Source of the DNA: Zhihengliuella flava
Lineage (GTDB): Bacteria; Actinomycetota; Actinomycetes; Actinomycetales; Micrococcaceae
Reading direction: 5' to 3'
NCBI RefSeq assembly: GCF_015751895.1
Contig: NZ_JADOTZ010000001.1
Location: 2,480,001-2,544,000, forward strand
DNA: 64,000 bases
Shown here: positions 1 to 64,000 of the stretch, one piece after another
Numbering within the stretch: position 1 is the first letter of the stretch
Layout: every line of letters begins with the position of its first letter
Position numbers and translations under genes: made by a program
The notes under the pieces: model-generated
The model's database searches: none
What the model saw: the letters and a program-made list of their open reading frames with translations, nothing else
What the model was told of the DNA's origin: nothing

Positions 1-2942
1 AGGGGAAGCGCGTCCTCGTGGTTGCTGAGCGCCGGCAAACCGCGGCCGAGTTCGTTGAGCGCCTCGAGGAGCTGGAGCTCGGTAGCCTCGCCCTGCGTAT
101 CGCCCCCGAGGTCGACGCCGAGGCCCTGCGCCGGCAGTTGACCAAGGCCATTCTGCGCAATGAGCGGGCAGAACAGCCAGATCTCGGCGGCCTGCACCAG
201 ACCCTGACGCGCCATCGGCACGCGCTCTTGGACCACGTCCGATCGTTGCACAACGTGCGTGAGCGCTGGGGGTGCTCGCCGTACCAGGCGATGCAGGAGT
301 TGGCTCGCCTGACTTCCATGCTGCCGCCGCCCTCCACCACGGTTCGCCTGAAGCGTTCCGTTCTCGATTCGATCGTCACGCGTCACGAGACCAGTGCCAA
401 GCTACGCCGTGCCGCTGAAATCGGGGCGTTCACCCACCGCGTCGGTAACAGCCCGTGGTTCGGCGCGCGCTTGCGCAATAGCCGAGAATCCGAAGAAGCA
501 CTCAAGCTGGCTCGGGACCTCGACGGGGATCTGGCGCCGCTGCACGAGCGGATGAAGCAGGTCGCCGAACATTCACACATCAAGCTCGGCAATACCTTCG
601 CCGAGTGGGGGGAGCAGCTGGAGCTCCTCGTGGCCGTGCGTGAGAGCCTCGACAAGTTCGAATCAGATATTTTTGATCGCGCCGTCGATGACCTCATCGC
701 GGCTACGGCCCCGTCGTCTTGGCGCCGCGAGCGCGGCATCGAGCTTGGTTCGGTTACCCGCAGCCGCCTGCGCCGGGTGGCCAAGGAGTATATTCGCCCC
801 GGCGTTCACATCTCGGACCTGCACACATCGCTGCAGGAGGTGCAGCAGCAGCGCGAGGCGTGGAAGAGCTACGCCACGAGCCAGCGCCATCCCGCCGTGC
901 CGAGCGGGCTGCTGGAGCTCAACACGGAGTACAACGCCACCTACAAGCGCCTCCAGGCGCTGGACCGGGTGCACGGGTACGGCAAGGATCGTTCGCTGAT
1001 CCAACGTCCGGTCGACGACGTCGTCGCACATGTCAACGCTTTGGTGCAGGATCGCGAGGCGCTCGAAACCCTTCCGGAGCGGACGCTGCTCGTGGAGCAG
1101 CTCAGCGAGTCCGGCCTGACCGAACTGATGGACGACCTGCGTGAGCGAGAGGTGGCACCGACGGAGGTCGGTCACGAGCTCGAACTGGCCTGGTGGCAGT
1201 CGGTGCTCGAGGCCATGATCAGCGGTGACGACTACTTGGCGATGTCCGACGGGAACCAGTTGCGCCAGCTGGAGGCCGAGTACCGACTCGCCGACAACGC
1301 CCACATTGCCTCGGGCGCGTCCCGGCTGAAGTGGCAATTGGCCCAACGGTGGAAGGCCGCCCTCGGCGATCATCGGGCCGGCAGCCGAGAGTTGAAGTCC
1401 TTGCTCAAGGAAGGCTCCCCGTCCGTCGCTGCGCTGGCCGAATACGGCGCCCCGCTGATTAACTCCCTCGTGCCGATCTGGGTCGGTTCACCCCTGATGA
1501 TCCCGTCCGTTGTTCCGGACTCCGCACGGTTCGACGCCGTGCTAATGCTCGACGCGGATGCCTTGTCATTGCGCAGTGCGGTCGGTGCGATCAGCCGTGC
1601 TGATCAAGTCATCGCGTTCGGCGACGACCAGGTGGGGTCGCCCCGGTCCTTTAGCGTCTCCGTGGACCCGACCGCGTCGCTCCGTGCGCCGCAGCGGCCC
1701 GTCAACACGTTCACCTCCCTCGCCGAGATCCTGCCGGTCCGCAGGCTCAAAACCGTGTATCGCGGCGTCGACGAGTCCCTCACCGAGCTCCTTAGTGCCG
1801 CCTACTACGACGACGAGCTGTCGGGTTTGCCCGTGGCACGCTCGTTGAGCGGTGCCCGCCCGGGCCTCAGCGTTGAGTATGTCCACGACGGCACTGGCCT
1901 GCCGAATGCCGGTGCCGAGGCCGTGGAGACGACTGTCGGTGAAGTGCGCCTAGTCGTTGACCTCGTGTTTTCCCACATCCGTCGTCGGCCGCACCTGTCC
2001 CTCGCCGTGATTGCCTCGAACCAGCGGCACGCAACCCGGATCGCCGAGGCCATCCAGGTGCAACTTCCCAACTACCCGTGGGCGAGGGACTTTTTCGCTC
2101 GCGGCACGGAACGGTTCCAGGTCTCGACGATTGAGCGCTCGACGGCGATCGTACGGGACGCGGTCCTCTTCGCCGTGGGTTATGGGCGCACCCCGCACGG
2201 GCGCGCCGTGCACGACTTTGGTGCCCTGTCCGGCCCCGATGGGGATCAGCTGGTCGCGGCGGGGCTGACCCGCGCCCGCCAACTGCTGACGATCGTCACC
2301 GCCGTCAAGCCGGAAGATCTGGACGCGGATCGTCTCTCGTCGGGGACGACCGTGCTGATGGATGTCATCGGCCGCGCCATGCAGCCCGAAGTTGTCGGTG
2401 GCGCGGACGAGGGGCCGCACGAGGATCCGCTCGTGGCGGACCTGCGCAATCGCCTCGTCTCCCGAGGGGCAACGGTACGCCAGCGCTACCGGGACGAGCT
2501 GGACTTGGCCATCCAGGCCCCGGACACAGCTGAGGACGCTGGCACCATCCCGCCTTTGGCCGTGGTGTCTGACGGGACCGAATCCTACCGCCGACTCACG
2601 GTCCGCCAGCGCTCGCGGCTGCGGCCGCAATTGCTGGAACAACTGGGCTGGCGCTATGTTCCGCTGTGGACCATCGACGTCTTTAGCGACCCGGCCCGCA
2701 TCGCTGACGCCCTCGCCGAGTACCTGAACCTCACCATGCCGGAAGGAAGTATTGTGCCGGACCCAGAGTCCTCCGCCGCGAAACCGAGTGGTCGCCGCGC
2801 TCAGAAGCCGGCCCTCTTCACGGACCCCGTCCTGCCGCAGACCGCGAGCGAGGACGACCCGCGCGCGTGGGGTGACGGCGCGGACCGGCCCGATGATCGT
2901 GAGGCGTGGCTCAAGGAGCAGCGGCCTCCGCACTGGGGGTAA
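1..2942 (+). CDS. C-terminal part of a large SF1 helicase-like protein (5' end outside window)
   Basis: The frame is open from the first bases (GKRVLVVAERR), which matches the strand just after Walker A in large DUF4011/AAA_11-type SF1 helicase-like proteins, so the GTG at 18 is internal and the N terminus is missing. The visible ~980 residues contain a long helical region, then motif II-like LMLDADAL (near base 1550), motif III-like FGDDQVGSP (near 1617), a motif IV-like VYRG, and a motif V/VI-like stretch ending GLTRAR (near 2265). A C-terminal segment with LEQLGWRYVPLWTIDVF resembles the small REase-fold domain (MTES_1575 type) that ends such proteins. The usual DE of Walker B is DA here, so ATPase activity is uncertain. 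Its stop abuts the stop of the convergent SAF gene. Exact role unknown; DNA-linked ATPase is inference. Confidence 0.75.
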   Translation, partial: GKRVLVVAERRQTAAEFVERLEELELGSLALRIAPEVDAEALRRQLTKAILRNERAEQPDLGGLHQTLTRHRHALLDHVRSLHNVRERWGCSPYQAMQELARLTSMLPPPSTTVRLKRSVLDSIVTRHETSAKLRRAAEIGAFTHRVGNSPWFGARLRNSRESEEALKLARDLDGDLAPLHERMKQVAEHSHIKLGNTFAEWGEQLELLVAVRESLDKFESDIFDRAVDDLIAATAPSSWRRERGIELGSVTRSRLRRVAKEYIRPGVHISDLHTSLQEVQQQREAWKSYATSQRHPAVPSGLLELNTEYNATYKRLQALDRVHGYGKDRSLIQRPVDDVVAHVNALVQDREALETLPERTLLVEQLSESGLTELMDDLREREVAPTEVGHELELAWWQSVLEAMISGDDYLAMSDGNQLRQLEAEYRLADNAHIASGASRLKWQLAQRWKAALGDHRAGSRELKSLLKEGSPSVAALAEYGAPLINSLVPIWVGSPLMIPSVVPDSARFDAVLMLDADALSLRSAVGAISRADQVIAFGDDQVGSPRSFSVSVDPTASLRAPQRPVNTFTSLAEILPVRRLKTVYRGVDESLTELLSAAYYDDELSGLPVARSLSGARPGLSVEYVHDGTGLPNAGAEAVETTVGEVRLVVDLVFSHIRRRPHLSLAVIASNQRHATRIAEAIQVQLPNYPWARDFFARGTERFQVSTIERSTAIVRDAVLFAVGYGRTPHGRAVHDFGALSGPDGDQLVAAGLTRARQLLTIVTAVKPEDLDADRLSSGTTVLMDVIGRAMQPEVVGGADEGPHEDPLVADLRNRLVSRGATVRQRYRDELDLAIQAPDTAEDAGTIPPLAVVSDGTESYRRLTVRQRSRLRPQLLEQLGWRYVPLWTIDVFSDPARIADALAEYLNLTMPEGSIVPDPESSAAKPSGRRAQKPALFTDPVLPQTASEDDPRAWGDGADRPDDREAWLKEQRPPHWG

Positions 2943-3752
2943 TTAGCTCGCCGAGGCCCCGGGGGCGGCGACCAGCAACACATGCAGTGTGCCACGCCCG
3001 GCCGCGGCCGTGAGCGCCTCGGCTTCGGCCGACGTCGCCGCGACGACGACGGTCTCCTGCGGACCTGCCGTGGAGGTCAAGGCGCCACCGGCCGACTCCG
3101 CGCTCGGTACCCACAACACGGTGAGCCCGGTGGCCACGCGCGAGGAGGCCACCGGTTGCTCGTAGCCGTTGCCCTCTGTGAGAACCACGTCGACGTGCTG
3201 GCCGGGGCTGAGCAACTCCACCGTCTGCGTATCGACGGGCTGCACAGGCACAGCAACGGTGCCGGGCTCGGTGCCGGCGAGAAGATGCTCGCCCACCAGA
3301 AGGCCCTGATGGAGCGGGGTCCCGGCGGGAGCAGCAATGGCCAATTGTCCGGTCAGAGGGTCAGCTCCGCCGCCGTCCCGGGCAGCGGCCCGCACGGCCG
3401 GCGGTAGCGCGTGCGCCAAGACCTCCGCAACGTCGAGGTCCTGGGCGCCGAGCACGTGGCCTGCGGGCAAATCCCGGGCCGCTACCGTGATGCGCAGCGT
3501 GTCTGCGCGCTCCGGCGCGACGGCGTTCAGCGCGCACGCCACCGCGACCGCTGCGAGCGCGGCGGCTAGGGGTCGCCGATACTTCGCTGCAACGTCCCGC
3601 CACGTGCGTCGATACCTGACGGACCCGGACCGGCTACGGCTCGACCGGAGGCGCGGCTGCCGAGGGGTCGGCGGTCCGCCGTCGCGCCGTTCCTGCCGCT
3701 GGTCACCGCCGCCGGCGCGCGGATCTGTTGCTGGTGTTCGTCTCTGGCCCAT
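2943..3752 (-). CDS. SAF-domain protein, CpaB/RcpC-like
   Basis: About 269 residues: a basic, low-complexity N-terminal ~60 residues, one membrane segment (about 62-79, Ala/Val-rich) and an exported part starting with a SAF domain (about 86-150, containing VAARDLPAGHVL and DLDVAEVL). This is the architecture of CpaB/RcpC Flp-pilus assembly proteins, but no pilus genes are nearby, so a pilus role is not supported. Start: ATG at 3752 chosen; a TTG at 3764 directly after a GGGAGGG stretch is the alternative and adds four residues. It is separated from upstream fmdB by a strong terminator, so it needs its own promoter. Anchored extracytoplasmic protein; function unknown. Confidence 0.7.
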   Translation of the reverse strand: MGQRRTPATDPRAGGGDQRQERRDGGPPTPRQPRLRSSRSRSGSVRYRRTWRDVAAKYRRPLAAALAAVAVACALNAVAPERADTLRITVAARDLPAGHVLGAQDLDVAEVLAHALPPAVRAAARDGGGADPLTGQLAIAAPAGTPLHQGLLVGEHLLAGTEPGTVAVPVQPVDTQTVELLSPGQHVDVVLTEGNGYEQPVASSRVATGLTVLWVPSAESAGGALTSTAGPQETVVVAATSAEAEALTAAAGRGTLHVLLVAAPGASAS

Positions 3753-3780
3753 GCCAGCAGTCAAAACCCTCCCACCGCGT

Positions 3781-3812
3781 AAAAAAACCGCCCACAGCGC
3801 GGCTGTGGGCGG
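3781..3812 (-). terminator. Intrinsic terminator of the fmdB-like gene
   Basis: Perfect 11-bp stem (3788-3798 with 3802-3812, three-base loop) followed on the minus strand by seven T residues (3787-3781). It lies 53 bases after the fmdB stop and before the SAF gene, so fmdB is probably monocistronic. It is the only hairpin I see here with a classical U tract. Confidence 0.9.
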
Positions 3813-3864
3813 AAGGTCGAGTCGCTGATCCTTGTGGACAGCGAGTCAACGGGCAGCGGAGGAG

Positions 3865-4062
3865 CTACGAGTTTGACGACTCGGCAGCGCGCGAATCGGT
3901 CCGGTAGAAACCTGAGCCTTTGAAGGTAATGCCGCCGACGTTGAAGTTCTTGCGCAGTGGACCTTCGCAGGACGTGCAGGTGGTCAGCGAGTCATCGCTA
4001 AAGGACTGAAAAATCTCAAACTCATCCCCGCAGCTCTTGCAGGCGTAGGCGTAGGTCGGCAT
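3865..4062 (-). CDS. FmdB-family zinc-ribbon protein
   Basis: 65 residues beginning MPTYAYAC with four cysteines at 8, 11, 29 and 32 (CKSC and CTSC), the zinc-ribbon signature of the FmdB/CxxC-CxxC-SSSS family; the C terminus is Ser-rich as in the family. A good Shine-Dalgarno sequence (AGAAGGAAG) precedes the ATG. The family is small, soluble and still without a settled function, although the founding gene sits in formamidase operons. Immediately upstream is a CIRCE-like inverted repeat and just downstream a strong terminator, so the gene looks like a stand-alone unit under HrcA control, suggesting a role in proteostasis or heat response (inference). Confidence 0.92.
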   Translation of the reverse strand: MPTYAYACKSCGDEFEIFQSFSDDSLTTCTSCEGPLRKNFNVGGITFKGSGFYRTDSRAAESSNS

Positions 4063-4072
4063 AGGCTTCCTT

Positions 4073-4104
4073 CTAGCACTCGGATAGTCTGAGTGCCAAT
4101 TCTA
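4073..4104 (-). promoter_or_regulatory. CIRCE-like HrcA operator with overlapping -10 promoter element
   Basis: The inverted repeat CTAGCACTC-N9-GAGTGCCAA occupies 4073-4099 and matches the CIRCE consensus TTAGCACTC-N9-GAGTGCTAA in spacing and in 8 of 9 bases of each arm. On the minus strand a TAGAAT -10 hexamer (4104-4099) adjoins it, placing the predicted transcript start within the repeat. The ribosome-binding site of the fmdB-like gene follows directly. CIRCE is the known binding site of the heat-shock repressor HrcA; occupation here is predicted. Confidence 0.8.
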
Positions 4105-4110
4105 GCATCG

Positions 4111-4686
4111 TCACAACCAGGTCAGCCCGCTCATGGTGGCGACGGCGTCGACGGGCTGATCGGTCAGTTCGCGCGGTAGCGAGCCGGCCGGCAGGAGTTC
4201 GTGTTCGTAGACCACCGCGATGAGCTGAGCTGCGCTGCCCTGGCGCCGTACCTCGGCAATCAGCCGGTCGTAATATCCCCCACCCTGACCCAGTCGGGTT
4301 CCGCTGCGGTCCACGCTGGTGGCCGGCAGGAGGATCACGTCAGCGGCCGCTGCGGCGATGGCCTCGGCCACGGGACCCACGGGCTCGTTGACCGGCGCCA
4401 AGGCGGACGGCCGCAGCTCGATGTCTGGGTGCCACGTCACCCACCCCAACTGAAAGTTGGGGCGGCACACGGGCAGGATGACTTGTGTGCCGGCTGCATG
4501 CGCGCGTTCCAGAGCGGCGGACGGGTCCGGTTCCGTTCCCGTCGCGGAATAGCCGGCGACGACGCGAGCCCCGGTGAGAGTCGTATCAAGGGCCGTGCAC
4601 AGTTCGGCCGACTCGCGATGACGCTCCGCCGCGTCCATGGCGCGCCGGCGGCGCCTGACCTCGGCCCGCAAGCGTGACTTCACCAT
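4111..4686 (-). CDS. 5-formyltetrahydrofolate cyclo-ligase
   Basis: Converts 5-formyl-THF to 5,10-methenyl-THF with ATP, in cytosolic one-carbon metabolism. The signature loop RLGQGGGYYDR is present near residue 140, and an N-terminal basic helix (KSRLRAEVRRRRRAM) supplies the ATP-side contacts typical of the family. The 191-residue length is normal. The ATG at 4686 is chosen because a TACGAT -10 element ends 7 bases before it, consistent with a leaderless start; upstream in-frame ATG (4695) and GTG (4707) are alternatives. It precedes fmdB on the same strand, but the -10 of fmdB begins just after this stop codon. Confidence 0.9.
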   Translation of the reverse strand: MVKSRLRAEVRRRRRAMDAAERHRESAELCTALDTTLTGARVVAGYSATGTEPDPSAALERAHAAGTQVILPVCRPNFQLGWVTWHPDIELRPSALAPVNEPVGPVAEAIAAAAADVILLPATSVDRSGTRLGQGGGYYDRLIAEVRRQGSAAQLIAVVYEHELLPAGSLPRELTDQPVDAVATMSGLTWL

Positions 4687-4693
4687 GAACGTC

Positions 4694-4699
4694 ATCGTA
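4694..4699 (-). promoter_or_regulatory. Leaderless -10 element (TACGAT)
   Basis: TACGAT on the minus strand ends 7 bases before the ATG at 4686, with no Shine-Dalgarno sequence; it favours the shorter start of the cyclo-ligase gene. Confidence 0.5.
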
Positions 4700-4775
4700 G
4701 CCAGCACCGGCGTGTGCTCGCTATGAGGTGCCGTTCGGGCTCACCTGCGAAGAGCGCGGGGCGGGGCTGGCCCAC

Positions 4776-4781
4776 TATGCT
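4776..4781 (+). promoter_or_regulatory. Leaderless -10 element (TATGCT)
   Basis: TATGCT lies 8 bases before the ATG of the GNAT gene at 4790, and no purine-rich ribosome site is present in between. Confidence 0.5.
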
Positions 4782-4789
4782 GGGGTGTC

Positions 4790-5401
4790 ATGTCCCGACT
4801 TGCCCCGTGGTGGCCCGCCACTGTTGACCATGGCGACCTCGTCCTGCGGCCCTTGCGGGCATCGGATCAACACGAATGGACGGCGGTGCGTCACCGCAAC
4901 GCCGACTGGCTCCGGCACTGGGAAGCCACACAGCCTGGCGGAGGGCGTATGCCGTCTTTCCGGGAAATGGTGCGATCCCTGAACCGTCAGGCGAAGGCCG
5001 GGACGTGCCTGCCGTGGGCCATTACCGTGGCGGATCCCCGTGCGCCCCACCCGGCGCTGGCCGGCCAGGTCACCGTCTCGACCATCATGTGGGGCTCGGC
5101 GATGAGCGCTTCGATTGGGTACTGGATCGATCAGGCCCGGGCCGGGCAGGGGATTGTCCCGCAGGCCGTCGCACTGGCGGGGGACTTCTGTTTTTCGACG
5201 TTGGGACTGCACCGGCTAGAGATCAACATTCGGCCGGAAAACGGCCCCAGCCTGCGCGTCGTCGAGAAGCTGGGTTTTCGCGACGAGGGCGTCCGCGAGC
5301 GGTTCCTTCACATTAATGGGCAGTGGGCGGACCACCGGACGTTCGCTTTGACGCGTGACGAGGTTACTGATGGGCTGCTGACAAGGTTGAACGGGGCCTA
5401 G
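4790..5401 (+). CDS. GNAT N-acetyltransferase, RimJ/RimL-like
   Basis: 203 residues with the GNAT fold: an N-terminal strand set (LVLRPLRASDQHEW), the acetyl-CoA pyrophosphate loop ARAGQGI near residue 122, and the C-terminal ENGPSLRVVEKLGF block typical of RimJ/RimL-type enzymes that acetylate protein N termini or small amines. Substrate is not predictable. It is transcribed divergently from the formyl-THF cyclo-ligase gene and seems to be leaderless (TATGCT 8 bases upstream). In other actinobacteria a RimJ-like gene is common close to one-carbon genes, which supports orthology but not a substrate. Confidence 0.85.
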   Translation: MSRLAPWWPATVDHGDLVLRPLRASDQHEWTAVRHRNADWLRHWEATQPGGGRMPSFREMVRSLNRQAKAGTCLPWAITVADPRAPHPALAGQVTVSTIMWGSAMSASIGYWIDQARAGQGIVPQAVALAGDFCFSTLGLHRLEINIRPENGPSLRVVEKLGFRDEGVRERFLHINGQWADHRTFALTRDEVTDGLLTRLNGA

Positions 5402-5521
5402 AGGGCCGTAAACCACAACGGTGTGAGTTTCCTTGCGGACACACCGGGAATAATCCGCCCCCCACAGCGCGCCGCGGCGTAACGTCAAGCGTGTAGTTAA
5501 ACCGCAGCCCTAAGGACTCCA

Positions 5522-6241
5522 ATGAACTCGACTGAATCGCCTGAGCAGCAGGGTCAGACGCGTGATGAGCCGAGCCGTCTGCGGATTCGCTACCCACGCT
5601 TGGCGCTCGCCGTTGCCGGCCTCGTTGGCCTGCTGACCCTCGTCGTCACCGGTGTGTTGGCACCCTTCGGCGTCGTCTCCGGCCTGTGGCCGCTGATCGC
5701 CGCACTAGCGTTCGTCGGTTCCGTCGTCGCACTGCGCGCGCTCGCCATTGGCGACCGTCGCCGCCGCGTCATCGAGCGCATTAACCGCACCTACGCCGAG
5801 GCCGTCGCGGCCACAGCAGTGCGCGAGCAGGCACATCACGGCAGCAGTGAGGTCTTCGACGCGCAGCCCGGCTCCGGCGAATCAGAGCGTGCCCTGTCCG
5901 TTGAGGAGCTGCGCGCCGAGGCCCGGCGCGTGGCCGCGGCACAAGCCGCGACGAAGCCGGTCTCCAGCACGCACGCATTAGACACGTCCCGCCAGTGGCA
6001 ACCCGTCGCCGTGCCGAAGCCCACCTACGTGGACGCGGCCAAGGCCGAACGCCCCCAGCCTGAGCCCCTGCCAGTTCCTCAGTCCAAAAAGCCGGAGCGC
6101 GTGAAGAGTATTTTGGCTGACACCCGTTCGGGCGAGTCTCATTCGGCGCTCTCCGCGCCGAGCGCCGAGCCCGCACCAGCACGAGAATCTGCCCAACGCA
6201 TCAATCTCGACGACGTGCTCCAGCGTCGTCGCGGCGCCTAG
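5522..6241 (+). CDS. Membrane protein with long charged cytoplasmic tail
   Basis: 239 residues. Two membrane segments (about 28-48 and 54-73) are followed by a short basic stretch (GDRRRRVIERINR) and a roughly 160-residue Ala/Pro/Glu-rich tail likely to be disordered, ending in a basic DDVLQRRRGA. By the positive-inside rule both ends are probably cytoplasmic. The ATG follows a proper AAGGA site. I recognise no catalytic motif. The tail could be an interaction segment. It stands alone between GNAT and a phosphotransferase gene. Confidence 0.75.
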   Translation: MNSTESPEQQGQTRDEPSRLRIRYPRLALAVAGLVGLLTLVVTGVLAPFGVVSGLWPLIAALAFVGSVVALRALAIGDRRRRVIERINRTYAEAVAATAVREQAHHGSSEVFDAQPGSGESERALSVEELRAEARRVAAAQAATKPVSSTHALDTSRQWQPVAVPKPTYVDAAKAERPQPEPLPVPQSKKPERVKSILADTRSGESHSALSAPSAEPAPARESAQRINLDDVLQRRRGA

Positions 6242-6292
6242 GAAGAGCGCCTGACGCGGCGCTAGCCAACCGGGCAGAATCAGGGTGCGTTG

Positions 6293-7570
6293 ATGGGTAG
6301 CGAGGCGACAGCACATCAGGCACCGGCCGACGGCGGCGAATCGCCGTGGCCAGAAGAGAGCCAGCTGACCTTTCTGACAGCGCACGCCAGCCGATTGGTC
6401 GCCTCGGGAATCGGGCTGGATCCGAGCTACTACGACTCCTTGCAGCCCACGCAAGTGCAGCTCCAACACCGCCCTGGCGCCGGCGTGAGCGCGCTGTACA
6501 GCCTGCGTGACGGGAGCGGGTTCGTGGGCCTGACGACTGAACGCCTGCCGGAATCCGACGCCTACACGCAGCTACGCATTCCCGGCTGGGAACTCGCACC
6601 GGTGGGGTACGCCCCGCTGACGGTGACCGTGTGGCGTCACCCGGACGACCCCCGGCTGCCGGGGCTGGCCACCGCCGCGGTCCCGGAGCGTGCCGAGAGT
6701 GCGCTGGGCCAAGGGGATGTCCTGACCCGCTTGGAAACCGTTGCCTACCGCCCGTTGCGCCGCGCCGTGCTGCGGGCCACGTTCAGTACCCGGCCGCCCG
6801 CCGTCGTCGAGCGAGTCGTCTACCTCAAGGTGATGCGGCCCGATCAGGCGGACGCGCTCGTGGAGCGCAGTCGCCTTCTGGCCGAGGCCGGCCTGCCCGT
6901 GCCGCCCGTGCTGGCGCATCATCACGACGGCGTGGCGGCGTTTGCCGAAGTCCCCGGCTCATCGCTTTCCCGGCTGATTATGGACGACGGCGCGGCGAGC
7001 TTGGACCCGCGGGACCTTATCAGGTTGTTGGACCGGCTGCCGTCCGCCGTCGTGGACCTGCCGGTGCGCGCCGCGTGGGCTGACCGCGCCGATCGTTACG
7101 CGGAAGCGGCACGGGCCGCTCTGCCGGACTATTCGCGACGCATCACCGAGCTCGAGGAGGGGGTGCGGACGTGCCTCGCGGAGGCCGATCGCGGACCGGT
7201 GGTGCCGACCCACGGCGACTTCTATGAAGCGAACCTGATGATGGAGGGGACCCGCATCGTGGGCCTGCTCGACGTCGACAACGTGGGGCCGGGACGGCGG
7301 GCCGATGATTACGCGTGCCTACTCGGTCACGTCGCGGTGCTGCCGACCGTGGACGAGCGGTACCAGCTCATCGACACGGCGTTGGAGCACTTTGGCGCGG
7401 CCTTCACACGTGACGAGGACCCGCGGGCCGTGTGGGGGAGCGCCGCCGGTGTGGCGCTATCCCTCATCGCGGGGGCGCGGGCCCCCGGACTCGAGGAGGA
7501 CGTCTGGGCCCCGGCCGCCGTGGGCCGCTTAGAAGCGGCCGAGGCGCTGCTGGCTCGCGCCAAGCGTTAG
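6293..7570 (+). CDS. Aminoglycoside-phosphotransferase-fold (APH) kinase
   Basis: 425 residues. The C-terminal half carries the APH-family catalytic loop HGDFYEANLMM (near residue 305) and the metal-binding LLDVDNVGPGRRADD segment about 20 residues later, with His, Asp and Asn in the expected places. The N-terminal ~140 residues are family-variable. APH-fold enzymes phosphorylate antibiotics but also choline, sugars and amino-acid derivatives; nothing in the context supports resistance. Start: ATG at 6293; a TTG directly before it (6290) is possible. No neighbour suggests a pathway. Confidence 0.75.
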   Translation: MGSEATAHQAPADGGESPWPEESQLTFLTAHASRLVASGIGLDPSYYDSLQPTQVQLQHRPGAGVSALYSLRDGSGFVGLTTERLPESDAYTQLRIPGWELAPVGYAPLTVTVWRHPDDPRLPGLATAAVPERAESALGQGDVLTRLETVAYRPLRRAVLRATFSTRPPAVVERVVYLKVMRPDQADALVERSRLLAEAGLPVPPVLAHHHDGVAAFAEVPGSSLSRLIMDDGAASLDPRDLIRLLDRLPSAVVDLPVRAAWADRADRYAEAARAALPDYSRRITELEEGVRTCLAEADRGPVVPTHGDFYEANLMMEGTRIVGLLDVDNVGPGRRADDYACLLGHVAVLPTVDERYQLIDTALEHFGAAFTRDEDPRAVWGSAAGVALSLIAGARAPGLEEDVWAPAAVGRLEAAEALLARAKR

Positions 7571-7596
7571 GACGCGGCCGGCAAGAAAGATGTCCA

Positions 7597-7635
7597 GATG
7601 AGAGTTCTCTCATCTTCATCTCCTGTTGCTCTCAT
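7597..7635. promoter_or_regulatory. Candidate operator: inverted repeat plus 22-bp-spaced direct repeats
   Basis: GATGAGAG-TT-CTCTCATC (7597-7614) is a perfect 8-bp inverted repeat. CTCTCAT recurs at 7607-7613 and 7629-7635, 22 bases apart (two helical turns), with a related TTCATCTC in between. Direct repeats in helical phase are the usual target of OmpR-family regulators, and such a regulator is encoded 600 bases downstream. It lies 55 bases before the start of the Asp-rich protein gene. Confidence 0.55.
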
Positions 7636-7689
7636 GCCCGGGAGCCACCATGGTGGGGACGGGGAATCGGCAGCGCTGGAGGTAGTGAC

Positions 7690-8148
7690 GTGAAGACCAA
7701 AATCTGGGGTATGGCGGCGGCGATGGGCCTCATCGTGGCCGGCGGCGGCGCCGTCGTGGCGACGGAGATGATCGGGGCCGACGACGATCTGGGCCAGGGC
7801 GTGATCACCGAAGACGCGGCCGCGAGCGCGGGGGCCTCACGCGAGGCGCCAGCCACAGGCCAAGCCGTAGATCCGGCCGGATCTGCGTCGAGCGCGAGCG
7901 ATGCCGCGGCAACGCGGACTCCGCAGGAGCCCGCCAGCACCTCCTCGAACGTTCCGTCGGCCGGAGCTACCCACAGCCCGACATCGACGCCGGCGCCCAC
8001 ACCGACTCCGGACCCCGCCCCGCAGCCCACGACGACGACGGTTCAGCCAGCCCCACCGCAGGCCCCGGCGGACGACGATGACTGGGATGACCTCGACGAC
8101 GACGATGACGAGGTTGACGATGACGACGACGATGCTGACGACGACTAA
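7690..8148 (+). CDS. Exported Asp-rich, Pro/Thr-rich protein
   Basis: 152 residues starting at a GTG with a GGAGG site 7 bases upstream. Residues ~5-27 form a hydrophobic signal or anchor (WGMAAAMGLIVAGGGAVVA), followed by an Ala/Ser/Thr/Pro-rich linker typical of wall-spanning actinobacterial proteins. The last ~21 residues are almost pure Asp with one Trp (DDDDWDDLDDDDDEVDDDDD). Such a tail could bind Ca2+ or other cations, or act as a charged spacer; this is inference. It is convergent with the OmpR-type regulator gene and has a candidate operator upstream, so it may be an output or accessory of that two-component system. No known domain seen. Confidence 0.7.
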   Translation: MKTKIWGMAAAMGLIVAGGGAVVATEMIGADDDLGQGVITEDAAASAGASREAPATGQAVDPAGSASSASDAAATRTPQEPASTSSNVPSAGATHSPTSTPAPTPTPDPAPQPTTTTVQPAPPQAPADDDDWDDLDDDDDEVDDDDDDADDD

Positions 8149-8200
8149 GGCGGGGCAGGAGCCTCGTCCGACCGACGTCAACGCCGCAGGTCCCGCGGCC

Positions 8201-8240
8201 CGCTACACGAGCCGATAACCCGCTACACGAGCCGGTAACC
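8201..8240. repeat. 20-bp tandem duplication at the 3' end of the response-regulator gene
   Basis: CGCTACACGAGCCGATAACC (8201-8220) is followed directly by the same 20 bases with one change, A to G (8221-8240). The second copy holds the stop codon and last codons of the regulator; the first lies just beyond the stop. It repeats the end of the coding region without altering the reading frame. Confidence 0.9.
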
Positions 8241-8897
8241 CGCCCCGCGGACGGTCTCGATGCGTTGGGAACCGAGCTTGTTGCGGAGGTAGCGGACGTA
8301 GACGTCCACCACATTAGAGCCCGGGTCGAAGTCGTACCCCCAGACCCGGGAGAGCAGCTGTTCACGGGTGAGCACCTGGCCGGGGTTGCGCAGAAACGCT
8401 TCGGCGAGGGCGAATTCGCGTGCGGAAAGATCCACGGACCGCCCATCGACTTCCGCCTGACGGGTGCGCAGGTCGAGGGTGAATCCGTCGCTGCTGAGCC
8501 GATGATCCGGCTCCGCCGCCGGGCTGGCCCCGTTCGCGGCTGGGCGCAGACGCAAACGGATGCGGGCGATCAGCTCTTCGAAGCGAAACGGCTTGCCTAG
8601 ATAGTCGTCGGCCCCACCGCTGAGTCCGGTGAGCGTGTCGTCGAGCCCCGTGCGGGCTGTGAGCATGATGACGGGGACGTCGTTGTGACCGTCGCGAAGC
8701 TCCTTGAGGACCTCGAAACCATCGATGTCCGGGAGGCCGACATCCAGCAGGATCAGCTCGAAGTCACCCGTCATGGCGAGGCTGAGGCCCTCGCGGCCCG
8801 TTGCGGCGATCGCTGGCTGGAACCCGGCGGAGCGCAGGCCCTTCGAGACGAAGGCGCTAATCCGCGGTTCGTCTTCAATGATCAGAATCTGGCTCAC
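8223..8897 (-). CDS. OmpR/PhoB-family response regulator
   Basis: 224 residues: receiver domain (1-118) with acidic pocket ED at 8-9, phospho-acceptor Asp52 in LLDVGLPDIDG and the conserved Lys in GKPF; then a winged-helix DNA-binding domain (about 135-224) with LSAREFALAEAFL and the terminal RGAGYRLV. Start is a GTG with an AAAGGAGA site 8 bases upstream. It is the last gene of an operon TPR protein - histidine kinase - regulator, 25 bases after the kinase. Its likely partner is the kinase directly upstream. Targets may include the Asp-rich gene. Confidence 0.95.
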   Translation of the reverse strand: MSQILIIEDEPRISAFVSKGLRSAGFQPAIAATGREGLSLAMTGDFELILLDVGLPDIDGFEVLKELRDGHNDVPVIMLTARTGLDDTLTGLSGGADDYLGKPFRFEELIARIRLRLRPAANGASPAAEPDHRLSSDGFTLDLRTRQAEVDGRSVDLSAREFALAEAFLRNPGQVLTREQLLSRVWGYDFDPGSNVVDVYVRYLRNKLGSQRIETVRGAGYRLV

Positions 8898-8922
8898 GCC
8901 GGCTTCTCCTTTAAGTCCCTCA

Positions 8923-10368
8923 TCACACGGGTATTTCTAGCGTAAAGACGGAGCCTACGGATGGCGTGGAGGCCACCGTGATGTGTCCCGAATGCGCCTC
9001 GCAAATCGCGCGAACAATCGTCAGCCCCAGCCCCGATCCGGCGGCTCGGCTACCGTTGGCGCCACGGGCAAAGCGCTCAAAGATCTCCTGCGCGTCCTCG
9101 GGGGCGATTCCGATGCCGGTATCCCGGACCCAGAGCCGTAGTATGCGTGCGGCCGGAGCGCCCGCGGGGCCCGTGGCGATCTCGGCACCGATGGTGATGG
9201 GGGCGCCCGGCTCGGAGAACTTCACGGCGTTCTGACACAGCTGCAGCAGGGCCTGCGTGATGCGGTGCGGGTCCACGTTGACGGTCGCCGTGGCGCGGCC
9301 CTCGAGTCGCCAGTCGAACTCACCGAGTCCCGTGGCCTTCTCGTGCACGTCGCGCAAGAGCGCGCAGACGTCCGTGGGGCGGGGCTGGACGAAGTCGTCC
9401 CGATCCGCTGAGGCGAGCGTCGAGAGGTCATCGATGAGGATGGACATGCGGGAGAGCTCGTCCAAGGCGAGCGCTTGGGTTTGGCGGACGTCCTGTGGAT
9501 CGGAGGCATCTTGCAGCTCAAGGTGCCCCTGCACGATCGCCACCGGCGTCCGCAGCTCATGTCCGACGTCGCGCAGCAGCTGCCGCTGGGAGGCGAGGGC
9601 CTCCTGCAGCCGGTCCAGCATGTTGTTGAACGTCTCGGACAACTCGGCGAGGTCGTCGTTACCTTCGACGACGAGCCGCTCGTCGAGATCGTCAGCGCCG
9701 ATCCGGGCCGCCGTCCGTCGCAGGGCGCGCAGCGGCCGCAGCAGCGTTTGCAGGACGCCGAAGGAGAGAATGGCGCTCACCGCGAGCGCTATGGCCCCAG
9801 CGGCGACCCAGATCCACACGTTGCGGTGCAGACCAGCCAATTCCCGGTTCAGATCGAACGCCAAGACCAGCTGTGCCGGCTCGGTATCGTCGCTGAGCTG
9901 GACGGGGACGAGGGCGGCCCGGTACGACGCCGTCGAGGTGTCAAGCGTAGTTAGCTCCACGCGGTCGGTGGCCGGGCGGTCGATCAGCTGGCGGATCAGC
10001 TCCTGGTCCGCCTCCAACCGGAGGGGAACGGGCTCGGGCGCGGTCCACCGCACCTCGCCGCGCTGCAGGACGATCACGCCCTCGTTTTCCTCCGGCGAGG
10101 AGCGCTGAATGGCGAGGTAGGTCAGTTCCGCCGCGGTCGTGAAGTCCTCGCCAGTCTCCGGATCAATCCCGGTCTCGGCCAGGGCGCGAAATTCGGTCAC
10201 CTCCCGCCGCAACGAGTCATCGATTTGTGCGGCCAGATCACCCCGTTGGACCACGTAATTGGTGGTTCCCGCGATAGCCAAGGTCAACCCGGAGAGCGCG
10301 ATCAGGGCCACCATGATGCGGGTGCGCACAGAGAGCGCGCGGACGCGGGAGAGCCACCGCACGTTCAC
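8923..10368 (-). CDS. Membrane sensor histidine kinase (HAMP, HisKA, HATPase_c)
   Basis: 481 residues from a GTG that begins 4 bases after the TPR gene's stop. Order: TM1 about 17-38; an extracytoplasmic sensor region about 40-180, rich in acidic residues; TM2 about 183-205; HAMP 206-258; HisKA with phospho-acceptor His270 in LLRDVGHELRTPVA; HATPase_c with N box (QLCQNAVKFS), G1 (DTGIGI) and G2 (GSGLGL). It should autophosphorylate and pass phosphate to the OmpR-type regulator encoded next. The open frame extends far upstream within the TPR gene, but that part has no kinase features and a low-complexity basic composition. The sensed signal is unknown. Confidence 0.93.
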   Translation of the reverse strand: MNVRWLSRVRALSVRTRIMVALIALSGLTLAIAGTTNYVVQRGDLAAQIDDSLRREVTEFRALAETGIDPETGEDFTTAAELTYLAIQRSSPEENEGVIVLQRGEVRWTAPEPVPLRLEADQELIRQLIDRPATDRVELTTLDTSTASYRAALVPVQLSDDTEPAQLVLAFDLNRELAGLHRNVWIWVAAGAIALAVSAILSFGVLQTLLRPLRALRRTAARIGADDLDERLVVEGNDDLAELSETFNNMLDRLQEALASQRQLLRDVGHELRTPVAIVQGHLELQDASDPQDVRQTQALALDELSRMSILIDDLSTLASADRDDFVQPRPTDVCALLRDVHEKATGLGEFDWRLEGRATATVNVDPHRITQALLQLCQNAVKFSEPGAPITIGAEIATGPAGAPAARILRLWVRDTGIGIAPEDAQEIFERFARGANGSRAAGSGLGLTIVRAICEAHSGHITVASTPSVGSVFTLEIPV

Positions 10369-10372
10369 GGCC

Positions 10373-12316
10373 CTACCCGTCCTTCCCGTCGGGTCCGGTC
10401 TGGTCACGTGGACCGCTGCCGGAATCCCCGTCCTCCGGGTCGTCCCCGTCGGCGGGCACCTCGTCCCCGTCGGCGGGCGCCTCGTCCTCGACGGCGGGCG
10501 CCTCCTCCTCGTCGACGGGCGGCCCGGGATCGTCCACCGAGCGGGGCGTTCCGAGGGCCGCCTCTTCGGCGGCGAGGGCGTCGCGCGCCGAGTCCTCGGC
10601 CTCGGTGAGGGCAGTGTCCACGACCTCTTGGGCTTTACTCCGCGCTTCCTCCGCCTGCAGCGAGAGTCCCTGCTGGTCCAAGACCTCGGCGAGGCCGCGC
10701 TGTGCGGCATTGACGTGAGCCACCGATTCCGCGTGATCGGCGGAGATCATGCGGTACAGGGCCGCGGCCTCGTCGAGGCGGCCGGATTCCGTCAGCACAT
10801 GTGCGGCGAAGAGTTCCGCGTTGCCGGCGGCATCGGCGTCGTCCACCCCGCGAAAGCGGTCCGCCGCGTCGAGCGCCTCGGCGACGGCGCCGCGTCCGTC
10901 CCCGAGAGCCCAGGCGCTGCGCGCGTGCGTGTCCCGGAAATCGGCCGCGTGCCACGCGGCACCGTGCTCGTCGGCCAGCCGGATCGCCTCGTCCAAGGCG
11001 CTCAGGCCGTCGGGATCACCCGCCTCACAGAGCGAATGCCCCAACGCGTGCAGGGCCGTGGGCAGAGCCGCCGGGTCGGAGTCAGCCTGCCGCGCCAAAT
11101 CCACCGCACGTTCGTAGCCAGCCCGGGCCTCGGCGGGCTCATCTTGTTGGCCGAGCAGCGTGGCGAGCGCGAGGAGTGTCCGCGCCGCTTCGCCAGCGAG
11201 CCCGGACTGCTCGAACACCATGATCGCCTCACGCCACAGCCGTGCGGCCTCATCAAACCGTTCCTGATGGCGCACGCTATGCCCCCACGAGACCAGCGCT
11301 CGCGCCCGTTCGGTCGCGTGGCCAGTAGCGCCGAGTTGCTCCGCGAGCGTGCTCAGCAGCTCCTCCGCAAGCACGTATTCGGCGGCGTCCAGCAATTGGT
11401 GACCGAGCGCCAGCCGGAGCGCCCACGTTTGGTCAAATTCACCGCGTTCGGCCTGCTCGATCGCCACCTTCCACGCCAGAATCGCGGCCTCATGATCCGC
11501 CGCCGATGCCGCGAGCTGAGCGACGGCGGCGGCCGCCGAGACGGCGCCCTTGCGGATGCCAGCCGAGGCGTACAGCTCCAGGGCCTCGAGCGCGCACCCT
11601 TCGGCCTCGATGGCATGGCCGCGCTCGCCGTTGACCGTTGCCTTGACCATCCAGACGGCCGCGCCCATCGCCCGGTTGAGGTTCAGCTCGAGGAGGCGTT
11701 CGGCCACTCCGAGTGCGGTTTCAGCCTCTTCCATCCCGGCGTAGGCGTGTGCGAGATACAACAACGCTCCGCCCTCCGACTCCGCGCGTCCCGCCGCTTG
11801 ATACGCGTTAGCACACCACTGCAGGGCCTCCAGCGCGGCAGCGGAACCTTGGGTGTGTTGGGCTACCGCGAGGGCCAGCTTGATGTCCGCCAGCACGTCA
11901 TCGGGGGCGCCCGCGCCCTCGTGCGTGAGCAGGGCCGCCTCCAGCAGCGGCATTTCCTCCTCCGTCGCTTCGCGAAATAGCAGCGACCCGAGGTCTTCTT
12001 CCATGTCCGCTTGGTGCGTCCATCCCTCGGCGCGCAGCAGCGCCTGCCGGGCGTGCGCGGCGAGCCGGGCGCCGTCGTCGTCCCCGGAGAGGTGACGGAT
12101 GGAGGCCGTCACGCCCCACAGGGACAGCCGCGTGGTGAGCGCCGCGTCGGGAAATTCAAGGCCGCGCATGGCCGCTCGCAGCGCGCCGGAGTGGTCCTCC
12201 GCGTACGCGCGCTCGTACGCCAGATCGAGGCACTCGGTGGCGCTGGCCGGATCGCCCAGCGGGTGGGCGGGTGCGCTGTGGAGGATACGGCCGAGTCGGT
12301 CCGTTAGAGCTGACAC
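10373..12316 (-). CDS. Large TPR-repeat protein, first gene of a two-component operon
   Basis: 647 residues made largely of helical repeats of TPR type, for example LAYERAYAEDHSGALRAAM near the start and many AL..ALE-like pairs; soluble and acidic, with no signal peptide. The last ~50 residues (after about 600) are a disordered acidic tail rich in Glu, Asp and Pro. Start is GTG with a strong AAAGGAGG site. It precedes the histidine kinase by only 4 bases, so the two are co-transcribed and probably translationally coupled. A repeat protein in this position could scaffold or modulate the kinase; that is inference from order only. Confidence 0.8.
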   Translation of the reverse strand: MSALTDRLGRILHSAPAHPLGDPASATECLDLAYERAYAEDHSGALRAAMRGLEFPDAALTTRLSLWGVTASIRHLSGDDDGARLAAHARQALLRAEGWTHQADMEEDLGSLLFREATEEEMPLLEAALLTHEGAGAPDDVLADIKLALAVAQHTQGSAAALEALQWCANAYQAAGRAESEGGALLYLAHAYAGMEEAETALGVAERLLELNLNRAMGAAVWMVKATVNGERGHAIEAEGCALEALELYASAGIRKGAVSAAAAVAQLAASAADHEAAILAWKVAIEQAERGEFDQTWALRLALGHQLLDAAEYVLAEELLSTLAEQLGATGHATERARALVSWGHSVRHQERFDEAARLWREAIMVFEQSGLAGEAARTLLALATLLGQQDEPAEARAGYERAVDLARQADSDPAALPTALHALGHSLCEAGDPDGLSALDEAIRLADEHGAAWHAADFRDTHARSAWALGDGRGAVAEALDAADRFRGVDDADAAGNAELFAAHVLTESGRLDEAAALYRMISADHAESVAHVNAAQRGLAEVLDQQGLSLQAEEARSKAQEVVDTALTEAEDSARDALAAEEAALGTPRSVDDPGPPVDEEEAPAVEDEAPADGDEVPADGDDPEDGDSGSGPRDQTGPDGKDG

Positions 12317-12385
12317 GAATCCTCCTTTGCTGTGCGCGGGTCACCGGGACGGTACGACGCCGTCGCGCTACGTCGTCCCTCGAGC

Positions 12386-12871
12386 TTACGCATCCGTGAG
12401 CGTTCGTTGTACTAGCGGTCCCGCGCGGAAGGGGATGTGTTCACTCAGGGCCAAGGAGGTCTCCGTGCGCAAGACGCCGCGGAGCTTGAGGATGCCTCGC
12501 AAGACCTGTTGCAGGTTATGCGTGTCCCGCGCGGCGACGCGGCACCAGACATCGCCGCGGCCGGAGGTCTCGAAGACCTCGAGGACGTGCGGTGACGTAC
12601 CGAGGGACTGGACCACCGAGTCCAGCTCGCGATGGTCCACCTCCATGGTGATGAAGGCCAGGACGTCGTACCCGATGGCCGCTAGGTCGACGTCGCGACC
12701 GCCGTCGCGCACCGCCCCCGAGCGCAGCAAACGCCGCATGCGGGACTGCACCGTGTTGCGCGCGAGCGACAGGGACACGGCGAGGTCGCTGATCTGTGCG
12801 CGCGGGTCCTCGATCATCGCCGCGAGCAGGCGCAGGTCTGTGGCATCTAACACGCCGACTGAACTTGGCAT
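12386..12871 (-). CDS. Lrp/AsnC-family transcriptional regulator
   Basis: 161 residues: N-terminal winged HTH (LDATDLRLLAAMIEDPRAQ through NTVQSRMRRLLRSG, about 8-60) and a C-terminal RAM/AsnC ligand domain (about 70-150). The ATG at 12871 is preceded by GAAAGGAAGC; an upstream in-frame start at 12922 lacks such a site. It is divergent from an MFS transporter 134 bases away, the standard arrangement for a local Lrp-type regulator that senses an amino acid or related ligand. The AT-richer spacer holds TTGA-N9-TCAA (12906-12922), a weak candidate site. Confidence 0.9.
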   Translation of the reverse strand: MPSSVGVLDATDLRLLAAMIEDPRAQISDLAVSLSLARNTVQSRMRRLLRSGAVRDGGRDVDLAAIGYDVLAFITMEVDHRELDSVVQSLGTSPHVLEVFETSGRGDVWCRVAARDTHNLQQVLRGILKLRGVLRTETSLALSEHIPFRAGPLVQRTLTDA

Positions 12872-13005
12872 TTTGCTTCCTTTCGGCTCTGCTTGCGCAT
12901 CAATTTTGAACTTTACGCTCAATCTGCGCCACTGTCACAAAGCAGAAACATCAACTGGCCGCATCATGGCTGGGTAGTGGTCAACGCGGGCGAAAGGAAG
13001 TGGGC

Positions 13006-14262
13006 ATGACAGTCATCGGCGAATTGCGGATGCGGGCGGCCAGCGACCTTTCGCTCCGCGGGGGCTGGGACGCCTCGCTGCGCACGCGGGTGGTGCTCAC
13101 CGGCGCCGTCATGGCCTTGCTGTTCATCGGCGTCAACATCGCCACGCCCCTCTACCCGCTGTTGCAGGAGAAGCTCGCCCTCGGCCCCTTCGGCGTGACC
13201 GTTGCGTTCACCGCCTACGTCATGTCCTTGATCGTCGGGTTGGTCTGCTACGGCCACTGGTCCGATCACATCGGGCGCCGCGCCGCCTTGGTCATCGCCG
13301 TCGTCGTTGGCCTGATCGGCGGCCTCATCTTCGCCTTTGCCCCGGGCCTCTGGGCGTTGGTTCTGGGACGCGCGCTGCAAGGCGCCGCCGTCGCCGCCGC
13401 CACCGGAGCCTCCAGCGCGGCGCTACGCGAGCTCCTGCCGCGCCACCAGGACTGGGCCGGCCGCTTCACCCTCCTTCTCAACGCCGGTGGCGTGGCCGCC
13501 GGACCGATCATCGGTGGCGCGCTCAGTCTGCTGCCGAACCCCACCGTGACGCCGTTTGTGATCCACAGCGCCGCGTTGATCGCCGTGTTACTGCCGCTGT
13601 GGCTCCTGCGCGCCCGCCCGGCGTTGGACCCCGCGCCCGGACGGGCACGCCAAGCACTGCGCCCGCGGCGCCTGCACTTGGCGCGCGAGGCGGCCGGCCA
13701 ATTCTGGATCGCCGCGCTGACGGGTCTGCTGAGCTTCGCCGTGTTCGGCCTCGTTTTGTCACTGGCACCTGGCTACTACGCCGATCTGTTTGGGATTGAT
13801 TCCCGGGTGCTCCTTGGCACACTCGCGGCGCTCGCCCTCATGGCGTCCGCGGTGAGCCAGCTACTGGGCCGGGCCACGCCAGCCACGGTGGCCCCCGCGC
13901 TGATTGCTATGGGCCTCGGGGTCGGGGTCCTGGCCCTCGGGGCACACCTGACGTCCCTGCACCTCGTGATCGCCGGCAGTCTGCTGGCCGGTGCCGCGCA
14001 GGGGCTGGCGTTCCGCGGTGCCTTCAATGACGCTGCATCCGCGATTCCCACGGAGCAGCACGCTCAGGTCATCAGCCTGATCTATGTCGTGACGTATGCG
14101 GGTAGCGCCATCCCTGTGCTCGGACTCGGCGCCTTCGCCAACCAGTTTGGGCTGGACCTCGCCTTCATCGTCTTCGCGGGCGCGGTGCTGGTGTGTTGCA
14201 CCGTGTTGGCCGCGTATGCGTGGCTGCGCCGCCGTCGGGCCGCATCGTCTCCTGCGCCCTAG
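13006..14262 (+). CDS. MFS transporter
   Basis: 418 residues with twelve predicted membrane helices and the motif A loop between TM2 and TM3 (GHWSDHIGRRAAL). The pattern (PLYPLLQEKLALGPFGV in TM1, drug/metabolite exporter-like) suggests a small-molecule efflux pump of the DHA1 type. ATG at 13006 has GAAAGGAAG 6-7 bases upstream; a GTG at 13000 would lose that spacing. Divergent from the Lrp-type regulator, which probably controls it. Lrp-linked exporters often handle amino acids, but the substrate cannot be read from sequence. Confidence 0.9.
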   Translation: MTVIGELRMRAASDLSLRGGWDASLRTRVVLTGAVMALLFIGVNIATPLYPLLQEKLALGPFGVTVAFTAYVMSLIVGLVCYGHWSDHIGRRAALVIAVVVGLIGGLIFAFAPGLWALVLGRALQGAAVAAATGASSAALRELLPRHQDWAGRFTLLLNAGGVAAGPIIGGALSLLPNPTVTPFVIHSAALIAVLLPLWLLRARPALDPAPGRARQALRPRRLHLAREAAGQFWIAALTGLLSFAVFGLVLSLAPGYYADLFGIDSRVLLGTLAALALMASAVSQLLGRATPATVAPALIAMGLGVGVLALGAHLTSLHLVIAGSLLAGAAQGLAFRGAFNDAASAIPTEQHAQVISLIYVVTYAGSAIPVLGLGAFANQFGLDLAFIVFAGAVLVCCTVLAAYAWLRRRRAASSPAP

Positions 14263-14296
14263 TCACCGCCCTGCGGGAGGGCCGTGTGGTGCCGGA

Positions 14297-14302
14297 TAGA
14301 CT
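14297..14302 (+). promoter_or_regulatory. Leaderless -10 element (TAGACT)
   Basis: TAGACT ends 7 bases before the NUDIX ATG at 14310; no ribosome-binding site is visible. Confidence 0.5.
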
Positions 14303-14309
14303 GGCCGTT

Positions 14310-14771
14310 ATGACCGAACCGACCCGCGCCTTCGATACCCGGCTGGCCGCCTACTGCGTGGTGGTCCGCGACGGGCAGATTCTCCTCGCCCTGTGGGATG
14401 CGCGCGATATTAGTGCCGACCTCCGCCCACGCTGGACGTTGCCTGGCGGGGGCATCGAGCTCCGCGAACGCATCGAGGACGGAGCCGTGCGTGAGGTCGC
14501 TGAAGAAACCGGCTATACCGTGCGGCTTGGGCGGCTGCTGGGTGTGGACTCCGGAGTCGTGGAAGTGGGGCACCGCCTGCGCGGTGAACCGCGCCCGCTG
14601 CAAACCGTGGCTGTTCTCTACCAGGCCGAGGTCACGGGCGGGCGGCTCACCCACGAGGTCGGAGGCTCCACCTCCCAAGCAGCGTGGTTTCCGCTGGAAG
14701 GTGTGGCCGAACTCGATCGGGTCTCCCGCGTCGATGCGGCGCTCGAGCTGTACCGTAAAGCCGCCGGGTGA
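14310..14771 (+). CDS. NUDIX hydrolase
   Basis: 153 residues. The Nudix box is intact: G-x5-E-x7-REVAEETGY in the stretch from GGIELRE to REVAEETGY (about residues 48-70), so Mg2+-dependent cleavage of a nucleoside-diphosphate-linked compound is expected. Substrate unknown. The TAGACT -10 element just before the ATG defines this start; the open frame reaches further back into the MFS gene. It is followed closely by a binding-protein gene on the same strand with its own ribosome site. Confidence 0.9.
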   Translation: MTEPTRAFDTRLAAYCVVVRDGQILLALWDARDISADLRPRWTLPGGGIELRERIEDGAVREVAEETGYTVRLGRLLGVDSGVVEVGHRLRGEPRPLQTVAVLYQAEVTGGRLTHEVGGSTSQAAWFPLEGVAELDRVSRVDAALELYRKAAG

Positions 14772-14821
14772 AGACCGCAGACAGGATGGCGCTGCCCGTG
14801 AAGACAATGAAGGAGCCTTTG

Positions 14822-15787
14822 GTGAATTTTCCCCGACCGCGCCGGGCGCTGAGCGCGGTAGCGCTGACGGCCGTCCTGGTCGCGACTGCCGCGTGCGGAA
14901 CCGGGACGACGCCGTCGAACTCGCCCGAGCCCGACGGCTCCTCCGGGAGCGGAACGGCGGGGGCGTCCGAAAGCGTCGCTGATCCGCTCATCGTCGCCGT
15001 GCCGAACGGGACGCTTGACGCGTCGATCGTTGCCGAGCTGTACATCGGCGCGCTGACGCGTGCTGGTGTTCCCGTCGAGGCCCGCCGCGACGTGACCGAC
15101 TGGGAGCAATACGGCGACGCCGTGCGGGAGGGGCGGATCGACGTCGTCCCGGGATACACGGGGGAATTGCTCTACGCCTTCGATGCGACGACGACGGCGC
15201 GCGAGTCAGGGGAGGTCTCGGCCGAGCTGCGCGAAGCCCTGCCGGAGTCGCTGGCGGTGCTAGACACCGGGCCTGCCAGCCGGCAGCCACTTCTGGCCAT
15301 GACGCAGGCGGGCAGCGCGGAGTATGAGGTCACCGCCCTGTCTGACCTCGGCGAGGTTTGCGAGGACTTGGGTTTCGGCGGCCCGCAGCCCCTCCTGACC
15401 CGCGCGGACGGCATCCCCGAGCTGCGGGAGGATTATGACTGCGATCCGTCTTCTTTTACGCAGCTCGAGACCAGCCAAGCGAGCTTGGAGGCGTTGATCA
15501 ACGACCGCGTGCAGGTCGCTGAGTTGGTCAATACGGATCCCAGCCTGGAGGCCCATGGCTTGGTGGTGTTGGAGGGCTCTCGTCAGCACTTCATGGCGGA
15601 TGACATCGTGCCCGTGGTGCACCAAGAGTCCGTGGGTGAGGAGGCCCGCGAGGTCCTGAATCGGGTGACGGCGGAGCTGACGGTCGAGGACCTGATTCAG
15701 CTCAATATCCAGCGCGGTGGCGACGCCCCCGTGAGCGCATCGGCCGCGGCGGAAACGTGGTTAACGGAACACGGGTTCGAGCAGTAG
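14822..15787 (+). CDS. Betaine/choline-type (OpuAC-like) substrate-binding lipoprotein, orphan
   Basis: 321 residues from a GTG with AAGGAG 6 bases upstream; earlier in-frame starts (14768, 14786) have poorer sites. Lipobox ending at Cys25 (LVATAAC) predicts a membrane-anchored lipoprotein. The mature part resembles the QAT-family binding domain: DWEQYGDAVREGRIDVVPGYTG matches the region in ProX/OpuCC proteins that ends in the YTGT-like loop, and ends with an ELTVEDLIQLN segment typical of the family. No permease or ATPase gene is adjacent, so it either serves a transporter encoded elsewhere or is a leftover. Compatible-solute uptake is inferred from the family. Confidence 0.85.
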   Translation: MNFPRPRRALSAVALTAVLVATAACGTGTTPSNSPEPDGSSGSGTAGASESVADPLIVAVPNGTLDASIVAELYIGALTRAGVPVEARRDVTDWEQYGDAVREGRIDVVPGYTGELLYAFDATTTARESGEVSAELREALPESLAVLDTGPASRQPLLAMTQAGSAEYEVTALSDLGEVCEDLGFGGPQPLLTRADGIPELREDYDCDPSSFTQLETSQASLEALINDRVQVAELVNTDPSLEAHGLVVLEGSRQHFMADDIVPVVHQESVGEEAREVLNRVTAELTVEDLIQLNIQRGGDAPVSASAAAETWLTEHGFEQ

Positions 15788-15805
15788 CTGTGACAAGCTA
15801 GGTTC

Positions 15806-17056
15806 ATGTCAGCTCGGAACGGTTCCTCCAACGAAACTCAGCGGTATACGCAGTCCTCCAAACTTCGCGATGTCTTGTATGACATCCGTGGCCCGGTGTT
15901 GGAGCACGCCCAGCGCATGGAGGCCGAAGGGCACCGGATCCTGAAGCTCAACATTGGTAACCCGGCACCGTTCGGCTTCGAGGCGCCGGACGAGATTCTG
16001 GTGGACATGATCCGGAATCTGCCGAACGCGCAGGGGTATTCGGATTCACGCGGCATCCTCTCCGCCCGCACCGCGGTGTCCCAGTACTACCAAACCCGCG
16101 GTATCCGCACGATCAGCGTGGATGACATCTACCTCGGTAACGGGGTGTCCGAGCTCATCACGCTCAGCCTGACCGCGTTGCTGGAAAACGGGGATGAGGT
16201 CCTCATACCGGCGCCGGACTACCCGCTCTGGACTGCGTCGGTCTCCCTGGCCGGGGGGCGCCCCGTGCACTACCTCACCGTGGAGGAGGAGGGGTGGATG
16301 CCGGATCTGGAGGACATGGCCTCCAAGATCACGGACAAGACCAAGGGCATTGTCCTGATCAATCCCAACAACCCCACCGGTGCGGTCTATCCGAAGCACG
16401 TCATCGAGGACATTCTGGAATTGGCCCGGCGGCACGGCCTCATCGTCTTCTCAGACGAGATCTACGAGAAGATCCTGTACGACGACGCGGTGCACTACAA
16501 CACAGCGGCCCTGTCCGACGACGTGCTGACCCTGACGTTCTCCGGGCTGTCCAAGGCCTACCGCGTGTGCGGTTTCCGCGCCGGCTGGATGGCCATTTCC
16601 GGGCCCAAGCACCACGCGCAGGATTTCATTGAGGGCATCAACCTGCTGACGAATATGCGCCTCTGCGCCAACGTGCCCGGGCAGAACGCCATTCAGACGG
16701 CGCTGGGCGGTTACCAGTCCATCAATGACCTGATTCTTCCGGGCGGGCGCCTCTTGGAGCAGCGCAATCTGGCCTACAAGTTGCTCAATGACATCCCCGG
16801 GGTGTCCGTGCAGCAGGCGCAGGGAGCCATGTACCTCTTCCCGAAGCTTGATCCCGAGGTATACCCGATCAAGAATGACGAGAAGTTCGCGCTAGATCTG
16901 CTGAAGCAGCAGAAGCTACTCGTCACGCACGGTACGGGGTTCAACTGGGTGGCGCCCGATCACTTCCGTCTGGTCACGCTGCCCAACGTGCGGGATTTGG
17001 AGAACGCCATCTACCGGATCGCAGATTTCCTGGAGTATTTGCGCGAACGCGGCTAA
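15806..17056 (+). CDS. PLP-dependent aminotransferase, AlaA-like
   Basis: 416 residues, fold-type I aminotransferase. The PLP lysine is in SGLSKAYRVCGFRAGW (about residue 252); NPNNPTGAVY and SDEIYEKILYDD supply the conserved Asn and Asp/Tyr; the C-terminal FRLVTLPN carries the substrate-carboxylate Arg. The start MSARNGSSNE and the HAQRMEAEGHRILKLNIGNPAPFGFE block are characteristic of AlaA/YfbQ-type glutamate-pyruvate transaminases. It makes alanine from pyruvate and glutamate in the cytosol. It lies 18 bases after the binding-protein gene; functional link not evident. Confidence 0.92.
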   Translation: MSARNGSSNETQRYTQSSKLRDVLYDIRGPVLEHAQRMEAEGHRILKLNIGNPAPFGFEAPDEILVDMIRNLPNAQGYSDSRGILSARTAVSQYYQTRGIRTISVDDIYLGNGVSELITLSLTALLENGDEVLIPAPDYPLWTASVSLAGGRPVHYLTVEEEGWMPDLEDMASKITDKTKGIVLINPNNPTGAVYPKHVIEDILELARRHGLIVFSDEIYEKILYDDAVHYNTAALSDDVLTLTFSGLSKAYRVCGFRAGWMAISGPKHHAQDFIEGINLLTNMRLCANVPGQNAIQTALGGYQSINDLILPGGRLLEQRNLAYKLLNDIPGVSVQQAQGAMYLFPKLDPEVYPIKNDEKFALDLLKQQKLLVTHGTGFNWVAPDHFRLVTLPNVRDLENAIYRIADFLEYLRERG

Positions 17057-17093
17057 GCACCTCGGCCGGGGTGTCCCAAGGAAGGGATGGAAG

Positions 17094-17990
17094 ATGCACG
17101 ACGTCTACGCAGCGGTTAATCCGGTGGAGCCGGCCGCCGGGATTCCTGCCTTTGAGACCAGCCCCACGACGACGCTGCGCGCGCGCATCCCCCTCCGGCT
17201 GGCGGAGATCGACCCGCGGGGCACCGCTGGCTATGCCGGGTCCAAGGCGGAGAGCAAGGAGACGCTAGCCGGTATGGATCCCGTGCTATCTGACTGGCAG
17301 GAGCGGCTCTTTGCGGCCTCCCGGCACGGGTCCGCGCAGCGGGTTTTGCTGATCATTCAGGGAATGGACACGGCCGGCAAGGGCGGCATCGTCCGTCATG
17401 TCATCGGTTCGGTGGATCCGCAAGGCGTGCATCACGCGGCCTTTAAAGCGCCGACGGCGGAGGAACTGGCCCACGACTTCCTCTGGCGGATCGAGCGGGA
17501 GGTTCCGCAAGAGGGCATGTTGGGGGTCTTTGACCGGTCCCACTACGAGGACGTGCTCATTGCTCGCGTCCGTGGCCTCGCGGATCATGATGAGGTGCAA
17601 CGTCGGTTCGCCGCCATTCGCGATTTCGAGGCCCGCCTCGCCGAGGCGGGGACCGCCATCGTCAAGGTCATGCTCCATATTTCCCGCGAGGAGCAGGCTG
17701 AGCGATTGGCTGCCCGACTGGACCGTCCGGAGAAGCATTGGAAGTTCGACCCGTCGGATATTGACGAACGGGCGATGTGGGAGGACTACCAGCTGGCGTA
17801 CCAGGCGGCCATTGAGGCGACGGATGCCGATCACGCACCGTGGTTCGTTGTTCCGGCGGACCGTAAGTGGTTTGCCCGCATTTCAGTCCAGGCGCTGCTC
17901 ATTGACGCGCTCCAGGGACTCAATCCCCAGTGGCCGGCCGCGACGTTCGACGTCGAGGCGGAGAAGGCCCGGTTGGCGGCGTCGCGCTAG
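17094..17990 (+). CDS. Polyphosphate kinase 2 family protein
   Basis: 298 residues. Walker A GMDTAGKGG (about 86-94), Walker B VFDRSHYEDVL (about 142-152) and the lid module with RLAARLDRPEKHWKF (about 204-218) are those of PPK2, which transfers phosphate between polyphosphate and nucleotides. The single-domain length fits the class I/III short forms; whether AMP or ADP is preferred cannot be judged reliably. A strong purine-rich site (GGAAGGGATGGAAG) precedes the ATG. The stop is one base from the convergent xseB stop. Confidence 0.93.
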   Translation: MHDVYAAVNPVEPAAGIPAFETSPTTTLRARIPLRLAEIDPRGTAGYAGSKAESKETLAGMDPVLSDWQERLFAASRHGSAQRVLLIIQGMDTAGKGGIVRHVIGSVDPQGVHHAAFKAPTAEELAHDFLWRIEREVPQEGMLGVFDRSHYEDVLIARVRGLADHDEVQRRFAAIRDFEARLAEAGTAIVKVMLHISREEQAERLAARLDRPEKHWKFDPSDIDERAMWEDYQLAYQAAIEATDADHAPWFVVPADRKWFARISVQALLIDALQGLNPQWPAATFDVEAEKARLAASR

Positions 17991-17991
17991 C

Positions 17992-18246
17992 CTACGCTTC
18001 GTCCTCAGTGTGGGCCCGTGCCGCTTCGAGTCGTTTGCGTGCGCCGTCGAGCCACGCTTCGCAACGCGCCGCGAGGGCTTCTCCGCGTTCCCAGAGGGCC
18101 AGTGACTGCTCGAGGCTGGCACCACCGGCCTCGAGTTGGGAGACGACGGCGATGAGCTCTTCGCGGGCCTGCTCATAGTTCAGCTCAGCGACGTCAGTGT
18201 TCGCGGTGGATTCGTGGGGCGTGTCAATGTTCGGATCCGTGGTCAT
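17992..18246 (-). CDS. xseB: Exodeoxyribonuclease VII small subunit
   Basis: 84 residues with the XseB signature: LNYEQAREELIAVVSQLEAGGASLEQSLALWERGEALAARCEAWL-type helical pair in the middle (about 21-65). It binds the large subunit and is needed for stable ExoVII, which degrades single-stranded DNA from both ends. Start: ATG at 18246 chosen over 18258 to fit family length. It follows xseA on the same strand by 80 bases, so the pair is likely co-transcribed. Confidence 0.93.
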   Translation of the reverse strand: MTTDPNIDTPHESTANTDVAELNYEQAREELIAVVSQLEAGGASLEQSLALWERGEALAARCEAWLDGARKRLEAARAHTEDEA

Positions 18247-18326
18247 GATGTCTCCCAAAAGTGGTGGATTGATGGACAGGGTGTGCTGGATGGAGTCGGA
18301 CGAGGGCGGAGCTGGCTGTGCTGTGC

Positions 18327-19622
18327 TTAGCGCGGGTTGGAGTTGCTGGCGTGTGTGCCGGTCACGGAGGCATCTAGGCTGCCGCGAGCCAGCCGAATGA
18401 GCAGCTGGTCTCCGGCGGCCAGGTCGCTGGCATCCCTGGCGACCGGCGCCGAGGCCTCGCGGGCGCCGTCCGCGGACACCTGCACGATCGCGTAGCCGCG
18501 ATCCAAGGTGTGCTGGGGCGAGAGGGTGCGGACCCGGGCGCGCAAATGGGAGATCTCGGCGTCGGCGCGGTTGACTGCGGCCTGTGCCGCCGCGTCAGAG
18601 CGGACGGCGAGGCGTTCGATGTCTTCTGCGCGCTCGCGGATCATGCTGTCGGGGGCGGCGAGAACGGGCCGGCTGCGGAGGGCGGCGATGCGTTCGCTTT
18701 CGCGGGCCACGAGTTGTTCGACGGAGCGGTCTAGCCGGCGGCGGGCCTGCTCGATGCCGAGGCGCTCTTCGGCGACGTCTGGCACGATTCGCTTGGCCGC
18801 GTCGGTGGGCGTTGAGGCCCGCAGATCGGCCACGTCGTCGAGGATGGGCCGGTCCGCCTCGTGCCCGATGGCGCTGACCACCGGGGTGGACGCTGCGGCG
18901 ACGGCTCGGACGAGTTCCTCCGAGCTGAAGGGCAGGAGGTCTTCCAGCGCCCCGCCGCCGCGAGCGATGACGATGACGTCAACTCGCGGGTCGGCGTCGA
19001 GCTCGGCCAGCGCCGCCATGACCTCGGCGACGGCATTGACGCCTTGAACGGCGGTATTGCGGACCTCGAACTCAACGCCTGGCCACCGGAGGGTGGCGTT
19101 GCGCAGGACGTCTTTTTCCGCATCCGAGTCTCGCCCAGTGATGAGCCCAATGCGCTCGGGGAGGAGAGGCAAAGCGCGCTTCAGCTCCGGGTCGAACAGC
19201 CCCTCCTCGCCGAGGGCTTGGCGCAGGCGTTCGAGCCGGGCGAGGAGGTCGCCGAGGCCCACGGGCCGGACGTCGGAGGCGTTCATGGAGAGGCGGCCGG
19301 TTTTCAGCCACAGATTCGGTTTCACCCGAGCGACGACGCGGGAGCCGACCTCCGGCTTGGCCTCCAGCCGGCTGAGCGTGGAGCGCCAGACCGTCACGGA
19401 CAGGGAGTTCTCCACGTCGACGTCGCGCATCGTCAGGTAGGCATGCCCGTTGCGAACATTGGCCTCCAGCAGCTGGCCCTCGATCCAGGTCTCCGGGGCG
19501 CGCTCGATGTGTTGCTTGAGGATCTGAGCAAAGTGCTTGAGCGGCCAGGGGTTCTCCGGGCTGGTCTCCCCGGCGGTTGCGGCCATGGCCTGTGGTGCCT
19601 CGGTGGGTGCGGGCTGCTCCAT
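18327..19622 (-). CDS. xseA: Exodeoxyribonuclease VII large subunit
   Basis: About 431 residues. N-terminal OB-fold (about 55-135, [20 protein letters not shown]), catalytic Exonuc_VII_L domain with the conserved [15 protein letters not shown] and [17 protein letters not shown] motifs, and a C-terminal helical region ending in [10 protein letters not shown], all as in XseA. The ATG at 19622 has AGAGGAAC in front. Cleaves single-stranded DNA with XseB. Divergent from ispH; the space between the two starts is 106 bases. Confidence 0.95.
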
Positions 19623-19715
19623 CTGGTTCCTCTCGAGCGGCATCTTGCACTATTCCTATCAGTTTCACCCCGCAGAAAGTGATCTGGGCGGCAGAAGTGT
19701 GCACAGCGAAACGCG

Positions 19716-19721
19716 TAGCAT
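19716..19721 (+). promoter_or_regulatory. Leaderless -10 element (TAGCAT) of ispH
   Basis: TAGCAT ends 7 bases before ATG 19729 and overlaps the alternative ATG at 19720, so it argues for 19729 as the ispH start. Confidence 0.5.
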
Positions 19722-19728
19722 GGTGCCT

Positions 19729-20829
19729 ATGCCTACCAGCACTACCGCGCCCGCCCCCGTATCCGTGCCGATGCCGCAGGTCCCTCGCCAGCGACGTTCG
19801 CCCGAAGAGGTGGCCGCCGCAGCGCCCGTCGACGGGCCGAAGCGTGTCCTGCTGGCCGCCCCTCGTGGGTACTGCGCCGGCGTGGACCGCGCGGTGATCG
19901 CCGTGGAGAAAGCCCTGGAGCACTACGGTGCCCCCGTCTATGTCCGCAAAGAAATCGTGCACAACCGGCACGTGGTCTCCGAGCTGGAGGCGCGGGGCGC
20001 CATCTTCGTGGAGGAAACCGACGAGGTCCCGGAAGAAGAGCTGGTGGTTTTCTCGGCGCACGGCGTGAGCCCGGCCGTGGTGCAGTCTGCTGCAGATCGC
20101 AACTTGCGCACTATTGACGCGACCTGCCCGCTGGTGACCAAGGTTCACCGCGAGGCCGTGCGCTTTGCCAAGCAGAAGAACCAGATCCTCCTGATCGGCC
20201 ACGAGGGGCACGAGGAGGTCGAGGGCACGTACGGTGAGGCGCCGGAATCCACCACGATTGTGAACAACCCGGAGGAAGCACGCACGGTTCAGGTTGAGGA
20301 CCCGGACAAGCTCATTTGGCTCTCCCAGACCACGTTGTCCGTTGACGAGACCATGGAGATCGTCAACATCCTCCGTGAGCGTTTCCCCAACTTGCAGGAC
20401 CCGCCGAGCGATGACATTTGCTACGCCACGAGCAACCGGCAGGTGGCGATTAAGAAGATCGCTCCGGAGGCAGATTTGGTGATCGTGGTGGGGTCAGCGA
20501 ACTCCTCCAACTCGGTCCGCCTCGTTGAAGTGGCCCTGGAGTACGGTGCCAAGGACGCGCACCGCGTGGACTTCGCTAACGAGGTCGACGAATCGTGGTT
20601 TGAGGGCGTCGCCACCGTCGGCGTCACGTCAGGGGCCTCGGTGCCGGACGTCTTGGTTCAGGATGTGCTGCGGCTGCTGGCCGACTACGGCTTTGCCGAT
20701 CAGGAGGAAGTGGTCACCGCGGAAGAGGACATCTTGTTTTCTCTCCCGAAGGAGCTGCGCGCCAAGCTCAAGGAATCGGGGGATACCTCGGTGGGCCTCG
20801 GCGGCCGCGGTCAGGGGCCCAGCCGCTAA
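19729..20829 (+). CDS. ispH: 4-hydroxy-3-methylbut-2-enyl diphosphate reductase
   Basis: 366 residues; last enzyme of the MEP isoprenoid pathway, forming IPP and DMAPP with a [4Fe-4S] cluster. The three cluster cysteines are in [22 protein letters not shown] and [11 protein letters not shown]; the catalytic Glu/His region is [17 protein letters not shown] Pro-rich N-terminal extension (about 30 residues) precedes the domain, as in other actinobacterial forms. Start at 19729 selected from the -10 position; ATG at 19720 is an alternative. Convergent with rmuC. Confidence 0.96.
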
Positions 20830-20869
20830 GCGGCGCCCCCGCTTGAAGCCGCCGCCCGCGGTGGTGCCG

Positions 20870-22063
20870 TTAGTTTTCTGTGCTCCTCGTGGGGAGGAGT
20901 TCCGCCGCGCTGAGCACCCGCGGGGTGGACTCCACCGTCCGGGGCGTCGCCTCGGCGGCGTTGGACGTCAGGCCGGGATCTAGCTCTTGCAAGCGGCGCG
21001 TGGACGGCAGCACGCGGGTTTCTAGGGTGCCGACGAACGAGTTGTAGCGCTCGACCGAGCTCTTCAGGGACTTTCCGAGGTCATCGATGTGGCTGCCGAG
21101 GGTGCCGAGCCGCTTGTAGAGCTGCCGCGATTCATCGAACAACGCCTTGGCATTCTCCGTGAGTAGCTCCTGCCGCCAGGCATAGGCCAAGCCCTTGAGG
21201 ATAGAGAGCAGGGTACTGGGCGCGGCTAGGGCGACGTTGCGCGAGAAGGCGTCGTCGAGGAGGCCAGGGTCCGCTTCCAGGGCCGCAGCCAAGAACGATT
21301 CGGCCGGCAAGAAGCAGATCACGAGCTCTGGGCTGCCCGGAATGTTTTCCCAGTACTCCTTGGCGGCCAGATCATCGACGTGTTTGCGCAGTGCCTTGGC
21401 GTGTGCCCGCATGAGGTTGCCCCGGTGGGATGGGTCTTCGTCTTGCGCGGTGAGGTACGCGTTGAGCGGGACCTTCGCGTCCACCGCCACAGACTTACCG
21501 CCCGGAAGGTTGACCACCAAATCCGGGCGCTGACGGGTTCCTGCGGTCCGGTGCGTGGTTCCGGAGACCTGCTCGGCAAAGTCGACGTGCCGCAGCATGC
21601 CGGCCGCTTCCACGACGCGGCGCAACTGGACCTCGCCCCACGTGCCACGTGTGGCGCTGTTGCTCAGAGCGCTGGCGAGGGACGACGTCGTCTTTAACAG
21701 GGCCGCGTCCTGCTCCGCTGCGGTGGCGAGCTGCTGACTCAGCTGGCCAAACTGCTCCACTCGATCCCGTTCGAGAACGCCCACTTGTTGCTGGACCTGC
21801 CGGAGCCGGTCCGCCAGTGGAGCTAGCAGGTGCATCACCGAGCGTTCCTCCCCGGAACGCTCGCGCTCATCCACCAGGCGGTCCTGCAGTGCGTCCCGCT
21901 CCGCAGTGACGGCCGCCAAACTGGATTCGGCGTCATGCAGGCGCGCGACGGCGTCGTTCCCGGCCTGGCCGCTACCGGCGGCGAAGCGCCAGCAGAGGTA
22001 GGCGCCAGCGGCCGCCCCGACCACGAAGGCGAGCAGTGTCATCACAACGGTGAGTGCATCCAT
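20870..22063 (-). CDS. rmuC: DNA recombination protein RmuC
   Basis: 397 residues: one N-terminal membrane helix (about 4-26), a long coiled coil (about 35-120, DAESSLAAVTAERDALQDRL onward) and the RmuC nuclease-like domain (SNSATRGTWGEVQLRRVVEAAGM, RPDLVVNLPGGKSVAVDAKVPL with the VDAK PD-(D/E)xK-like motif, and SPSTLLSILKGLAYAWRQE-like block). Thought to limit inversions at short inverted repeats. The ATG at 22063 places the membrane helix at the N terminus. Divergent from ychF; a near-consensus CAGACT lies 6 bases before the start. Confidence 0.93.
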   Translation of the reverse strand: MDALTVVMTLLAFVVGAAAGAYLCWRFAAGSGQAGNDAVARLHDAESSLAAVTAERDALQDRLVDERERSGEERSVMHLLAPLADRLRQVQQQVGVLERDRVEQFGQLSQQLATAAEQDAALLKTTSSLASALSNSATRGTWGEVQLRRVVEAAGMLRHVDFAEQVSGTTHRTAGTRQRPDLVVNLPGGKSVAVDAKVPLNAYLTAQDEDPSHRGNLMRAHAKALRKHVDDLAAKEYWENIPGSPELVICFLPAESFLAAALEADPGLLDDAFSRNVALAAPSTLLSILKGLAYAWRQELLTENAKALFDESRQLYKRLGTLGSHIDDLGKSLKSSVERYNSFVGTLETRVLPSTRRLQELDPGLTSNAAEATPRTVESTPRVLSAAELLPTRSTEN

Positions 22064-22148
22064 GTGGCCAGTCTGACTGATGCGCCCCACAAAATAGGAC
22101 GAGACGTGCGGTCCCGGAGCCCGAACTGCGCGGCGAGGCAGTGACGGG

Positions 22149-22154
22149 TAGACT
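22149..22154 (+). promoter_or_regulatory. Leaderless -10 element (TAGACT) of ychF
   Basis: TAGACT ends 8 bases before the GTG at 22163; no Shine-Dalgarno sequence is present. Confidence 0.5.
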
Positions 22155-22162
22155 CGACTCCC

Positions 22163-23248
22163 GTGGCTCTTACTATCGGAATCGTCGGACTGCCCAACGT
22201 TGGCAAGTCCACCATGTTCAATGCACTGACCCGCGCCGAGATCCTGGCGGCGAACTATCCGTTCGCAACGATCGAACCGAATGTGGGCGTCGTGCCCCTG
22301 CCGGACTCCCGCCTGAAGGTCCTAGCGGATATCTTCAGCTCGGAGAAAGTCCTGCCCGCCACCGTGTCCTTCGTGGACATCGCCGGCATCGTCAAGGGCG
22401 CGTCCGAGGGCGAGGGGCTGGGCAACAAGTTCCTGGCCAATATCCGTGAGGCGGACGCGATCTGCCAAGTCACCCGCGTTTTCAACGATCCGGACGTGGT
22501 GCACGTCGACGGCAAGGTGGACCCGGCGTCGGACATTGAGACGATCGCGACCGAGCTGATCTTGGCGGACCTGCAGACCATCGAGAACCAGCTGCCGCGC
22601 CTGGAGAAGGAACTGCGGGCCAAGAAGATCGAGGCGTCGTTCATCGACGAGGTCAAGGCCGCGCAGAAGGTGCTGGAGGAGGGCAAGACCCTCTTTGCTG
22701 GCGCAGGCGAGGCCAAGCTGGACCTCGAGGCGCTGAAGCCGCTGCAGCTGATGACCACCAAGCCGTTCATCTACGTGTTCAACATGGACGAGGAGGGCCT
22801 GGCGAACGACGAGCTGAAGCAGGAGCTGACCAACATGGTGGCCCCGGCGGAGGCCGTGTTCCTCGACGCCCAGTTTGAGGCCGATCTGGTGGAGCTGGAC
22901 GAGGATGAGGCGGCCGAAATGCTGCATGAAGCCGGTTACGCCGAGTCGGGCCTGGAGAAGCTGGCCCGCGTGGGCTACTCAACGCTGGGGCTGCAGTCCT
23001 ACCTGACGGCCGGCCCGAAGGAGACCCGCGCGTGGACGATTCGTCAGGGGGCGACGGCGCCCGAGGCCGCCGGCGTGATCCACACGGACTTCCAGCGTGG
23101 CTTCATCAAGGCCGAGGTCATTAACTTTGACGACCTGGTGGAGCTGGGTTCCGTTGCTGCGGCCAAGTCTGCGGGTAAAGCCCGCATGGAAGGCAAGGAC
23201 TACGTCATGCGCGACGGCGACGTGGTCGAGTTCCGCTTCAACGTCTAG
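22163..23248 (+). CDS. ychF: Redox-regulated ATPase/GTPase YchF (Obg-related)
   Basis: 361 residues, normal length. G1 GLPNVGKST (8-16), G3 DIAGIVKGA, the NMDEE G4 variant that gives the family ATP preference, a coiled-coil insertion (about 125-170) and a C-terminal TGS domain (KAEVINFDDLVELGS, ending VEFRFNV). Ribosome-associated P-loop protein involved in translation/oxidative stress. Starts with GTG and is probably leaderless. Confidence 0.97.
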   Translation: MALTIGIVGLPNVGKSTMFNALTRAEILAANYPFATIEPNVGVVPLPDSRLKVLADIFSSEKVLPATVSFVDIAGIVKGASEGEGLGNKFLANIREADAICQVTRVFNDPDVVHVDGKVDPASDIETIATELILADLQTIENQLPRLEKELRAKKIEASFIDEVKAAQKVLEEGKTLFAGAGEAKLDLEALKPLQLMTTKPFIYVFNMDEEGLANDELKQELTNMVAPAEAVFLDAQFEADLVELDEDEAAEMLHEAGYAESGLEKLARVGYSTLGLQSYLTAGPKETRAWTIRQGATAPEAAGVIHTDFQRGFIKAEVINFDDLVELGSVAAAKSAGKARMEGKDYVMRDGDVVEFRFNV

Positions 23249-23330
23249 GTTCCGCTCCCTGCGCGTCCTGACTTGCTGCTCGCGTTCGGCGTTGACGGAA
23301 CCGTGGTCGCGCCATCATCGACCATCGCAG

Positions 23331-23349
23331 TAAGGGTAGGCTTACCTGA
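23331..23349 (+). promoter_or_regulatory. IdeR/DtxR-type iron box overlapping a leaderless promoter
   Basis: The 19-base element matches the DtxR/IdeR consensus TTAGGTTAGGCTAACCTAA at 15 of 19 positions, including the central AGGCT and ACCT. It ends one base before the GTG of the siderophore-interacting protein. The TAGGCT within it (23337-23342) also fits a -10 hexamer 7 bases before that GTG, so the box would cover the promoter and transcript start. Iron-bound IdeR should shut the gene off. Confidence 0.75.
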
Positions 23350-24171
23350 GTGAGCCGTAAGAAGAATACTCCGCCCGACCGGCGCTTGATGGTGGCACAG
23401 GTGATCCGACGTGTGCGCATCAGCCCCAGTTTCGTCAGACTAACGCTAGGCGGCCTCGAAGGATTGGAAGTTCGTGGCACTGACCATTGGTGCCGCCTCT
23501 TCTTCTCGAGGCAGGGGCAGGATGTCCTCGAATTACCCACTCGGACGACTGAATTGGGCTGGTACTTGCAGTACCTAGCGACGCCTCGAGCCCGACGGCC
23601 ATGGGTGCGCGCCTACACGGTGCGTGCCGCGAGGCCGGAGTCGGGCGAAGTCGATATCGACTTCGTCATTCACGGTGACCGTGACGGAACGATGGGTCCC
23701 GCGGCCCAGTTCGCGCTTGATGCAGTTCCTGGGGACAGGGTGGGATTCCTCGATCAAGGCGCTGCTTTCGCTGCTGATCACCCTCATGACTGGACCTTGT
23801 TGGTGGGCGACGAAACGGCACTGCCCGCCATCGCAGGAATTTGCCGCTCGCTGCCCGCCGCTTCCCGAGGTATTGCCCTGATCGAGGTTCCAACGGCTGA
23901 CGACAGGCAGGAAATCGAGGCTCCACTTGGCATGGACCTGGTGTGGCTTCCTCGTGATCAATCGTCAGAGGTTCATGACAGGCCGGGGGCGTTGGCTCTC
24001 CGTACGTTGATGGAGACGCCGATGCAGGACGGTGCCGTGCATGCTCACCTCATTGGAGAGTCCCGGCTAGCCACCGGAGCGCGCCGCTTCCTCGTCGAGG
24101 TACAGGGTGTTCCGAAGCGCAATATCGACTTTGCGGGTTATTGGCGATCGGGGCGCGCGGCGACCAGTTGA
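23350..24171 (+). CDS. Siderophore-interacting protein (ViuB/SIP family)
   Basis: 273 residues. FAD-binding beta-barrel in the first ~130 residues with RVRISPSFVRLTLGG and the RAYTVR motif that contacts FAD; a flavin/NADPH-reductase-like C-terminal half (LLVGDETALPAIAGIC; ends RNIDFAGYWRSGRA). Such proteins reduce ferric siderophores in the cytosol to release iron. Starts with a GTG lacking a ribosome site, directly next to an iron box. No siderophore synthesis or uptake genes are nearby, so it stands alone. G+C of the gene is slightly lower than its neighbours and continues into an unusual spacer. Confidence 0.93.
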   Translation: MSRKKNTPPDRRLMVAQVIRRVRISPSFVRLTLGGLEGLEVRGTDHWCRLFFSRQGQDVLELPTRTTELGWYLQYLATPRARRPWVRAYTVRAARPESGEVDIDFVIHGDRDGTMGPAAQFALDAVPGDRVGFLDQGAAFAADHPHDWTLLVGDETALPAIAGICRSLPAASRGIALIEVPTADDRQEIEAPLGMDLVWLPRDQSSEVHDRPGALALRTLMETPMQDGAVHAHLIGESRLATGARRFLVEVQGVPKRNIDFAGYWRSGRAATS

Positions 24172-24444
24172 TCGTGATGTTCGCATCAGTGCAGGCCTGA
24201 CCCGGAACAACAAGGATGCCCCGAATTCGCTGGAAGCACGCCCCATGGTAGGAGGCGTCATCTGGTCATTCTCGGTTATCCTCAATGTGGTGGCTGTGGC
24301 CACCGCGAGCACTTCCACGTGAAGAACGCGTGAATCATTGCGGAGAGGCCTGAATAGCTCAGGACATGTCTGGATGGGGTGCGGTGCACAATGCGCCGAC
24401 TGCACGATGCCGATGCGCACTATCGGCACAGGAAAGGACATGAC
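24172..24444 (+). other. Lower-GC spacer with a possible gene remnant
   Basis: 273 bases with no confident gene. A frame overlapping the end of the siderophore gene and ending at 24322 encodes a C terminus that reads as a membrane segment (VGGVIWSFSVILNVVAVAT). The preceding LTRNNKDAPNSLEARP is unlike random high-GC translation. It could be the tail of a lost membrane protein, or a small membrane protein; no ribosome site supports the latter. Confidence 0.3.
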
Positions 24445-24801
24445 ATGGCGTTGAAAGATGAGAAGAATCTCGCGCAGGTACTGGACAAGATGGCAAAGAT
24501 GGACGAGCCGCGGCGGTCCATCATCCAGCACGTTCACCGCATCATTATGGCGGCGGCACCAACCCTCAAACCCAGGATCTGGTACGGCATGCCTGCCTAT
24601 GCGGCCTCCGCCAGTACCCCCGCCCTCGTGACGCTCCGCAATGACGATCGTATGAACCTGGCTCTTACCGAGAAAGCCCCGTTTGCCTCGGCGGGCGGGG
24701 CAGACGGCGCCCTCATGCCCGCCGCCTGGTTTTTTGAGTCCATAGATGAGGACACGGAGCGGCGCATCGCGGAGATTGTTCGCTCTGTCCTAGACAGCTG
24801 A
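24445..24801 (+). CDS. DUF1801 domain protein
   Basis: 118 residues of the DUF1801/YdhG-like fold: MALKDEKNLAQVLDKMAKMDEP, then RIWYGMPAYAA with the family Tyr-Gly-Met-Pro centre (about 50-56), and FFESIDEDTERRIAEIV at the end. Some members bind iron-sulfur or act as putative iron chaperones; the function is not established. Start ATG at 24445 with an AGGAAAGGA site; an in-frame ATG at 24379 has none. Convergent with a second DUF1801 gene 24 bases away. Confidence 0.8.
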   Translation: MALKDEKNLAQVLDKMAKMDEPRRSIIQHVHRIIMAAAPTLKPRIWYGMPAYAASASTPALVTLRNDDRMNLALTEKAPFASAGGADGALMPAAWFFESIDEDTERRIAEIVRSVLDS

Positions 24802-24814
24802 AGTGGTCGCGGCA

Positions 24815-24858
24815 GGTCAGGACGTCACCCGTCGAGGTGCTCGCGTGACGTCCTGACC
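24815..24858. terminator. Perfect 14-bp inverted repeat between convergent DUF1801 genes
   Basis: GGTCAGGACGTCAC (24815-24828) pairs exactly with GTGACGTCCTGACC (24845-24858), 16-base loop. It spans the last codons of the minus-strand gene, so the stem is partly coding. No T tract. It most likely ends transcripts from both sides. Confidence 0.6.
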
Positions 24859-25181
24859 AGCCGCTCCACCAGTTGGTCCGCCGGCATCTTGTGCGCCGGG
24901 AAGGTGACTCCGGTCTTGCTCGGTTTGAGGCCCGCAGCGCGGAGCTCCTCGGCGTGTGTAGCGATGGCGGGGCCCAGAACGTACAGCCCGAGCTGCTTGC
25001 TGAACGCTGCGTAGCTCGCGACGACGCGGCCTTGCACGCTGAAACCGGGCATGTTGTAGGCCGTCATTTCTTCGGCGTCGGGAAGTGCCTGAGCGAGGAC
25101 CCCGCGTAGGTGTTGAAGCGCTGGCCGGAACGGCTCCGGTGCCGCGGCAATGTAGGAATCGTGATCAGCGTGTGGAGTCAT
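24825..25181 (-). CDS. DUF1801 / YdhG-like iron-chaperone-family protein
   Basis: 118 residues: DSYIAAAPEPFRPALQHLRGVL and the central EEMTAYNMPGFSVQG (about 38-52), followed by FSKQLGLYVLGP, which is the typical YdhG/DUF1801 pattern. The ATG is preceded by AGAAAGGC. It is a diverged relative of the neighbouring convergent gene (both about 118 residues) but belongs to a different subgroup, having YNMPGF instead of YGMPAY. Proposed functions in the family include iron handling; unproven. Confidence 0.85.
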   Translation of the reverse strand: MTPHADHDSYIAAAPEPFRPALQHLRGVLAQALPDAEEMTAYNMPGFSVQGRVVASYAAFSKQLGLYVLGPAIATHAEELRAAGLKPSKTGVTFPAHKMPADQLVERLVRTSREHLDG

Positions 25182-25257
25182 GTGTCAGTGCCTTTCTGGT
25201 CATGGGGTGTCGTGCAATTGCGCCTGCGTGGCTCACGGACTCTTTCCAGCGGTACCT

Positions 25258-25878
25258 CTACCGAATCATCCCTTGCGCGCGAGCGACGGCGACCGCAGCC
25301 GTGCGGGAGGAAACACCCAACTTGGTGAAGATGTGCACGAGGTGGGACTTCACGGTGGCCTCGCTAATGTGTAGGCGGGCGGCTAGTTGGTGATTCGCCG
25401 CACCGTCTGCAACGAGTGCCAAAACCTCGTGCTCCCGGCGTGTCAGCTCCGGCCGCCCGTCGCGCAGGCGCGCGATCAATCGTCCCGCGATGGCCGGAGC
25501 AAGGGCCGTCTCGCCCGCGGCTGCTGCCCGGATCGCCGCGATAAGTTCCGCTGGTGGGGAGTCCTTGAGGAGGTATCCGCTCGCTCCGGCCTCGACGGCG
25601 CCCAGAATGTCGCCGTCCGTGTCGTAGTTGGTCAGCACCAATACGGCTGGCGGTGTGGGCAGTCCGCGAATCCGGTGGGTGGCGTCAGCGCCCGTGTCAG
25701 CGACACCAAACTGGAGGTCCATCAGGACGACGTCAGGCGTAAGCTGTGCCGCGAGGACGAAGGCGTCGGACGGAGTTGAGGCCTCACCGACGATCTCGAG
25801 GCCGGGTTCCTCGGCGAGCATCGCACGCAAACCGGTGCGGACCACCGGGTGGTCGTCGGCTACGAGTAACCGAATCAA
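25258..25878 (-). CDS. NarL/LuxR-family response regulator
   Basis: 206 residues: receiver with DD at 8-9, phospho-Asp54 in VVLMDLQFG and Lys in YLLKD; C-terminal LuxR-type HTH (ELTRREHEVLALVADGAANHQLAARLHISEATVKSHL region). The start overlaps the kinase stop by 4 bases (ATGA), so the pair is translationally coupled. Regulates transcription on phosphorylation by the kinase upstream; the divergent ABC exporter is the natural target. Confidence 0.95.
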   Translation of the reverse strand: MIRLLVADDHPVVRTGLRAMLAEEPGLEIVGEASTPSDAFVLAAQLTPDVVLMDLQFGVADTGADATHRIRGLPTPPAVLVLTNYDTDGDILGAVEAGASGYLLKDSPPAELIAAIRAAAAGETALAPAIAGRLIARLRDGRPELTRREHEVLALVADGAANHQLAARLHISEATVKSHLVHIFTKLGVSSRTAAVAVARAQGMIR

Positions 25879-27071
25879 TCGTCCTCCTCACTCAGCTGCG
25901 TCAGCGGCAAGCGCACGGTGACCCTAGTGCCCTTCCCGAGCTCTGAGGCAATGACCAAATGACCATCCAATTGCTCCACGCGCTCTCGCATGGCGTGTAG
26001 CCCGAACGAACCGGCTCCATGCGGATCGGCTCCTGCCGCGTCCACGTCGAACCCGCGTCCGTCATCGACGACGCTGAGGTAGAGATCGGTCCCTTGGGTG
26101 AGCTCGACGACGATGCGTTGTGCGGCCGCGTGGCGGACGGCATTGGAGAGTGCTCCTTGCGCGATGCGCAGGAGAGCTGTTTGAAAGGTCATGGGCAGTA
26201 CGACGTCGTCCTTCGCCCTCACCTCAATGTTCACGCGGGTGCGGTCCGCTTGCTCACGCCCTAGCCTGCGGAGCGCGGCGGCGAGCCCGTCTTCGAGCCG
26301 CTCTGGGGTGAGCTCCCGGATGATCTGTCGGGTTTCCGCCAAGCTGTCCGCAGCAGTGCCCCGGGCTAGGCCGAGGTACTCGGTCGCGGTGCCGGATGTG
26401 TGACGCTCCGCAGCGTGCAGAAGCATCTGAATCGAGGAGAGTCCCTGGGCGACCGTGTCATGGATCTCGCGCGCCAAACGCGCCCTTTCCGCGAGGGCGC
26501 CCTGTTGGCGTTCCGTTTCGGCAAGCTGCTGTTGGGTCTGGATGAGCTCAGCCAGTAGGCGCTCCCGCTCGTCAACCTCGCGGGTGAGCGTACGGTAGGC
26601 CAGCCCGATGAGTAGAGCGACGCCGGCAGCTACGAGGGGACCAATGACCCCGCCAACGCTGAACCCCACGTGCAGCCCGAGCGCCACGATCGTATACGTC
26701 GTCGTCAGCACGATCGCTACGCCGCCGCCCCAGCCGGGAACGACATGGAGATACAGGAAGAACAGCGGGAAGACGAGAAAAGCCCCCTCCGGGGTCAGCC
26801 ACGTTAGGAGAGCCCACAGCACCGTGAGTGCGGCAACCCATCCGATCGCAGGTGGGCGGCGGACGACCTGCGCGCCCCGCCGCCGGTGGCCAGCCCACAC
26901 ACCGAGGAGGTACACGGTGACGAATGTGACGCCGACGACGAGCGACCACACGGCTGCGGGCGACGCAACAGCAAACGACCGTGCTACGGCAAATCCCGCG
27001 AGCCCTAGGAGCAAGGCATGCAAGCCCACGCGGAGCCCCGTGAAAATCGGGGAGAGAGTTGTGTGCGGCAT
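25875..27071 (-). CDS. NarL-type sensor histidine kinase (HisKA_3)
   Basis: 398 residues. Five or six membrane helices in the first ~155 residues with very short loops (intramembrane-sensing style), a coiled coil (165-195), the HisKA_3 dimerisation/phospho-acceptor segment with His204 in LAREIHDTVAQGL, and a C-terminal HATPase_c (DDGRGFD and GSFGLHAMRERV). AAGGGG precedes the ATG. Such kinases with few extracytoplasmic residues often sense membrane stress or antimicrobial peptides through, or along with, a neighbouring ABC transporter; here one is encoded divergently 151 bases away. Confidence 0.94.
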   Translation of the reverse strand: MPHTTLSPIFTGLRVGLHALLLGLAGFAVARSFAVASPAAVWSLVVGVTFVTVYLLGVWAGHRRRGAQVVRRPPAIGWVAALTVLWALLTWLTPEGAFLVFPLFFLYLHVVPGWGGGVAIVLTTTYTIVALGLHVGFSVGGVIGPLVAAGVALLIGLAYRTLTREVDERERLLAELIQTQQQLAETERQQGALAERARLAREIHDTVAQGLSSIQMLLHAAERHTSGTATEYLGLARGTAADSLAETRQIIRELTPERLEDGLAAALRRLGREQADRTRVNIEVRAKDDVVLPMTFQTALLRIAQGALSNAVRHAAAQRIVVELTQGTDLYLSVVDDGRGFDVDAAGADPHGAGSFGLHAMRERVEQLDGHLVIASELGKGTRVTVRLPLTQLSEEDD

Positions 27072-27222
27072 GACCCCTTCAGCTTAGGCGAGGCCCGCAT
27101 CCGGGCCATCAACCAAAAGTTGGATCCCGAATCCCACGGTTTGGGCGATGTGCCGCCGGCCCGGCTGCAGCGAAAGTTGTGGGGAAGCTCCGGCATGGTG
27201 CTAGAGCGGAAAGGATGGCAAA

Positions 27223-28308
27223 ATGTTCGTCGCATGGAGAGAGCTGCGGTTTGCCCGTGGCCGGTTCGTGCTCATCGGGGCGGTCGTTGCTCTCCTGACC
27301 CTTCTCGTTGGATTCCTCGCGGGGCTCGCTGGCGGCCTCGCGGCACAAAACGTCTCGTCCGTACTTCAGCTGCCCGGGGACCGGTTGGTGCTGCAGCAAG
27401 GTGAGGACGGTGACGTTGCTTTTTCGACGTCGTCGCTTGATGCGGACACGATTCGGCAGTGGGATGAGGCGCAGGGGGTCCACACGGTCATCCCGGTCGG
27501 CGTCACTCAATCTCGAGTCACCGCCGGCGACGATGAGACAGCAGTCGCCCTGTACGGATTCGGGAGGACACAAGAGAACCCAGGGAAGAATTCCCTCCTC
27601 GAGATGTCGCCTGACGTCGACGGCCAGGTAGGGCTGTCCGCGGGCATCGCTGACGACCTAGGCGTCGGCGTCGGTGACCGCCTGTCGATCACGGGGCAGG
27701 AGTTCACCGTCGCCTCTATCGGTGCGGACCTGTGGTACAGCCACACCCCGGTCGCGGTATTAACGGCGAGAGACTGGAGCGAAGCTAGCCAGCGTGTCGG
27801 TGGCACCGGAGAGGCGACTCTTCTCTCTGTGACAGGGGAGACCGACTGGGCCGCCGTCGGCGCGGCCACCGGCACCGTTGCCGAGACCCCGCTCGCTAGT
27901 CTGAGCGGACTCGAATCGTTCCAGTCGGAGATCGGGTCCCTTGGCTTGATGGTGGTTATGCTGTTCGGCATTTCTGCGCTCGTCGTCGGAGCGTTCTTCA
28001 CGGTGTGGACCATGCAGCGTACGGCAGATATTGCCGTCTTGAAGGCGCTCGGTGCGACGACGGGTTCGCTGATCCGCGACAGCTTGGGCCAGGCCTGCAT
28101 AGTTTTGGGGGCGGGTATTGCGGTAGGCCTCGCCGCTGTCGTGGCCTTGGGAGCGCTGTCCGAACAAGCCTTACCGTTTGTGCTCAGTCCTGTGACCACC
28201 CTCGTCCCAGCAGTCGTGATGGCTGTGCTGGGCCTCGCCGGAGCCTCTTTTGCCTTGCGCTCCGTGACGCACTCTGACCCCCTTACCGCTCTGGGAAGTA
28301 ATCGATGA
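27223..28308 (+). CDS. FtsX-like ABC transporter permease
   Basis: 361 residues: TM1 about 17-40, a MacB-like extracytoplasmic domain (about 45-235, with TIRQWDEAQGVHTVIPVG and LGVGVGDRLSITG), then three helices in an FtsX domain (about 245-350, with IAVLKALGATTGSLI, the typical cytoplasmic coupling segment). GAAAGGA precedes the ATG. Forms a transporter with the ATPase whose start overlaps its stop by 4 bases. MacB/LolCDE-type mechanotransmission exporters act on peptides, lipoproteins or toxins; substrate unknown. Confidence 0.92.
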   Translation: MFVAWRELRFARGRFVLIGAVVALLTLLVGFLAGLAGGLAAQNVSSVLQLPGDRLVLQQGEDGDVAFSTSSLDADTIRQWDEAQGVHTVIPVGVTQSRVTAGDDETAVALYGFGRTQENPGKNSLLEMSPDVDGQVGLSAGIADDLGVGVGDRLSITGQEFTVASIGADLWYSHTPVAVLTARDWSEASQRVGGTGEATLLSVTGETDWAAVGAATGTVAETPLASLSGLESFQSEIGSLGLMVVMLFGISALVVGAFFTVWTMQRTADIAVLKALGATTGSLIRDSLGQACIVLGAGIAVGLAAVVALGALSEQALPFVLSPVTTLVPAVVMAVLGLAGASFALRSVTHSDPLTALGSNR

Positions 28309-29006
28309 TTGAACTACAGAATGTCACCCTCACGTTCCCCGACGGGGACCGGCGCAAGACCGCCGTCGACGACGTGACGCTCCGAGCTGAAGCCGGCCGA
28401 GTCACTGGCCTCACGGGGCCCAGCGGCTCAGGAAAATCGAGCATTCTCGCGGTCGCCGCAACGTTGATCCGGCCGGATGCTGGTCAGGTTCTCCTCGGTC
28501 AGGGGTCAGGCCAAGTCGACGCAGCGCAGCTCTCCGGTCGTGAGGCGGCTCGGCTTCGCCGCCAGCGCGTCGGCATTGTTTTCCAGCAGTCCAACCTCCT
28601 TCCCGCGCTCACCTCTCGCGAACAACTCCACGTGATGGGGCGGCTCGGCGGGTCATGGGGCCAACGTCAGCGCCGCGAGCTGGAGGCCCGGGCCGATGAG
28701 CTGCTCGACGCCGTCGGGCTGGCCGCGCACGTCCACCAACGCCCCCACCAGCTCTCCGGAGGGCAGCGCCAGCGAGTCGCCATTGCCCGGGCGCTGGTCC
28801 ACCAACCGGAGATACTCCTGATTGACGAGCCCACCAGCGCACTGGACCAAGAGCGTGGGGCCGAGATCATGGAGTTGATTGCCGGGCTGACCCGAGACCG
28901 GCTCACGGCGACGCTGTTGGTGACGCATGACTTGGTGCATCGTGAGGCGTTGGACGACCTGATCACCGTGGTCGATGGGCAGATCGCAGCACCGACCCGT
29001 GCATGA
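28305..29006 (+). CDS. ABC transporter ATP-binding protein (LolD/MacB-like)
   Basis: 233 residues: Walker A GPSGSGKSS (about 39-47), Q-loop VFQQSNLLPALT, signature LSGGQRQRVAIARAL (about 147-161), Walker B ILLIDEPTSAL and the H-loop THD. The start ATG overlaps the permease stop (ATGA). Drives the FtsX-like permease. The cassette (kinase/regulator divergent from permease/ATPase) is a common cell-envelope-stress or antimicrobial-peptide response arrangement. Confidence 0.95.
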   Translation: MIELQNVTLTFPDGDRRKTAVDDVTLRAEAGRVTGLTGPSGSGKSSILAVAATLIRPDAGQVLLGQGSGQVDAAQLSGREAARLRRQRVGIVFQQSNLLPALTSREQLHVMGRLGGSWGQRQRRELEARADELLDAVGLAAHVHQRPHQLSGGQRQRVAIARALVHQPEILLIDEPTSALDQERGAEIMELIAGLTRDRLTATLLVTHDLVHREALDDLITVVDGQIAAPTRA

Positions 29007-29105
29007 GGATCGACCTAGCTCGTCGCACTGGCCTGAAGACGCCGGACGCGAAGCGATAGCCTGTGCACGAGGCAATGGAATCGCCCCGCATGAAGAAGGA
29101 ATCGC

Positions 29106-29363
29106 ATGGTGCACAAGAAGCCGGACGAAGTCATCGATGGCTACCTGATCAAGTATCACGCCGACGGAAAGTCGCGCTGGTCGAAGGGCAAGGTGGAGAA
29201 CGAGCAACCCGTCGGCTATTGGGAGTGGTACCGCAAGGACGGCACGCTCAAGCGTTCCGGGCACTTTGAAGCCGGTGAGCCGGTCGGTGAGTGGATCACC
29301 TATGACCCTCAGGGCGCCCCCTACAAGGTGACCGATCGTGGGGCCGGTTCCTCCGGGAGCTAG
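29106..29363 (+). CDS. Small MORN/YwqK-like repeat protein
   Basis: 85 residues made of about two and a half repeats of the form GxWxxYxxDGxxxxxGxFxxGxPVGxW: GYLIKYHADGKSRWSKG, GYWEWYRKDGTLKRSGHF and GEWITYDPQG. These beta-hairpin repeats occur in MORN proteins and in YwqK-type antitoxins. No toxin gene is adjacent. AAGGAA site before the ATG. Its TAG stop forms the first three bases of the -10 element of the next gene. Function unknown. Confidence 0.75.
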   Translation: MVHKKPDEVIDGYLIKYHADGKSRWSKGKVENEQPVGYWEWYRKDGTLKRSGHFEAGEPVGEWITYDPQGAPYKVTDRGAGSSGS

Positions 29364-29366
29364 GCT
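29361..29366 (+). promoter_or_regulatory. Leaderless -10 element (TAGGCT) sharing a stop codon
   Basis: TAGGCT ends 6 bases before ATG 29373. Its TAG is also the stop codon of the MORN-like gene. Confidence 0.5.
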
Positions 29367-29372
29367 GGCCAC

Positions 29373-29972
29373 ATGGCAGAACCAACCCGGTGGGCAACCG
29401 AAACCACAGACGGCCACTCGCAGTGGTACATCGAACGCTTCCGGTCGATGGCGGCCGACGGCGCCGATCTGGTGGGCGAGGCCCGGCTCATCGATGCGAT
29501 GGTTCCGCGCGCCGCACGGATCCTTGACGCCGGGTGCGGCCCCGGCCGGCACGCCGGATACTTGCACGCATGTGGACACGACGTCGTCGGAATCGACGCC
29601 GACCCGGAGTTGATTGCGGCGGCCCGCGAGGACCATGCGGGCCCAGAGTACGCCGTCCTTGACCTGGTCGAGCTGGAGCTTGCCGCGCTCGGCCGGGAGG
29701 AGCCGTTTGACGCCGTGCTGATGGCTGGCAATGTGATGGTCTTTTTGGCGCCCGGGACTGAAGTCGAAGTCCTGCGCCGGGTGGCCGCGTGCCTGAGCGC
29801 GGCAGGGTTCGTGGCCGTCGGATTCCACACGGATCGGCACCTCGCGCTCGCCGACTTTGACGCCTACGCGGAAGAAGCCGGGCTGCGCCTGGAACACCGG
29901 TTCTCCACGTGGGAGCTAGGGCCTTGGTACGACGACGCCGACTTCGCGGTGTCGATCCTCCGCCACGCGTGA
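29373..29972 (+). CDS. SAM-dependent methyltransferase (class I)
   Basis: 199 residues. Motif I ILDAGCGPGRHAGYL (about 50-64), the acidic end of beta-2 (VVGIDADPE), a motif IV-like DAVLMAGNVMVFL (about 112-124), and a post-motif VGFHTDR. Rossmann-type methyltransferase with unknown acceptor. The start is set by a TAGGCT -10 element 6 bases upstream. The gene has a compact AdoMet core with no extra domain. Confidence 0.88.
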   Translation: MAEPTRWATETTDGHSQWYIERFRSMAADGADLVGEARLIDAMVPRAARILDAGCGPGRHAGYLHACGHDVVGIDADPELIAAAREDHAGPEYAVLDLVELELAALGREEPFDAVLMAGNVMVFLAPGTEVEVLRRVAACLSAAGFVAVGFHTDRHLALADFDAYAEEAGLRLEHRFSTWELGPWYDDADFAVSILRHA

Positions 29973-30008
29973 GGAGATCGCGATGGCGCAGGCCGAGCCT
30001 CCGCGCCG

Positions 30009-30449
30009 TTAGTCGAAACGGGGATTTTGCCGGCTGCGCTTGATGTCCGCGCGGCGGCGCTTGGCCTCCAGCCGGCACAGCCGGGAGCCGCGCGTGGGTC
30101 GGGTCGGCCGGCGGGGGAGTTCAGGCACGACGGCGTCGCGGAGCACCTCGGCGAGTCGTTGCCGCGCAGCGGCCCGGTTGCGCCATTGCGATCGGTGCTC
30201 GGACGCCTCGATCGTCAGGACGGTTCCCGCCAGGCGGCCCGCGAGCCGCTCCAGCACGCGCTCGCGTTGGGTGGCGTCAAGCGCCGTCGTCGTGCCGAGG
30301 TCCAGGCTCAACTGGACTCGTGAATCCGTGGTGTTGACGCCCTGCCCGCCGGGTCCCGAGGACCGGGTGAACTGCTCGGCGAGCTCCGCCGCGGGCACGC
30401 GGAGGCCGTGCGGCGCGCCTCGGCCCGGGGGTACGCGCAGATCATCCAT
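30009..30449 (-). CDS. arfB: Alternative ribosome-rescue factor ArfB (peptidyl-tRNA hydrolase)
   Basis: 146 residues from ATG 30449, matching ArfB length (about 140). The catalytic GGQ is at residues 34-36 within RSSGPGGQGVNTTDS, and the C terminus is a basic tail (AKRRRADIKRSRQNP) that threads into the empty mRNA channel of stalled ribosomes. It hydrolyses peptidyl-tRNA on non-stop complexes. Longer upstream frame up to 30581 lacks homology. Convergent with the methyltransferase gene. Confidence 0.93.
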   Translation of the reverse strand: MDDLRVPPGRGAPHGLRVPAAELAEQFTRSSGPGGQGVNTTDSRVQLSLDLGTTTALDATQRERVLERLAGRLAGTVLTIEASEHRSQWRNRAAARQRLAEVLRDAVVPELPRRPTRPTRGSRLCRLEAKRRRADIKRSRQNPRFD

Positions 30450-30559
30450 AGTTCCAGTGTGCGCCACGGGGACTGCGTACGACGCATTGTTGAGGCCCAC
30501 CCGGCGCCGATCGGCACCGGGCGCTAGAGTATTCCGGGGATCGAGCGGGAAGGGACCTG

Positions 30560-31312
30560 ATGGAACTCGGCGTTGCCGCATGGGCCTTTCTCGGTGCCGG
30601 TGCCCTGTTGGTGGGATTGGCCAAGACGGCCCTGCCAGGGGCCGGAACCTTGTGCGTGGCGATCTTCGCCGCCGTCCTGCCAGCGCGGGAATCCACCGGT
30701 GCGCTGTTGGTGCTCCTGCTCGTCGGCGATCTGTTCGCCGTGTGGATGTACCGTCACGACGTGGACTGGCGCACGTTGCGCCGGTTGGTCCCCGGCGTGC
30801 TGATCGGGATGGCGTTCGGCGCGCTGTTCCTCTACGCCTCCACAGACGAAGCGGTCCGGCGGGTGATCGGCCTGATCCTGCTGGGCTTGCTGGCGCTCTC
30901 CATCTGGCGGCGTCGGGCCCCGCGCCGCACGCCTGCCGCGGACGGAGCGGCCGCCGAGCCCAGCGGCCTCACGCGGTACGGCTACGGAACGTTGGGCGGA
31001 TTCACCACCATGGTGGCCAATGCGGGAGGGCCCGTGATGAGCCTGTACCTACTCTCGATGCGCCTGAACGTCACCACCTTCTTGGGGACGGCCGCCTACT
31101 TTTTCTTTGCGCTGAACCTGGCCAAGCTCCCGTTCCAGATCGGCTTTGGCCTGTTGGACGCGCACTTGGCCGCCACCTCGGCGGCGCTCATCCCGCTCGT
31201 GATTGTCGGTGCCTTCGCCGGGCGCCTCATCGCGCAGCGCATCCCGCAGAAGGCCTTCGAGGTGGTGGTCCTGGTGCTGACAGGGGTCGGCGCCATCAAC
31301 CTCCTGATCTAG
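30560..31312 (+). CDS. TSUP-family (TauE/SafE) membrane transporter
   Basis: 250 residues with about eight helices. The duplicated TSUP pattern is visible: LVGLAKTALPGAGTLCVAIFA near the start and YGTLGGFTTMVANAGGPVMSLYLL in the second half (about 140-165). Family members move sulfite, sulfonates, sulfoacetate or similar anions, usually outward. GGAAGGGA precedes the ATG. A sulfate-ester operon lies about 1.2 kb downstream on the other strand, which makes a sulfur anion plausible, but no operon links them. Confidence 0.9.
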   Translation: MELGVAAWAFLGAGALLVGLAKTALPGAGTLCVAIFAAVLPARESTGALLVLLLVGDLFAVWMYRHDVDWRTLRRLVPGVLIGMAFGALFLYASTDEAVRRVIGLILLGLLALSIWRRRAPRRTPAADGAAAEPSGLTRYGYGTLGGFTTMVANAGGPVMSLYLLSMRLNVTTFLGTAAYFFFALNLAKLPFQIGFGLLDAHLAATSAALIPLVIVGAFAGRLIAQRIPQKAFEVVVLVLTGVGAINLLI

Positions 31313-31352
31313 TCGGTACCGGCGGACCCTAGCGCGCCGGACCAACACTGCG

Positions 31353-31358
31353 TACTCT
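31353..31358 (+). promoter_or_regulatory. Leaderless -10 element (TACTCT)
   Basis: TACTCT ends 7 bases before ATG 31366; a short AAGG also lies in the spacer. Confidence 0.4.
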
Positions 31359-31365
31359 CCAAGGC

Positions 31366-32415
31366 ATGGAGACTCCGCACGGGGCCGCTCGCCCGGCTGA
31401 TGCCAGTGAGGCGGCCGTCATCGATTGGCTGCTGGATTCGGACCCGTCACTGCGCTGGCAGGTAGAACGTGATCTGACGGAAAAGCCCGAGGAGGTCTGG
31501 CGGCAGACGCGTGCCCGCACGGCGACGGAGGGATTCGGCCGGCGCCTGTTGGAGCAACAAGACGCGGACGGCCAGTGGTCTGGTGGCGCCTACTTTCCTG
31601 CGCAGGGCACCGCCGGCTACCCCAGTGCGGACGATGCTCCGCGTGATCGGGAGGGCCAGCCGTGGACCGCGACCACGTGGTCCCTCAACGCCCTGCGATC
31701 GTGGGGTGTGCCGCCTGCTGCACTGGGCCACACGGCGGAGCGGCTCGAAGCCAACGCCCGCTGGGAGTATGAGGACCTGCCCTACTGGGCTGGGGAAGTG
31801 GACGTGTGCATTAATGCCTTCACTCTTCTCAACGGTCTCTGGCTCGGCCGGACGAAGCAGGCCAACGCCGACTGGTTCGTGGATCACCAGATGGCCGAGG
31901 GCGGCTGGAACTGCGAATGGGTCGAAGGTTCGAGCCGGGCGTCGGTTCATTCCACCCTCAACGCGCTCGAGGCCCTGCTCGAGTTCGAGCGCGTCACCGG
32001 CGGCAGCCCCGACGTCCGCGCCGCCCGCCACGCCGGCGAGGAGTACTTGCTGCGGCGTCACTTGCTGCGCCGGCTCAGGACGGGCGAGCCGCTGACCGCG
32101 ACCACGACGACCTTTTGCCACCCTCACCGTCACGCCTACTCAGCCCTGCGCGCCCTGGACTACTTCCGGGAGGCCACGGTCTACGACGGCGGCGCCGAGG
32201 ATCCTCGCCTTGCCGAAGCGATCGACGTCGTCCGCCAAGCCCGGCAACCCGACGGAACCTGGCTCCAGGGCCGCCGGCTCGGCGGCAAAGTGTGGTTCGA
32301 GGAGGACGCTCCCGTCGGCGAGCCCTCGCGTGGCGTGACCCTGAGGGCGCTGCGCGTGCTCCGCTGGTGGGAGGGGGAAACCCGCGCCGGGCAGGCGCGC
32401 GCCGACGCGTTCTAG
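31366..32415 (+). CDS. Alpha-toroid protein (squalene-cyclase/prenyltransferase-like repeats)
   Basis: 349 residues, soluble. Repeats resemble the QW motif of terpene-cyclase (alpha6-alpha6) barrels: DADGQWSGGAYF (about 65-76), MAEGGWNCEW (about 175-184) and PDGTWLQG (about 297-304), each after a helix ending in L..Q. There is no DxDD motif of class II cyclases, so cyclase activity is not supported. Comparable stand-alone toroid proteins are widespread in actinobacteria with unknown role. Its 3' end meets a bidirectional hairpin shared with the arylsulfatase gene. Confidence 0.75.
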   Translation: METPHGAARPADASEAAVIDWLLDSDPSLRWQVERDLTEKPEEVWRQTRARTATEGFGRRLLEQQDADGQWSGGAYFPAQGTAGYPSADDAPRDREGQPWTATTWSLNALRSWGVPPAALGHTAERLEANARWEYEDLPYWAGEVDVCINAFTLLNGLWLGRTKQANADWFVDHQMAEGGWNCEWVEGSSRASVHSTLNALEALLEFERVTGGSPDVRAARHAGEEYLLRRHLLRRLRTGEPLTATTTTFCHPHRHAYSALRALDYFREATVYDGGAEDPRLAEAIDVVRQARQPDGTWLQGRRLGGKVWFEEDAPVGEPSRGVTLRALRVLRWWEGETRAGQARADAF

Positions 32416-32426
32416 ACACGGACGAA

Positions 32427-32454
32427 GGGTGCCCGGTCACTGCACCGGGCACCC
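32427..32454. terminator. Bidirectional hairpin between toroid and arylsulfatase genes
   Basis: GGGTGCCCGGT (32427-32437) pairs exactly with ACCGGGCACCC (32444-32454); 6-base loop. With one mismatch the stem extends by another 3 bp outward. Lies between two convergent stops. Confidence 0.75.
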
Positions 32455-32476
32455 CTCGTGTTCGCGTGCGCCAGGG

Positions 32477-34825
32477 TTACTGGCGCCGGAAGCGTGCCTT
32501 CAGCACCAGGTTCGGATCGGGGACCGCATCCTCGCCGGTGTTGAGGACCACCTGCTCGATGCTCCCGTTGAACTCGCCCCGGTGGACGCCGTAGTCATCA
32601 ACCACTGGGTCCAGACTGTCCAGCCCCACATCGAGGCCTTCATCGAAGGAGAAGAGCGCCGGAATGGTGCGCTCGACGCGCCCGGAACCGATGGCCTCGT
32701 CGTCACAGAACAACGTGACTGTCCCGCCCTTGCCTGCGCCTCCGCCGTCGTACGCAAACTCCATGCGCACTGTGTGTGCTCCGGGGCTGAGCTCCTGCTC
32801 AGCGCGCACGCGGTAGATGTTGAGGCCCACAAAGTTATGCGCGTAGGTCAGCAACCCGTCGGCGAAGTAGAGGGCCCATCCGCCGAATCCGCCGCCTTGG
32901 GCAATGAGGGCCCCGCGCGCCGGGCCGTCGGACGGCGTTTCGATGGTGGCGGTGACAGAGAAGGAACGGTTCTTGACGTTGAGCACGGTGTTTTCATTCA
33001 ACCGCGTCATCCCCGGGCGCAGAGTCTGCGTCGTGCGGTCGCCCATCAGGTCGGGACGCCCGGCAATGGCCGGGTCGAAGCGTTCGCGCTCGCGATCATC
33101 GATCGGCAGGACGTTGTACTTGGCGGCCTCGATGAGGAATCGGTCCTGCAACTCCCGCAGCTTGTCCGGCATCTGCGCGGCCAGATCGTTGGACTGCGTC
33201 CAGTCGTCCGGCCCGTACAGCTCCCACACGTCGTCCGTCAGGGCCGGCACGAAGTCGTCCGGGTCCGGCCAGGGGAGGAGGTGTTGCGTCACGGCGGTCC
33301 ACCCCTCGTGGTACACCCCTCGGTTGCCGGCCATCTCGAAGTACTGCGTGACGTGACGCTCGGCTGCGTCCCCATCCTGCATCGCGTACTTGAAGCTCGT
33401 GCCCTCCATGGGCCGCTGCCGCACGCCGTTGACGCTGAGCGGTTCCGGGATGCCCGCGTATTCGAGGATGGTCGGCGCGACGTCGATCAGGTGGGCGAAC
33501 TGGTGGCGGTTCTCATGCGCCGGCACTTCGCCGGGGTACCTCACGATCATGCCGGTCCGGGTGCCGCCCCAGTGGGAGGCCACGATCTTGGACCACTGGT
33601 ACGGGGTGTTCATGGCCTGGGCCCAGCCCGACGGCACGTGGTTGAAGGACTTGGGGCCGCCGACCTCGTCGAGGCGCGGCAGGATATCCTCCGTGGTCAT
33701 GAGCACGTTGTTCTGATAGGCCATCTCGTTGATGGTGCCGTACGCGCCGGATTCCGCTGAGGCGCCGTTGTCACCCATGATGTAGACGACCATGGTGTTC
33801 TTTAGCTGACCCCGCGCCTCGAGGGTGTCCAGCAGGCGGCCCACCTGATCGTCCATGTGCTTGGCCATCGCGGCGTAGGCCTCGAAGAGGCGGGCACCGA
33901 CTTCTTGGTCCGTCGTGGAGAGGTCTTTCCAAGCTGGAATCTTGTCATTCGGCGCGGTCAGCTCGGCATCGGCGGGGATCACGCCGAGTTCCTTCTGGCG
34001 GGCGAAGGTCTGCGCGCGCTGCTCGTCGTACCCGTAGTCGAACTTGCCCCGCATCTCATCGAGATAGCTCTGCGGTGCGTGGTGCGGGGCGTGGGTGGCA
34101 CCGAAGGAGAGGTAGGTGAACCATGGCTTGTCCGGCGTCAGCGCCTGCAGGTTGTCGATCCACTTGATGGTCTGATCGACCAGGTCCTCGGACAGGTGGT
34201 AGCCCTCTTCGTAGCTGCTGGGAGGCTCGATGGGATTGGTCCCGTCGATCAGCGCGGGCGAGTACTGGTGCGTGTCGCCGCCGATGAAGCCGTAGAACTT
34301 TTCAAACCCTTCGCCTGTGGGCCAGCGATCGAAGGGCCCCGAGGGGCTGGTTTCCCACGGCGGGGTCTGATGATGCTTGCCAAACATGGCGGTCGAGTAG
34401 CCGTTCATGCGCAGGACCTGGGCCAGCGGAGCGCAGTCATCCGGGCGGACGCCCGTGTAGCCGGGGAAGGAGGTGGCCACCTCCGCCAAGGCGCCCATCT
34501 CGGCGGAGTGGTGATTGCGGCCCGTCATCAGGGCCTGCCGAGAGGGCGAGCAGAGCGCCGTCGTATGGAATCGGGTCATCCGGACGCCCTCCGCGGCCAT
34601 ACGCTCAGCCGTTGGCATCTGGCACGGCCCGCCGAAGGCGCTACTGGCCCCAAAGCCCATGTCATCCACCAGGATCAGGAGGACATTCGGGGCGCCTTCC
34701 GGCGGTCGCAGGGCCGCAGCTGGGCGCGGGGCGGTTGCCTGCCGGGCGTCGACCGGGGTGTCGGCCTGAAGGCGATTTTTTTGGATCGGCAGGTGGAGCC
34801 GACCCATGGTCTCGGTGGTGGACAT
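32477..34825 (-). CDS. Arylsulfatase (type I, formylglycine-dependent)
   Basis: 782 residues, no signal peptide, so probably cytosolic. The N-terminal metal site VDDMGFG (about 53-59) and the formylglycine sequon CSPSR with Cys92 (in TTALCSPSRQALMTG) are intact, as is GDNGASAE, holding further metal ligands; the C-terminal ~200 residues are a beta-rich extension as in actinobacterial AtsA/AtsD enzymes of about 780 residues. Activity needs a formylglycine-generating enzyme, not encoded here. Third gene of sulP-GAP-sulfatase. ATG at 34825 has GAAAGAGGT. Releases sulfate from organic sulfate esters; substrate unknown. Confidence 0.93.
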   Translation of the reverse strand: MSTTETMGRLHLPIQKNRLQADTPVDARQATAPRPAAALRPPEGAPNVLLILVDDMGFGASSAFGGPCQMPTAERMAAEGVRMTRFHTTALCSPSRQALMTGRNHHSAEMGALAEVATSFPGYTGVRPDDCAPLAQVLRMNGYSTAMFGKHHQTPPWETSPSGPFDRWPTGEGFEKFYGFIGGDTHQYSPALIDGTNPIEPPSSYEEGYHLSEDLVDQTIKWIDNLQALTPDKPWFTYLSFGATHAPHHAPQSYLDEMRGKFDYGYDEQRAQTFARQKELGVIPADAELTAPNDKIPAWKDLSTTDQEVGARLFEAYAAMAKHMDDQVGRLLDTLEARGQLKNTMVVYIMGDNGASAESGAYGTINEMAYQNNVLMTTEDILPRLDEVGGPKSFNHVPSGWAQAMNTPYQWSKIVASHWGGTRTGMIVRYPGEVPAHENRHQFAHLIDVAPTILEYAGIPEPLSVNGVRQRPMEGTSFKYAMQDGDAAERHVTQYFEMAGNRGVYHEGWTAVTQHLLPWPDPDDFVPALTDDVWELYGPDDWTQSNDLAAQMPDKLRELQDRFLIEAAKYNVLPIDDRERERFDPAIAGRPDLMGDRTTQTLRPGMTRLNENTVLNVKNRSFSVTATIETPSDGPARGALIAQGGGFGGWALYFADGLLTYAHNFVGLNIYRVRAEQELSPGAHTVRMEFAYDGGGAGKGGTVTLFCDDEAIGSGRVERTIPALFSFDEGLDVGLDSLDPVVDDYGVHRGEFNGSIEQVVLNTGEDAVPDPNLVLKARFRRQ

Positions 34826-34879
34826 GGTGTACCTCTTTCCGGGTGTCGACACTGTGATCATTTCACTAGGTGGGTTGAG

Positions 34880-35551
34880 TCAGAAGTGATGCAGGGCCTT
34901 GCCGATCATCTGGGCGCCGATCATCAGCAGCAACACCGCCATGATGATGGCGTTGTAGCGCTGAAGTTCATCCCGCAGGCGGGCCAGAGGCTGCCGCAGG
35001 CGCTCCTCCCAGATCAGGTTTGCGAGGACGGGGACCCACACGCTGATGCCGCCGATCACGGCGACGAAGGCCAGCAGGGCCAGCGCTTGGCCCCAACTCG
35101 CGGCGCCGGAGCCGATCGAGAGGCCAGCATTGGCATTGAGGATCAAGTTTTTGGGATTGACTGAGGCCAAGAGAGCGCCCAGACCAAAGATGGCGGCCGG
35201 GGAGAGCCCCTCCATGCTCGCCATCCACTGCGGTGCGGCGGGTTGCGCGTCACCGCGCGGCCGAGCCCGCCATTGTGTGATGGCGAAAAACAGGGCGGCG
35301 CCACCGAGTAGTAACTGCAGCGAGCCGAGCAGGGGCTTGCTGGCCTCGGGATCCGGCTCCGGCAGCGAGCCGCCGGCCACGGCGAAGAGCCCAGCGAGCA
35401 CGATGATCCCCGCCAGCCAGCCGATCAAAAAGAGCACGCTCTTGACACGCGCCCGCGGCATGAGCAGGAGCAGGACGATGGCCACGATGGGAATCGGGCT
35501 AATGGCGAGTCCAATCGCCGTGGGCAGCAGATCGCCGAGGAGTTCACTCAT
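34880..35551 (-). CDS. GAP/Sap-like six-helix membrane protein
   Basis: 223 residues with six predicted helices. LLPTAIGLAISPIPIVAIVLLLL at the start and LASVNPKNLILNANAGL (about 130-146) are hallmarks of the GAP (Sap, sulfolipid-1-addressing protein-like) family, related to LysE-type exporters. Its ATG overlaps the sulP stop by one base (TGATG). Position between a sulfate permease and an arylsulfatase suggests a partner in sulfate-ester or sulfate traffic, perhaps an exporter of a by-product; this rests on operon order. Confidence 0.85.
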   Translation of the reverse strand: MSELLGDLLPTAIGLAISPIPIVAIVLLLLMPRARVKSVLFLIGWLAGIIVLAGLFAVAGGSLPEPDPEASKPLLGSLQLLLGGAALFFAITQWRARPRGDAQPAAPQWMASMEGLSPAAIFGLGALLASVNPKNLILNANAGLSIGSGAASWGQALALLAFVAVIGGISVWVPVLANLIWEERLRQPLARLRDELQRYNAIIMAVLLLMIGAQMIGKALHHF

Positions 35552-37239
35552 CAGTTGTCCTGTCCTCTCGATGCGGCGTCGGCGCTGAGCTCCGAGACCG
35601 CGGCGCGGTTGGTTGCGAACATTCGTTCATCCTCCAGCAGATCGTGTTGGCGCATACGGTGCTGCATTTGCGGCCGGAAACGGCTGAAGGACAGCTCGAC
35701 GCCGTGCTCGGCCAGCCACGCCTTGAACGTCAAGAGCTGTTCGGCGGCCGTGACATCGACGTCCGTCACGGCCTCCATATCCAGCACCAGGTGCCGGATG
35801 GGATGCTCCGGTTCCGCGGTGATCCGCTGTTGGATCGATTCGACGACCGTGACGATGTTGGCGAAGATCAGGGGCGCGGCGACGCGCACGACGAGGACTC
35901 CGGGGGCGCTGACCGTGGCCTTGCTCGTGCGGTCCAGCAGAGAGGCCTCCGCCGCGCCGTCGGCCTGCACGACGTCGATGGCGGGCTGAGCGGCTCGACG
36001 CGCCAAGTTGATCAGGGCGAGGACGAAGGCCACCAAGATCCCGGGGATGGCGCCGACGATCAGGGTGACCGCGAAGCAGACGACGCCGATCGAAAATTCG
36101 GCGCGATCCGTGCGCGCGAGCTCGCGGAACTCGCCAATCGCCAAGAGGCGCACCACGGCCACCGCGACGATCGCGCCGATGGCCGGCGACGGAATGTGCG
36201 CCAAGACGCCCGTGCCGAACACCAAGAGCAAGAGGGTGCCTGCCGCGAGGATGAGCGAGGGCAGCTGCGTCCTCGCCCCAATCTGGTCCACCGCGGCTGT
36301 GCGGCTCGTCGACGCGCCGATCGTGAAACTGCCTTGGAACCCGGCGGCCACGTTGGATAGGCCGAAGGCCATCAGGTCCTTGTTGGGGCGATTGGGATAG
36401 CCGCGCCGGTTGGCGTAGGAGCGGGACACCAGCAGGCCTTCCGACGCGCCGACGACGGCGAGTGCGAGCGCGGAGGGAACGATGGCCAGCCATTGCTGCC
36501 AGCTCAGGGCGGGCCACGTGAGCGCCGGTAGGCCCGCCTCCACCGGCCCGAGGATGGCCACCTGATCCGCACTGACGCCCGTGACGCTGACGACGATCGA
36601 GGAGATGATGAGCGTGATCAAGGCCCACGGGATGAGCGGGTTGAGGCGGCGCCCGGCAACGAGGACTGCCACGCAGCCAGCGGCCAGAACCACGGACCAC
36701 GGTTTGATGTCCGTCCATCCGGTGACGAGCGTGGCCACTTTACTCACGAATTCGTGCCCATGACTGCCGGTGATGCCCAGCATCTTAATGACTTGGCTGA
36801 CCAGGATGTCGAAGGCCAGGCCCGCGACGAACCCAATGAGGATGGGCTTGGAGAGGAAGTCTGCAATAAACCCCAGCCGGAACACAGACATGAGGATCAT
36901 GAGTACGCCGCAGATCATGGCCTGGGCGAGCGCCATGTCGGCATAGGTTCCCGATCCGGCGACGGCTAATCCGCCGAGTGAGGATGCGACGAGCGCGCTG
37001 GCCGCGGCGTCGGGCGAGGCGACGAGTTGCCGCGAGCCGACGGTCAGCACGTAGATGATCGTGGGAATAACCAGGGCGTACAGCCCGGCCGACGGATCGA
37101 GGCCGGCGATCTGCGAGTATCCGATGTTGAGCGGGACGGCAATGGCGAGCAGGGTGACGCCTGCGGCGATTTCACGCGGAGCGTTCTTCTTGGTGAGCCC
37201 AGCCAACGGCCGTGCGTCGACATCGTGCAAAGTCACCAT
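35551..37239 (-). CDS. SulP-family sulfate/anion permease with STAS domain
   Basis: 562 residues. Transmembrane part (about 20-430) with the SulP opening signature AAGVTLLAIAVPLNIGYSQIAGL; GSFTIGASTSRTAAVDQIGARTQ in mid-protein is the conserved SulP segment; C-terminal STAS domain (about 445-550, VLDMEAVTDVDVTAAEQLL). Sulfate is the likely substrate, although the family also carries bicarbonate and other anions. ATG 37239 is supported by a TAAGTT -10 element 7 bases before it. First gene of sulP-GAP-arylsulfatase. Confidence 0.93.
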   Translation of the reverse strand: MVTLHDVDARPLAGLTKKNAPREIAAGVTLLAIAVPLNIGYSQIAGLDPSAGLYALVIPTIIYVLTVGSRQLVASPDAAASALVASSLGGLAVAGSGTYADMALAQAMICGVLMILMSVFRLGFIADFLSKPILIGFVAGLAFDILVSQVIKMLGITGSHGHEFVSKVATLVTGWTDIKPWSVVLAAGCVAVLVAGRRLNPLIPWALITLIISSIVVSVTGVSADQVAILGPVEAGLPALTWPALSWQQWLAIVPSALALAVVGASEGLLVSRSYANRRGYPNRPNKDLMAFGLSNVAAGFQGSFTIGASTSRTAAVDQIGARTQLPSLILAAGTLLLLVFGTGVLAHIPSPAIGAIVAVAVVRLLAIGEFRELARTDRAEFSIGVVCFAVTLIVGAIPGILVAFVLALINLARRAAQPAIDVVQADGAAEASLLDRTSKATVSAPGVLVVRVAAPLIFANIVTVVESIQQRITAEPEHPIRHLVLDMEAVTDVDVTAAEQLLTFKAWLAEHGVELSFSRFRPQMQHRMRQHDLLEDERMFATNRAAVSELSADAASRGQDN

Positions 37240-37246
37240 GTGTCTG

Positions 37247-37252
37247 AACTTA
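37247..37252 (-). promoter_or_regulatory. Leaderless -10 element (TAAGTT) of the sulP operon
   Basis: TAAGTT on the minus strand ends 7 bases before ATG 37239; no ribosome site in between. Confidence 0.5.
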
Positions 37253-37365
37253 GTCGGTTGGCGGGTCCACAACAAGGGGGAAATTTCGCGTTGACCACGG
37301 AAAAGTCATGTGAGCGTCCAGACCGCGCACGCCTGCTGAGGTGCCATCGCGGGGCCGTGTCCCGC

Positions 37366-37371
37366 TATGCT
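37366..37371 (+). promoter_or_regulatory. Leaderless -10 element (TATGCT) of mug-like gene
   Basis: TATGCT ends 7 bases before ATG 37379 and overlaps an earlier ATG at 37367, so it favours the later start. Confidence 0.5.
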
Positions 37372-37378
37372 TCGTGCT

Positions 37379-38059
37379 ATGCACGTCACGCCTCCAGCGC
37401 GCCCGCGGCGGCCGTCGCCGCTGGGCGGACGTAAACCCACCCGCGACGACTTGGCCCCGTTCGCCACCGATGATCCCGACGTGCTGGATGACATCCTGCC
37501 CGCGGACTCCTCGGCGCTGCGGCTTTTAATCGTCGGCATCAATCCGGGGCTGTGGACCGCAGCCGTGAACGCGCCGTTTGCGCGGCCGGGTAATCGGTTC
37601 TGGCCGTCGCTGCATCGAGCCGGGCTGACCAGCCACGTGGTGGACGCCTCGCGTGGTCTCCGCGAGGAGGATCAGGACGAGTTGCTCCGCCGGGGCATCG
37701 GACTGACCAACCTGGTGGGTCGGGCCACGGCCCGGGCCGATGAACTCACACGCGATGAGCTTCGCGCGGCGGGGGAGCGGCTCGTCGCCCGCGTGCACGA
37801 GTTACGGCCTCGGGCTGTGGCCATCGCCGGGATTACGGCCTTCCGCAGTGCCTTCAAGGTGCCCCAGGCGCAGCTCGGGCGGCAAGATCCGGCCACCCTC
37901 GGGACGGATGTGGGCCGGCACCAGTGGCCGGATGGCACGGCGCTCTGGGTGGTTCCCCAGCCCAGCGGGCTTAATGCGCACGAGACGATCGACTCGCTCG
38001 CGGCCAAGTGGCAGCAGGTGTGGCAGGAGGCCGGCTCGCCCGACGAGCCGGCGCGGTAG
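37379..38059 (+). CDS. mug: G/U mismatch-specific DNA glycosylase (Mug/TDG family)
   Basis: 226 residues. The active-site loop GINPGLWTAAVNAPFARPGNRFW (about 53-75) with Asn in GINPG, and PQPSGLNAHET near residue 196, which carries the second catalytic segment, are those of Mug/TDG enzymes. Removes uracil or thymine from G mismatches, an entry to base-excision repair. An N-terminal extension of ~40 residues is rich in Pro and Arg. Convergent with the alpha/beta hydrolase, stops 7 bases apart. Confidence 0.92.
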   Translation: MHVTPPARPRRPSPLGGRKPTRDDLAPFATDDPDVLDDILPADSSALRLLIVGINPGLWTAAVNAPFARPGNRFWPSLHRAGLTSHVVDASRGLREEDQDELLRRGIGLTNLVGRATARADELTRDELRAAGERLVARVHELRPRAVAIAGITAFRSAFKVPQAQLGRQDPATLGTDVGRHQWPDGTALWVVPQPSGLNAHETIDSLAAKWQQVWQEAGSPDEPAR

Positions 38060-38065
38060 CACTGC

Positions 38066-38899
38066 CTAGGAGCCCTCGGCGAGGCGGGAGCGCCCGTGGG
38101 CGGCGACGTCGTTCCGCAACATGGCGGGCCAGCCGCGGACGTCGGCGGGCGTGCGCGCCACGTGGAGCACGGCGTGCGGCAGCAGCTGGGCCAGAGCCTC
38201 CGCGGTGGACACGGGGTGGGCCGGGTCGCCGATCCACGCCAGAATCGTCACGGGGCAGTGGATCTGCGCGATGTCCGCGGCTGCGGGCAGATCGCTCACG
38301 GCGGCGCCACGGAACACGGACGGCAGAAGGCCCTCCGGGACATCGGGCTCAGTGGCCGGGGAGCCCACCGTGGCTGGTGGACGTGCGACGGCGGCGCTGG
38401 CGGCCACGAAGGTCCCCACCCCACGCTTCTCAATGAGCGTGGCCGCCGTGCGGTAGTCCTGAGACTTGGCGGTGCGGGTCGCCCAGGCCGTCGGCGGGAC
38501 CAAGAGGGTTAGCCCGGCGAAGCGCTGCGGGTCCCTCACCGCGGCGTGCAGAAGCGTGGCGGCACCCATCGAGGGCCCGACCCCGTGGACGCGCTCGCCG
38601 GGAAAGTAGGCGTCCAACAGCTGGAGGAGATCGTCGGCCAACTGCGGCCAGGCGTAGTCCTGAGGAACTTTTCGACCCGTCGAGGTGCCGTGGCCGCGGG
38701 CGTCGTAGCGCAACAGACGGGTCCCGCTCAGCCCCCGCCCCAGATCCAAGTCCAGCAAGCTATCGACGCGCCTCGACGACGTGAGGCCGTGTAATTGCAC
38801 GACGGGGTGACCGCCCTCGTCACTCAGCGAGCACGCCAGCTGTGCGGTTGCCGTTGCCGGGGAACCCACGGGGAACGCTGGCTGCTCGATGGCCGTCAT
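38066..38899 (-). CDS. Alpha/beta hydrolase
   Basis: 277 residues; oxyanion segment VVQLHGLTSS (about 33-42), YDARGHGTS turn, nucleophile elbow GVGPSMGAA with Ser110, and a late Asp in ILAWIGDPAHPVS (about 228) with a terminal His region. A soluble esterase/haloalkane-type fold; substrate unknown. Preceded by GAGAGGAG. The catalytic triad looks complete. Divergent from the condensation-type gene 47 bases away. Confidence 0.85.
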   Translation of the reverse strand: MTAIEQPAFPVGSPATATAQLACSLSDEGGHPVVQLHGLTSSRRVDSLLDLDLGRGLSGTRLLRYDARGHGTSTGRKVPQDYAWPQLADDLLQLLDAYFPGERVHGVGPSMGAATLLHAAVRDPQRFAGLTLLVPPTAWATRTAKSQDYRTAATLIEKRGVGTFVAASAAVARPPATVGSPATEPDVPEGLLPSVFRGAAVSDLPAAADIAQIHCPVTILAWIGDPAHPVSTAEALAQLLPHAVLHVARTPADVRGWPAMLRNDVAAHGRSRLAEGS

Positions 38900-38934
38900 G
38901 GGGCTACTCCTCTCGCCGGTGCTGGAATGACGGT

Positions 38935-38940
38935 TAAGCT
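38935..38940 (+). promoter_or_regulatory. Leaderless -10 element (TAAGCT)
   Basis: TAAGCT ends 6 bases before ATG 38947; no Shine-Dalgarno sequence. Confidence 0.5.
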
Positions 38941-38946
38941 ACCAGC

Positions 38947-40245
38947 ATGCGGCTCACCCACCTTGCCCAGATGCGCTTGCCGTTCGGTCGGCTGGTCGGA
39001 TACCGCCCCGCCGTTTCGGGACTCGGCAGGGACTTGCCCGTGTCTTTCGACCAGCGACGTCACGTTGAGGCCGGCGACCGCCCTGGGTCGTGGATGGCGT
39101 TGTCCCTCACCCTGCCCGGCCGGGCGGCTCGGGCCGACGTCGAGCGTGCGTGGCTGGCCGTCGTCGGCCGGCACGGCACGCTGCGTTCGGTGTTTACGGA
39201 GCACGACGACGGTGCGCGCCTGCGGGCCGTAGACGTGGCACCGGGGGAGTGGGTGGAACACGAGATCGCGTCTGGAGAGGCGGTGAGCGACGCCGTGCGG
39301 GGTGTCTTCGACGCCCAGTGCAGACCCTACGCGGCGCCGTCCCATTACCTGTGTTTGCTCGAGACCGCGGCGAGCACCACGGTGCTGATCGGGACGGATC
39401 ACGCGCACGTGGACATGTGGTCGCTGGTGGTGATCGGTCGGGACTTCGTGGCCGCCCACGCTGAGGCGGCGCGCACGCCGTCGGACGCTGCAGTGCACCT
39501 GGCTACGGCACCGCCCTTTGCCGAGCACACCGCAGCGTTGCGCGAGCGCGGCAGCGCTTCGGAGCGCATCCACGCTCGGTGGAGAGAAATTCTGGACGCT
39601 GGCGGCTCGGTGATGCCCGTCTTCCCCCTTGAGCTGGACGCGCCAGCACCCCGGCCGGAGCGCGTGGAGGTCCGTGAGGTGCTGGACGTGGCCGCGAATG
39701 AAGCGTTGGCTGCGGCGGCCGCCCGCGAGGGAGTCTCTGCGCTGGCGCTCGCGGTGTCCGTGATGACGCGGGTCACGGCCCGGATCGCCGAACGGCCCTT
39801 GCGCGCGGTATTTCCCGTGCATAGCCGGTATGACCACACCTGGCACGAGTCGGTGGGGTGGTTTATCACCAACTCGGTGCTCGAGTCCGCCGACGCATCG
39901 CCGCGGGCCTGTGCCGCCGCCGTGAAGGAGGCCGTGCAGCTCGGGTCCCACCCGTTGGAGGACGTGCTCACGCCCTGGGGCGGGATGCCGCAGGCGCCGG
40001 GCATGTTTGCGATTTCCTGGCTTGACCTGCGCCGGCTGCCCGTCTCGTTCGCCTCCCACCACTACGACGCCCACTACGTCGGCGCACCCGTGACCACGGA
40101 TGGCGTCATGCTGTGGTTTATCTCCGATCAGACGGGGCTCCACTTACGTTGCCGCTACCCGGACACGCTCCTGGCCCGCGAGCACGTGGGTGGTTGGCTC
40201 GACGCCGTGGTGGAGGGATTGGTGGAGGCGGCCAGCCGGGAATGA
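38947..40245 (+). CDS. Stand-alone condensation-type (CoA-dependent acyltransferase fold) protein
   Basis: 432 residues of the chloramphenicol-acetyltransferase/NRPS condensation fold. N-terminal half: ERAWLAVVGRHGTLRSVF (about 66-83) and the active-site segment DHAHVDMWS (151-159), which corresponds to HHxxxDG with the second His and the Asp kept, but the first His is Asp and the Gly is Met. C-terminal half: ESVGWFITNSVLES, the counterpart of VGxFxNT, and DGVMLWFISDQTGLHLRCRYP. No carrier or adenylation domain is nearby. PapA- or WES-like ester/amide formation is possible; acceptor unknown. Confidence 0.85.
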   Translation: MRLTHLAQMRLPFGRLVGYRPAVSGLGRDLPVSFDQRRHVEAGDRPGSWMALSLTLPGRAARADVERAWLAVVGRHGTLRSVFTEHDDGARLRAVDVAPGEWVEHEIASGEAVSDAVRGVFDAQCRPYAAPSHYLCLLETAASTTVLIGTDHAHVDMWSLVVIGRDFVAAHAEAARTPSDAAVHLATAPPFAEHTAALRERGSASERIHARWREILDAGGSVMPVFPLELDAPAPRPERVEVREVLDVAANEALAAAAAREGVSALALAVSVMTRVTARIAERPLRAVFPVHSRYDHTWHESVGWFITNSVLESADASPRACAAAVKEAVQLGSHPLEDVLTPWGGMPQAPGMFAISWLDLRRLPVSFASHHYDAHYVGAPVTTDGVMLWFISDQTGLHLRCRYPDTLLAREHVGGWLDAVVEGLVEAASRE

Positions 40246-40273
40246 GCCGGCGGTGCGCGTGGTTGCCCCAGAT

Positions 40274-41194
40274 ATGCGAGCCATGACCTATAGCGAATAC
40301 ACGGACACCACGACCCTCGAACTCACGGAACAGCCCACCCCCAAGGTGGGCCCGGGCAGCGTCCTGATCAGCGTGCAGCGCGCGGCCGTTAACCCCGTGG
40401 ACTGGAAACTGATGACGGGCGGCTTGGACGCCATGCTCGAGGCCCACTTCCCGGTCATCCCGGGCTGGGACGTCGCGGGCATCGTGGAGGCAACCGGGCC
40501 TGACACCCCGGAATTTTCTGTGGGGGACCGCGTCGCGGCCTACGGGCGCAAGGACGTCGTTTCCGGCGGCTCCTATGCCGAATACATGTCGCTCCCGGCC
40601 ACGTCAGTGGCGCGAATCCCCGACGGGGTGGGATTCGACGACGCGGCCGGGCTGCCGCTGGCCGGCCTCACCGCCTTGCGGTCCCTCGAGACCCTGGAAC
40701 TGACGGATGAGGATACCTTGCTGATTCACGCGGCCTCGGGCGGGGTCGGGTTCCTCGCGGCCCAACTGGCCCGCGAGGTCGGGGCCACCGTCCTCGGGAC
40801 GGCCTCCGAGGCCAACCACGGCAAGCTGCGCCAGATCGGCGTCGTGCCTTTGACCTACGGCGAGGGCCTGGAGGAGCGAGTGCGCGAGGCCGCGCCGGCT
40901 GGCGTGACCGCCGTTGCCGATTTCGTCGGTGGCGTCCGGGAACAGACGCTCGCTGTTCTCGCTGCGGACGGCCGGCACGTGTCCATCGCTGACCCGACGG
41001 TGGAAGAGCAGGGCGGCCAGTGGGTGTGGGTGCGCCCTGATGGCGCCCGCCTGCAAGAGCTCCTCGGGAAGGTGGCCGCCGGTGACCTCCGGGTAGAGAT
41101 TGACAGCGCCTACCCGCTGGCTGAGGCCGCGGACGCGATGCGGGCTAATCAGGCCGGATCGCGAGGAAAAGTCCTCATCGACACCACGCGCTAA
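40274..41194 (+). CDS. MDR-family NADP-dependent oxidoreductase (quinone reductase-like)
   Basis: 306 residues. GroES-like N-terminal domain (AVNPVDWKLMTGG, PGWDVAGIVEATG, DRVAAYG) and Rossmann domain with HAASGGVGFLAAQLA (about 153-167) for NADP(H). It has no structural-zinc cysteines, so it belongs to the zeta-crystallin/quinone-oxidoreductase branch. Likely reduces quinones or enals. ATG 40274 gives family-like length; 40283 is a close alternative. 28 bases after the condensation-type gene, possibly co-transcribed. Confidence 0.88.
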   Translation: MRAMTYSEYTDTTTLELTEQPTPKVGPGSVLISVQRAAVNPVDWKLMTGGLDAMLEAHFPVIPGWDVAGIVEATGPDTPEFSVGDRVAAYGRKDVVSGGSYAEYMSLPATSVARIPDGVGFDDAAGLPLAGLTALRSLETLELTDEDTLLIHAASGGVGFLAAQLAREVGATVLGTASEANHGKLRQIGVVPLTYGEGLEERVREAAPAGVTAVADFVGGVREQTLAVLAADGRHVSIADPTVEEQGGQWVWVRPDGARLQELLGKVAAGDLRVEIDSAYPLAEAADAMRANQAGSRGKVLIDTTR

Positions 41195-41209
41195 GCGTTC
41201 AATCATGGG

Positions 41210-41250
41210 GTGAGCCTCGCGGTGGTCGCACAGGCCGCCGCGAGGCTCAC
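41210..41250. terminator. Bidirectional hairpin between MDR and VOC genes
   Basis: GTGAGCCTCGCGG (41210-41222) pairs perfectly with CCGCGAGGCTCAC (41238-41250), 15-base loop. It overlaps the stop codon of the minus-strand VOC gene and follows the MDR stop. Confidence 0.7.
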
Positions 41251-41591
41251 TCGTGGGTACCCACGTTGATGACGCGACCGGAGGGATCGCGGTAAAAGAA
41301 GCGATACACGCCCCACGGCTCGTGCGTCAGCGGATGCACGATCTCCAAGCCAGCGGCGCGCACCGCGTCGTGCGTAGCCTCCACATCGTCGACGAAGACG
41401 GAGACCTCCGGGTTGACGGGCGCCGACGCATCCCGGGTCATGAGGCCCAGTTGATGCCCGCGCTCGTCGCCGATGAACGCCACCCAGCCATGGTTCATGA
41501 GCACCGTGAGCCCGAGCGCGCGGCAGTGTGCCTCCAGCGCCTCGGCCAGATCATCGACGGTCAGCAGAGGGACGATCCGTTGGATACTCAT
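41247..41591 (-). CDS. VOC-family (glyoxalase/bleomycin-resistance fold) protein
   Basis: 114 residues containing two beta-alpha-beta-beta-beta halves: IVPLLTVDDLAEALEAHCRALGL and VSVFVDDVEATHDAVRAAGLEI, closing with YRFFYRDPSGRVINVGTH, the typical end of a VOC monomer. Metal-ligand pattern is not clear enough to name an activity. Stand-alone gene. Confidence 0.85.
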   Translation of the reverse strand: MSIQRIVPLLTVDDLAEALEAHCRALGLTVLMNHGWVAFIGDERGHQLGLMTRDASAPVNPEVSVFVDDVEATHDAVRAAGLEIVHPLTHEPWGVYRFFYRDPSGRVINVGTHE

Positions 41592-41847
41592 GCGGACAGT
41601 GCACCAGAGGCGCGGTGGAACGGCAAGGCTTTTCCGGGCGCTGGGCCGTACCTAAAGAATGCTTGATCCAACAAGCAAAATGATCGCATTCCCTGGCTTG
41701 TCCGTGAGGCGCCAAGCTCAAGATGCTTCCATTCTCTGCGATTGGTGCGCTCATAACCCTTGTGGCGATGAACGGATCTTCTTAGGCTCGCATCACGAGA
41801 CGCGTTTCGGCGCTTGGCTGATGCGCTTCAGATGGGAGGAGAAAGTC

Positions 41848-43023
41848 ATGGAATCCAACTTCTTCGCAGACATCGATTGGGGGTCGATGTTGCTGAAGGT
41901 GGTCTTCGCGATCATCATCCTGATTGTCACGTGGATCATCGCCAAGGCCGTTAAATGGGCCATTGGTAAGGCGGTCGCCAAAGTCCCAGCCTTGCAAAAG
42001 GAGGGCAACGACGGCGCGCAGATCGGTGATTCGATCGGCACCATTGCCTCGCTGCTCGTCTGGCTTTTTGGCCTCGTGGCCATTTTGCAGCTGTTCAATC
42101 TTGAACGGGTCCTGACGCCCGTGCAGGGATTGTTGGACGGAATTCTTGGATTCTTGCCCAACCTGGTGGGCGCAGGATTCATCTTCTTTATCGGCTTCGT
42201 GATTGCCAAGATTGTTCGGCAGTTGGTGCAGACTGCGCTGAATACCGTCGACTTGACCAAGATCACCAGTAAATTCCGGTCTCAAGACGCCGAGCCACGC
42301 GATCCGGCGGAGATTAATGCCAAAGTCTCCTCGGTGATCGGCAACCTGCTGTTCGGTGTCATCATCATTGTGGTCGCCATTGCCGCCCTGCAGGTTCTGG
42401 GGATCGAGTCCATTTCCCAGCCGGCCGAGCAGATGCTGTCGATGTTCTTGGCGGCGATCCCGTCCATCATTGCGGCGGCGGTCCTGCTGGCTCTGGGCTT
42501 CGTGATCGCCTCCTTCTTGGGCAGCCTCTTGGAGGAGTTGCTGCGGGGTGTGGGTACTGACCGGACACTCGGTAGTCTCGGCGTTGTCCCAGCTGGTGCT
42601 AGCGCCTCCTCCGTGATCACGAAGATTGTTCAAGTGGCCATCATGATTTTCTTCGCCATCATGGCGGCGCAGCTGTTGGGCTTTGAGGTCATCACCCGCA
42701 TCCTCAATGAAGTGCTGGAGCTCGGTGGCAACGTGCTCTTCGGTGGTGCGATCATCGCGGCCGGCTTCCTGATCGCCAGCATCGTTGGCAAGTTCGTCAC
42801 CCACGATCTGGCCTCGAAGGTCCTGCGCTACTCGGCGATTGCGCTATTTATTGCCATGGGCCTGCGCTACATGGGGCTGGCGGATTCCATTATCAACCTG
42901 GCCTTCGGGGCCGTGGTGATTGGCGGCGCGCTAGCCGCCGCCTTGGCCTTCGGGCTCGGCGGTCGTGAGGCCGCGGCACGGACGCTGAACAAGGCGGAAC
43001 GCAAGGCCGAGCGGGAGCTCTAA
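41848..43023 (+). CDS. CmpX/MscS-like mechanosensitive channel-type membrane protein
   Basis: 391 residues from an ATG with GGGAGGAG upstream. Successive conserved TM_helix-type repeats (pattern ...ILGFLPNLVGAGFIFFIGFVIAKIVRQLV..., repeated as AAIPSIIAAAVLLALGFVIASFLG and GGNVLFGGAIIAAGFLIASIVG) make about eight membrane segments without the large MscS cytoplasmic vestibule. This is the CmpX/YnaI-related conserved TM_helix family. Likely a small-conductance mechanosensitive channel at the cell membrane; proof is lacking for most members. C terminus is basic (AERKAEREL). Confidence 0.82.
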   Translation: MESNFFADIDWGSMLLKVVFAIIILIVTWIIAKAVKWAIGKAVAKVPALQKEGNDGAQIGDSIGTIASLLVWLFGLVAILQLFNLERVLTPVQGLLDGILGFLPNLVGAGFIFFIGFVIAKIVRQLVQTALNTVDLTKITSKFRSQDAEPRDPAEINAKVSSVIGNLLFGVIIIVVAIAALQVLGIESISQPAEQMLSMFLAAIPSIIAAAVLLALGFVIASFLGSLLEELLRGVGTDRTLGSLGVVPAGASASSVITKIVQVAIMIFFAIMAAQLLGFEVITRILNEVLELGGNVLFGGAIIAAGFLIASIVGKFVTHDLASKVLRYSAIALFIAMGLRYMGLADSIINLAFGAVVIGGALAAALAFGLGGREAAARTLNKAERKAEREL

Positions 43024-43067
43024 CGCTTCTGTACGACGCGTCGCTGACAACAACGGCGCATCACGAC

Positions 43068-43109
43068 GGGCGGCTGGCCCCGGTGACCGTTCATCGGGAC
43101 CAGCCGCCC
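43068..43109 (+). terminator. Terminator hairpin after the CmpX-like gene
   Basis: GGGCGGCTGG (43068-43077) pairs with CCAGCCGCCC (43100-43109); after one mismatch four further inner pairs form. No T tract, only TTCA follows. Confidence 0.7.
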
Positions 43110-43485
43110 CTTCACTGCCTCGAGACGTGAGGCGACGCCACGCCGGGACTGATTGAAAACTTCTTGTTACACGCTTGAGTAACCCCGAGAACGTGGGGGA
43201 GTACTGATTGGGACACCCCAACCTGAAAGACTTCCTTGATTTTCCGCGGCTCAGCCGGGGTCCGGCTGCTCATCCGGCAAAGATGTGACCTAGGCCATGA
43301 AAAGTTGCGAGTCGATAACGTTCGGCTCGGGGCCAGAAAATTCATATTCAAGAAACGTTTCACGGACTAGTCTGCCTACTGTGAGGCACGCCACCCGCAT
43401 CGGGGGTGTTGCTCGGCGGAACGCTGAAGGGAGCGTTCCGTATCGACCACACATGTGGAAGCACATGTCGAAACAAGGAGGCGGA
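43110..43485 (+). other. Long leader/promoter region of the peptide ABC operon
   Basis: No gene seen in these 376 bases, which are AT-richer than their surroundings. TAGTCT (43368-43373) and TACTGT (43377-43382) are possible -10 hexamers, which would give a leader of roughly 100 bases. The leader holds a perfect 8-bp hairpin GGAACGCT/AGCGTTCC (43418-43439) and then CCACA-CA-TGTGG (43447-43458) with a second CACATGT at 43462-43468, before the AAGGAGG ribosome site. Confidence 0.45.
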
Positions 43486-45234
43486 ATGCGTCTGAAGCGT
43501 ATTTCCAAGGCAGTGGCCGCCGGCGCGGCACTCGGGCTGATGCTGAGCGCGTGTGCGCCAGCGGATGAGGGCGGCGAGGCCGGCCAGGGCGGCGGAGAGA
43601 CCGCGCAGGTCGAGTCGATCGCGACGACCGTTGGTCCGAACGAGTTCATTAGCTACAACGGCTTTACCCCCGAGACGTACAGCACCTACAACTCGGCGAT
43701 CGTCGATCGCCTCAAGGTCGGCTTCTCGTACTTCGATGGCGAGGGCGTCCTCCAGCCGAACACCGACCTCGGTTCGTACGAGATGGTGAGCGAAGACCCG
43801 ATGGTCATCGAATACACCATTAATGACAACGCCGCGTGGTCCGATGGCACACCGATCACGGTGGCCGACGTCGTCATGGCCTGGGGCGTTCAGAACGCCG
43901 AGATGACCAACGCCGACGGCGATCCGCTGTTCAACTCGGTGTCGCAGGACATGGGCACGGATGTCCCCGAGGGGCCGCAGGGCGAGCCAGATGGCAAGAC
44001 CTTCACGGTGGAATTCGCTGCCCCGAACCCGGACTGGCAGCTGCTGACCTGGCTGCTGGACCCGGCGCACGTGGTGGCCGAGCAGGCCGGGATCAGCACC
44101 GAGGATTTGGTCACGGCCATCCGCGAGGGCGATGCCGAGGCGCTGGCCCCGGTGGCTGAGTTCTGGAACACCGGCTGGAACACGAACCCGGGCGAGCTGC
44201 CGGAGGAATCCATGGTTCCGGTCTCCGGACCGTACAAGCTCAAGTCGTGGGAGCCCGGCCAGTCCGTCACGCTTGAGGCCAACGAGGAGTACTACGGCGA
44301 GGCGATGGCCCCGCAGAACGACGAGCTGGTCTTCCGCTTCGTCGCTCCGGACGCCATGGTCCAGGCCCTTGAGAACGGTGACGTGAACGTCATCGAACCG
44401 CAGGCCACCGTCGATACGCTCGATCAGCTCGAGGGCATTGGTGACGCGGTCAACGTGCACCAGTACGACACCCTGATCTGGGAGCACCTGGACTTCAACT
44501 TCGGTGAGGGTTCGGTGTTTGCAGACAACCTCGAACTGCGTGAAGCGTTCGCTATGTGCGTTCCGCGTCAGCAGATCGTCGAGAACCTGATTCAGCCGCT
44601 GAACCCCGAAGCCCAGGTCATGAACCTGCGCGAGTACTTCCCGTTCCAGGACGAGTACTCCGAGGTGGAGGAATACGCCTACGACGGCCGCTATGATGAG
44701 GCGGATGTCGAGGGTGCGAAGGAGATCCTCGAGGCGAACGACGCCGTGGGCACCGAAGTGCGGATCGGCTACTCCGCTCCGAACCCCCGCCGTACCGACG
44801 AGGTCGCCATGATCAAGTCCTCCTGTGACGAGGCCGGCTTTGTGATCGAGGACGCCGGCAACGCCGACTTCTTCGAGCCGGGCGGCACGCAGGAGCGCGG
44901 CGACTACGAGGTCGCGCTGTTCGCTTGGGCTGGCTCCGGCCAGATCGTCTCCGGCGAGAACATCTACGCCACGGATAACCCGCAGAACTACGGCCAGTAC
45001 TCGAATGAAGAAGTGGACGCGCTCTGGGAGGAAGTCCGCACCTCGGTCGATCCTGAGGTCCACATGGAAGCCAAGAAGGATATCGAAAAGATCCTCTGGG
45101 ATGACCTCTTCGGCATCCCGCTGTTCGCCCACCCGGGCGTCGGTGCTTCGAGCGCCTCCATCGAGAATGTTCAGGGCACGCCGACGCAGAACGGCATTGT
45201 CTGGAACGCCTACGAATGGAACCGCGCCGAGTAA
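43486..45234 (+). CDS. Peptide/nickel-type (family 5) ABC substrate-binding lipoprotein
   Basis: 582 residues, ATG after AAGGAGGCGG. Lipobox with Cys23 (GLMLSACAP) and an acidic linker. Mature part is an SBP_bac_5 domain: NDNAAWSDGTPITVADVVMAW, SGPYKLKSWEPGQSVTLEANEEYYG, REAFAMCVPRQQIVENLI and AKKDIEKILWDDLFGIPLF are all typical positions of DppA/OppA proteins. Captures oligopeptides or related solutes for the permeases encoded next. A perfect hairpin follows the stop, before the first permease gene. Confidence 0.95.
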   Translation: MRLKRISKAVAAGAALGLMLSACAPADEGGEAGQGGGETAQVESIATTVGPNEFISYNGFTPETYSTYNSAIVDRLKVGFSYFDGEGVLQPNTDLGSYEMVSEDPMVIEYTINDNAAWSDGTPITVADVVMAWGVQNAEMTNADGDPLFNSVSQDMGTDVPEGPQGEPDGKTFTVEFAAPNPDWQLLTWLLDPAHVVAEQAGISTEDLVTAIREGDAEALAPVAEFWNTGWNTNPGELPEESMVPVSGPYKLKSWEPGQSVTLEANEEYYGEAMAPQNDELVFRFVAPDAMVQALENGDVNVIEPQATVDTLDQLEGIGDAVNVHQYDTLIWEHLDFNFGEGSVFADNLELREAFAMCVPRQQIVENLIQPLNPEAQVMNLREYFPFQDEYSEVEEYAYDGRYDEADVEGAKEILEANDAVGTEVRIGYSAPNPRRTDEVAMIKSSCDEAGFVIEDAGNADFFEPGGTQERGDYEVALFAWAGSGQIVSGENIYATDNPQNYGQYSNEEVDALWEEVRTSVDPEVHMEAKKDIEKILWDDLFGIPLFAHPGVGASSASIENVQGTPTQNGIVWNAYEWNRAE

Positions 45235-45260
45235 TCGGTAGCTGAGGCGATACACAGCCA

Positions 45261-45298
45261 CGTGTGGGGCCCGGCGCATCCGCGCCGGGCCCCACACG
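45261..45298 (+). promoter_or_regulatory. Intercistronic hairpin between binding protein and permease
   Basis: CGTGTGGGGCCCGGCGC (45261-45277) pairs perfectly with 45282-45298 (17 bp, loop ATCC). It lies inside the presumed ABC operon, so it may partly end or stabilise the binding-protein transcript and raise its level over the permease message. Confidence 0.75.
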
Positions 45299-45344
45299 GT
45301 GCCTGCGCTCAGTCCCCGCGGCGACCTCTAAGGATTGACTTCCC

Positions 45345-46865
45345 GTGCTTAAATTTATTCTCCGGCGATTCGGCGCCTCGATCGGGGTCCTCTTTGCGGC
45401 ATCCGTGCTGCTATACGTCCTCGTCATTAACTCCGGGGACCCGCTGAAGGACCTTCGCGAGTCCAATGCCGAAAACCGCGACCTCCTGATCGAGCGACGC
45501 GTTGAATACATGAACCTCGACATGCCGTGGTACCAGCGCTATTTAGACTGGTTGATCGGCGTCGGCAAGTGCTTCAAACTCGAATGCGACCTCGGAACCA
45601 ACCGATCCGGCGTCGAGGTGAACTCACTGCTGGCACTCGCGGCCAGCTCGACGCTGCGCCTGGTGCTTTTGGCGACCGTGATCGCTCTGGTCCTCGGTAT
45701 TCTGATCGGTGTCCTGACGGCAGTGCGCCAGTACTCCGGGCTGGATTACGGCGTCACGTTCATGACGTTCCTCTTCTTCTCGCTGCCGATCTTCTGGGCC
45801 GCCGTGCTGCTCAAGGAGTACCTGGCCATCGGCTATAACGACTGGATCAGAGATCCGTCGTTTACACCCGTTCAATTGATCGTCACGGGGCTAATCGTCG
45901 GCTTCCTCATGCAGGTCTTCCTCGCCGGATCCACGCGACGGCGCATCATCACCTTCGCGGCCACGGCCATTTTCGTCGCCGTCGCGCTGCCCACGCTCAC
46001 GGCTCTCGATTTCTACCGCAATCCGCAGCTGGGCTACATCGGCGTCGCGGTGTTGACGTTCGTCTTCGCCCTGGGGGCGACGGCCGCCGCCGCCGGCCTC
46101 AAGGACCAGCGCGTTCTTCGCCCGGCCCTCATCACGGCCGCGTTGGCGAGCGTGCTGCAGATCGTCCTCGTCAACGTCTTCATCTACTACATCAACTGGT
46201 GGATCATCATTGCCGGCGGCATCCTCGCCGTCGTGATTCCTTATTTCATCGGGCGGGCCATGGGAGGACGGCGTGCCTCGTTGGCCGCGGGTGTGGCCGC
46301 GGCGACGGGATTCGTTGGCGCCGGACTCACCGTCGTCGATCACCTGTTCCGCAATTGGGACAACTTCTTGGCGATGAAGCCGCGACCCATCTCGACGATT
46401 GGCTCGCAAACGCCCAACTTTGGCGGCAATTTCTGGGAAACCGTGCTGGACCAGGGCACGCAGCTCTTGCTGCCAACGCTGGTCCTGACGCTCGTGTCGC
46501 TGGCGAGCTATAGCCGCTACACGCGCTCGTCGATGTTGGAAGTCAATGAGCAGGACTACATCCGCACCGCACGTTCCAAGGGCCTGGCCGAGCGCACGGT
46601 GATTTTCCGCCACGCGTTCCGCAACGCGCTCATCCCGATCGCCACCATCGCCGCGTTCGACTTCGCTGGCCTCATCGGCGGCGCCGTCATCACGGAGAGC
46701 GTGTTCGGTTGGAAAGGCATGGGCGAGCTCTTCCGCACGGGTCTGGACCAAGTCGACCCGGCGCCCGTCATGGCGTTCTTCCTGGTCACCGGTACGGCGG
46801 CGATTCTTTTCAACCTGCTGGCGGATATCTTCTACGCAATTCTTGACCCGAGGATCAGGGTATGA
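45345..46865 (+). CDS. DppB-like ABC permease with a large membrane insertion
   Basis: 506 residues, far more than the usual 305-340 for DppB/OppB. Residues 1-160 (LKFILRRFGASIGVLFAAS; SSTLRLVLLATVIALVLG; FFSLPIFWAAVLL) and 365-506 (QDYIRTARSKGLAERTVIFR EAA loop at about 403-422, FGWKGMGELF, AILDPRIRV) are standard BPD_transp_1. Between them, about 165-345, is an insertion with roughly six further hydrophobic segments (near 174-195, 201-219, 230-250, 264-284, 286-303, 311-331). GTG start, weak AAGGA site. Stop overlaps the next permease by 4 bases. Confidence 0.92.
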   Translation: MLKFILRRFGASIGVLFAASVLLYVLVINSGDPLKDLRESNAENRDLLIERRVEYMNLDMPWYQRYLDWLIGVGKCFKLECDLGTNRSGVEVNSLLALAASSTLRLVLLATVIALVLGILIGVLTAVRQYSGLDYGVTFMTFLFFSLPIFWAAVLLKEYLAIGYNDWIRDPSFTPVQLIVTGLIVGFLMQVFLAGSTRRRIITFAATAIFVAVALPTLTALDFYRNPQLGYIGVAVLTFVFALGATAAAAGLKDQRVLRPALITAALASVLQIVLVNVFIYYINWWIIIAGGILAVVIPYFIGRAMGGRRASLAAGVAAATGFVGAGLTVVDHLFRNWDNFLAMKPRPISTIGSQTPNFGGNFWETVLDQGTQLLLPTLVLTLVSLASYSRYTRSSMLEVNEQDYIRTARSKGLAERTVIFRHAFRNALIPIATIAAFDFAGLIGGAVITESVFGWKGMGELFRTGLDQVDPAPVMAFFLVTGTAAILFNLLADIFYAILDPRIRV

Positions 46866-47908
46866 GCACCAACATGAATGAGAACAAGACTCCCACCGCC
46901 GACGAGTTCTCGCTGGCGGAAGCGGAGGACGCGGCGCTGGCGGCGAAGTCTGGCGACTCGCTCTCGCAGGGCCAATTGGTCCGCCGGCGTTTCTTCAACC
47001 ACAAGGGCGCCATGATCTCCATCGTGGTCCTGGTCTTCATTACCGTCATGGCGTTCACCTCGATCGGGTTTGCGGGCATTCCCGGCTGGTGGGGGAAGAG
47101 CTACCTTGATGCCGGAACGGTGGTCAACGGCGGCAAGCCCACGTTGAGCCTCGTCCCCACGTGGCTCGGGGGCGAAGGCATTCGGTGGGGTGAGCACCCC
47201 TTCGGCCAGGAAAACACGGGCAAGGACTACTTCGCCCTCGTGATGCAGGGAACGCAAAAGTCGCTCATCATCGCCTTCGTGGTGGGACTCGTCACTACGG
47301 TCATCGGCGCGGTCATTGGCGCCGTCGCCGGGTACTTCCGTGGGTGGGTCGACTCGCTGCTGATGCGTCTGACCGACCTCGTGATCGTCATCCCGCTTCT
47401 CGTGTTGGCTGCCGTGCTGGGTCAGATCGCCGGCAACACCAGCGGGTCCATCATGCTGCTGGCGGTCATTTTGGGCCTCGTAACGTGGACGGGACTGGCC
47501 CGCCTGGTGCGCGGCGAGATTTTGTCGCTGCGTGAACGCGAATTCGTGGCCGCCGCCCAGTCCATGGGCGCGACCTCAGGCCGCATTATCTTCAAGCACC
47601 TGCTGCCCAACACCATCGGCGTGATCGTGGTCAACGCGACGTTCGCGATTGCCGCGGCCATCCTGTTGGAGACATCCCTGAGCTATCTGGGGTTCGGCGT
47701 GCAGCCGCCGGAGTCCTCGCTGGGCCTGCTGATCAGTCAGTTCCAGAACGCGTTCACCAACCGGCCGTGGCTGTTCTGGTGGCCGGGCATGATCATCTTG
47801 GTGATCGCCCTGTCGGTGAACTTCATCGGTGACGGCCTGCGGGACGCGTTTGATCCGCGCCAGACGCACAAGCGCAGCAAGAAGAAGAAAGCGAAGGACA
47901 ACGCATGA
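46862..47908 (+). CDS. DppC-like ABC permease
   Basis: 348 residues. N-terminal cytosolic ~45 residues, TM1 about 54-72, a longer extracytoplasmic loop (WWGKSYLDAGTVVNGG), then the five-helix BPD_transp_1 core with the EAA loop FVAAAQSMGATSGRIIFKHLLPNT and GLGFGVQPPESSLGLL-like motif (YLGFGVQPPESSLG), ending NFIGDGLRDAFDPR. Start overlaps the previous stop (ATGA); its own stop overlaps the ATPase start. Normal length. Confidence 0.95.
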   Translation: MSTNMNENKTPTADEFSLAEAEDAALAAKSGDSLSQGQLVRRRFFNHKGAMISIVVLVFITVMAFTSIGFAGIPGWWGKSYLDAGTVVNGGKPTLSLVPTWLGGEGIRWGEHPFGQENTGKDYFALVMQGTQKSLIIAFVVGLVTTVIGAVIGAVAGYFRGWVDSLLMRLTDLVIVIPLLVLAAVLGQIAGNTSGSIMLLAVILGLVTWTGLARLVRGEILSLREREFVAAAQSMGATSGRIIFKHLLPNTIGVIVVNATFAIAAAILLETSLSYLGFGVQPPESSLGLLISQFQNAFTNRPWLFWWPGMIILVIALSVNFIGDGLRDAFDPRQTHKRSKKKKAKDNA

Positions 47909-49602
47909 ACGCCAGCACCACGACGGCCGCGCCCGTCCTGAGCTTCCGCGACCTCAAGGTCAGCTTTGACACCGAATTCGGCAGCGTGGACGCGGTCAAG
48001 GGCCTCAGCCTCGACGTTCATGCCGGTGAGGTCGTCGCCCTGGTCGGCGAATCCGGTTCGGGTAAGTCGGTGACGTCGACGGCGGCGATGGGCCTGCTTC
48101 CCGCCAATGCGCACATCACCGGTAGCGCCAGCGTTGTGGGCCACGACGTCGTCTCCATGGCCCCGGAAGCGGTGCGTAAGCTCCGCGCCACCGAGGTGGC
48201 CATGGTGTTTCAGGAACCGATGACCGCCTTGAACCCGGTCCTGACGGTCGAGAAGCAGATGACCGAGGCGCTGGAACTGCACGGCATGGCCTACGGGGCG
48301 GAGGCGAAAAAGCGGGCGATCGAACTCCTGGAGCTCGTGGGCCTGCCGGATCCGGCGCGCCGCATCAAGCAATACCCGCACCAGTTCTCGGGTGGCCAGC
48401 GCCAGCGCATCGTCATCGCAATGGCGATTTCCTGCGACCCCAAAGTGATCATCGCGGATGAGCCCACGACGGCGCTCGACGTCACGGTGCAGGCGGAGAT
48501 CCTCGACCTGCTGCGCCGGCTGAAGGACGAGCTGGGGACGGGAATCCTGCTCATTACGCACAGCATGGGCGTGGTGGCGGACCTCGCCGACCGCGTCGCG
48601 GTGATGTACCGGGGCAACCTCGTTGAGACGGGAGCGGCGGGGGAGGTGCTGACCCAGCCCGAGCATCCGTACACCAAGAAGTTGCTCGACGCCGTCCCGA
48701 AGCTCTCCGAGGTTCGGGAGGAAGAATCCGTTCAGGCCGAGCAGGACGATGCGACGGCCACGGGCCGACGGTTGGTGCTTGAGGCCCGTGACTTGGTGCT
48801 CGAGTACGACATGCGGGGCAAGAAATTCCGCGCCGTTGAGGGTGTTTCTTTCGATTTGGCCTCCAACGAGATCCTCGGCATCGTCGGTGAGTCGGGGTCC
48901 GGTAAGTCCACCGTGGCCAAGGCGGTGCTGGGCCTGTTGCCCGTCGCCGACGGGACGCTGGCGGTGCGCGGCACGGACCTCGCCCAGCTGAGCCCGCGGA
49001 AGGCGCGCGAGGTCCGCAAGAAGATCGGCGTCGTGTTCCAGGACCCCGCTGCGTCACTGAACCCCCGGTTCCCCATCGGCGACTGCATCATCGAGCCGAT
49101 GATCATTCACAAGGTGGGCAACCGTAAGGAGCGTCAGGCGCGCGCCGCAGAGCTGCTGGATGCCGTGCGCATGCCGCGCAGCGTCCTGAACCGGTACCCG
49201 CACGAGCTGTCGGGAGGTCAGCGCCAGCGCATTTCTATCGCCCGCGCGCTGACGCTCAAGCCGGAACTGCTCATCGCGGATGAGCCGACGTCGGCGCTCG
49301 ATGTCTCGGTGCAGGCCTCGGTGCTCGCCATGATCGGGGAGTTGCAGGAGGAGTACGAGTTCGCCTGCCTCTTCGTCAGCCACGACCTTGCCGTGGTCGA
49401 CATGCTCGCCAGCCACGTCGTCGTCATGCAGAATGGCAAGACCGTGGAGCAGGGCCCCACCCGGCGCGTGCTGCATCACCCGCAGCAGGACTACACCAAG
49501 CGGCTCATTGCCGCCGCTCCGGTACCCATCCCGGATGAGCAGCGTGACCGGCGCGAAGCACGCCGGCAGCTGCTCAAAGAACAGGGGTTCACCCTAGATT
49601 AA
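47905..49602 (+). CDS. Fused DppD-DppF dual ATPase
   Basis: 565 residues: two complete ABC ATPase domains in one chain. NBD1 (about 8-255): Walker A GESGSGKSV, signature FSGGQRQRIVIAMA, Walker B VIIADEPTTAL. NBD2 (about 285-535): Walker A GESGSGKST, signature LSGGQRQRISIARAL, Walker B LLIADEPTSAL. Each domain is followed by a short C-terminal oligopeptide-transporter segment (HPYTKKLLDAVP; QQDYTKRLIAAAP). Energises the two permeases. Last gene of the operon, followed by a strong hairpin. Confidence 0.95.
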   Translation: MNASTTTAAPVLSFRDLKVSFDTEFGSVDAVKGLSLDVHAGEVVALVGESGSGKSVTSTAAMGLLPANAHITGSASVVGHDVVSMAPEAVRKLRATEVAMVFQEPMTALNPVLTVEKQMTEALELHGMAYGAEAKKRAIELLELVGLPDPARRIKQYPHQFSGGQRQRIVIAMAISCDPKVIIADEPTTALDVTVQAEILDLLRRLKDELGTGILLITHSMGVVADLADRVAVMYRGNLVETGAAGEVLTQPEHPYTKKLLDAVPKLSEVREEESVQAEQDDATATGRRLVLEARDLVLEYDMRGKKFRAVEGVSFDLASNEILGIVGESGSGKSTVAKAVLGLLPVADGTLAVRGTDLAQLSPRKAREVRKKIGVVFQDPAASLNPRFPIGDCIIEPMIIHKVGNRKERQARAAELLDAVRMPRSVLNRYPHELSGGQRQRISIARALTLKPELLIADEPTSALDVSVQASVLAMIGELQEEYEFACLFVSHDLAVVDMLASHVVVMQNGKTVEQGPTRRVLHHPQQDYTKRLIAAAPVPIPDEQRDRREARRQLLKEQGFTLD

Positions 49603-49612
49603 GCGGCGTCGC

Positions 49613-49648
49613 GCAGCGGCCGGGGACCCACAGGTCCCCGGCCGCTGC
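49613..49648 (+). terminator. Terminator hairpin of the peptide ABC operon
   Basis: GCAGCGGCCGGGGACC (49613-49628) pairs perfectly with 49633-49648 (16 bp, loop CACA), 10 bases after the ATPase stop. No T tract. Confidence 0.8.
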
Positions 49649-49769
49649 CGCGTGAAATCGCGGCAAATTTCCGCGCTCGATGCGGAGAGAATCGACTTCA
49701 GCCCCTATCATGGACATGTCTGGGCCTCACGCGCGCCCGCTCCCTCTACTTGAAGCGAGTCATTTACGC

Positions 49770-51677
49770 ATGTCTGAAACCATCACCCGACGCGAAGACC
49801 TGCGCAACGTCGCGATCGTTGCGCACGTTGACCACGGCAAGACCACCCTCGTTGACGCGATGCTGGCGCAGACGGGCGCCTTCTCCTCTCACGGCGAGAC
49901 GGAAGACCGCGTGATGGACTCCGGCGAGCTGGAGCGCGAGAAGGGCATCACGATCCTCGCCAAGAACACCACCGTGTTCTACCAGGGCGCGGCGTCCGAC
50001 GGCGAAGAGATCCTGATCAACGTCATCGACACCCCCGGCCACGCCGACTTCGGCGGTGAAGTTGAGCGCGGGCTGTCCATGGTTGACGGCGTCGTTCTGC
50101 TGGTGGACGCCTCCGAGGGCCCGCTGCCACAGACCCGCTTCGTGCTGCGCAAGGCGCTCGCCGCGAAGCTTCCCGTCATCCTCGTGGTCAACAAGACGGA
50201 TCGTCCAGACGCCCGCATCGACGGCGTCGTGTCCGACACGATGGACCTCTTGCTCGGCCTGGCGTCCGACTTGGCGGAGGAAGTTCCGGACCTCGACTTG
50301 GACTCTGTCCTCGACTTGCCGGTGGTCTACGCCTCCGGCAAGGCTGGCCGCGCCTCCACGACGCAGCCGGGCGACGGCGACCTGCCGGACAGCGAGGACC
50401 TGGAGCCGCTGTTCGAGACCATCATGAAGCACGTCCCGGCCCCGGCCTATGACGAGTCCGAGGTCCTGCAGGCTCACGTCACCAACCTCGACGCTTCGCC
50501 GTTCCTCGGCCGCCTAGCCCTGCTGCGGATCTTCAATGGCACCCTGAAGAAGGGGCAGCAGGTGGCCTGGTACCGCCAAGACGGCCAGCTGAAGTCGGTC
50601 AAGATCACGGAGCTGCTGGCCACGAAGGGCCTCACCCGCGTCCCGGCGGAAACCGCCGGTCCCGGCGAGATCGTCGCCGTCGCCGGCATCGAGGACATCA
50701 TGATTGGCGAGACGCTCACCGACATCGACAACCCGAAGCCCTTGCCGCTGATTACCGTCGATGAGCCCGCGATCTCGATGACCATTGGTATCAACACCTC
50801 CCCGATGGCCGGCAAGGTCAAGGGTGCCAAGGTGACGGCCCGCCAGGTCAAGGACCGCCTCGACAAGGAGCTCATCGGCAACGTCTCCCTCAAGGTTCTG
50901 CCGACCGAGCGCCCGGACGCTTGGGAGGTTCAGGGGCGCGGCGAGTTGGCGCTAGCCATCTTGGTGGAGCAGATGCGCCGTGAGGGCTTCGAACTGACGG
51001 TGGGCAAGCCGCAGGTGGTCACCAAGGAGATCGACGGCAAGGTCCACGAGCCGATGGAGCACATGACCATCGACGTGCCCGAGGAGTTCCTTGGCGCGGT
51101 CACGCAGCTCATGGCTGGCCGTAAGGGGCGCATGGAGGGCATGACCAACCACGGCACCGGCTGGGTCCGCATGGAATTCATCGTCCCGGCTCGCGGCCTG
51201 ATTGGCTTCCGCACCAAGTTCCTCACCGAGACCCGTGGCGCCGGCATCGCCAGCTCCTACTCCGAGGGCTACGAGCCGTGGGCCGGGGCCATCGAGTACC
51301 GCACCAACGGATCGATGGTCGCGGACCGCGCCGGAGTCGTGACTCCGTTCGCGATGATCAACCTGCAGGAGCGCGGCACGTTCTTCGTCAAGCCCACCTC
51401 TGAGGTGTATGAGGGCATGGTCGTCGGCGAGAACTCGCGCGCCGATGACATGGACGTGAACATCACCAAGGAAAAGAAGCTGACCAACATGCGCTCGGCT
51501 GCTGCGGACACGTTCGAGAACCTGACTCCGCCGCGCATCTTGACCCTCGAGGAATCCCTCGAGTTCGCCCGCGAGGACGAGTGTGTCGAGGTCACGCCGG
51601 AGGCCATCCGCATCCGCAAGGTGATCCTCAACGCTAACGATCGTGTGAAGGCCGCCCGCGCCCGGGCCCGCGCCTAA
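49770..51677 (+). CDS. typA: Ribosome-associated GTPase TypA/BipA
   Basis: 635 residues. G1 [10 protein letters not shown]2 [14 protein letters not shown]3 [12 protein letters not shown]4 NKTDRPDAR; then domain II and EF-G-like domains III/V ([28 protein letters not shown]) and the BipA-specific C-terminal domain ([28 protein letters not shown]). Translational GTPase for 50S assembly and stress growth. The ATG at 49770 gives the usual N terminus; the frame is open to 49680. The ribosome site is weak (GAAGCGAG). Confidence 0.97.
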
Positions 51678-51690
51678 GGTCCACTCGGCG

Positions 51691-51730
51691 ACGGCTCCGG
51701 TGCCACCCGACGGGGTGGCACCGGAGCCGT
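51691..51730 (+). terminator. Terminator hairpin of typA
   Basis: ACGGCTCCGGTGCCACC (51691-51707) pairs perfectly with 51714-51730 (17 bp, loop CGACGG), 13 bases after the typA stop. No T tract. Confidence 0.85.
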
Positions 51731-51817
51731 TGGTGTCTCGGTGCCCACCCCGTGCCGGGGGCGCTCCACCAACGCGTAGACTCGAGGCGAAGTGACCTCG
51801 TTTTGACGGAAGGACGC

Positions 51818-52243
51818 ATGAGCGAACAGCAGGCCACCGCCCGCGCCGCGCGGCAGGCAACGACCATCGGTGGGATCGCCGCGCTGGTCGCGGGGCTCCT
51901 CACGGCCGTCTTGGGGACGTTGCTGCACGCCCAGATCCTCTACGTGGGGCAGACCCCGGTGATCTGGGGAGCCGTCGCCGCGCTGGTCTTAGCTGCAGCC
52001 TTCTTCACGCTCGCGGCCGTCTATTCGGAGCGGATCTGGGCGGCAGCGCTAGCCGGCACCGTGGCGTACGGGACGGTGGCGCTCATGTCCTTCGACACCA
52101 CGAATTGGCTGATTGTGGCCTGGGCTCAGCGGCAGGTCATGTTTGGGCCCGCGCTAGCCGGTGCGGTCTGGACGTTCGGCCTGGTGGCCTCGACCGTCGT
52201 CGCGCTGTTCCTCGCGGCCGCGGTGCTGAGGCGTCGGCGCTAA
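51818..52243 (+). CDS. Four-helix membrane protein of unknown function
   Basis: 141 residues. GGAAGGA precedes ATG 51818. Four helices at about 17-37, 49-68, 74-95 and 112-135, short loops, and a terminal basic RRRR. Nothing points to a function. Its stop overlaps that of the convergent ArsR-type gene by 4 bases. Confidence 0.8.
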   Translation: MSEQQATARAARQATTIGGIAALVAGLLTAVLGTLLHAQILYVGQTPVIWGAVAALVLAAAFFTLAAVYSERIWAAALAGTVAYGTVALMSFDTTNWLIVAWAQRQVMFGPALAGAVWTFGLVASTVVALFLAAAVLRRRR

Positions 52244-52749
52244 CCTGCGGTCTGGTCCAAGTGGTGGGCCAGGAACAGTGAGGTGGCCACGCCGTCGTCG
52301 TCCGCCGGGCGGAGCGCATACTCGGAGAGCAGGTCCTTGATCTTTCCGATCAGTTCCTTCTGATCCGCCTCGTTGAGTTTCAGGCCGATCCGCATGACCT
52401 GAATCTCGTCGGGGGCGAGCCCGTCGATTTCCTGCAGGAACGTGTCGACCAAAATGGGGGCCGCGTCCGGGATCTTGGTTCCCCAAGACATCCGCGTGGC
52501 ACGGTAGGGGACCTCCTTGGCGCCGCGGTTGCCCCGGCGCGCCTCTTCGGCCTCAACAAACCCGTTGGCCAACAGCGTGCGGACGTGATGCAGGCTGGTG
52601 GCGGGATTGATCTCTAAGAGGTCTGCGATCTCCTTGTTGGTGCGCGCCTTGTGCAGGCACAGCCTCAGAATGCGCAGGCGCAAGGGTGAGCTCAGGGCGC
52701 GGGCGCGGGCCTGAACCTGATCATCGGTGGCGGGGTTCGCAGATGACAT
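52240..52749 (-). CDS. ArsR-type winged-helix transcriptional regulator
   Basis: 169 residues: HTH_20/ArsR domain (about 10-85) with SSPLRLRILRLCLHKARTNKEIADLL, NPATSLHHVRTLLANGFVE and the wing; C-terminal ~85 residues likely form a ligand/dimer domain. No cysteine metal site. Leaderless start indicated by TATGCT 7 bases before ATG 52749. Related to actinobacterial DUF-type ArsR regulators with unknown ligands; convergent neighbour is a membrane protein. Confidence 0.88.
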   Translation of the reverse strand: MSSANPATDDQVQARARALSSPLRLRILRLCLHKARTNKEIADLLEINPATSLHHVRTLLANGFVEAEEARRGNRGAKEVPYRATRMSWGTKIPDAAPILVDTFLQEIDGLAPDEIQVMRIGLKLNEADQKELIGKIKDLLSEYALRPADDDGVATSLFLAHHLDQTAG

Positions 52750-52756
52750 GCCGTCC

Positions 52757-52762
52757 AGCATA
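52757..52762 (-). promoter_or_regulatory. Leaderless -10 element (TATGCT) of the ArsR-type gene
   Basis: TATGCT on the minus strand ends 7 bases before ATG 52749, and overlaps an upstream in-frame ATG at 52761. Confidence 0.5.
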
Positions 52763-52832
52763 CGTGAAAATTCGCCAGTGATTGGCAAAATCAAACCAGA
52801 TGTTCGGCCAGCGTGACCGATGGGTTGAGCGG

Positions 52833-53072
52833 CTACTTCCGGCGAACCGGTGGTGGCGGCACGCGCTTGGCGTGCGTGACGTCCGCCACGGCGATGCGCG
52901 CGGTGCCGTGCCGGGTGTCGATGACGACGACGTCGCCGTCGTCCTGCCGCTCCAGCGCCGTGAAGGTGCCGAGGGCGTCGGAGAAGCGCGGGCCGGGACC
53001 ATTTTCGGCGTGGCGGTAGCGCACCACAATGCGCTCGCCGGGGCTCAGGTCGGAAAACGCGCGGAGAGTCAC
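52833..53072 (-). CDS. Small beta-barrel protein (DUF6725-like)
   Basis: 79 residues from GTG 53072: LSPGERIVVRYRHAENG, a middle DALGTFTALERQDDGDVVVID, and RIAVADVTHAKRVPPPPVRRK at the end. It resembles the SH3-like barrel that begins Rv0428c-type acetyltransferases and the small actinobacterial proteins that consist only of it (I believe DUF6725). A TAGGCT -10 element precedes the start by 7 bases. Divergent from fdxA. Function unknown. Confidence 0.65.
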   Translation of the reverse strand: MTLRAFSDLSPGERIVVRYRHAENGPGPRFSDALGTFTALERQDDGDVVVIDTRHGTARIAVADVTHAKRVPPPPVRRK

Positions 53073-53079
53073 ATGGAGT

Positions 53080-53085
53080 AGCCTA
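53080..53085 (-). promoter_or_regulatory. Leaderless -10 element (TAGGCT)
   Basis: TAGGCT on the minus strand ends 7 bases before GTG 53072. Confidence 0.45.
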
Positions 53086-53207
53086 CCGTCACACCGGGTA
53101 GGCGGCTTTCCTGGCCCGCTCAAGGTACTAAGCTGGAAGCCAGCCGTTTTCGGGCCAGTCCCTTCGTGGGCGCCCGTCATCACCACCGAAAGAGAAGCGG
53201 GGTTTAC

Positions 53208-53531
53208 GTGACCTACATCATCGCCCAGCCGTGCGTGGACGTTAAGGACAAGGCCTGCATTGACGAATGTCCGGTCGACTGCATCTACGAGGGCGAGCGC
53301 TCGCTCTACATCCACCCGGACGAGTGCGTCGATTGTGGTGCGTGCGAGCCCGTCTGTCCGGTGGAGGCCATCTACTACGAGGACGACGTCCCCGAGGAGT
53401 GGTCGGACTACTACAAGGCCAACGTCGAGTTCTTTGATGAGATCGGTTCCCCGGGCGGTGCAGCCAAGCTGGGCAACACGGGGAAGGATCACCCGTTTGT
53501 CTCCGCCCTACCTCCGCAGAACGAGGCCTGA
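53208..53531 (+). CDS. fdxA: 7Fe ferredoxin
   Basis: 107 residues. CVDVKDKACIDECPVDC at 9-25 holds the [3Fe-4S] and first [4Fe-4S] ligands, CVDCGACEPVCP at 40-51 the others, and the acidic C terminus (EDDVPEEWSDYYKANVEFF) is the actinobacterial FdxA form. Soluble electron carrier. GTG start; ribosome site weak. Three bases before dapC on the same strand, so co-transcribed; in other actinobacteria fdxA and dapC are also adjacent. Confidence 0.97.
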   Translation: MTYIIAQPCVDVKDKACIDECPVDCIYEGERSLYIHPDECVDCGACEPVCPVEAIYYEDDVPEEWSDYYKANVEFFDEIGSPGGAAKLGNTGKDHPFVSALPPQNEA

Positions 53532-53534
53532 GCC

Positions 53535-54653
53535 GTGCTGACGCTGCCCGACTACCCGTGGGAATCGTTGCGCCCTTACCGCGAACGGGCCGCTCAGCAC
53601 CCTGACGGGACGGTTGACCTCTCTATTGGCACGCCCGTCGACCCGACGCCGCAGCTGATTCAGGACGCCCTCCGCCACGCCGCGGACGCTCCGGGGTACC
53701 CGACGACGCATGGCACGCCGGGGCTACGCGAGGCCATCGCCGCATGGTTTGCGCGCCGTCGCCAGGTCACCGGGCTGAGCCCGGAGCACGTAATGCCCAC
53801 CGTCGGCTCGAAGGAGCTCGTGGCGTGGCTGCCGCTGCTGTTGGGGTTGGGCGAGGGCGACGTCGTCGTGCGTCCCACGATCGCCTACCCGACCTATGAC
53901 ATCGGCGCGCGATTGGTCGGGGCCACGGCCGTGGCCGCTGACACCCTCACCGAGCTGGACGACGACGTTGCCGCGCGCGTGAAATTTGTCTGGGTTAATT
54001 CGCCGGGCAACCCGACGGGCGTGGTGCGCACGGCCGAGGCGTTGGCCGAACTCGTTGCCCAGGCCCGGTCCATCGGCGCCGTCGTCGCCTCCGATGAGTG
54101 CTACGCCGAGCTCGGCTGGGGCGACTTTGAATCGGGCGTTCCGTCCGTCCTCGAGGAGTCCGTCAGCGGGGGAGACTACACGGACCTGCTCGCGGTGTAT
54201 TCCATGTCGAAGCAGTCCAATGTGGCCGGTTACCGCGCCGCCTTCGTCGGGGGCGCGCCGAACCTCCTGCCGAACCTGATCAATAACCGGAAGCATGCCG
54301 GCATGATTGTTCCCTTCCCCGTGCAGGAAGCCATGCGCGTGGGTTTGGCCGACGATGCGCACGTGCAGCGGCAGAAGGACCTCTACCGCGGGCGCCGGGA
54401 GAGGCTGATTCCGGCGTTGCAAGGCTTCGGGCTGCGGATCGAGGGCTCGCAGGCCGGCTTGTACCTGTGGTGCACGGCCGGCGAAGACACGTGGCGGACG
54501 GTGGGCCGGTTGGCTGATCTGGGCATCGTGGTGGGACCCGGAAGCTTCTACGGCGAGGCGGGTGAGGGGTACGTGCGCGTCGCCCTCACGGCCCCCGACG
54601 AGCGCGTCGATGCTGCCGTTCAGCGCCTGGCTGCGGCGGCCGAGGAGTTGTAA
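53535..54653 (+). CDS. dapC: Succinyldiaminopimelate transaminase
   Basis: 372 residues. Class I/II aminotransferase: VDLSIGTPVDPTPQLIQDAL near the start, WVNSPGNPTGVV (about 153-164), SDECYAELGW, and PLP lysine in VYSMSKQSNVAGYRAAF (about residue 224). Forms N-succinyl-LL-2,6-diaminopimelate in lysine/peptidoglycan synthesis, between DapD and DapE, which are encoded 4 kb away. GTG start, 3 bases after fdxA. Confidence 0.93.
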   Translation: MLTLPDYPWESLRPYRERAAQHPDGTVDLSIGTPVDPTPQLIQDALRHAADAPGYPTTHGTPGLREAIAAWFARRRQVTGLSPEHVMPTVGSKELVAWLPLLLGLGEGDVVVRPTIAYPTYDIGARLVGATAVAADTLTELDDDVAARVKFVWVNSPGNPTGVVRTAEALAELVAQARSIGAVVASDECYAELGWGDFESGVPSVLEESVSGGDYTDLLAVYSMSKQSNVAGYRAAFVGGAPNLLPNLINNRKHAGMIVPFPVQEAMRVGLADDAHVQRQKDLYRGRRERLIPALQGFGLRIEGSQAGLYLWCTAGEDTWRTVGRLADLGIVVGPGSFYGEAGEGYVRVALTAPDERVDAAVQRLAAAAEEL

Positions 54654-54773
54654 ACCTACAATCGACGATTAGATATGTTGTGCGTCATGCCGGTACCGTG
54701 TTTCCTGATTACTTGCTGACGCTGAACCTGCGTCGACGCTCGATCCACCTTCACTCCGAACCAAGGAGAGGTT

Positions 54774-56057
54774 ATGACGGAACAGAATTCTGCGCGCCTA
54801 GCATTCGACGGCGCCGACCTTGAGCTGCCGGTCGTTCCGGCCGTCGAAGGCAACGCCGGCTTCGACATCGCCCCGCTGCTGAAGTCCACGGGCAACGTGA
54901 CCTATGATCCGGGCTTCATGAATACGGCAGCCACGAAGTCGGAGATTACGTACATCGATGGCGGCGCCGGAATTCTCCGCTACCGCGGGTACCCCATTGA
55001 GCAGTTGGCCCAGAACTCCAGCTTCCTCGAGACCAGCTACTTGCTGATTTACGGTGAGCTGCCGAGCGCCACCGAGCTGGAAGAGTTTGATCAGAAGATC
55101 CGCCGCCACACCCTGCTCCATGAGGAGCTCAAGGGTTTCTTCGATGGCTTCCCGCGGGACGCCCACCCGATGCCGGTGCTCTCCTCCGCTGTGTCGGCCC
55201 TGTCCACGTGGTACCAGGATTCGCTGGATCCGTTTGATCAGGAGCAGGTGGAGCTGTCCACCATTCGCCTGCTGGCCAAGATGCCGGTCATCGCCGCCTA
55301 CGCCTACAAGAAGTCGATCGGCCAGGCGCTGTTGTACCCGGACAACTCGCACAACCTCGTCGAAAACTTCATGCGCCTGACGTTCGGCACCGCCGCCGAG
55401 CCGTTCGACATGGACCCGGAGCTCGTCAAGGCCCTGGACCTTCTGCTCATCCTGCACGCTGATCACGAGCAGAACTGCTCCACTTCGACGGTCCGCCTCG
55501 TCGGATCATCGAACGCGAACATGTTTGCGTCCGTCTCCGCCGGTATCAACGCCCTGTTTGGTCCGGCCCACGGCGGCGCCAACGAGGCCGTGCTGAAGAT
55601 GCTGCGCCATATTCAGGCCGAGGGCATCGAGCCCGAGGAGTACATGGAGAAGGTCAAGCGCAAGGAAGACGGCGTCCGCCTCATGGGCTTCGGTCACCGC
55701 GTGTACAAGAATTACGATCCGCGGGCCAAGCTGGTCAAGGAGACGGCACACGAGATCCTCGGCAAGCTCGGCGGCAACGACGAGCTGCTCGACATCGCGA
55801 TGCGCCTCGAGGAAAAGGCCCTCGCCGATGACTACTTCATCGAGCGCAAGCTGTACCCGAACGTCGACTTCTACACGGGCTTGATCTACAAGGCCATGGG
55901 CTTCCCGGAGCAGATGTTTACGGTCCTCTTCGCGATCGGGCGCCTGCCGGGCTGGATCGCCCAGTGGCGCGAGATGATGGCGGACCCGAAGCTCAAGATC
56001 GGCCGTCCGCGCCAGCTGTACGTGGGTCACCCGGAGCGCAACTACCCGGGCGTCTAA
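54774..56057 (+). CDS. gltA: Citrate synthase
   Basis: 427 residues, type II. Catalytic His residues in FGPAHGGANEAVLKML (about 261-276) and MGFGHRVYKNYDPRAK (about 300), catalytic Asp in VDFYTGLIYKAMGF (about 359). IDGGAGILRYRGYPIEQLA is the family N-terminal block. Condenses acetyl-CoA and oxaloacetate. AAGGAGAGG before the ATG. Followed by a strong terminator, so monocistronic. Confidence 0.97.
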   Translation: MTEQNSARLAFDGADLELPVVPAVEGNAGFDIAPLLKSTGNVTYDPGFMNTAATKSEITYIDGGAGILRYRGYPIEQLAQNSSFLETSYLLIYGELPSATELEEFDQKIRRHTLLHEELKGFFDGFPRDAHPMPVLSSAVSALSTWYQDSLDPFDQEQVELSTIRLLAKMPVIAAYAYKKSIGQALLYPDNSHNLVENFMRLTFGTAAEPFDMDPELVKALDLLLILHADHEQNCSTSTVRLVGSSNANMFASVSAGINALFGPAHGGANEAVLKMLRHIQAEGIEPEEYMEKVKRKEDGVRLMGFGHRVYKNYDPRAKLVKETAHEILGKLGGNDELLDIAMRLEEKALADDYFIERKLYPNVDFYTGLIYKAMGFPEQMFTVLFAIGRLPGWIAQWREMMADPKLKIGRPRQLYVGHPERNYPGV

Positions 56058-56072
56058 CCCCGCCACCCTGCA

Positions 56073-56118
56073 ACGGCGCGGTGCCTCCTGCCCCTCGGGG
56101 CGCCAGGCACCGCGCCGT
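56073..56118 (+). terminator. Terminator hairpin of gltA
   Basis: ACGGCGCGGTGCCT (56073-56086) pairs perfectly with AGGCACCGCGCCGT (56105-56118); the 18-base loop can itself pair internally. 16 bases after the gltA stop. Confidence 0.8.
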
Positions 56119-56198
56119 CGTTGTTCCCAGACGAATGCTGGCCTGCGCTGCGCCTCGGGTTTACCTTAAAGGGAACGGGCAGGAGAGCGAGGCGAGCC

Positions 56199-56852
56199 GT
56201 GTTTGAAAAGTCCGGTGCCGGGTGGCGCGTGTCGGCGCGTACGCACCTGAGCATGTTGATCGCCCTCTACCTGCGTGACTTGGCCGGCGTGGTCGGCACC
56301 CCGGTGCCGCTCGACGACGGCGCGGGCCCGGTGCTCTGCGCGGTCCAGCCAGCCGTCAAGCCCCGGGCAGCCACGGAACTGAGCCACTCCGAGCTGGCGG
56401 AGTTGAGCCAGGAGTGGCATCAGTGGTGGCGCCGCATGGTCCTCCGGTACGACGTCGACGGCTCTCCGGAGGCGGCGGACCTTCCGGAGGCGGCGCTCTT
56501 GGGTCAACCGGATTTTGACGCATTCAGGGCGTCTCCGGCCCTGCAGAAGCTCCTGCGCGCGCACTACGGGGCGGCCCATGATTGGGCTAACGAGCGGCGC
56601 CGGCAGTACAACACCGTAGCGCGTGAGCACGCGGCCGCCGGCCGGAGGCGCGTGGTGGAGACTCTGGTACAGGAGCGATCGCTGGAGGGCGCCGCCGGGC
56701 AGGACCTCGAGATCAATCTGGTGGAGCTGCCGCTGGCGGAGCGGCGGGCGTGGCTGACCGGCCGCCGCACGGTCCTGCTGAGCCAGGATCTCGCGGCGGA
56801 CCAGACCTTGCTGCGCAGCTACCTCGAGCCCATGATTCGGCTGATCGGCTAG
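56199..56852 (+). CDS. Conserved hypothetical protein
   Basis: 217 residues from GTG 56199 after AGGAGAGCGAGG; an in-frame ATG is at 56253. Soluble, helix-rich and Trp-containing (LSQEWHQWWRRMVLRYDV, about 75-92). VVETLVQERSLEGAAGQDLEINLVELPLAERRAWL suggests a helical C-terminal domain. No recognised motif or signal peptide. The 3' end is 18 bases from the convergent secreted-protein gene. Confidence 0.7.
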   Translation: MFEKSGAGWRVSARTHLSMLIALYLRDLAGVVGTPVPLDDGAGPVLCAVQPAVKPRAATELSHSELAELSQEWHQWWRRMVLRYDVDGSPEAADLPEAALLGQPDFDAFRASPALQKLLRAHYGAAHDWANERRRQYNTVAREHAAAGRRRVVETLVQERSLEGAAGQDLEINLVELPLAERRAWLTGRRTVLLSQDLAADQTLLRSYLEPMIRLIG

Positions 56853-56870
56853 GCGTGGGGCCGTGAGCGG

Positions 56871-57764
56871 TTAGGCCTCCGGCAGCGCCGTGATGATGAC
56901 GTGGCCATCCGTCGTCGTGCCTTGGACCCACGCGTTCTCCGCGCGGTTCCAAATGAGTCCTCCAAAGGCGACGGACTCGATATCGAGGCTGTGCGCGCTG
57001 GCCACAGCCCACTGCGCGATGGACCAGCCGGTCCGCTGCGTCACGTCGTTGCTGGAGACCAGCCCGGGGGAGAGATGCGTCGGGACGGCTAGGCGCCGCC
57101 CCGTGAGCTGAGCCGCCTCCGCGAGGAGGGGACTGTGCTGCGCGGAGAGTTCGGCCCTGATGCGGTCTGGATCGCCGGCTTGCTCTCCGGCGCGCAAGGT
57201 GCAGTTGAGGGACGCGGGGGAGTAACCCGTCAGGGCGGAGGCGAAAGCCCGGCCCATCGGCTCATGTTGGGCGTAGGCGTCGGGAAACGCGCTACGCTGA
57301 ACCTTTTGCGCCGCCTCGGTCACTTCTAGGGCGGTGAAATCGAACGTTTCCAGCTCTTGGTAAAACCGGTTGGCCGCGTAGAGGGGGTCCATGACCTGCT
57401 CCTGCGTTCCCCACCCTTGGGAGGGGCGCTGCTGGAAGAGACCGCGCGAGTCCGGCCCGGCCTCATCGCCGTAGTCAATATTGCGGAGCTTCGACTCCTG
57501 CATGGCCGTGGCCAGACCAATGGTCGCGGCCCGCGCCGGAAGGCCCCGCCGGACCGAGACGGCGCTGATGAGTGCGGCGTTGGCCGCCTGATCCGGGGCT
57601 AGGTGCACGGCGTCCCCGCCGGCCACCGCGGTGCAGCGCTCACGGACGAACATTTGGCTACTCTCCGCGTAACGCCAGAGGCCAACGACGCCCGCGGCGA
57701 CGACGGCGACGCTCAGCATGAGGGTGAGCGCCGCCCGCAGCCGGCGCCGCCGTCGTTCCTTCAC
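56871..57764 (-). CDS. Membrane-anchored lysozyme-fold-like protein
   Basis: 297 residues. Basic N terminus, membrane segment about 11-30, extracytoplasmic remainder. Residues ~75-135 have the pattern LATAMQESKLRNIDYGDE, then DSRGLFQQRPSQGWGT and DPLYAANRFYQEL, which resembles lytic-transglycosylase/lysozyme-fold proteins with Glu in MQES as possible catalytic residue and the G-L-F-Q-Q segment. A wall-hydrolysis role is inference. Lies 23 bases after dapD on the same strand, a fit with a wall-related function. Confidence 0.72.
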   Translation of the reverse strand: MKERRRRRLRAALTLMLSVAVVAAGVVGLWRYAESSQMFVRERCTAVAGGDAVHLAPDQAANAALISAVSVRRGLPARAATIGLATAMQESKLRNIDYGDEAGPDSRGLFQQRPSQGWGTQEQVMDPLYAANRFYQELETFDFTALEVTEAAQKVQRSAFPDAYAQHEPMGRAFASALTGYSPASLNCTLRAGEQAGDPDRIRAELSAQHSPLLAEAAQLTGRRLAVPTHLSPGLVSSNDVTQRTGWSIAQWAVASAHSLDIESVAFGGLIWNRAENAWVQGTTTDGHVIITALPEA

Positions 57765-57787
57765 TTTCCGTTTCAGCGGGCGCGCCC

Positions 57788-58735
57788 TTAGTTGGCGTGC
57801 AAGGCCGAGTTGAGTTCCACCGTCTGCCCCTCGCGCGGCAGGGCCTCGACGGCGCCAGTGCTGGAGTTGCGGCGGAACAGGAGGTTCGGTACGCCAGAGA
57901 GTTCGGCGGCCTTGACCGTCTGGCCGCTGACGGAGACGCGGGTACCCGCCGTGACGTACAGGCCGGCCTCGACCACCGAGTCGTCCCCCACGGAAATGCC
58001 GACGCCGGAATTGGCACCCAGCAGCACGCGCTCACCGATGACGATCTTTTCTTTGCCGCCGCCGGACAGCGTGCCCATGATGGAGGCTCCGCCTCCGACG
58101 TCGGAGCCGTTGCCGACCACCACGGACGCTGAAATGCGGCCCTCCACCATGGAGTTGCCGAGCGTGCCGGCATTGAAATTCACAAAGCCCTCATGCATCA
58201 CGGTGGTGCCCTCGGCGAGGTGGGCGCCGAGGCGCACGCGGCCCGCGTCGCCAATACGCACGCCAGTCGGGATGACGTAGTCCACCATGCGCGGGAACTT
58301 GTCCACGCCGTAGACGGTCACCTGACCGCGGGAGCGTAGCTTGAGGCGGGTGGTCTCAAAATCGGCGACCGAGCACGGGCCGAAATTGGTCCACACCACG
58401 TTGGTCAGCAGTCCGAAGACGCCGTCGAGGTTGATGCTGTTGGGGGCAGCCAAACGCGTGGAGAGCACATGCAGGCGCAGCCATGCGTCCGCGGTGGAGG
58501 TCGGCGCGGCGTCGAGGTTCGTCTCCACGGAGACCACCTCCTGGCGCGTTCCGCGGGCGGCATCATCCGTCGCGGCGGTGGTGAGGTCAGCGGTGAGGTC
58601 CTGAGCGTCGGCTAGCGCGCCGAGCGACGGCGCCGGGAACCACACATCGAGGACCGAATCATCGGCGGCGATCGTGGCGAGGCCGTAACCAGCGGCAGTG
58701 CGGACGTCGGACGGAGAAGGCGTTGCTGAAGTCAT
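57788..58735 (-). CDS. dapD: Tetrahydrodipicolinate N-succinyltransferase (actinobacterial DapD)
   Basis: 315 residues. N-terminal mixed domain ([19 protein letters not shown]), then a left-handed beta-helix of hexapeptide repeats ([57 protein letters not shown]). [20 protein letters not shown] is typical of the DapD_2-type actinobacterial enzyme. Acts before DapC in the succinylase route to meso-DAP. Start 58735 chosen because TACGAT lies 6 bases upstream. Divergent from dapE, start codons only 41 bases apart. Confidence 0.95.
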
Positions 58736-58741
58736 GGAACC

Positions 58742-58770
58742 ATCGTAGCCGCGCGCCCCGGCGGTAGGCT
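58742..58770. promoter_or_regulatory. Divergent leaderless promoters of dapD and dapE
   Basis: On the minus strand TACGAT (58747-58742) ends 6 bases before ATG 58735; on the plus strand TAGGCT (58765-58770) ends 6 bases before GTG 58777. With 41 bases between start codons, each promoter's -35 region must lie in or beyond the other gene's promoter. Confidence 0.6.
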
Positions 58771-58776
58771 TTTCGC

Positions 58777-59913
58777 GTGACTTACGATAACCAGCCTCAC
58801 CAGGCCGTCGTCCCACCGGCGGTCATCGACCCGCACGCCGACGTGGCCCTGCTGACCCAAGCCCTCATCGACATCGAATCCGTGTCGGGAAATGAGCGGC
58901 GGATCGCCGATGCCGTGGAGACCGCGCTGCGTGCCATGGACCACCTGAGTGTTCACCGCGACGGCGATTCGATCGTGGCCCGCACCGGGCTGGGTCGCAG
59001 CGAGCGCGTGATCCTCGCCGGGCATCTTGATACCGTCCCGCTGCCGACCACGCCCGGTTCGCGCGGCACCGTCCCCTCGGTGTGGGAACTGAACGACGAC
59101 GGCGCGGAGGTGCTCTACGGCCGGGGCGCCACGGACATGAAGGGCGGCGTCGCCGTGCAGATCGCCCTCGCCGCGGCCCTGACCGATCCGAACCGGGACA
59201 TCACGTATGTTTTCTACGACCATGAAGAGGTCGAGGGATCCAAGTCCGGCCTCGGGCGCTTGTACCGCAACTGTCCCGAGTTGCTCGAGGGGGACTTCGC
59301 GATCCTGCTCGAGCCGACGAACGGCACGGTGGAGGGCGGATGTAACGGAACGATTCGATTCCGGGTCACGACCGAAGGCCGAGCCGCGCATTCGGCCCGC
59401 GCCTGGATGGGGGAGAACGCAATCCACGGTATGGCCGAGGTGCTGACGAAGCTCGCCGTCCACCGACCCGTGACGACCTCGGTAGATGGGTTGGATTTCC
59501 GCGAGTCACTTAATGCGGTGCGCATTTCCGGCGGTATCGCCGGCAACGTCATTCCGGATCGGTGCGAGGTGGAGATCAATTATCGGTTCGCCCCGGACCG
59601 GACGCCGGACGAGGCGGAGGCCTACGTCGCGGCCCTCCTGCCGGGGTTCACCCTCGAACGCACCGACGCCGCCGCCGGAGCCCGACCGGGCCTGAACCAT
59701 CCGGCCGCCGCCGCCTTCGTGGCCACGGTCGGTCAGCCGCCCAAGCCGAAATACGGCTGGACGGACGTGGCGCGCTTCTCCGCGGCGGGCGTCCCGGCCG
59801 TGAACTTCGGTCCCGGGGATCCGCTGTTGGCGCACTCCGATGACGAGCACGTGCCCGCTCAGGCCATCCGCGATTGCTGGAGCGCCCTGCACCGGTGGCT
59901 GAGCGCGGCGTAG
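58777..59913 (+). CDS. dapE: Succinyl-diaminopimelate desuccinylase
   Basis: 378 residues, M20 metallopeptidase family. Metal ligands in GHLDTVPLP (about 83-91), [10 protein letters not shown] (about 118-127), the catalytic EE in [13 protein letters not shown] (about 152) and a late His in [11 protein letters not shown] (about 348); lid domain inserted at about 190-300. Hydrolyses N-succinyl-LL-DAP. GTG start without ribosome site, leaderless. Separated from the glu operon by a 19-bp hairpin. Confidence 0.95.
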
Positions 59914-59944
59914 ACCCGGCCGCACGGTCGCGGCAAGCATGGAA

Positions 59945-59987
59945 ACGGCTGAGGCCGGTCACGACGAACGTGACCGGCCTCAGCCGT
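59945..59987. terminator. 19-bp bidirectional hairpin between dapE and gluD
   Basis: 59945-59963 pairs perfectly with 59969-59987 (19 bp; ends ACGGCTGAGG and CCTCAGCCGT; loop ACGAA). It lies between convergent stops (dapE and the last glu gene), and is the longest perfect stem found in the window. Confidence 0.85.
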
Positions 59988-60005
59988 CCTGCGGGTGCCG
60001 GGGAG

Positions 60006-60923
60006 CTACTGCTTGCCTGATCCCGGTCCCTGATCCGCATCGATCGTGGCGGTGGTCCCCACGGGAGCCGCCTCGGCCGCGTCCTCATCGTCCTCCGTGG
60101 CCGCTGCGTTGCCTCGGCGGCGGGCAACGCGGGTTTGCACCGTTTGGGCCAAGGACGTCAGGGCGAAGTTGATGAGGATGAAGATGACGGCTGCGACGAC
60201 GAGGGCCTGGAAGACATTCGCATTGGCCGTTCCCACCAGCTTGGCGTTGAACAAGAGTTCGTTGTAATTGATGATCTGGCCCAGAGCTGAGTCCTTGAGG
60301 ATCACCACGAACTGGCTGAGCAGCGCGGGCATCATGGCCACCAACGCCTGCGGGACCTCGATGATGCGCAGCGATTGTCCTCGCGTCAGGCCAATCGCTG
60401 TGCCCGCTTCACGCTGGCCCTTCGGCAGGCCGTGCACCCCGGAGCGGACCAGCTCGGCCACCACGGAGCCGTTGTACAGGGTCAGTGAGACGACGACGGC
60501 AACAAACGGCGCGTCGTCAGGCGAGACCACGCCCATCCGGCCGAGGAAGATCCAGAAGAAGATCATCATGAGCAGCACCGGTACGGCGCGGAAGAATTCC
60601 ACCACCACGGAGCTAATCCCGTTGATGAGCTTGTTCTGCGCGAGCCGGCCCATGCCGAAGATCATGCCGAAAACCAGCGAGGTGACGACGGCGATCGCCG
60701 CCGACTTCAGGGTGTTCATGAGTCCCGGAAGCAGGTAGTTCTGCCACGTACTGGAGTCGGTGAACGGCAGCCACTTGGCCGGGGCTAACTGCCCGAAGTC
60801 GTTGAGGACCATCAGGACCCACCCCATGAGGGCGACGAACGCGATGATGCCAATGATGTTCAGGATGAGGATCCTGCGCCGGGCCTTGGGGCCCGGCTCG
60901 TCAAAAAGTACCGAGGAGCTCAT
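60006..60923 (-). CDS. gluD: Glutamate ABC transporter permease GluD-like
   Basis: 305 residues. HisM/ArtM-type permease: about six helices, with EAA loop LPKGQREAGTAIGLTRGQSLRIIEVPQAL (about 185-205). A charged, low-complexity C-terminal tail (about 265-305) is typical of actinobacterial GluD. Its start overlaps the gluC stop by 4 bases. Works with GluC. Confidence 0.9.
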   Translation of the reverse strand: MSSSVLFDEPGPKARRRILILNIIGIIAFVALMGWVLMVLNDFGQLAPAKWLPFTDSSTWQNYLLPGLMNTLKSAAIAVVTSLVFGMIFGMGRLAQNKLINGISSVVVEFFRAVPVLLMMIFFWIFLGRMGVVSPDDAPFVAVVVSLTLYNGSVVAELVRSGVHGLPKGQREAGTAIGLTRGQSLRIIEVPQALVAMMPALLSQFVVILKDSALGQIINYNELLFNAKLVGTANANVFQALVVAAVIFILINFALTSLAQTVQTRVARRRGNAAATEDDEDAAEAAPVGTTATIDADQGPGSGKQ

Positions 60924-61600
60924 CGTGCCACCGCCAGCTTCTTAGACAGGTATGTACTCAACAGTCCGATCGGAATGACCACGATCACGAAGAACGCCGC
61001 GACGGTCAGGAAGACCAGAATGCCGACGTCGGGCCGGAACTCGATCATGGTCTTCATGGTGCCCGAAATTTCGGCCACGGAGCCGGCCGTGGCCACGGTC
61101 GAGTTCTTGATGAGCGCGATCAGGGTATTGCCCATCGGCGCGATGGCGCCGCGGAGCGCCTGCGGCAGGATCACGTGGCGCGCGGCCGGCAGGAAGCTGA
61201 GTCCAATGGCGCGTGCGGCCTCCGCCTGGCCCAGCGGGACGGTATTGACGCCGGAGCGAATCGCCTCGCAAAAGAAGGCCGCGTGATAGATCGTCAAGCC
61301 GATGATCGCAATGCGAAAGAAATTCAGGTTGAAGTCGCTCGCGAGCTGAACCTGAAAGACCCCGAAGAGCACCAGCACGCCGAAGGTCATGATGATGGTC
61401 AGGGGAGTGTTGCGGAAAATGTTGACGTACGCGGTGCCGAACCAGCGCAGGCTGGGGATCGGGGAAATGCGCATCAGCGCCAAGAAACCGCCGAGCGTGA
61501 CCGAGGCGATGGCTGCCCAGAACGTGAGCTGGATGTTGGTCCAGAACGTCGAGAGCATCTGCGGCCCGTAGGTCTCCCAGAGGGAAAGATAGGCGTCCAC
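60920..61600 (-). CDS. gluC: Glutamate ABC transporter permease GluC-like
   Basis: 226 residues. HisQ-type permease with five helices and EAA loop LGQAEAARAIGLSFLPAARHVILPQALRG (about 147-167). GTG start with AAAGGAGT upstream. Forms a heterodimer with GluD. A hairpin lies between gluB and this gene. Confidence 0.92.
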   Translation of the reverse strand: MDAYLSLWETYGPQMLSTFWTNIQLTFWAAIASVTLGGFLALMRISPIPSLRWFGTAYVNIFRNTPLTIIMTFGVLVLFGVFQVQLASDFNLNFFRIAIIGLTIYHAAFFCEAIRSGVNTVPLGQAEAARAIGLSFLPAARHVILPQALRGAIAPMGNTLIALIKNSTVATAGSVAEISGTMKTMIEFRPDVGILVFLTVAAFFVIVVIPIGLLSTYLSKKLAVAR

Positions 61601-61634
61601 GGCCTAACTCCTTTACAGGTGGTGCGGAAAGGGA

Positions 61635-61671
61635 GGAACCGGCGGCCGGCGCGTGCCGAGCCGCCGGTTCC
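61635..61671 (-). promoter_or_regulatory. Intercistronic hairpin between gluB and gluC
   Basis: GGAACCGGCGGC (61635-61646) pairs perfectly with GCCGCCGGTTCC (61660-61671), 13-base loop. It is placed between the binding-protein gene and the first permease gene, like the hairpin of the peptide operon at 45261-45298. Confidence 0.75.
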
Positions 61672-61691
61672 AACCGTCAGAAGCTCAGGGC

Positions 61692-62534
61692 CTACGCGCA
61701 GGCGTCGGGCTCCGGCGGGTTCTTCTCGTCGTTCGGCGTGTAGCCGGTGCCCTCCGTGTTGGCGCTGATGGCCTCTTCCCACGCACCGTCGTCGTACATC
61801 TTCTGGATGGCGGCGTTGATGTCCTCGCACATGTCCGAGTCCTGGCTCAGGCCGACGCCGTAGCGCTCGTCCGAGAAGGGGTTGCCGACCACCTTGAACT
61901 TGCCCTGGTTGGCCTCGGTGGCGGCCAAACCGGCCAGGATGATGTCGTCGGTGGTGACGGCGTCAATGCCGCCAGTCTCCAGCAGGCCCAGGCAGTCGGC
62001 ATAGCCGCTCTGCTCGACCAGGTTGATTCCCGGGTGCAGTTCCTTGACCTTGGTCGCCGAGGTCGAGCCGGTGACCGAGCAGAGGTTCTTGCCCTCCAGG
62101 TCCTCCGGGCCCGCGATCTCCGACTCGTCCTCACGGACCAGCAGGTCCTGCCCGGCGTGGAAGTACGGGCCAGCGAAGGCCACGCGCTCCTTGCGCTCGT
62201 CGGTGATGGAGTAGGTCGCGAAGATCATGTCGACGCCGTTGGTTTCGAGCAACGTCTCGCGGTTGGCGGACGGGGCCGAAACCCATTCGATCTGGTCTTC
62301 GGAGTAGCCGAGCTCGTTGGCGACGTACTTGGCGACGTCGACGTCGAAGCCGGTGTACGTGTCGCCTTCCTGGAAGCCCAGGCCCGGCTGATCGAACTTG
62401 ATGCCGATGCGGACGCTCTCGCCGCCCTCGGAGCCTTCGCCCCCCGTGCCGCCTTCGTCCGAGCCGCCACAGGCGGACAGGGTCAGAGCGGCGACCGCGG
62501 CCATCGAGGCCATCGCAATGCGGTTCTTACGCAT
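61692..62534 (-). CDS. gluB: Glutamate-binding lipoprotein GluB-like
   Basis: 280 residues. Lipobox TLSAC with Cys22, acidic Gly-rich linker, then SBP_bac_3 domain: VRIGIKFDQPGLGFQEGDTYTGFDVDVAKYVANELGY (about 47-83), NRETLLETNGVDMIFATYSIT, and two cysteines (LCSVTG, YADCLG) that may form a disulfide. AAGGAGAAA before the ATG. Binds glutamate (family inference) at the outer face of the membrane. Confidence 0.93.
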   Translation of the reverse strand: MRKNRIAMASMAAVAALTLSACGGSDEGGTGGEGSEGGESVRIGIKFDQPGLGFQEGDTYTGFDVDVAKYVANELGYSEDQIEWVSAPSANRETLLETNGVDMIFATYSITDERKERVAFAGPYFHAGQDLLVREDESEIAGPEDLEGKNLCSVTGSTSATKVKELHPGINLVEQSGYADCLGLLETGGIDAVTTDDIILAGLAATEANQGKFKVVGNPFSDERYGVGLSQDSDMCEDINAAIQKMYDDGAWEEAISANTEGTGYTPNDEKNPPEPDACA

Positions 62535-62573
62535 GTTTTCTCCTTGTCAATGGTGCCCCCGGCGGGGCCGGGT

Positions 62574-63347
<774 letters not shown>

Positions 63348-63452
63348 GTCCATGACCTTACTTGATGTTGCCCCCGCCACAAGGGCTGATGATTCAGAAC
63401 ACGCAGAAATTTACTGGTTTGCAATGCAGGGCGATCAGTGCCGCGCGGGGCA

Positions 63453-63458
63453 TAGGGT
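63453..63458 (+). promoter_or_regulatory. Leaderless -10 element (TAGGGT) of the LOG-type gene
   Basis: TAGGGT ends 6 bases before ATG 63465. Confidence 0.45.
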
Positions 63459-63464
63459 GGGCGT

Positions 63465-64000
63465 ATGGGAAACCACCACATCTCCGCGAAGAACTTCGAT
63501 GATCTACCGGACCCTGCACGCCGCAGGGGGTCCGTCACGTTGCGGCGCAAGCAGGCGGAGATTCGACAGGCCGACCAGTTCCTTTTCGAGGCGCCGCGGG
63601 ACTCCTCCTTTGTGCACTCGGATCCGTGGCGGGTCTTGAGGATTCAGAGCGAATTTGTGGAGGGCTTCGGTACGTTGGCCGAGCTCGGACCGACCATCTC
63701 CGTCTTTGGCTCGGCGCGCACGCACCGCGGATCGGTGGAGTACGCCCAGGCCGAGGCGATCGGTCGGCTCCTCGTCGACGCAGGCTACGCGGTGATGACC
63801 GGCGGCGGGCCGGGGACCATGGAGGCCGCCAACAAGGGAGCCGTCGAAGCCGGTGGGACCTCCGTCGGTCTCGGCATTGAGCTCCCCTTTGAAACCGGCC
63901 TGAATGAATGGGTAGATCTCGGCATCAATTTTCGGTACTTCTTTGCCCGCAAAACCATGTTCATGAAGTATTCCCAAGGTTTCATCGTCCTGCCGGGTGG
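63465..64000 (+). CDS. LOG/TIGR00730-family Rossmann protein (3' end outside window)
   Basis: 178 residues are visible; the frame is still open at the window end. SVFGSARTHRGS (about 79-90) and the nucleotide-binding motif VMTGGGPGTMEAANKGA (about 112-128), then RKTMFMKYSQGFIVLPGG, show the TIGR00730/LOG family, members of which hydrolyse nucleoside 5'-monophosphates (cytokinin riboside phosphate phosphoribohydrolase-like). The N-terminal ~75 residues are polar and extended, as in the longer group of the family. Likely leaderless. Next to the glu operon, divergent. Confidence 0.92.
   Translation, partial: MGNHHISAKNFDDLPDPARRRGSVTLRRKQAEIRQADQFLFEAPRDSSFVHSDPWRVLRIQSEFVEGFGTLAELGPTISVFGSARTHRGSVEYAQAEAIGRLLVDAGYAVMTGGGPGTMEAANKGAVEAGGTSVGLGIELPFETGLNEWVDLGINFRYFFARKTMFMKYSQGFIVLPG

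Follow-up and report, generated by a model that had tools for sequence, protein, structure and literature searches.

It is very probable that the fmdB gene of Zhihengliuella flava is a heat-shock unit repressed by HrcA and that its product is an ortholog of the mycobacterial protein Ruc (Rv0991c). The gene lies on the minus strand (3865..4062) of the window, the whole 64-kb stretch of DNA that was analyzed, and a CIRCE operator stands just upstream of its start codon. The regulatory claim first made for this locus is correct and is already known in kind, and the locus itself is ordinary.

The operator and its promoter

The palindrome at 4073..4099 reads CTAGCACTC-N9-GAGTGCCAA (TTGGCACTC-N9-GAGTGCTAG on the minus strand, which is that of the gene) and has 2 mismatches to the CIRCE consensus, the inverted repeat TTAGCACTC-N9-GAGTGCTAA. 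No other match within 3 mismatches occurs in the 64 kb, and 100 dinucleotide-preserving shuffles gave none. An extended -10-like element, TGC-TAGAAT (TGCTAGAAT), occupies 4107-4099 on the same strand, and the ribosome-binding site AAGGAAG (4072-4066, minus strand, called from a reading of the sequence) follows between CIRCE and the ATG. The sequence-only reading had placed a CIRCE-like operator between a TAGAAT -10 box and the ribosome site. The operator is real and the order of the elements holds, but they are not strictly separate, since base 4099 is common to both: the last T of the -10 is the first T of CIRCE.

The -10-like element, called from the sequence and from its conserved register, probably acts as a promoter. 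A promoter scan that additionally requires a -35 found no site between 3600 and 4800, and the expected -35 region falls in the 3' end of the gene upstream, which codes for a 5-formyltetrahydrofolate cyclo-ligase. A search of the window for other Rfam RNAs found none at gathering thresholds.

The HrcA regulon

The genome assembly (2,895,551 bp in one contig) was scanned for CIRCE with up to 3 mismatches, with the reversed pattern as a control. The control matched nowhere, and six CIRCE-like sites were found at four promoters: one at hrcA(-dnaJ), two at groES-groEL1, two at groEL2 and one at fmdB. Pfam confirms HrcA, DnaJ, Cpn10 and two Cpn60 proteins at these loci. The hrcA gene (match E 1.4e-49) lies behind its own CIRCE, where a TA-NNN-T hexamer (TAGACT) stands in the same register as the -10-like element of fmdB; this register is absent from the groES and groEL2 sites of the genome. 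The proposal that the FmdB gene belongs to the HrcA regulon is thus supported by the presence of hrcA, by the further CIRCE sites at the groES/groEL genes and by the conservation of the operator ahead of orthologs.

In the proposed mechanism, HrcA bound at 4073-4099 would cover the transcription start and block RNA polymerase, and the transcript, with the -10 box fused to the operator, would start inside CIRCE. Heat or protein-folding stress would titrate or inactivate HrcA, and fmdB would then be switched on along with groES-groEL1, groEL2 and hrcA-dnaJ. The product would be the ortholog of Ruc, which combines a zinc ribbon with a disordered tail rich in Ser and Ala. In M. tuberculosis, oxidation and zinc release turn Ruc into a holdase, which hands its clients to DnaK.

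Conservation among relatives

The order-level sample comprised 39 genomes, the own genome included, of which 35 have an FmdB match, and the upstream region of each of the 35 was scanned. With a tolerance of 4 mismatches, CIRCE stands before fmdB in 23 of the 35, as it does in all 5 genomes of the genus, and is absent in the other 12. When each upstream region was shuffled by mononucleotides 200 times, no match arose, save in one locus outside the order (L216, 1/200). HrcA is found in 38 of the 39 genomes, and these are also the ones in which a CIRCE with 3 mismatches or fewer occurs at least once. The sole relative that lacks hrcA (G006) also lacks CIRCE, and it has kept fmdB.

The arrangement extends to the class, where the operator precedes fmdB in 18 of 21 genomes. 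In the three others, it was missing by the scan in two (G175 and G250), and the 200 nt upstream show none in the third (G261). Six of the 18, all of family f19, are missed by a strict pattern because of a mismatch in the core, and in family f18, which is Streptomyces-sized, the operator is present in 7 of 7 genomes. The phylum sample of 246 genomes holds FmdB in 232 and HrcA in 221. The strict pattern of core plus start matched in 17 of these genomes (11 + 6, the own included) and the control in 0 in both; the matches are sparse outside the class. In family f39, six genomes (G064, G091, G102, G178, G210 and G232) have HrcA and no FmdB match.

The position of the operator relative to the promoter is also conserved. 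In 22 of the 23 operator-bearing relatives, the last base of a TA-NNN-T hexamer coincides with the first base of CIRCE or lies at most 2 bases before it, compared to 15 of 4600 positions chosen at random in these loci, and the prevailing form of the junction is TAGAA/TTGGCACTC. The gap between CIRCE and the start codon ranges from 10 nt in the genus up to 95 nt in L061. A fixed register on one side and a varying distance on the other show that it is the promoter, and not the start codon, to which the operator is tied.

In Bacillus, CIRCE can also act in the mRNA, as a hairpin of the 5' leader that affects stability. The palindrome of the window lies in the predicted 5' leader, near the ribosome site, and one could consider such a role in place of an HrcA site. 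This is very improbable, since the sequence is conserved beyond mere pairing, the site is distant from the start codon in several relatives and the one relative without hrcA is without any CIRCE site. That the palindrome, with its two mismatches to the consensus, is a product of chance deserves next to no credence; it was rejected on the shuffles of the window, the reversed control across the genome and the conservation in the genus, order and class samples.

A pattern scan of GTDB genomes for a CIRCE core followed after 4-34 nt by ATG-CCN-ACN-TAY gave at least 118 stretches, of which 80 are among the matches listed; these give no frequency, since the pattern selects for CIRCE. A complete FmdB-type gene lies behind CIRCE in 74 of the 80. 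The remaining six include three that are cut at the end of the sequence (L074, L104 and L114), one that looks frameshifted (L080) and two that are unrelated (L115 and L119). The taxon labels of the matches listed are mostly Actinomycetota, the exceptions being L093 (Riflebacteria), L101 (Ignavibacteriales) and L108 (Acidobacteriota). The protein of L108 is nearly equal to that of L126, which is labelled Actinomycetes. In L093 and L101, a perfect CIRCE stands directly before the FmdB-type gene, and the link between CIRCE and FmdB may reach beyond the Actinomycetota.

The transcription unit

The gene begins with the ATG at 4062 and codes for 65 amino acids, with a CxxC-N17-CxxC zinc ribbon, an FKGSGFYRTD motif and a tail of 9 residues. 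Its assignment to the FmdB family as a zinc-ribbon gene was borne out by both family models, TIGR02605 (64.2 bits, cut-off 31.3) and PF09723 (56.8, cut-off 34.4), and the four cysteines and the MPTY and FKGSGFY-TD motifs are all intact. The predicted structure was set aside for its low confidence (mean pLDDT 60), and a search by sequence for a solved structure found none at E up to 0.1.

The terminator scan found an intrinsic terminator with an 11-bp stem, a 3-nt loop and a T run behind the gene (3812-3788, minus strand). It separates fmdB from a downstream CpaB/RcpC-like Flp pilus assembly gene with an SAF domain (2943-3764, minus strand). Directly upstream, on the same strand, lies the cyclo-ligase gene (4111-4707, stop codon at 4111-4113). 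As only 48 nt separate its end from the ATG of fmdB and the scan turned up no terminator in this gap, read-through into fmdB is possible. Of the monocistronic unit closed by a strong terminator that had been described for this locus, the terminator stands, and the monocistronic character is not secured.

Expression of fmdB could come mainly from this read-through, leaving CIRCE as a minor or vestigial control. The close spacing would allow it, and the cyclo-ligase gene is the same-strand upstream neighbor in 24 of the 32 relatives in which fmdB was parsed. The fixed register of the -10 with CIRCE in 22 of 23 relatives indicates a separate promoter for fmdB, however, and a repressor sitting on the operator would hinder read-through too, making this explanation improbable. 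Repression of the gene's own promoter by HrcA remains the preferred reading.

Relation to Ruc of M. tuberculosis

In M. tuberculosis, HrcA is reported to repress ruc directly together with the chaperonin genes, and Ruc is up at 45 C and high at 37 C in an hrcA mutant (PMC7448276). The HrcA targets given in PMC8557902 are groEL2, groES-groEL1, rv0991c-rv0990c and hrcA-dnaJ2, and a list in PMC8223512, which cites Stewart et al. 2002, has groES, groEL1, groEL2 and Rv0991c. Since the regulon of Z. flava is the one published for M. tuberculosis, the link is known and the locus is another ortholog. The sequence-only reading had presented the membership of an FmdB gene in the HrcA regulon as a new tie to protein folding; for Ruc, by the account in PMC7448276, this tie had already been published. 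Among the literature matches listed, FmdB is nowhere named together with CIRCE or HrcA.

The two systems share the FmdB-type CxxC-N17-CxxC ribbon, an HrcA site at the promoter and the same regulon partners, and a mycobacterial homolog (L138) has the MPTY and GFYRTD motifs in common with the window protein. They differ in the tail, which makes up about half of the 110-aa Ruc compared to 9 residues after the motif in the window protein. They also differ in the promoter. The ruc gene is described as having a SigH promoter (PMC7448276), and Rv0991c appears among the SigH-dependent genes in PMC4803200, whereas the window gene has the extended -10-like element. In M. tuberculosis the gene is given as part of the operon rv0991c-rv0990c (PMC8557902), whereas in the window a terminator follows fmdB.

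Ruc is described as a zinc-binding holdase that is activated by oxidation, with its chaperone activity shown (PMC7448276). The same source likens it to Hsp33, a redox-regulated holdase with a four-cysteine zinc switch that is also activated by oxidation, although the two have, by its account, no sequence similarity. The control of actinobacterial chaperonins by CIRCE and HrcA, for example in Bifidobacterium (PMC9004370), uses the same operator consensus and regulator, but the passages of that paper on Bifidobacterium name groEL, groES and hrcA only, and no FmdB gene.

A tail of nine residues

The disordered tail of the window protein is almost gone. The 9 residues after GFYRTD (3865-3894, minus strand) are the second shortest among 147 rows, a few of them duplicates, for which the median is 53. 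G006, which alone among the relatives has no hrcA, has the shortest tail, of 4 residues. Within the genus, three of the four further species have tails of 14-17 residues, and the fourth (L044) has a 107-aa protein. The protein of L044 is identical to that of L131, a Zhihengliuella sp. MAG.

In M. tuberculosis, residues 1-49 of Ruc alone are reported not to prevent the aggregation of luciferase (PMC7448276). Given this inactive truncation and a disordered hydrophilic tail of only 9 residues, the window version may be weak as a holdase. The Ruc homologs described in the same source have tails of 7 to 61 residues.

One could go further and suppose that the operator works and that the FmdB of this genus, its client-binding tail nearly lost, is no longer a Ruc-type chaperone. 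The short tails of the window protein and of three other species of the genus fit this supposition, as does the inactive truncation of Ruc. The long protein of L044, the intact cysteines and GFYRTD motif of the window protein and the short end of the reported range of homolog tails speak against it, and it is considered unlikely, if worth keeping in mind. Another role for the short-tailed form, such as zinc storage or an association with the ribosome or GroEL, is unlikely to the same degree. The reading preferred here is that the product is an ortholog of Ruc and would be a holdase, possibly a weak one.

Homologs without cysteines

Twelve of the 74 complete genes among the matches listed code for proteins with no cysteine at all (L072, L076, L084, L085, L094, L100, L123, L124, L127, L129, L145 and L150). 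In these, conserved ETGET-like and EA-HP segments replace the CxxC pairs, and MPTY, FKG-GFY-TD and the Ser-rich tail are kept. Family f42 of the unselected phylum sample has the cysteine-less type in each of its 8 genomes (L261, L264-L269 and L271). The members are labelled Ilumatobacteraceae or Acidimicrobiaceae, or carry general or doubtful labels. Three of them (L072, L094 and L123) are labelled as Bifidobacterium breve MAGs, and these labels look wrong, since their FmdB proteins are 92-97% identical to that of L150, an Ilumatobacteraceae MAG.

In a tree of 164 rows, duplicates included, and of few columns (60), a single change accounts for the cysteine-less rows (SH-aLRT 94), and by this measure the cysteine-less homologs are a clade of single origin. 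In all five proteins tested, the family cut-offs are not reached, the best scores being 16.1 bits compared to 34.4 for Pfam and 17.3 compared to 31.3 for NCBIfam, and one had no match. The homology of the clade to FmdB is suggested by MPTY, FKG-GFY-TD, the single clade in the tree and CIRCE in the 12 cases selected for it. The model of the L150 protein is a small beta-sheet with a pLDDT of about 91-93 over residues 1-40, for which Foldseek gave no match at E up to 0.001. A second fold search brought up chains of ribosome entries, the size of ribosomal proteins (about 49 residues), with Z of 4.6 or less, and these were rejected as structural relatives for being too weak.

All 17 genomes with the cysteine-less type that were checked have HrcA. 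CIRCE precedes the cysteine-less gene in the 12 cases that were selected for it, but of the 8 unselected cases just one (G127) has it, and the cyclo-ligase gene was detected upstream in 0 of 18 rows, which leaves orthology without support from the neighborhood. These two counts limit what can be claimed for the cysteine-less homologs. The idea that the cysteine-less gene is an additional paralog in genomes that also have a normal Ruc was considered and dropped, as 16 of 17 genomes have a single match with alignment A3. The second match with that alignment is a weak one, in G181; with alignment A1, G068, G127 and G181 have two matches each, and the cysteine-less gene may be a paralog in these three.

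According to Becker et al., the C8S,C11S and C29S,C32S forms of Ruc bind no zinc and are chaperones in the reduced form (PMC7448276). Since Ruc with serines in place of these cysteines is active without oxidation, the cysteine-less homologs may be natural chaperones without a switch. It is conceivable, though a tentative view, that in one actinobacterial clade Ruc lost its zinc-binding cysteines in a single event and kept its fold, FKG-GFY-TD and tail, and in part CIRCE, becoming a chaperone that has no redox switch, would be ready at all times and would be controlled by HrcA only, at the level of transcription. FmdB-family members with CxxU have been reported (PMC2398784) and point in the opposite direction: those forms of FmdB that have cysteines would carry out thiol chemistry.

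The loss of the cysteines could, alternatively, be a zinc-saving change. Zinc-free paralogs of the zinc-ribbon proteins of the ribosome are a precedent for a change of this kind. A description of cysteine-less FmdB or Ruc proteins was not found in the literature, which does not prove that there is none.

Significance

The published link between HrcA and Ruc of M. tuberculosis occurs widely among actinobacteria, with the operator and the -10 box fused, and harmless organisms that have it are open to study. The cysteine-less homologs are a natural experiment on whether Ruc can do its work without redox control. If their proposed history is true, zinc and redox control would be a dispensable addition to Ruc, and the core of MPTY and GFY-TD would be its working part.
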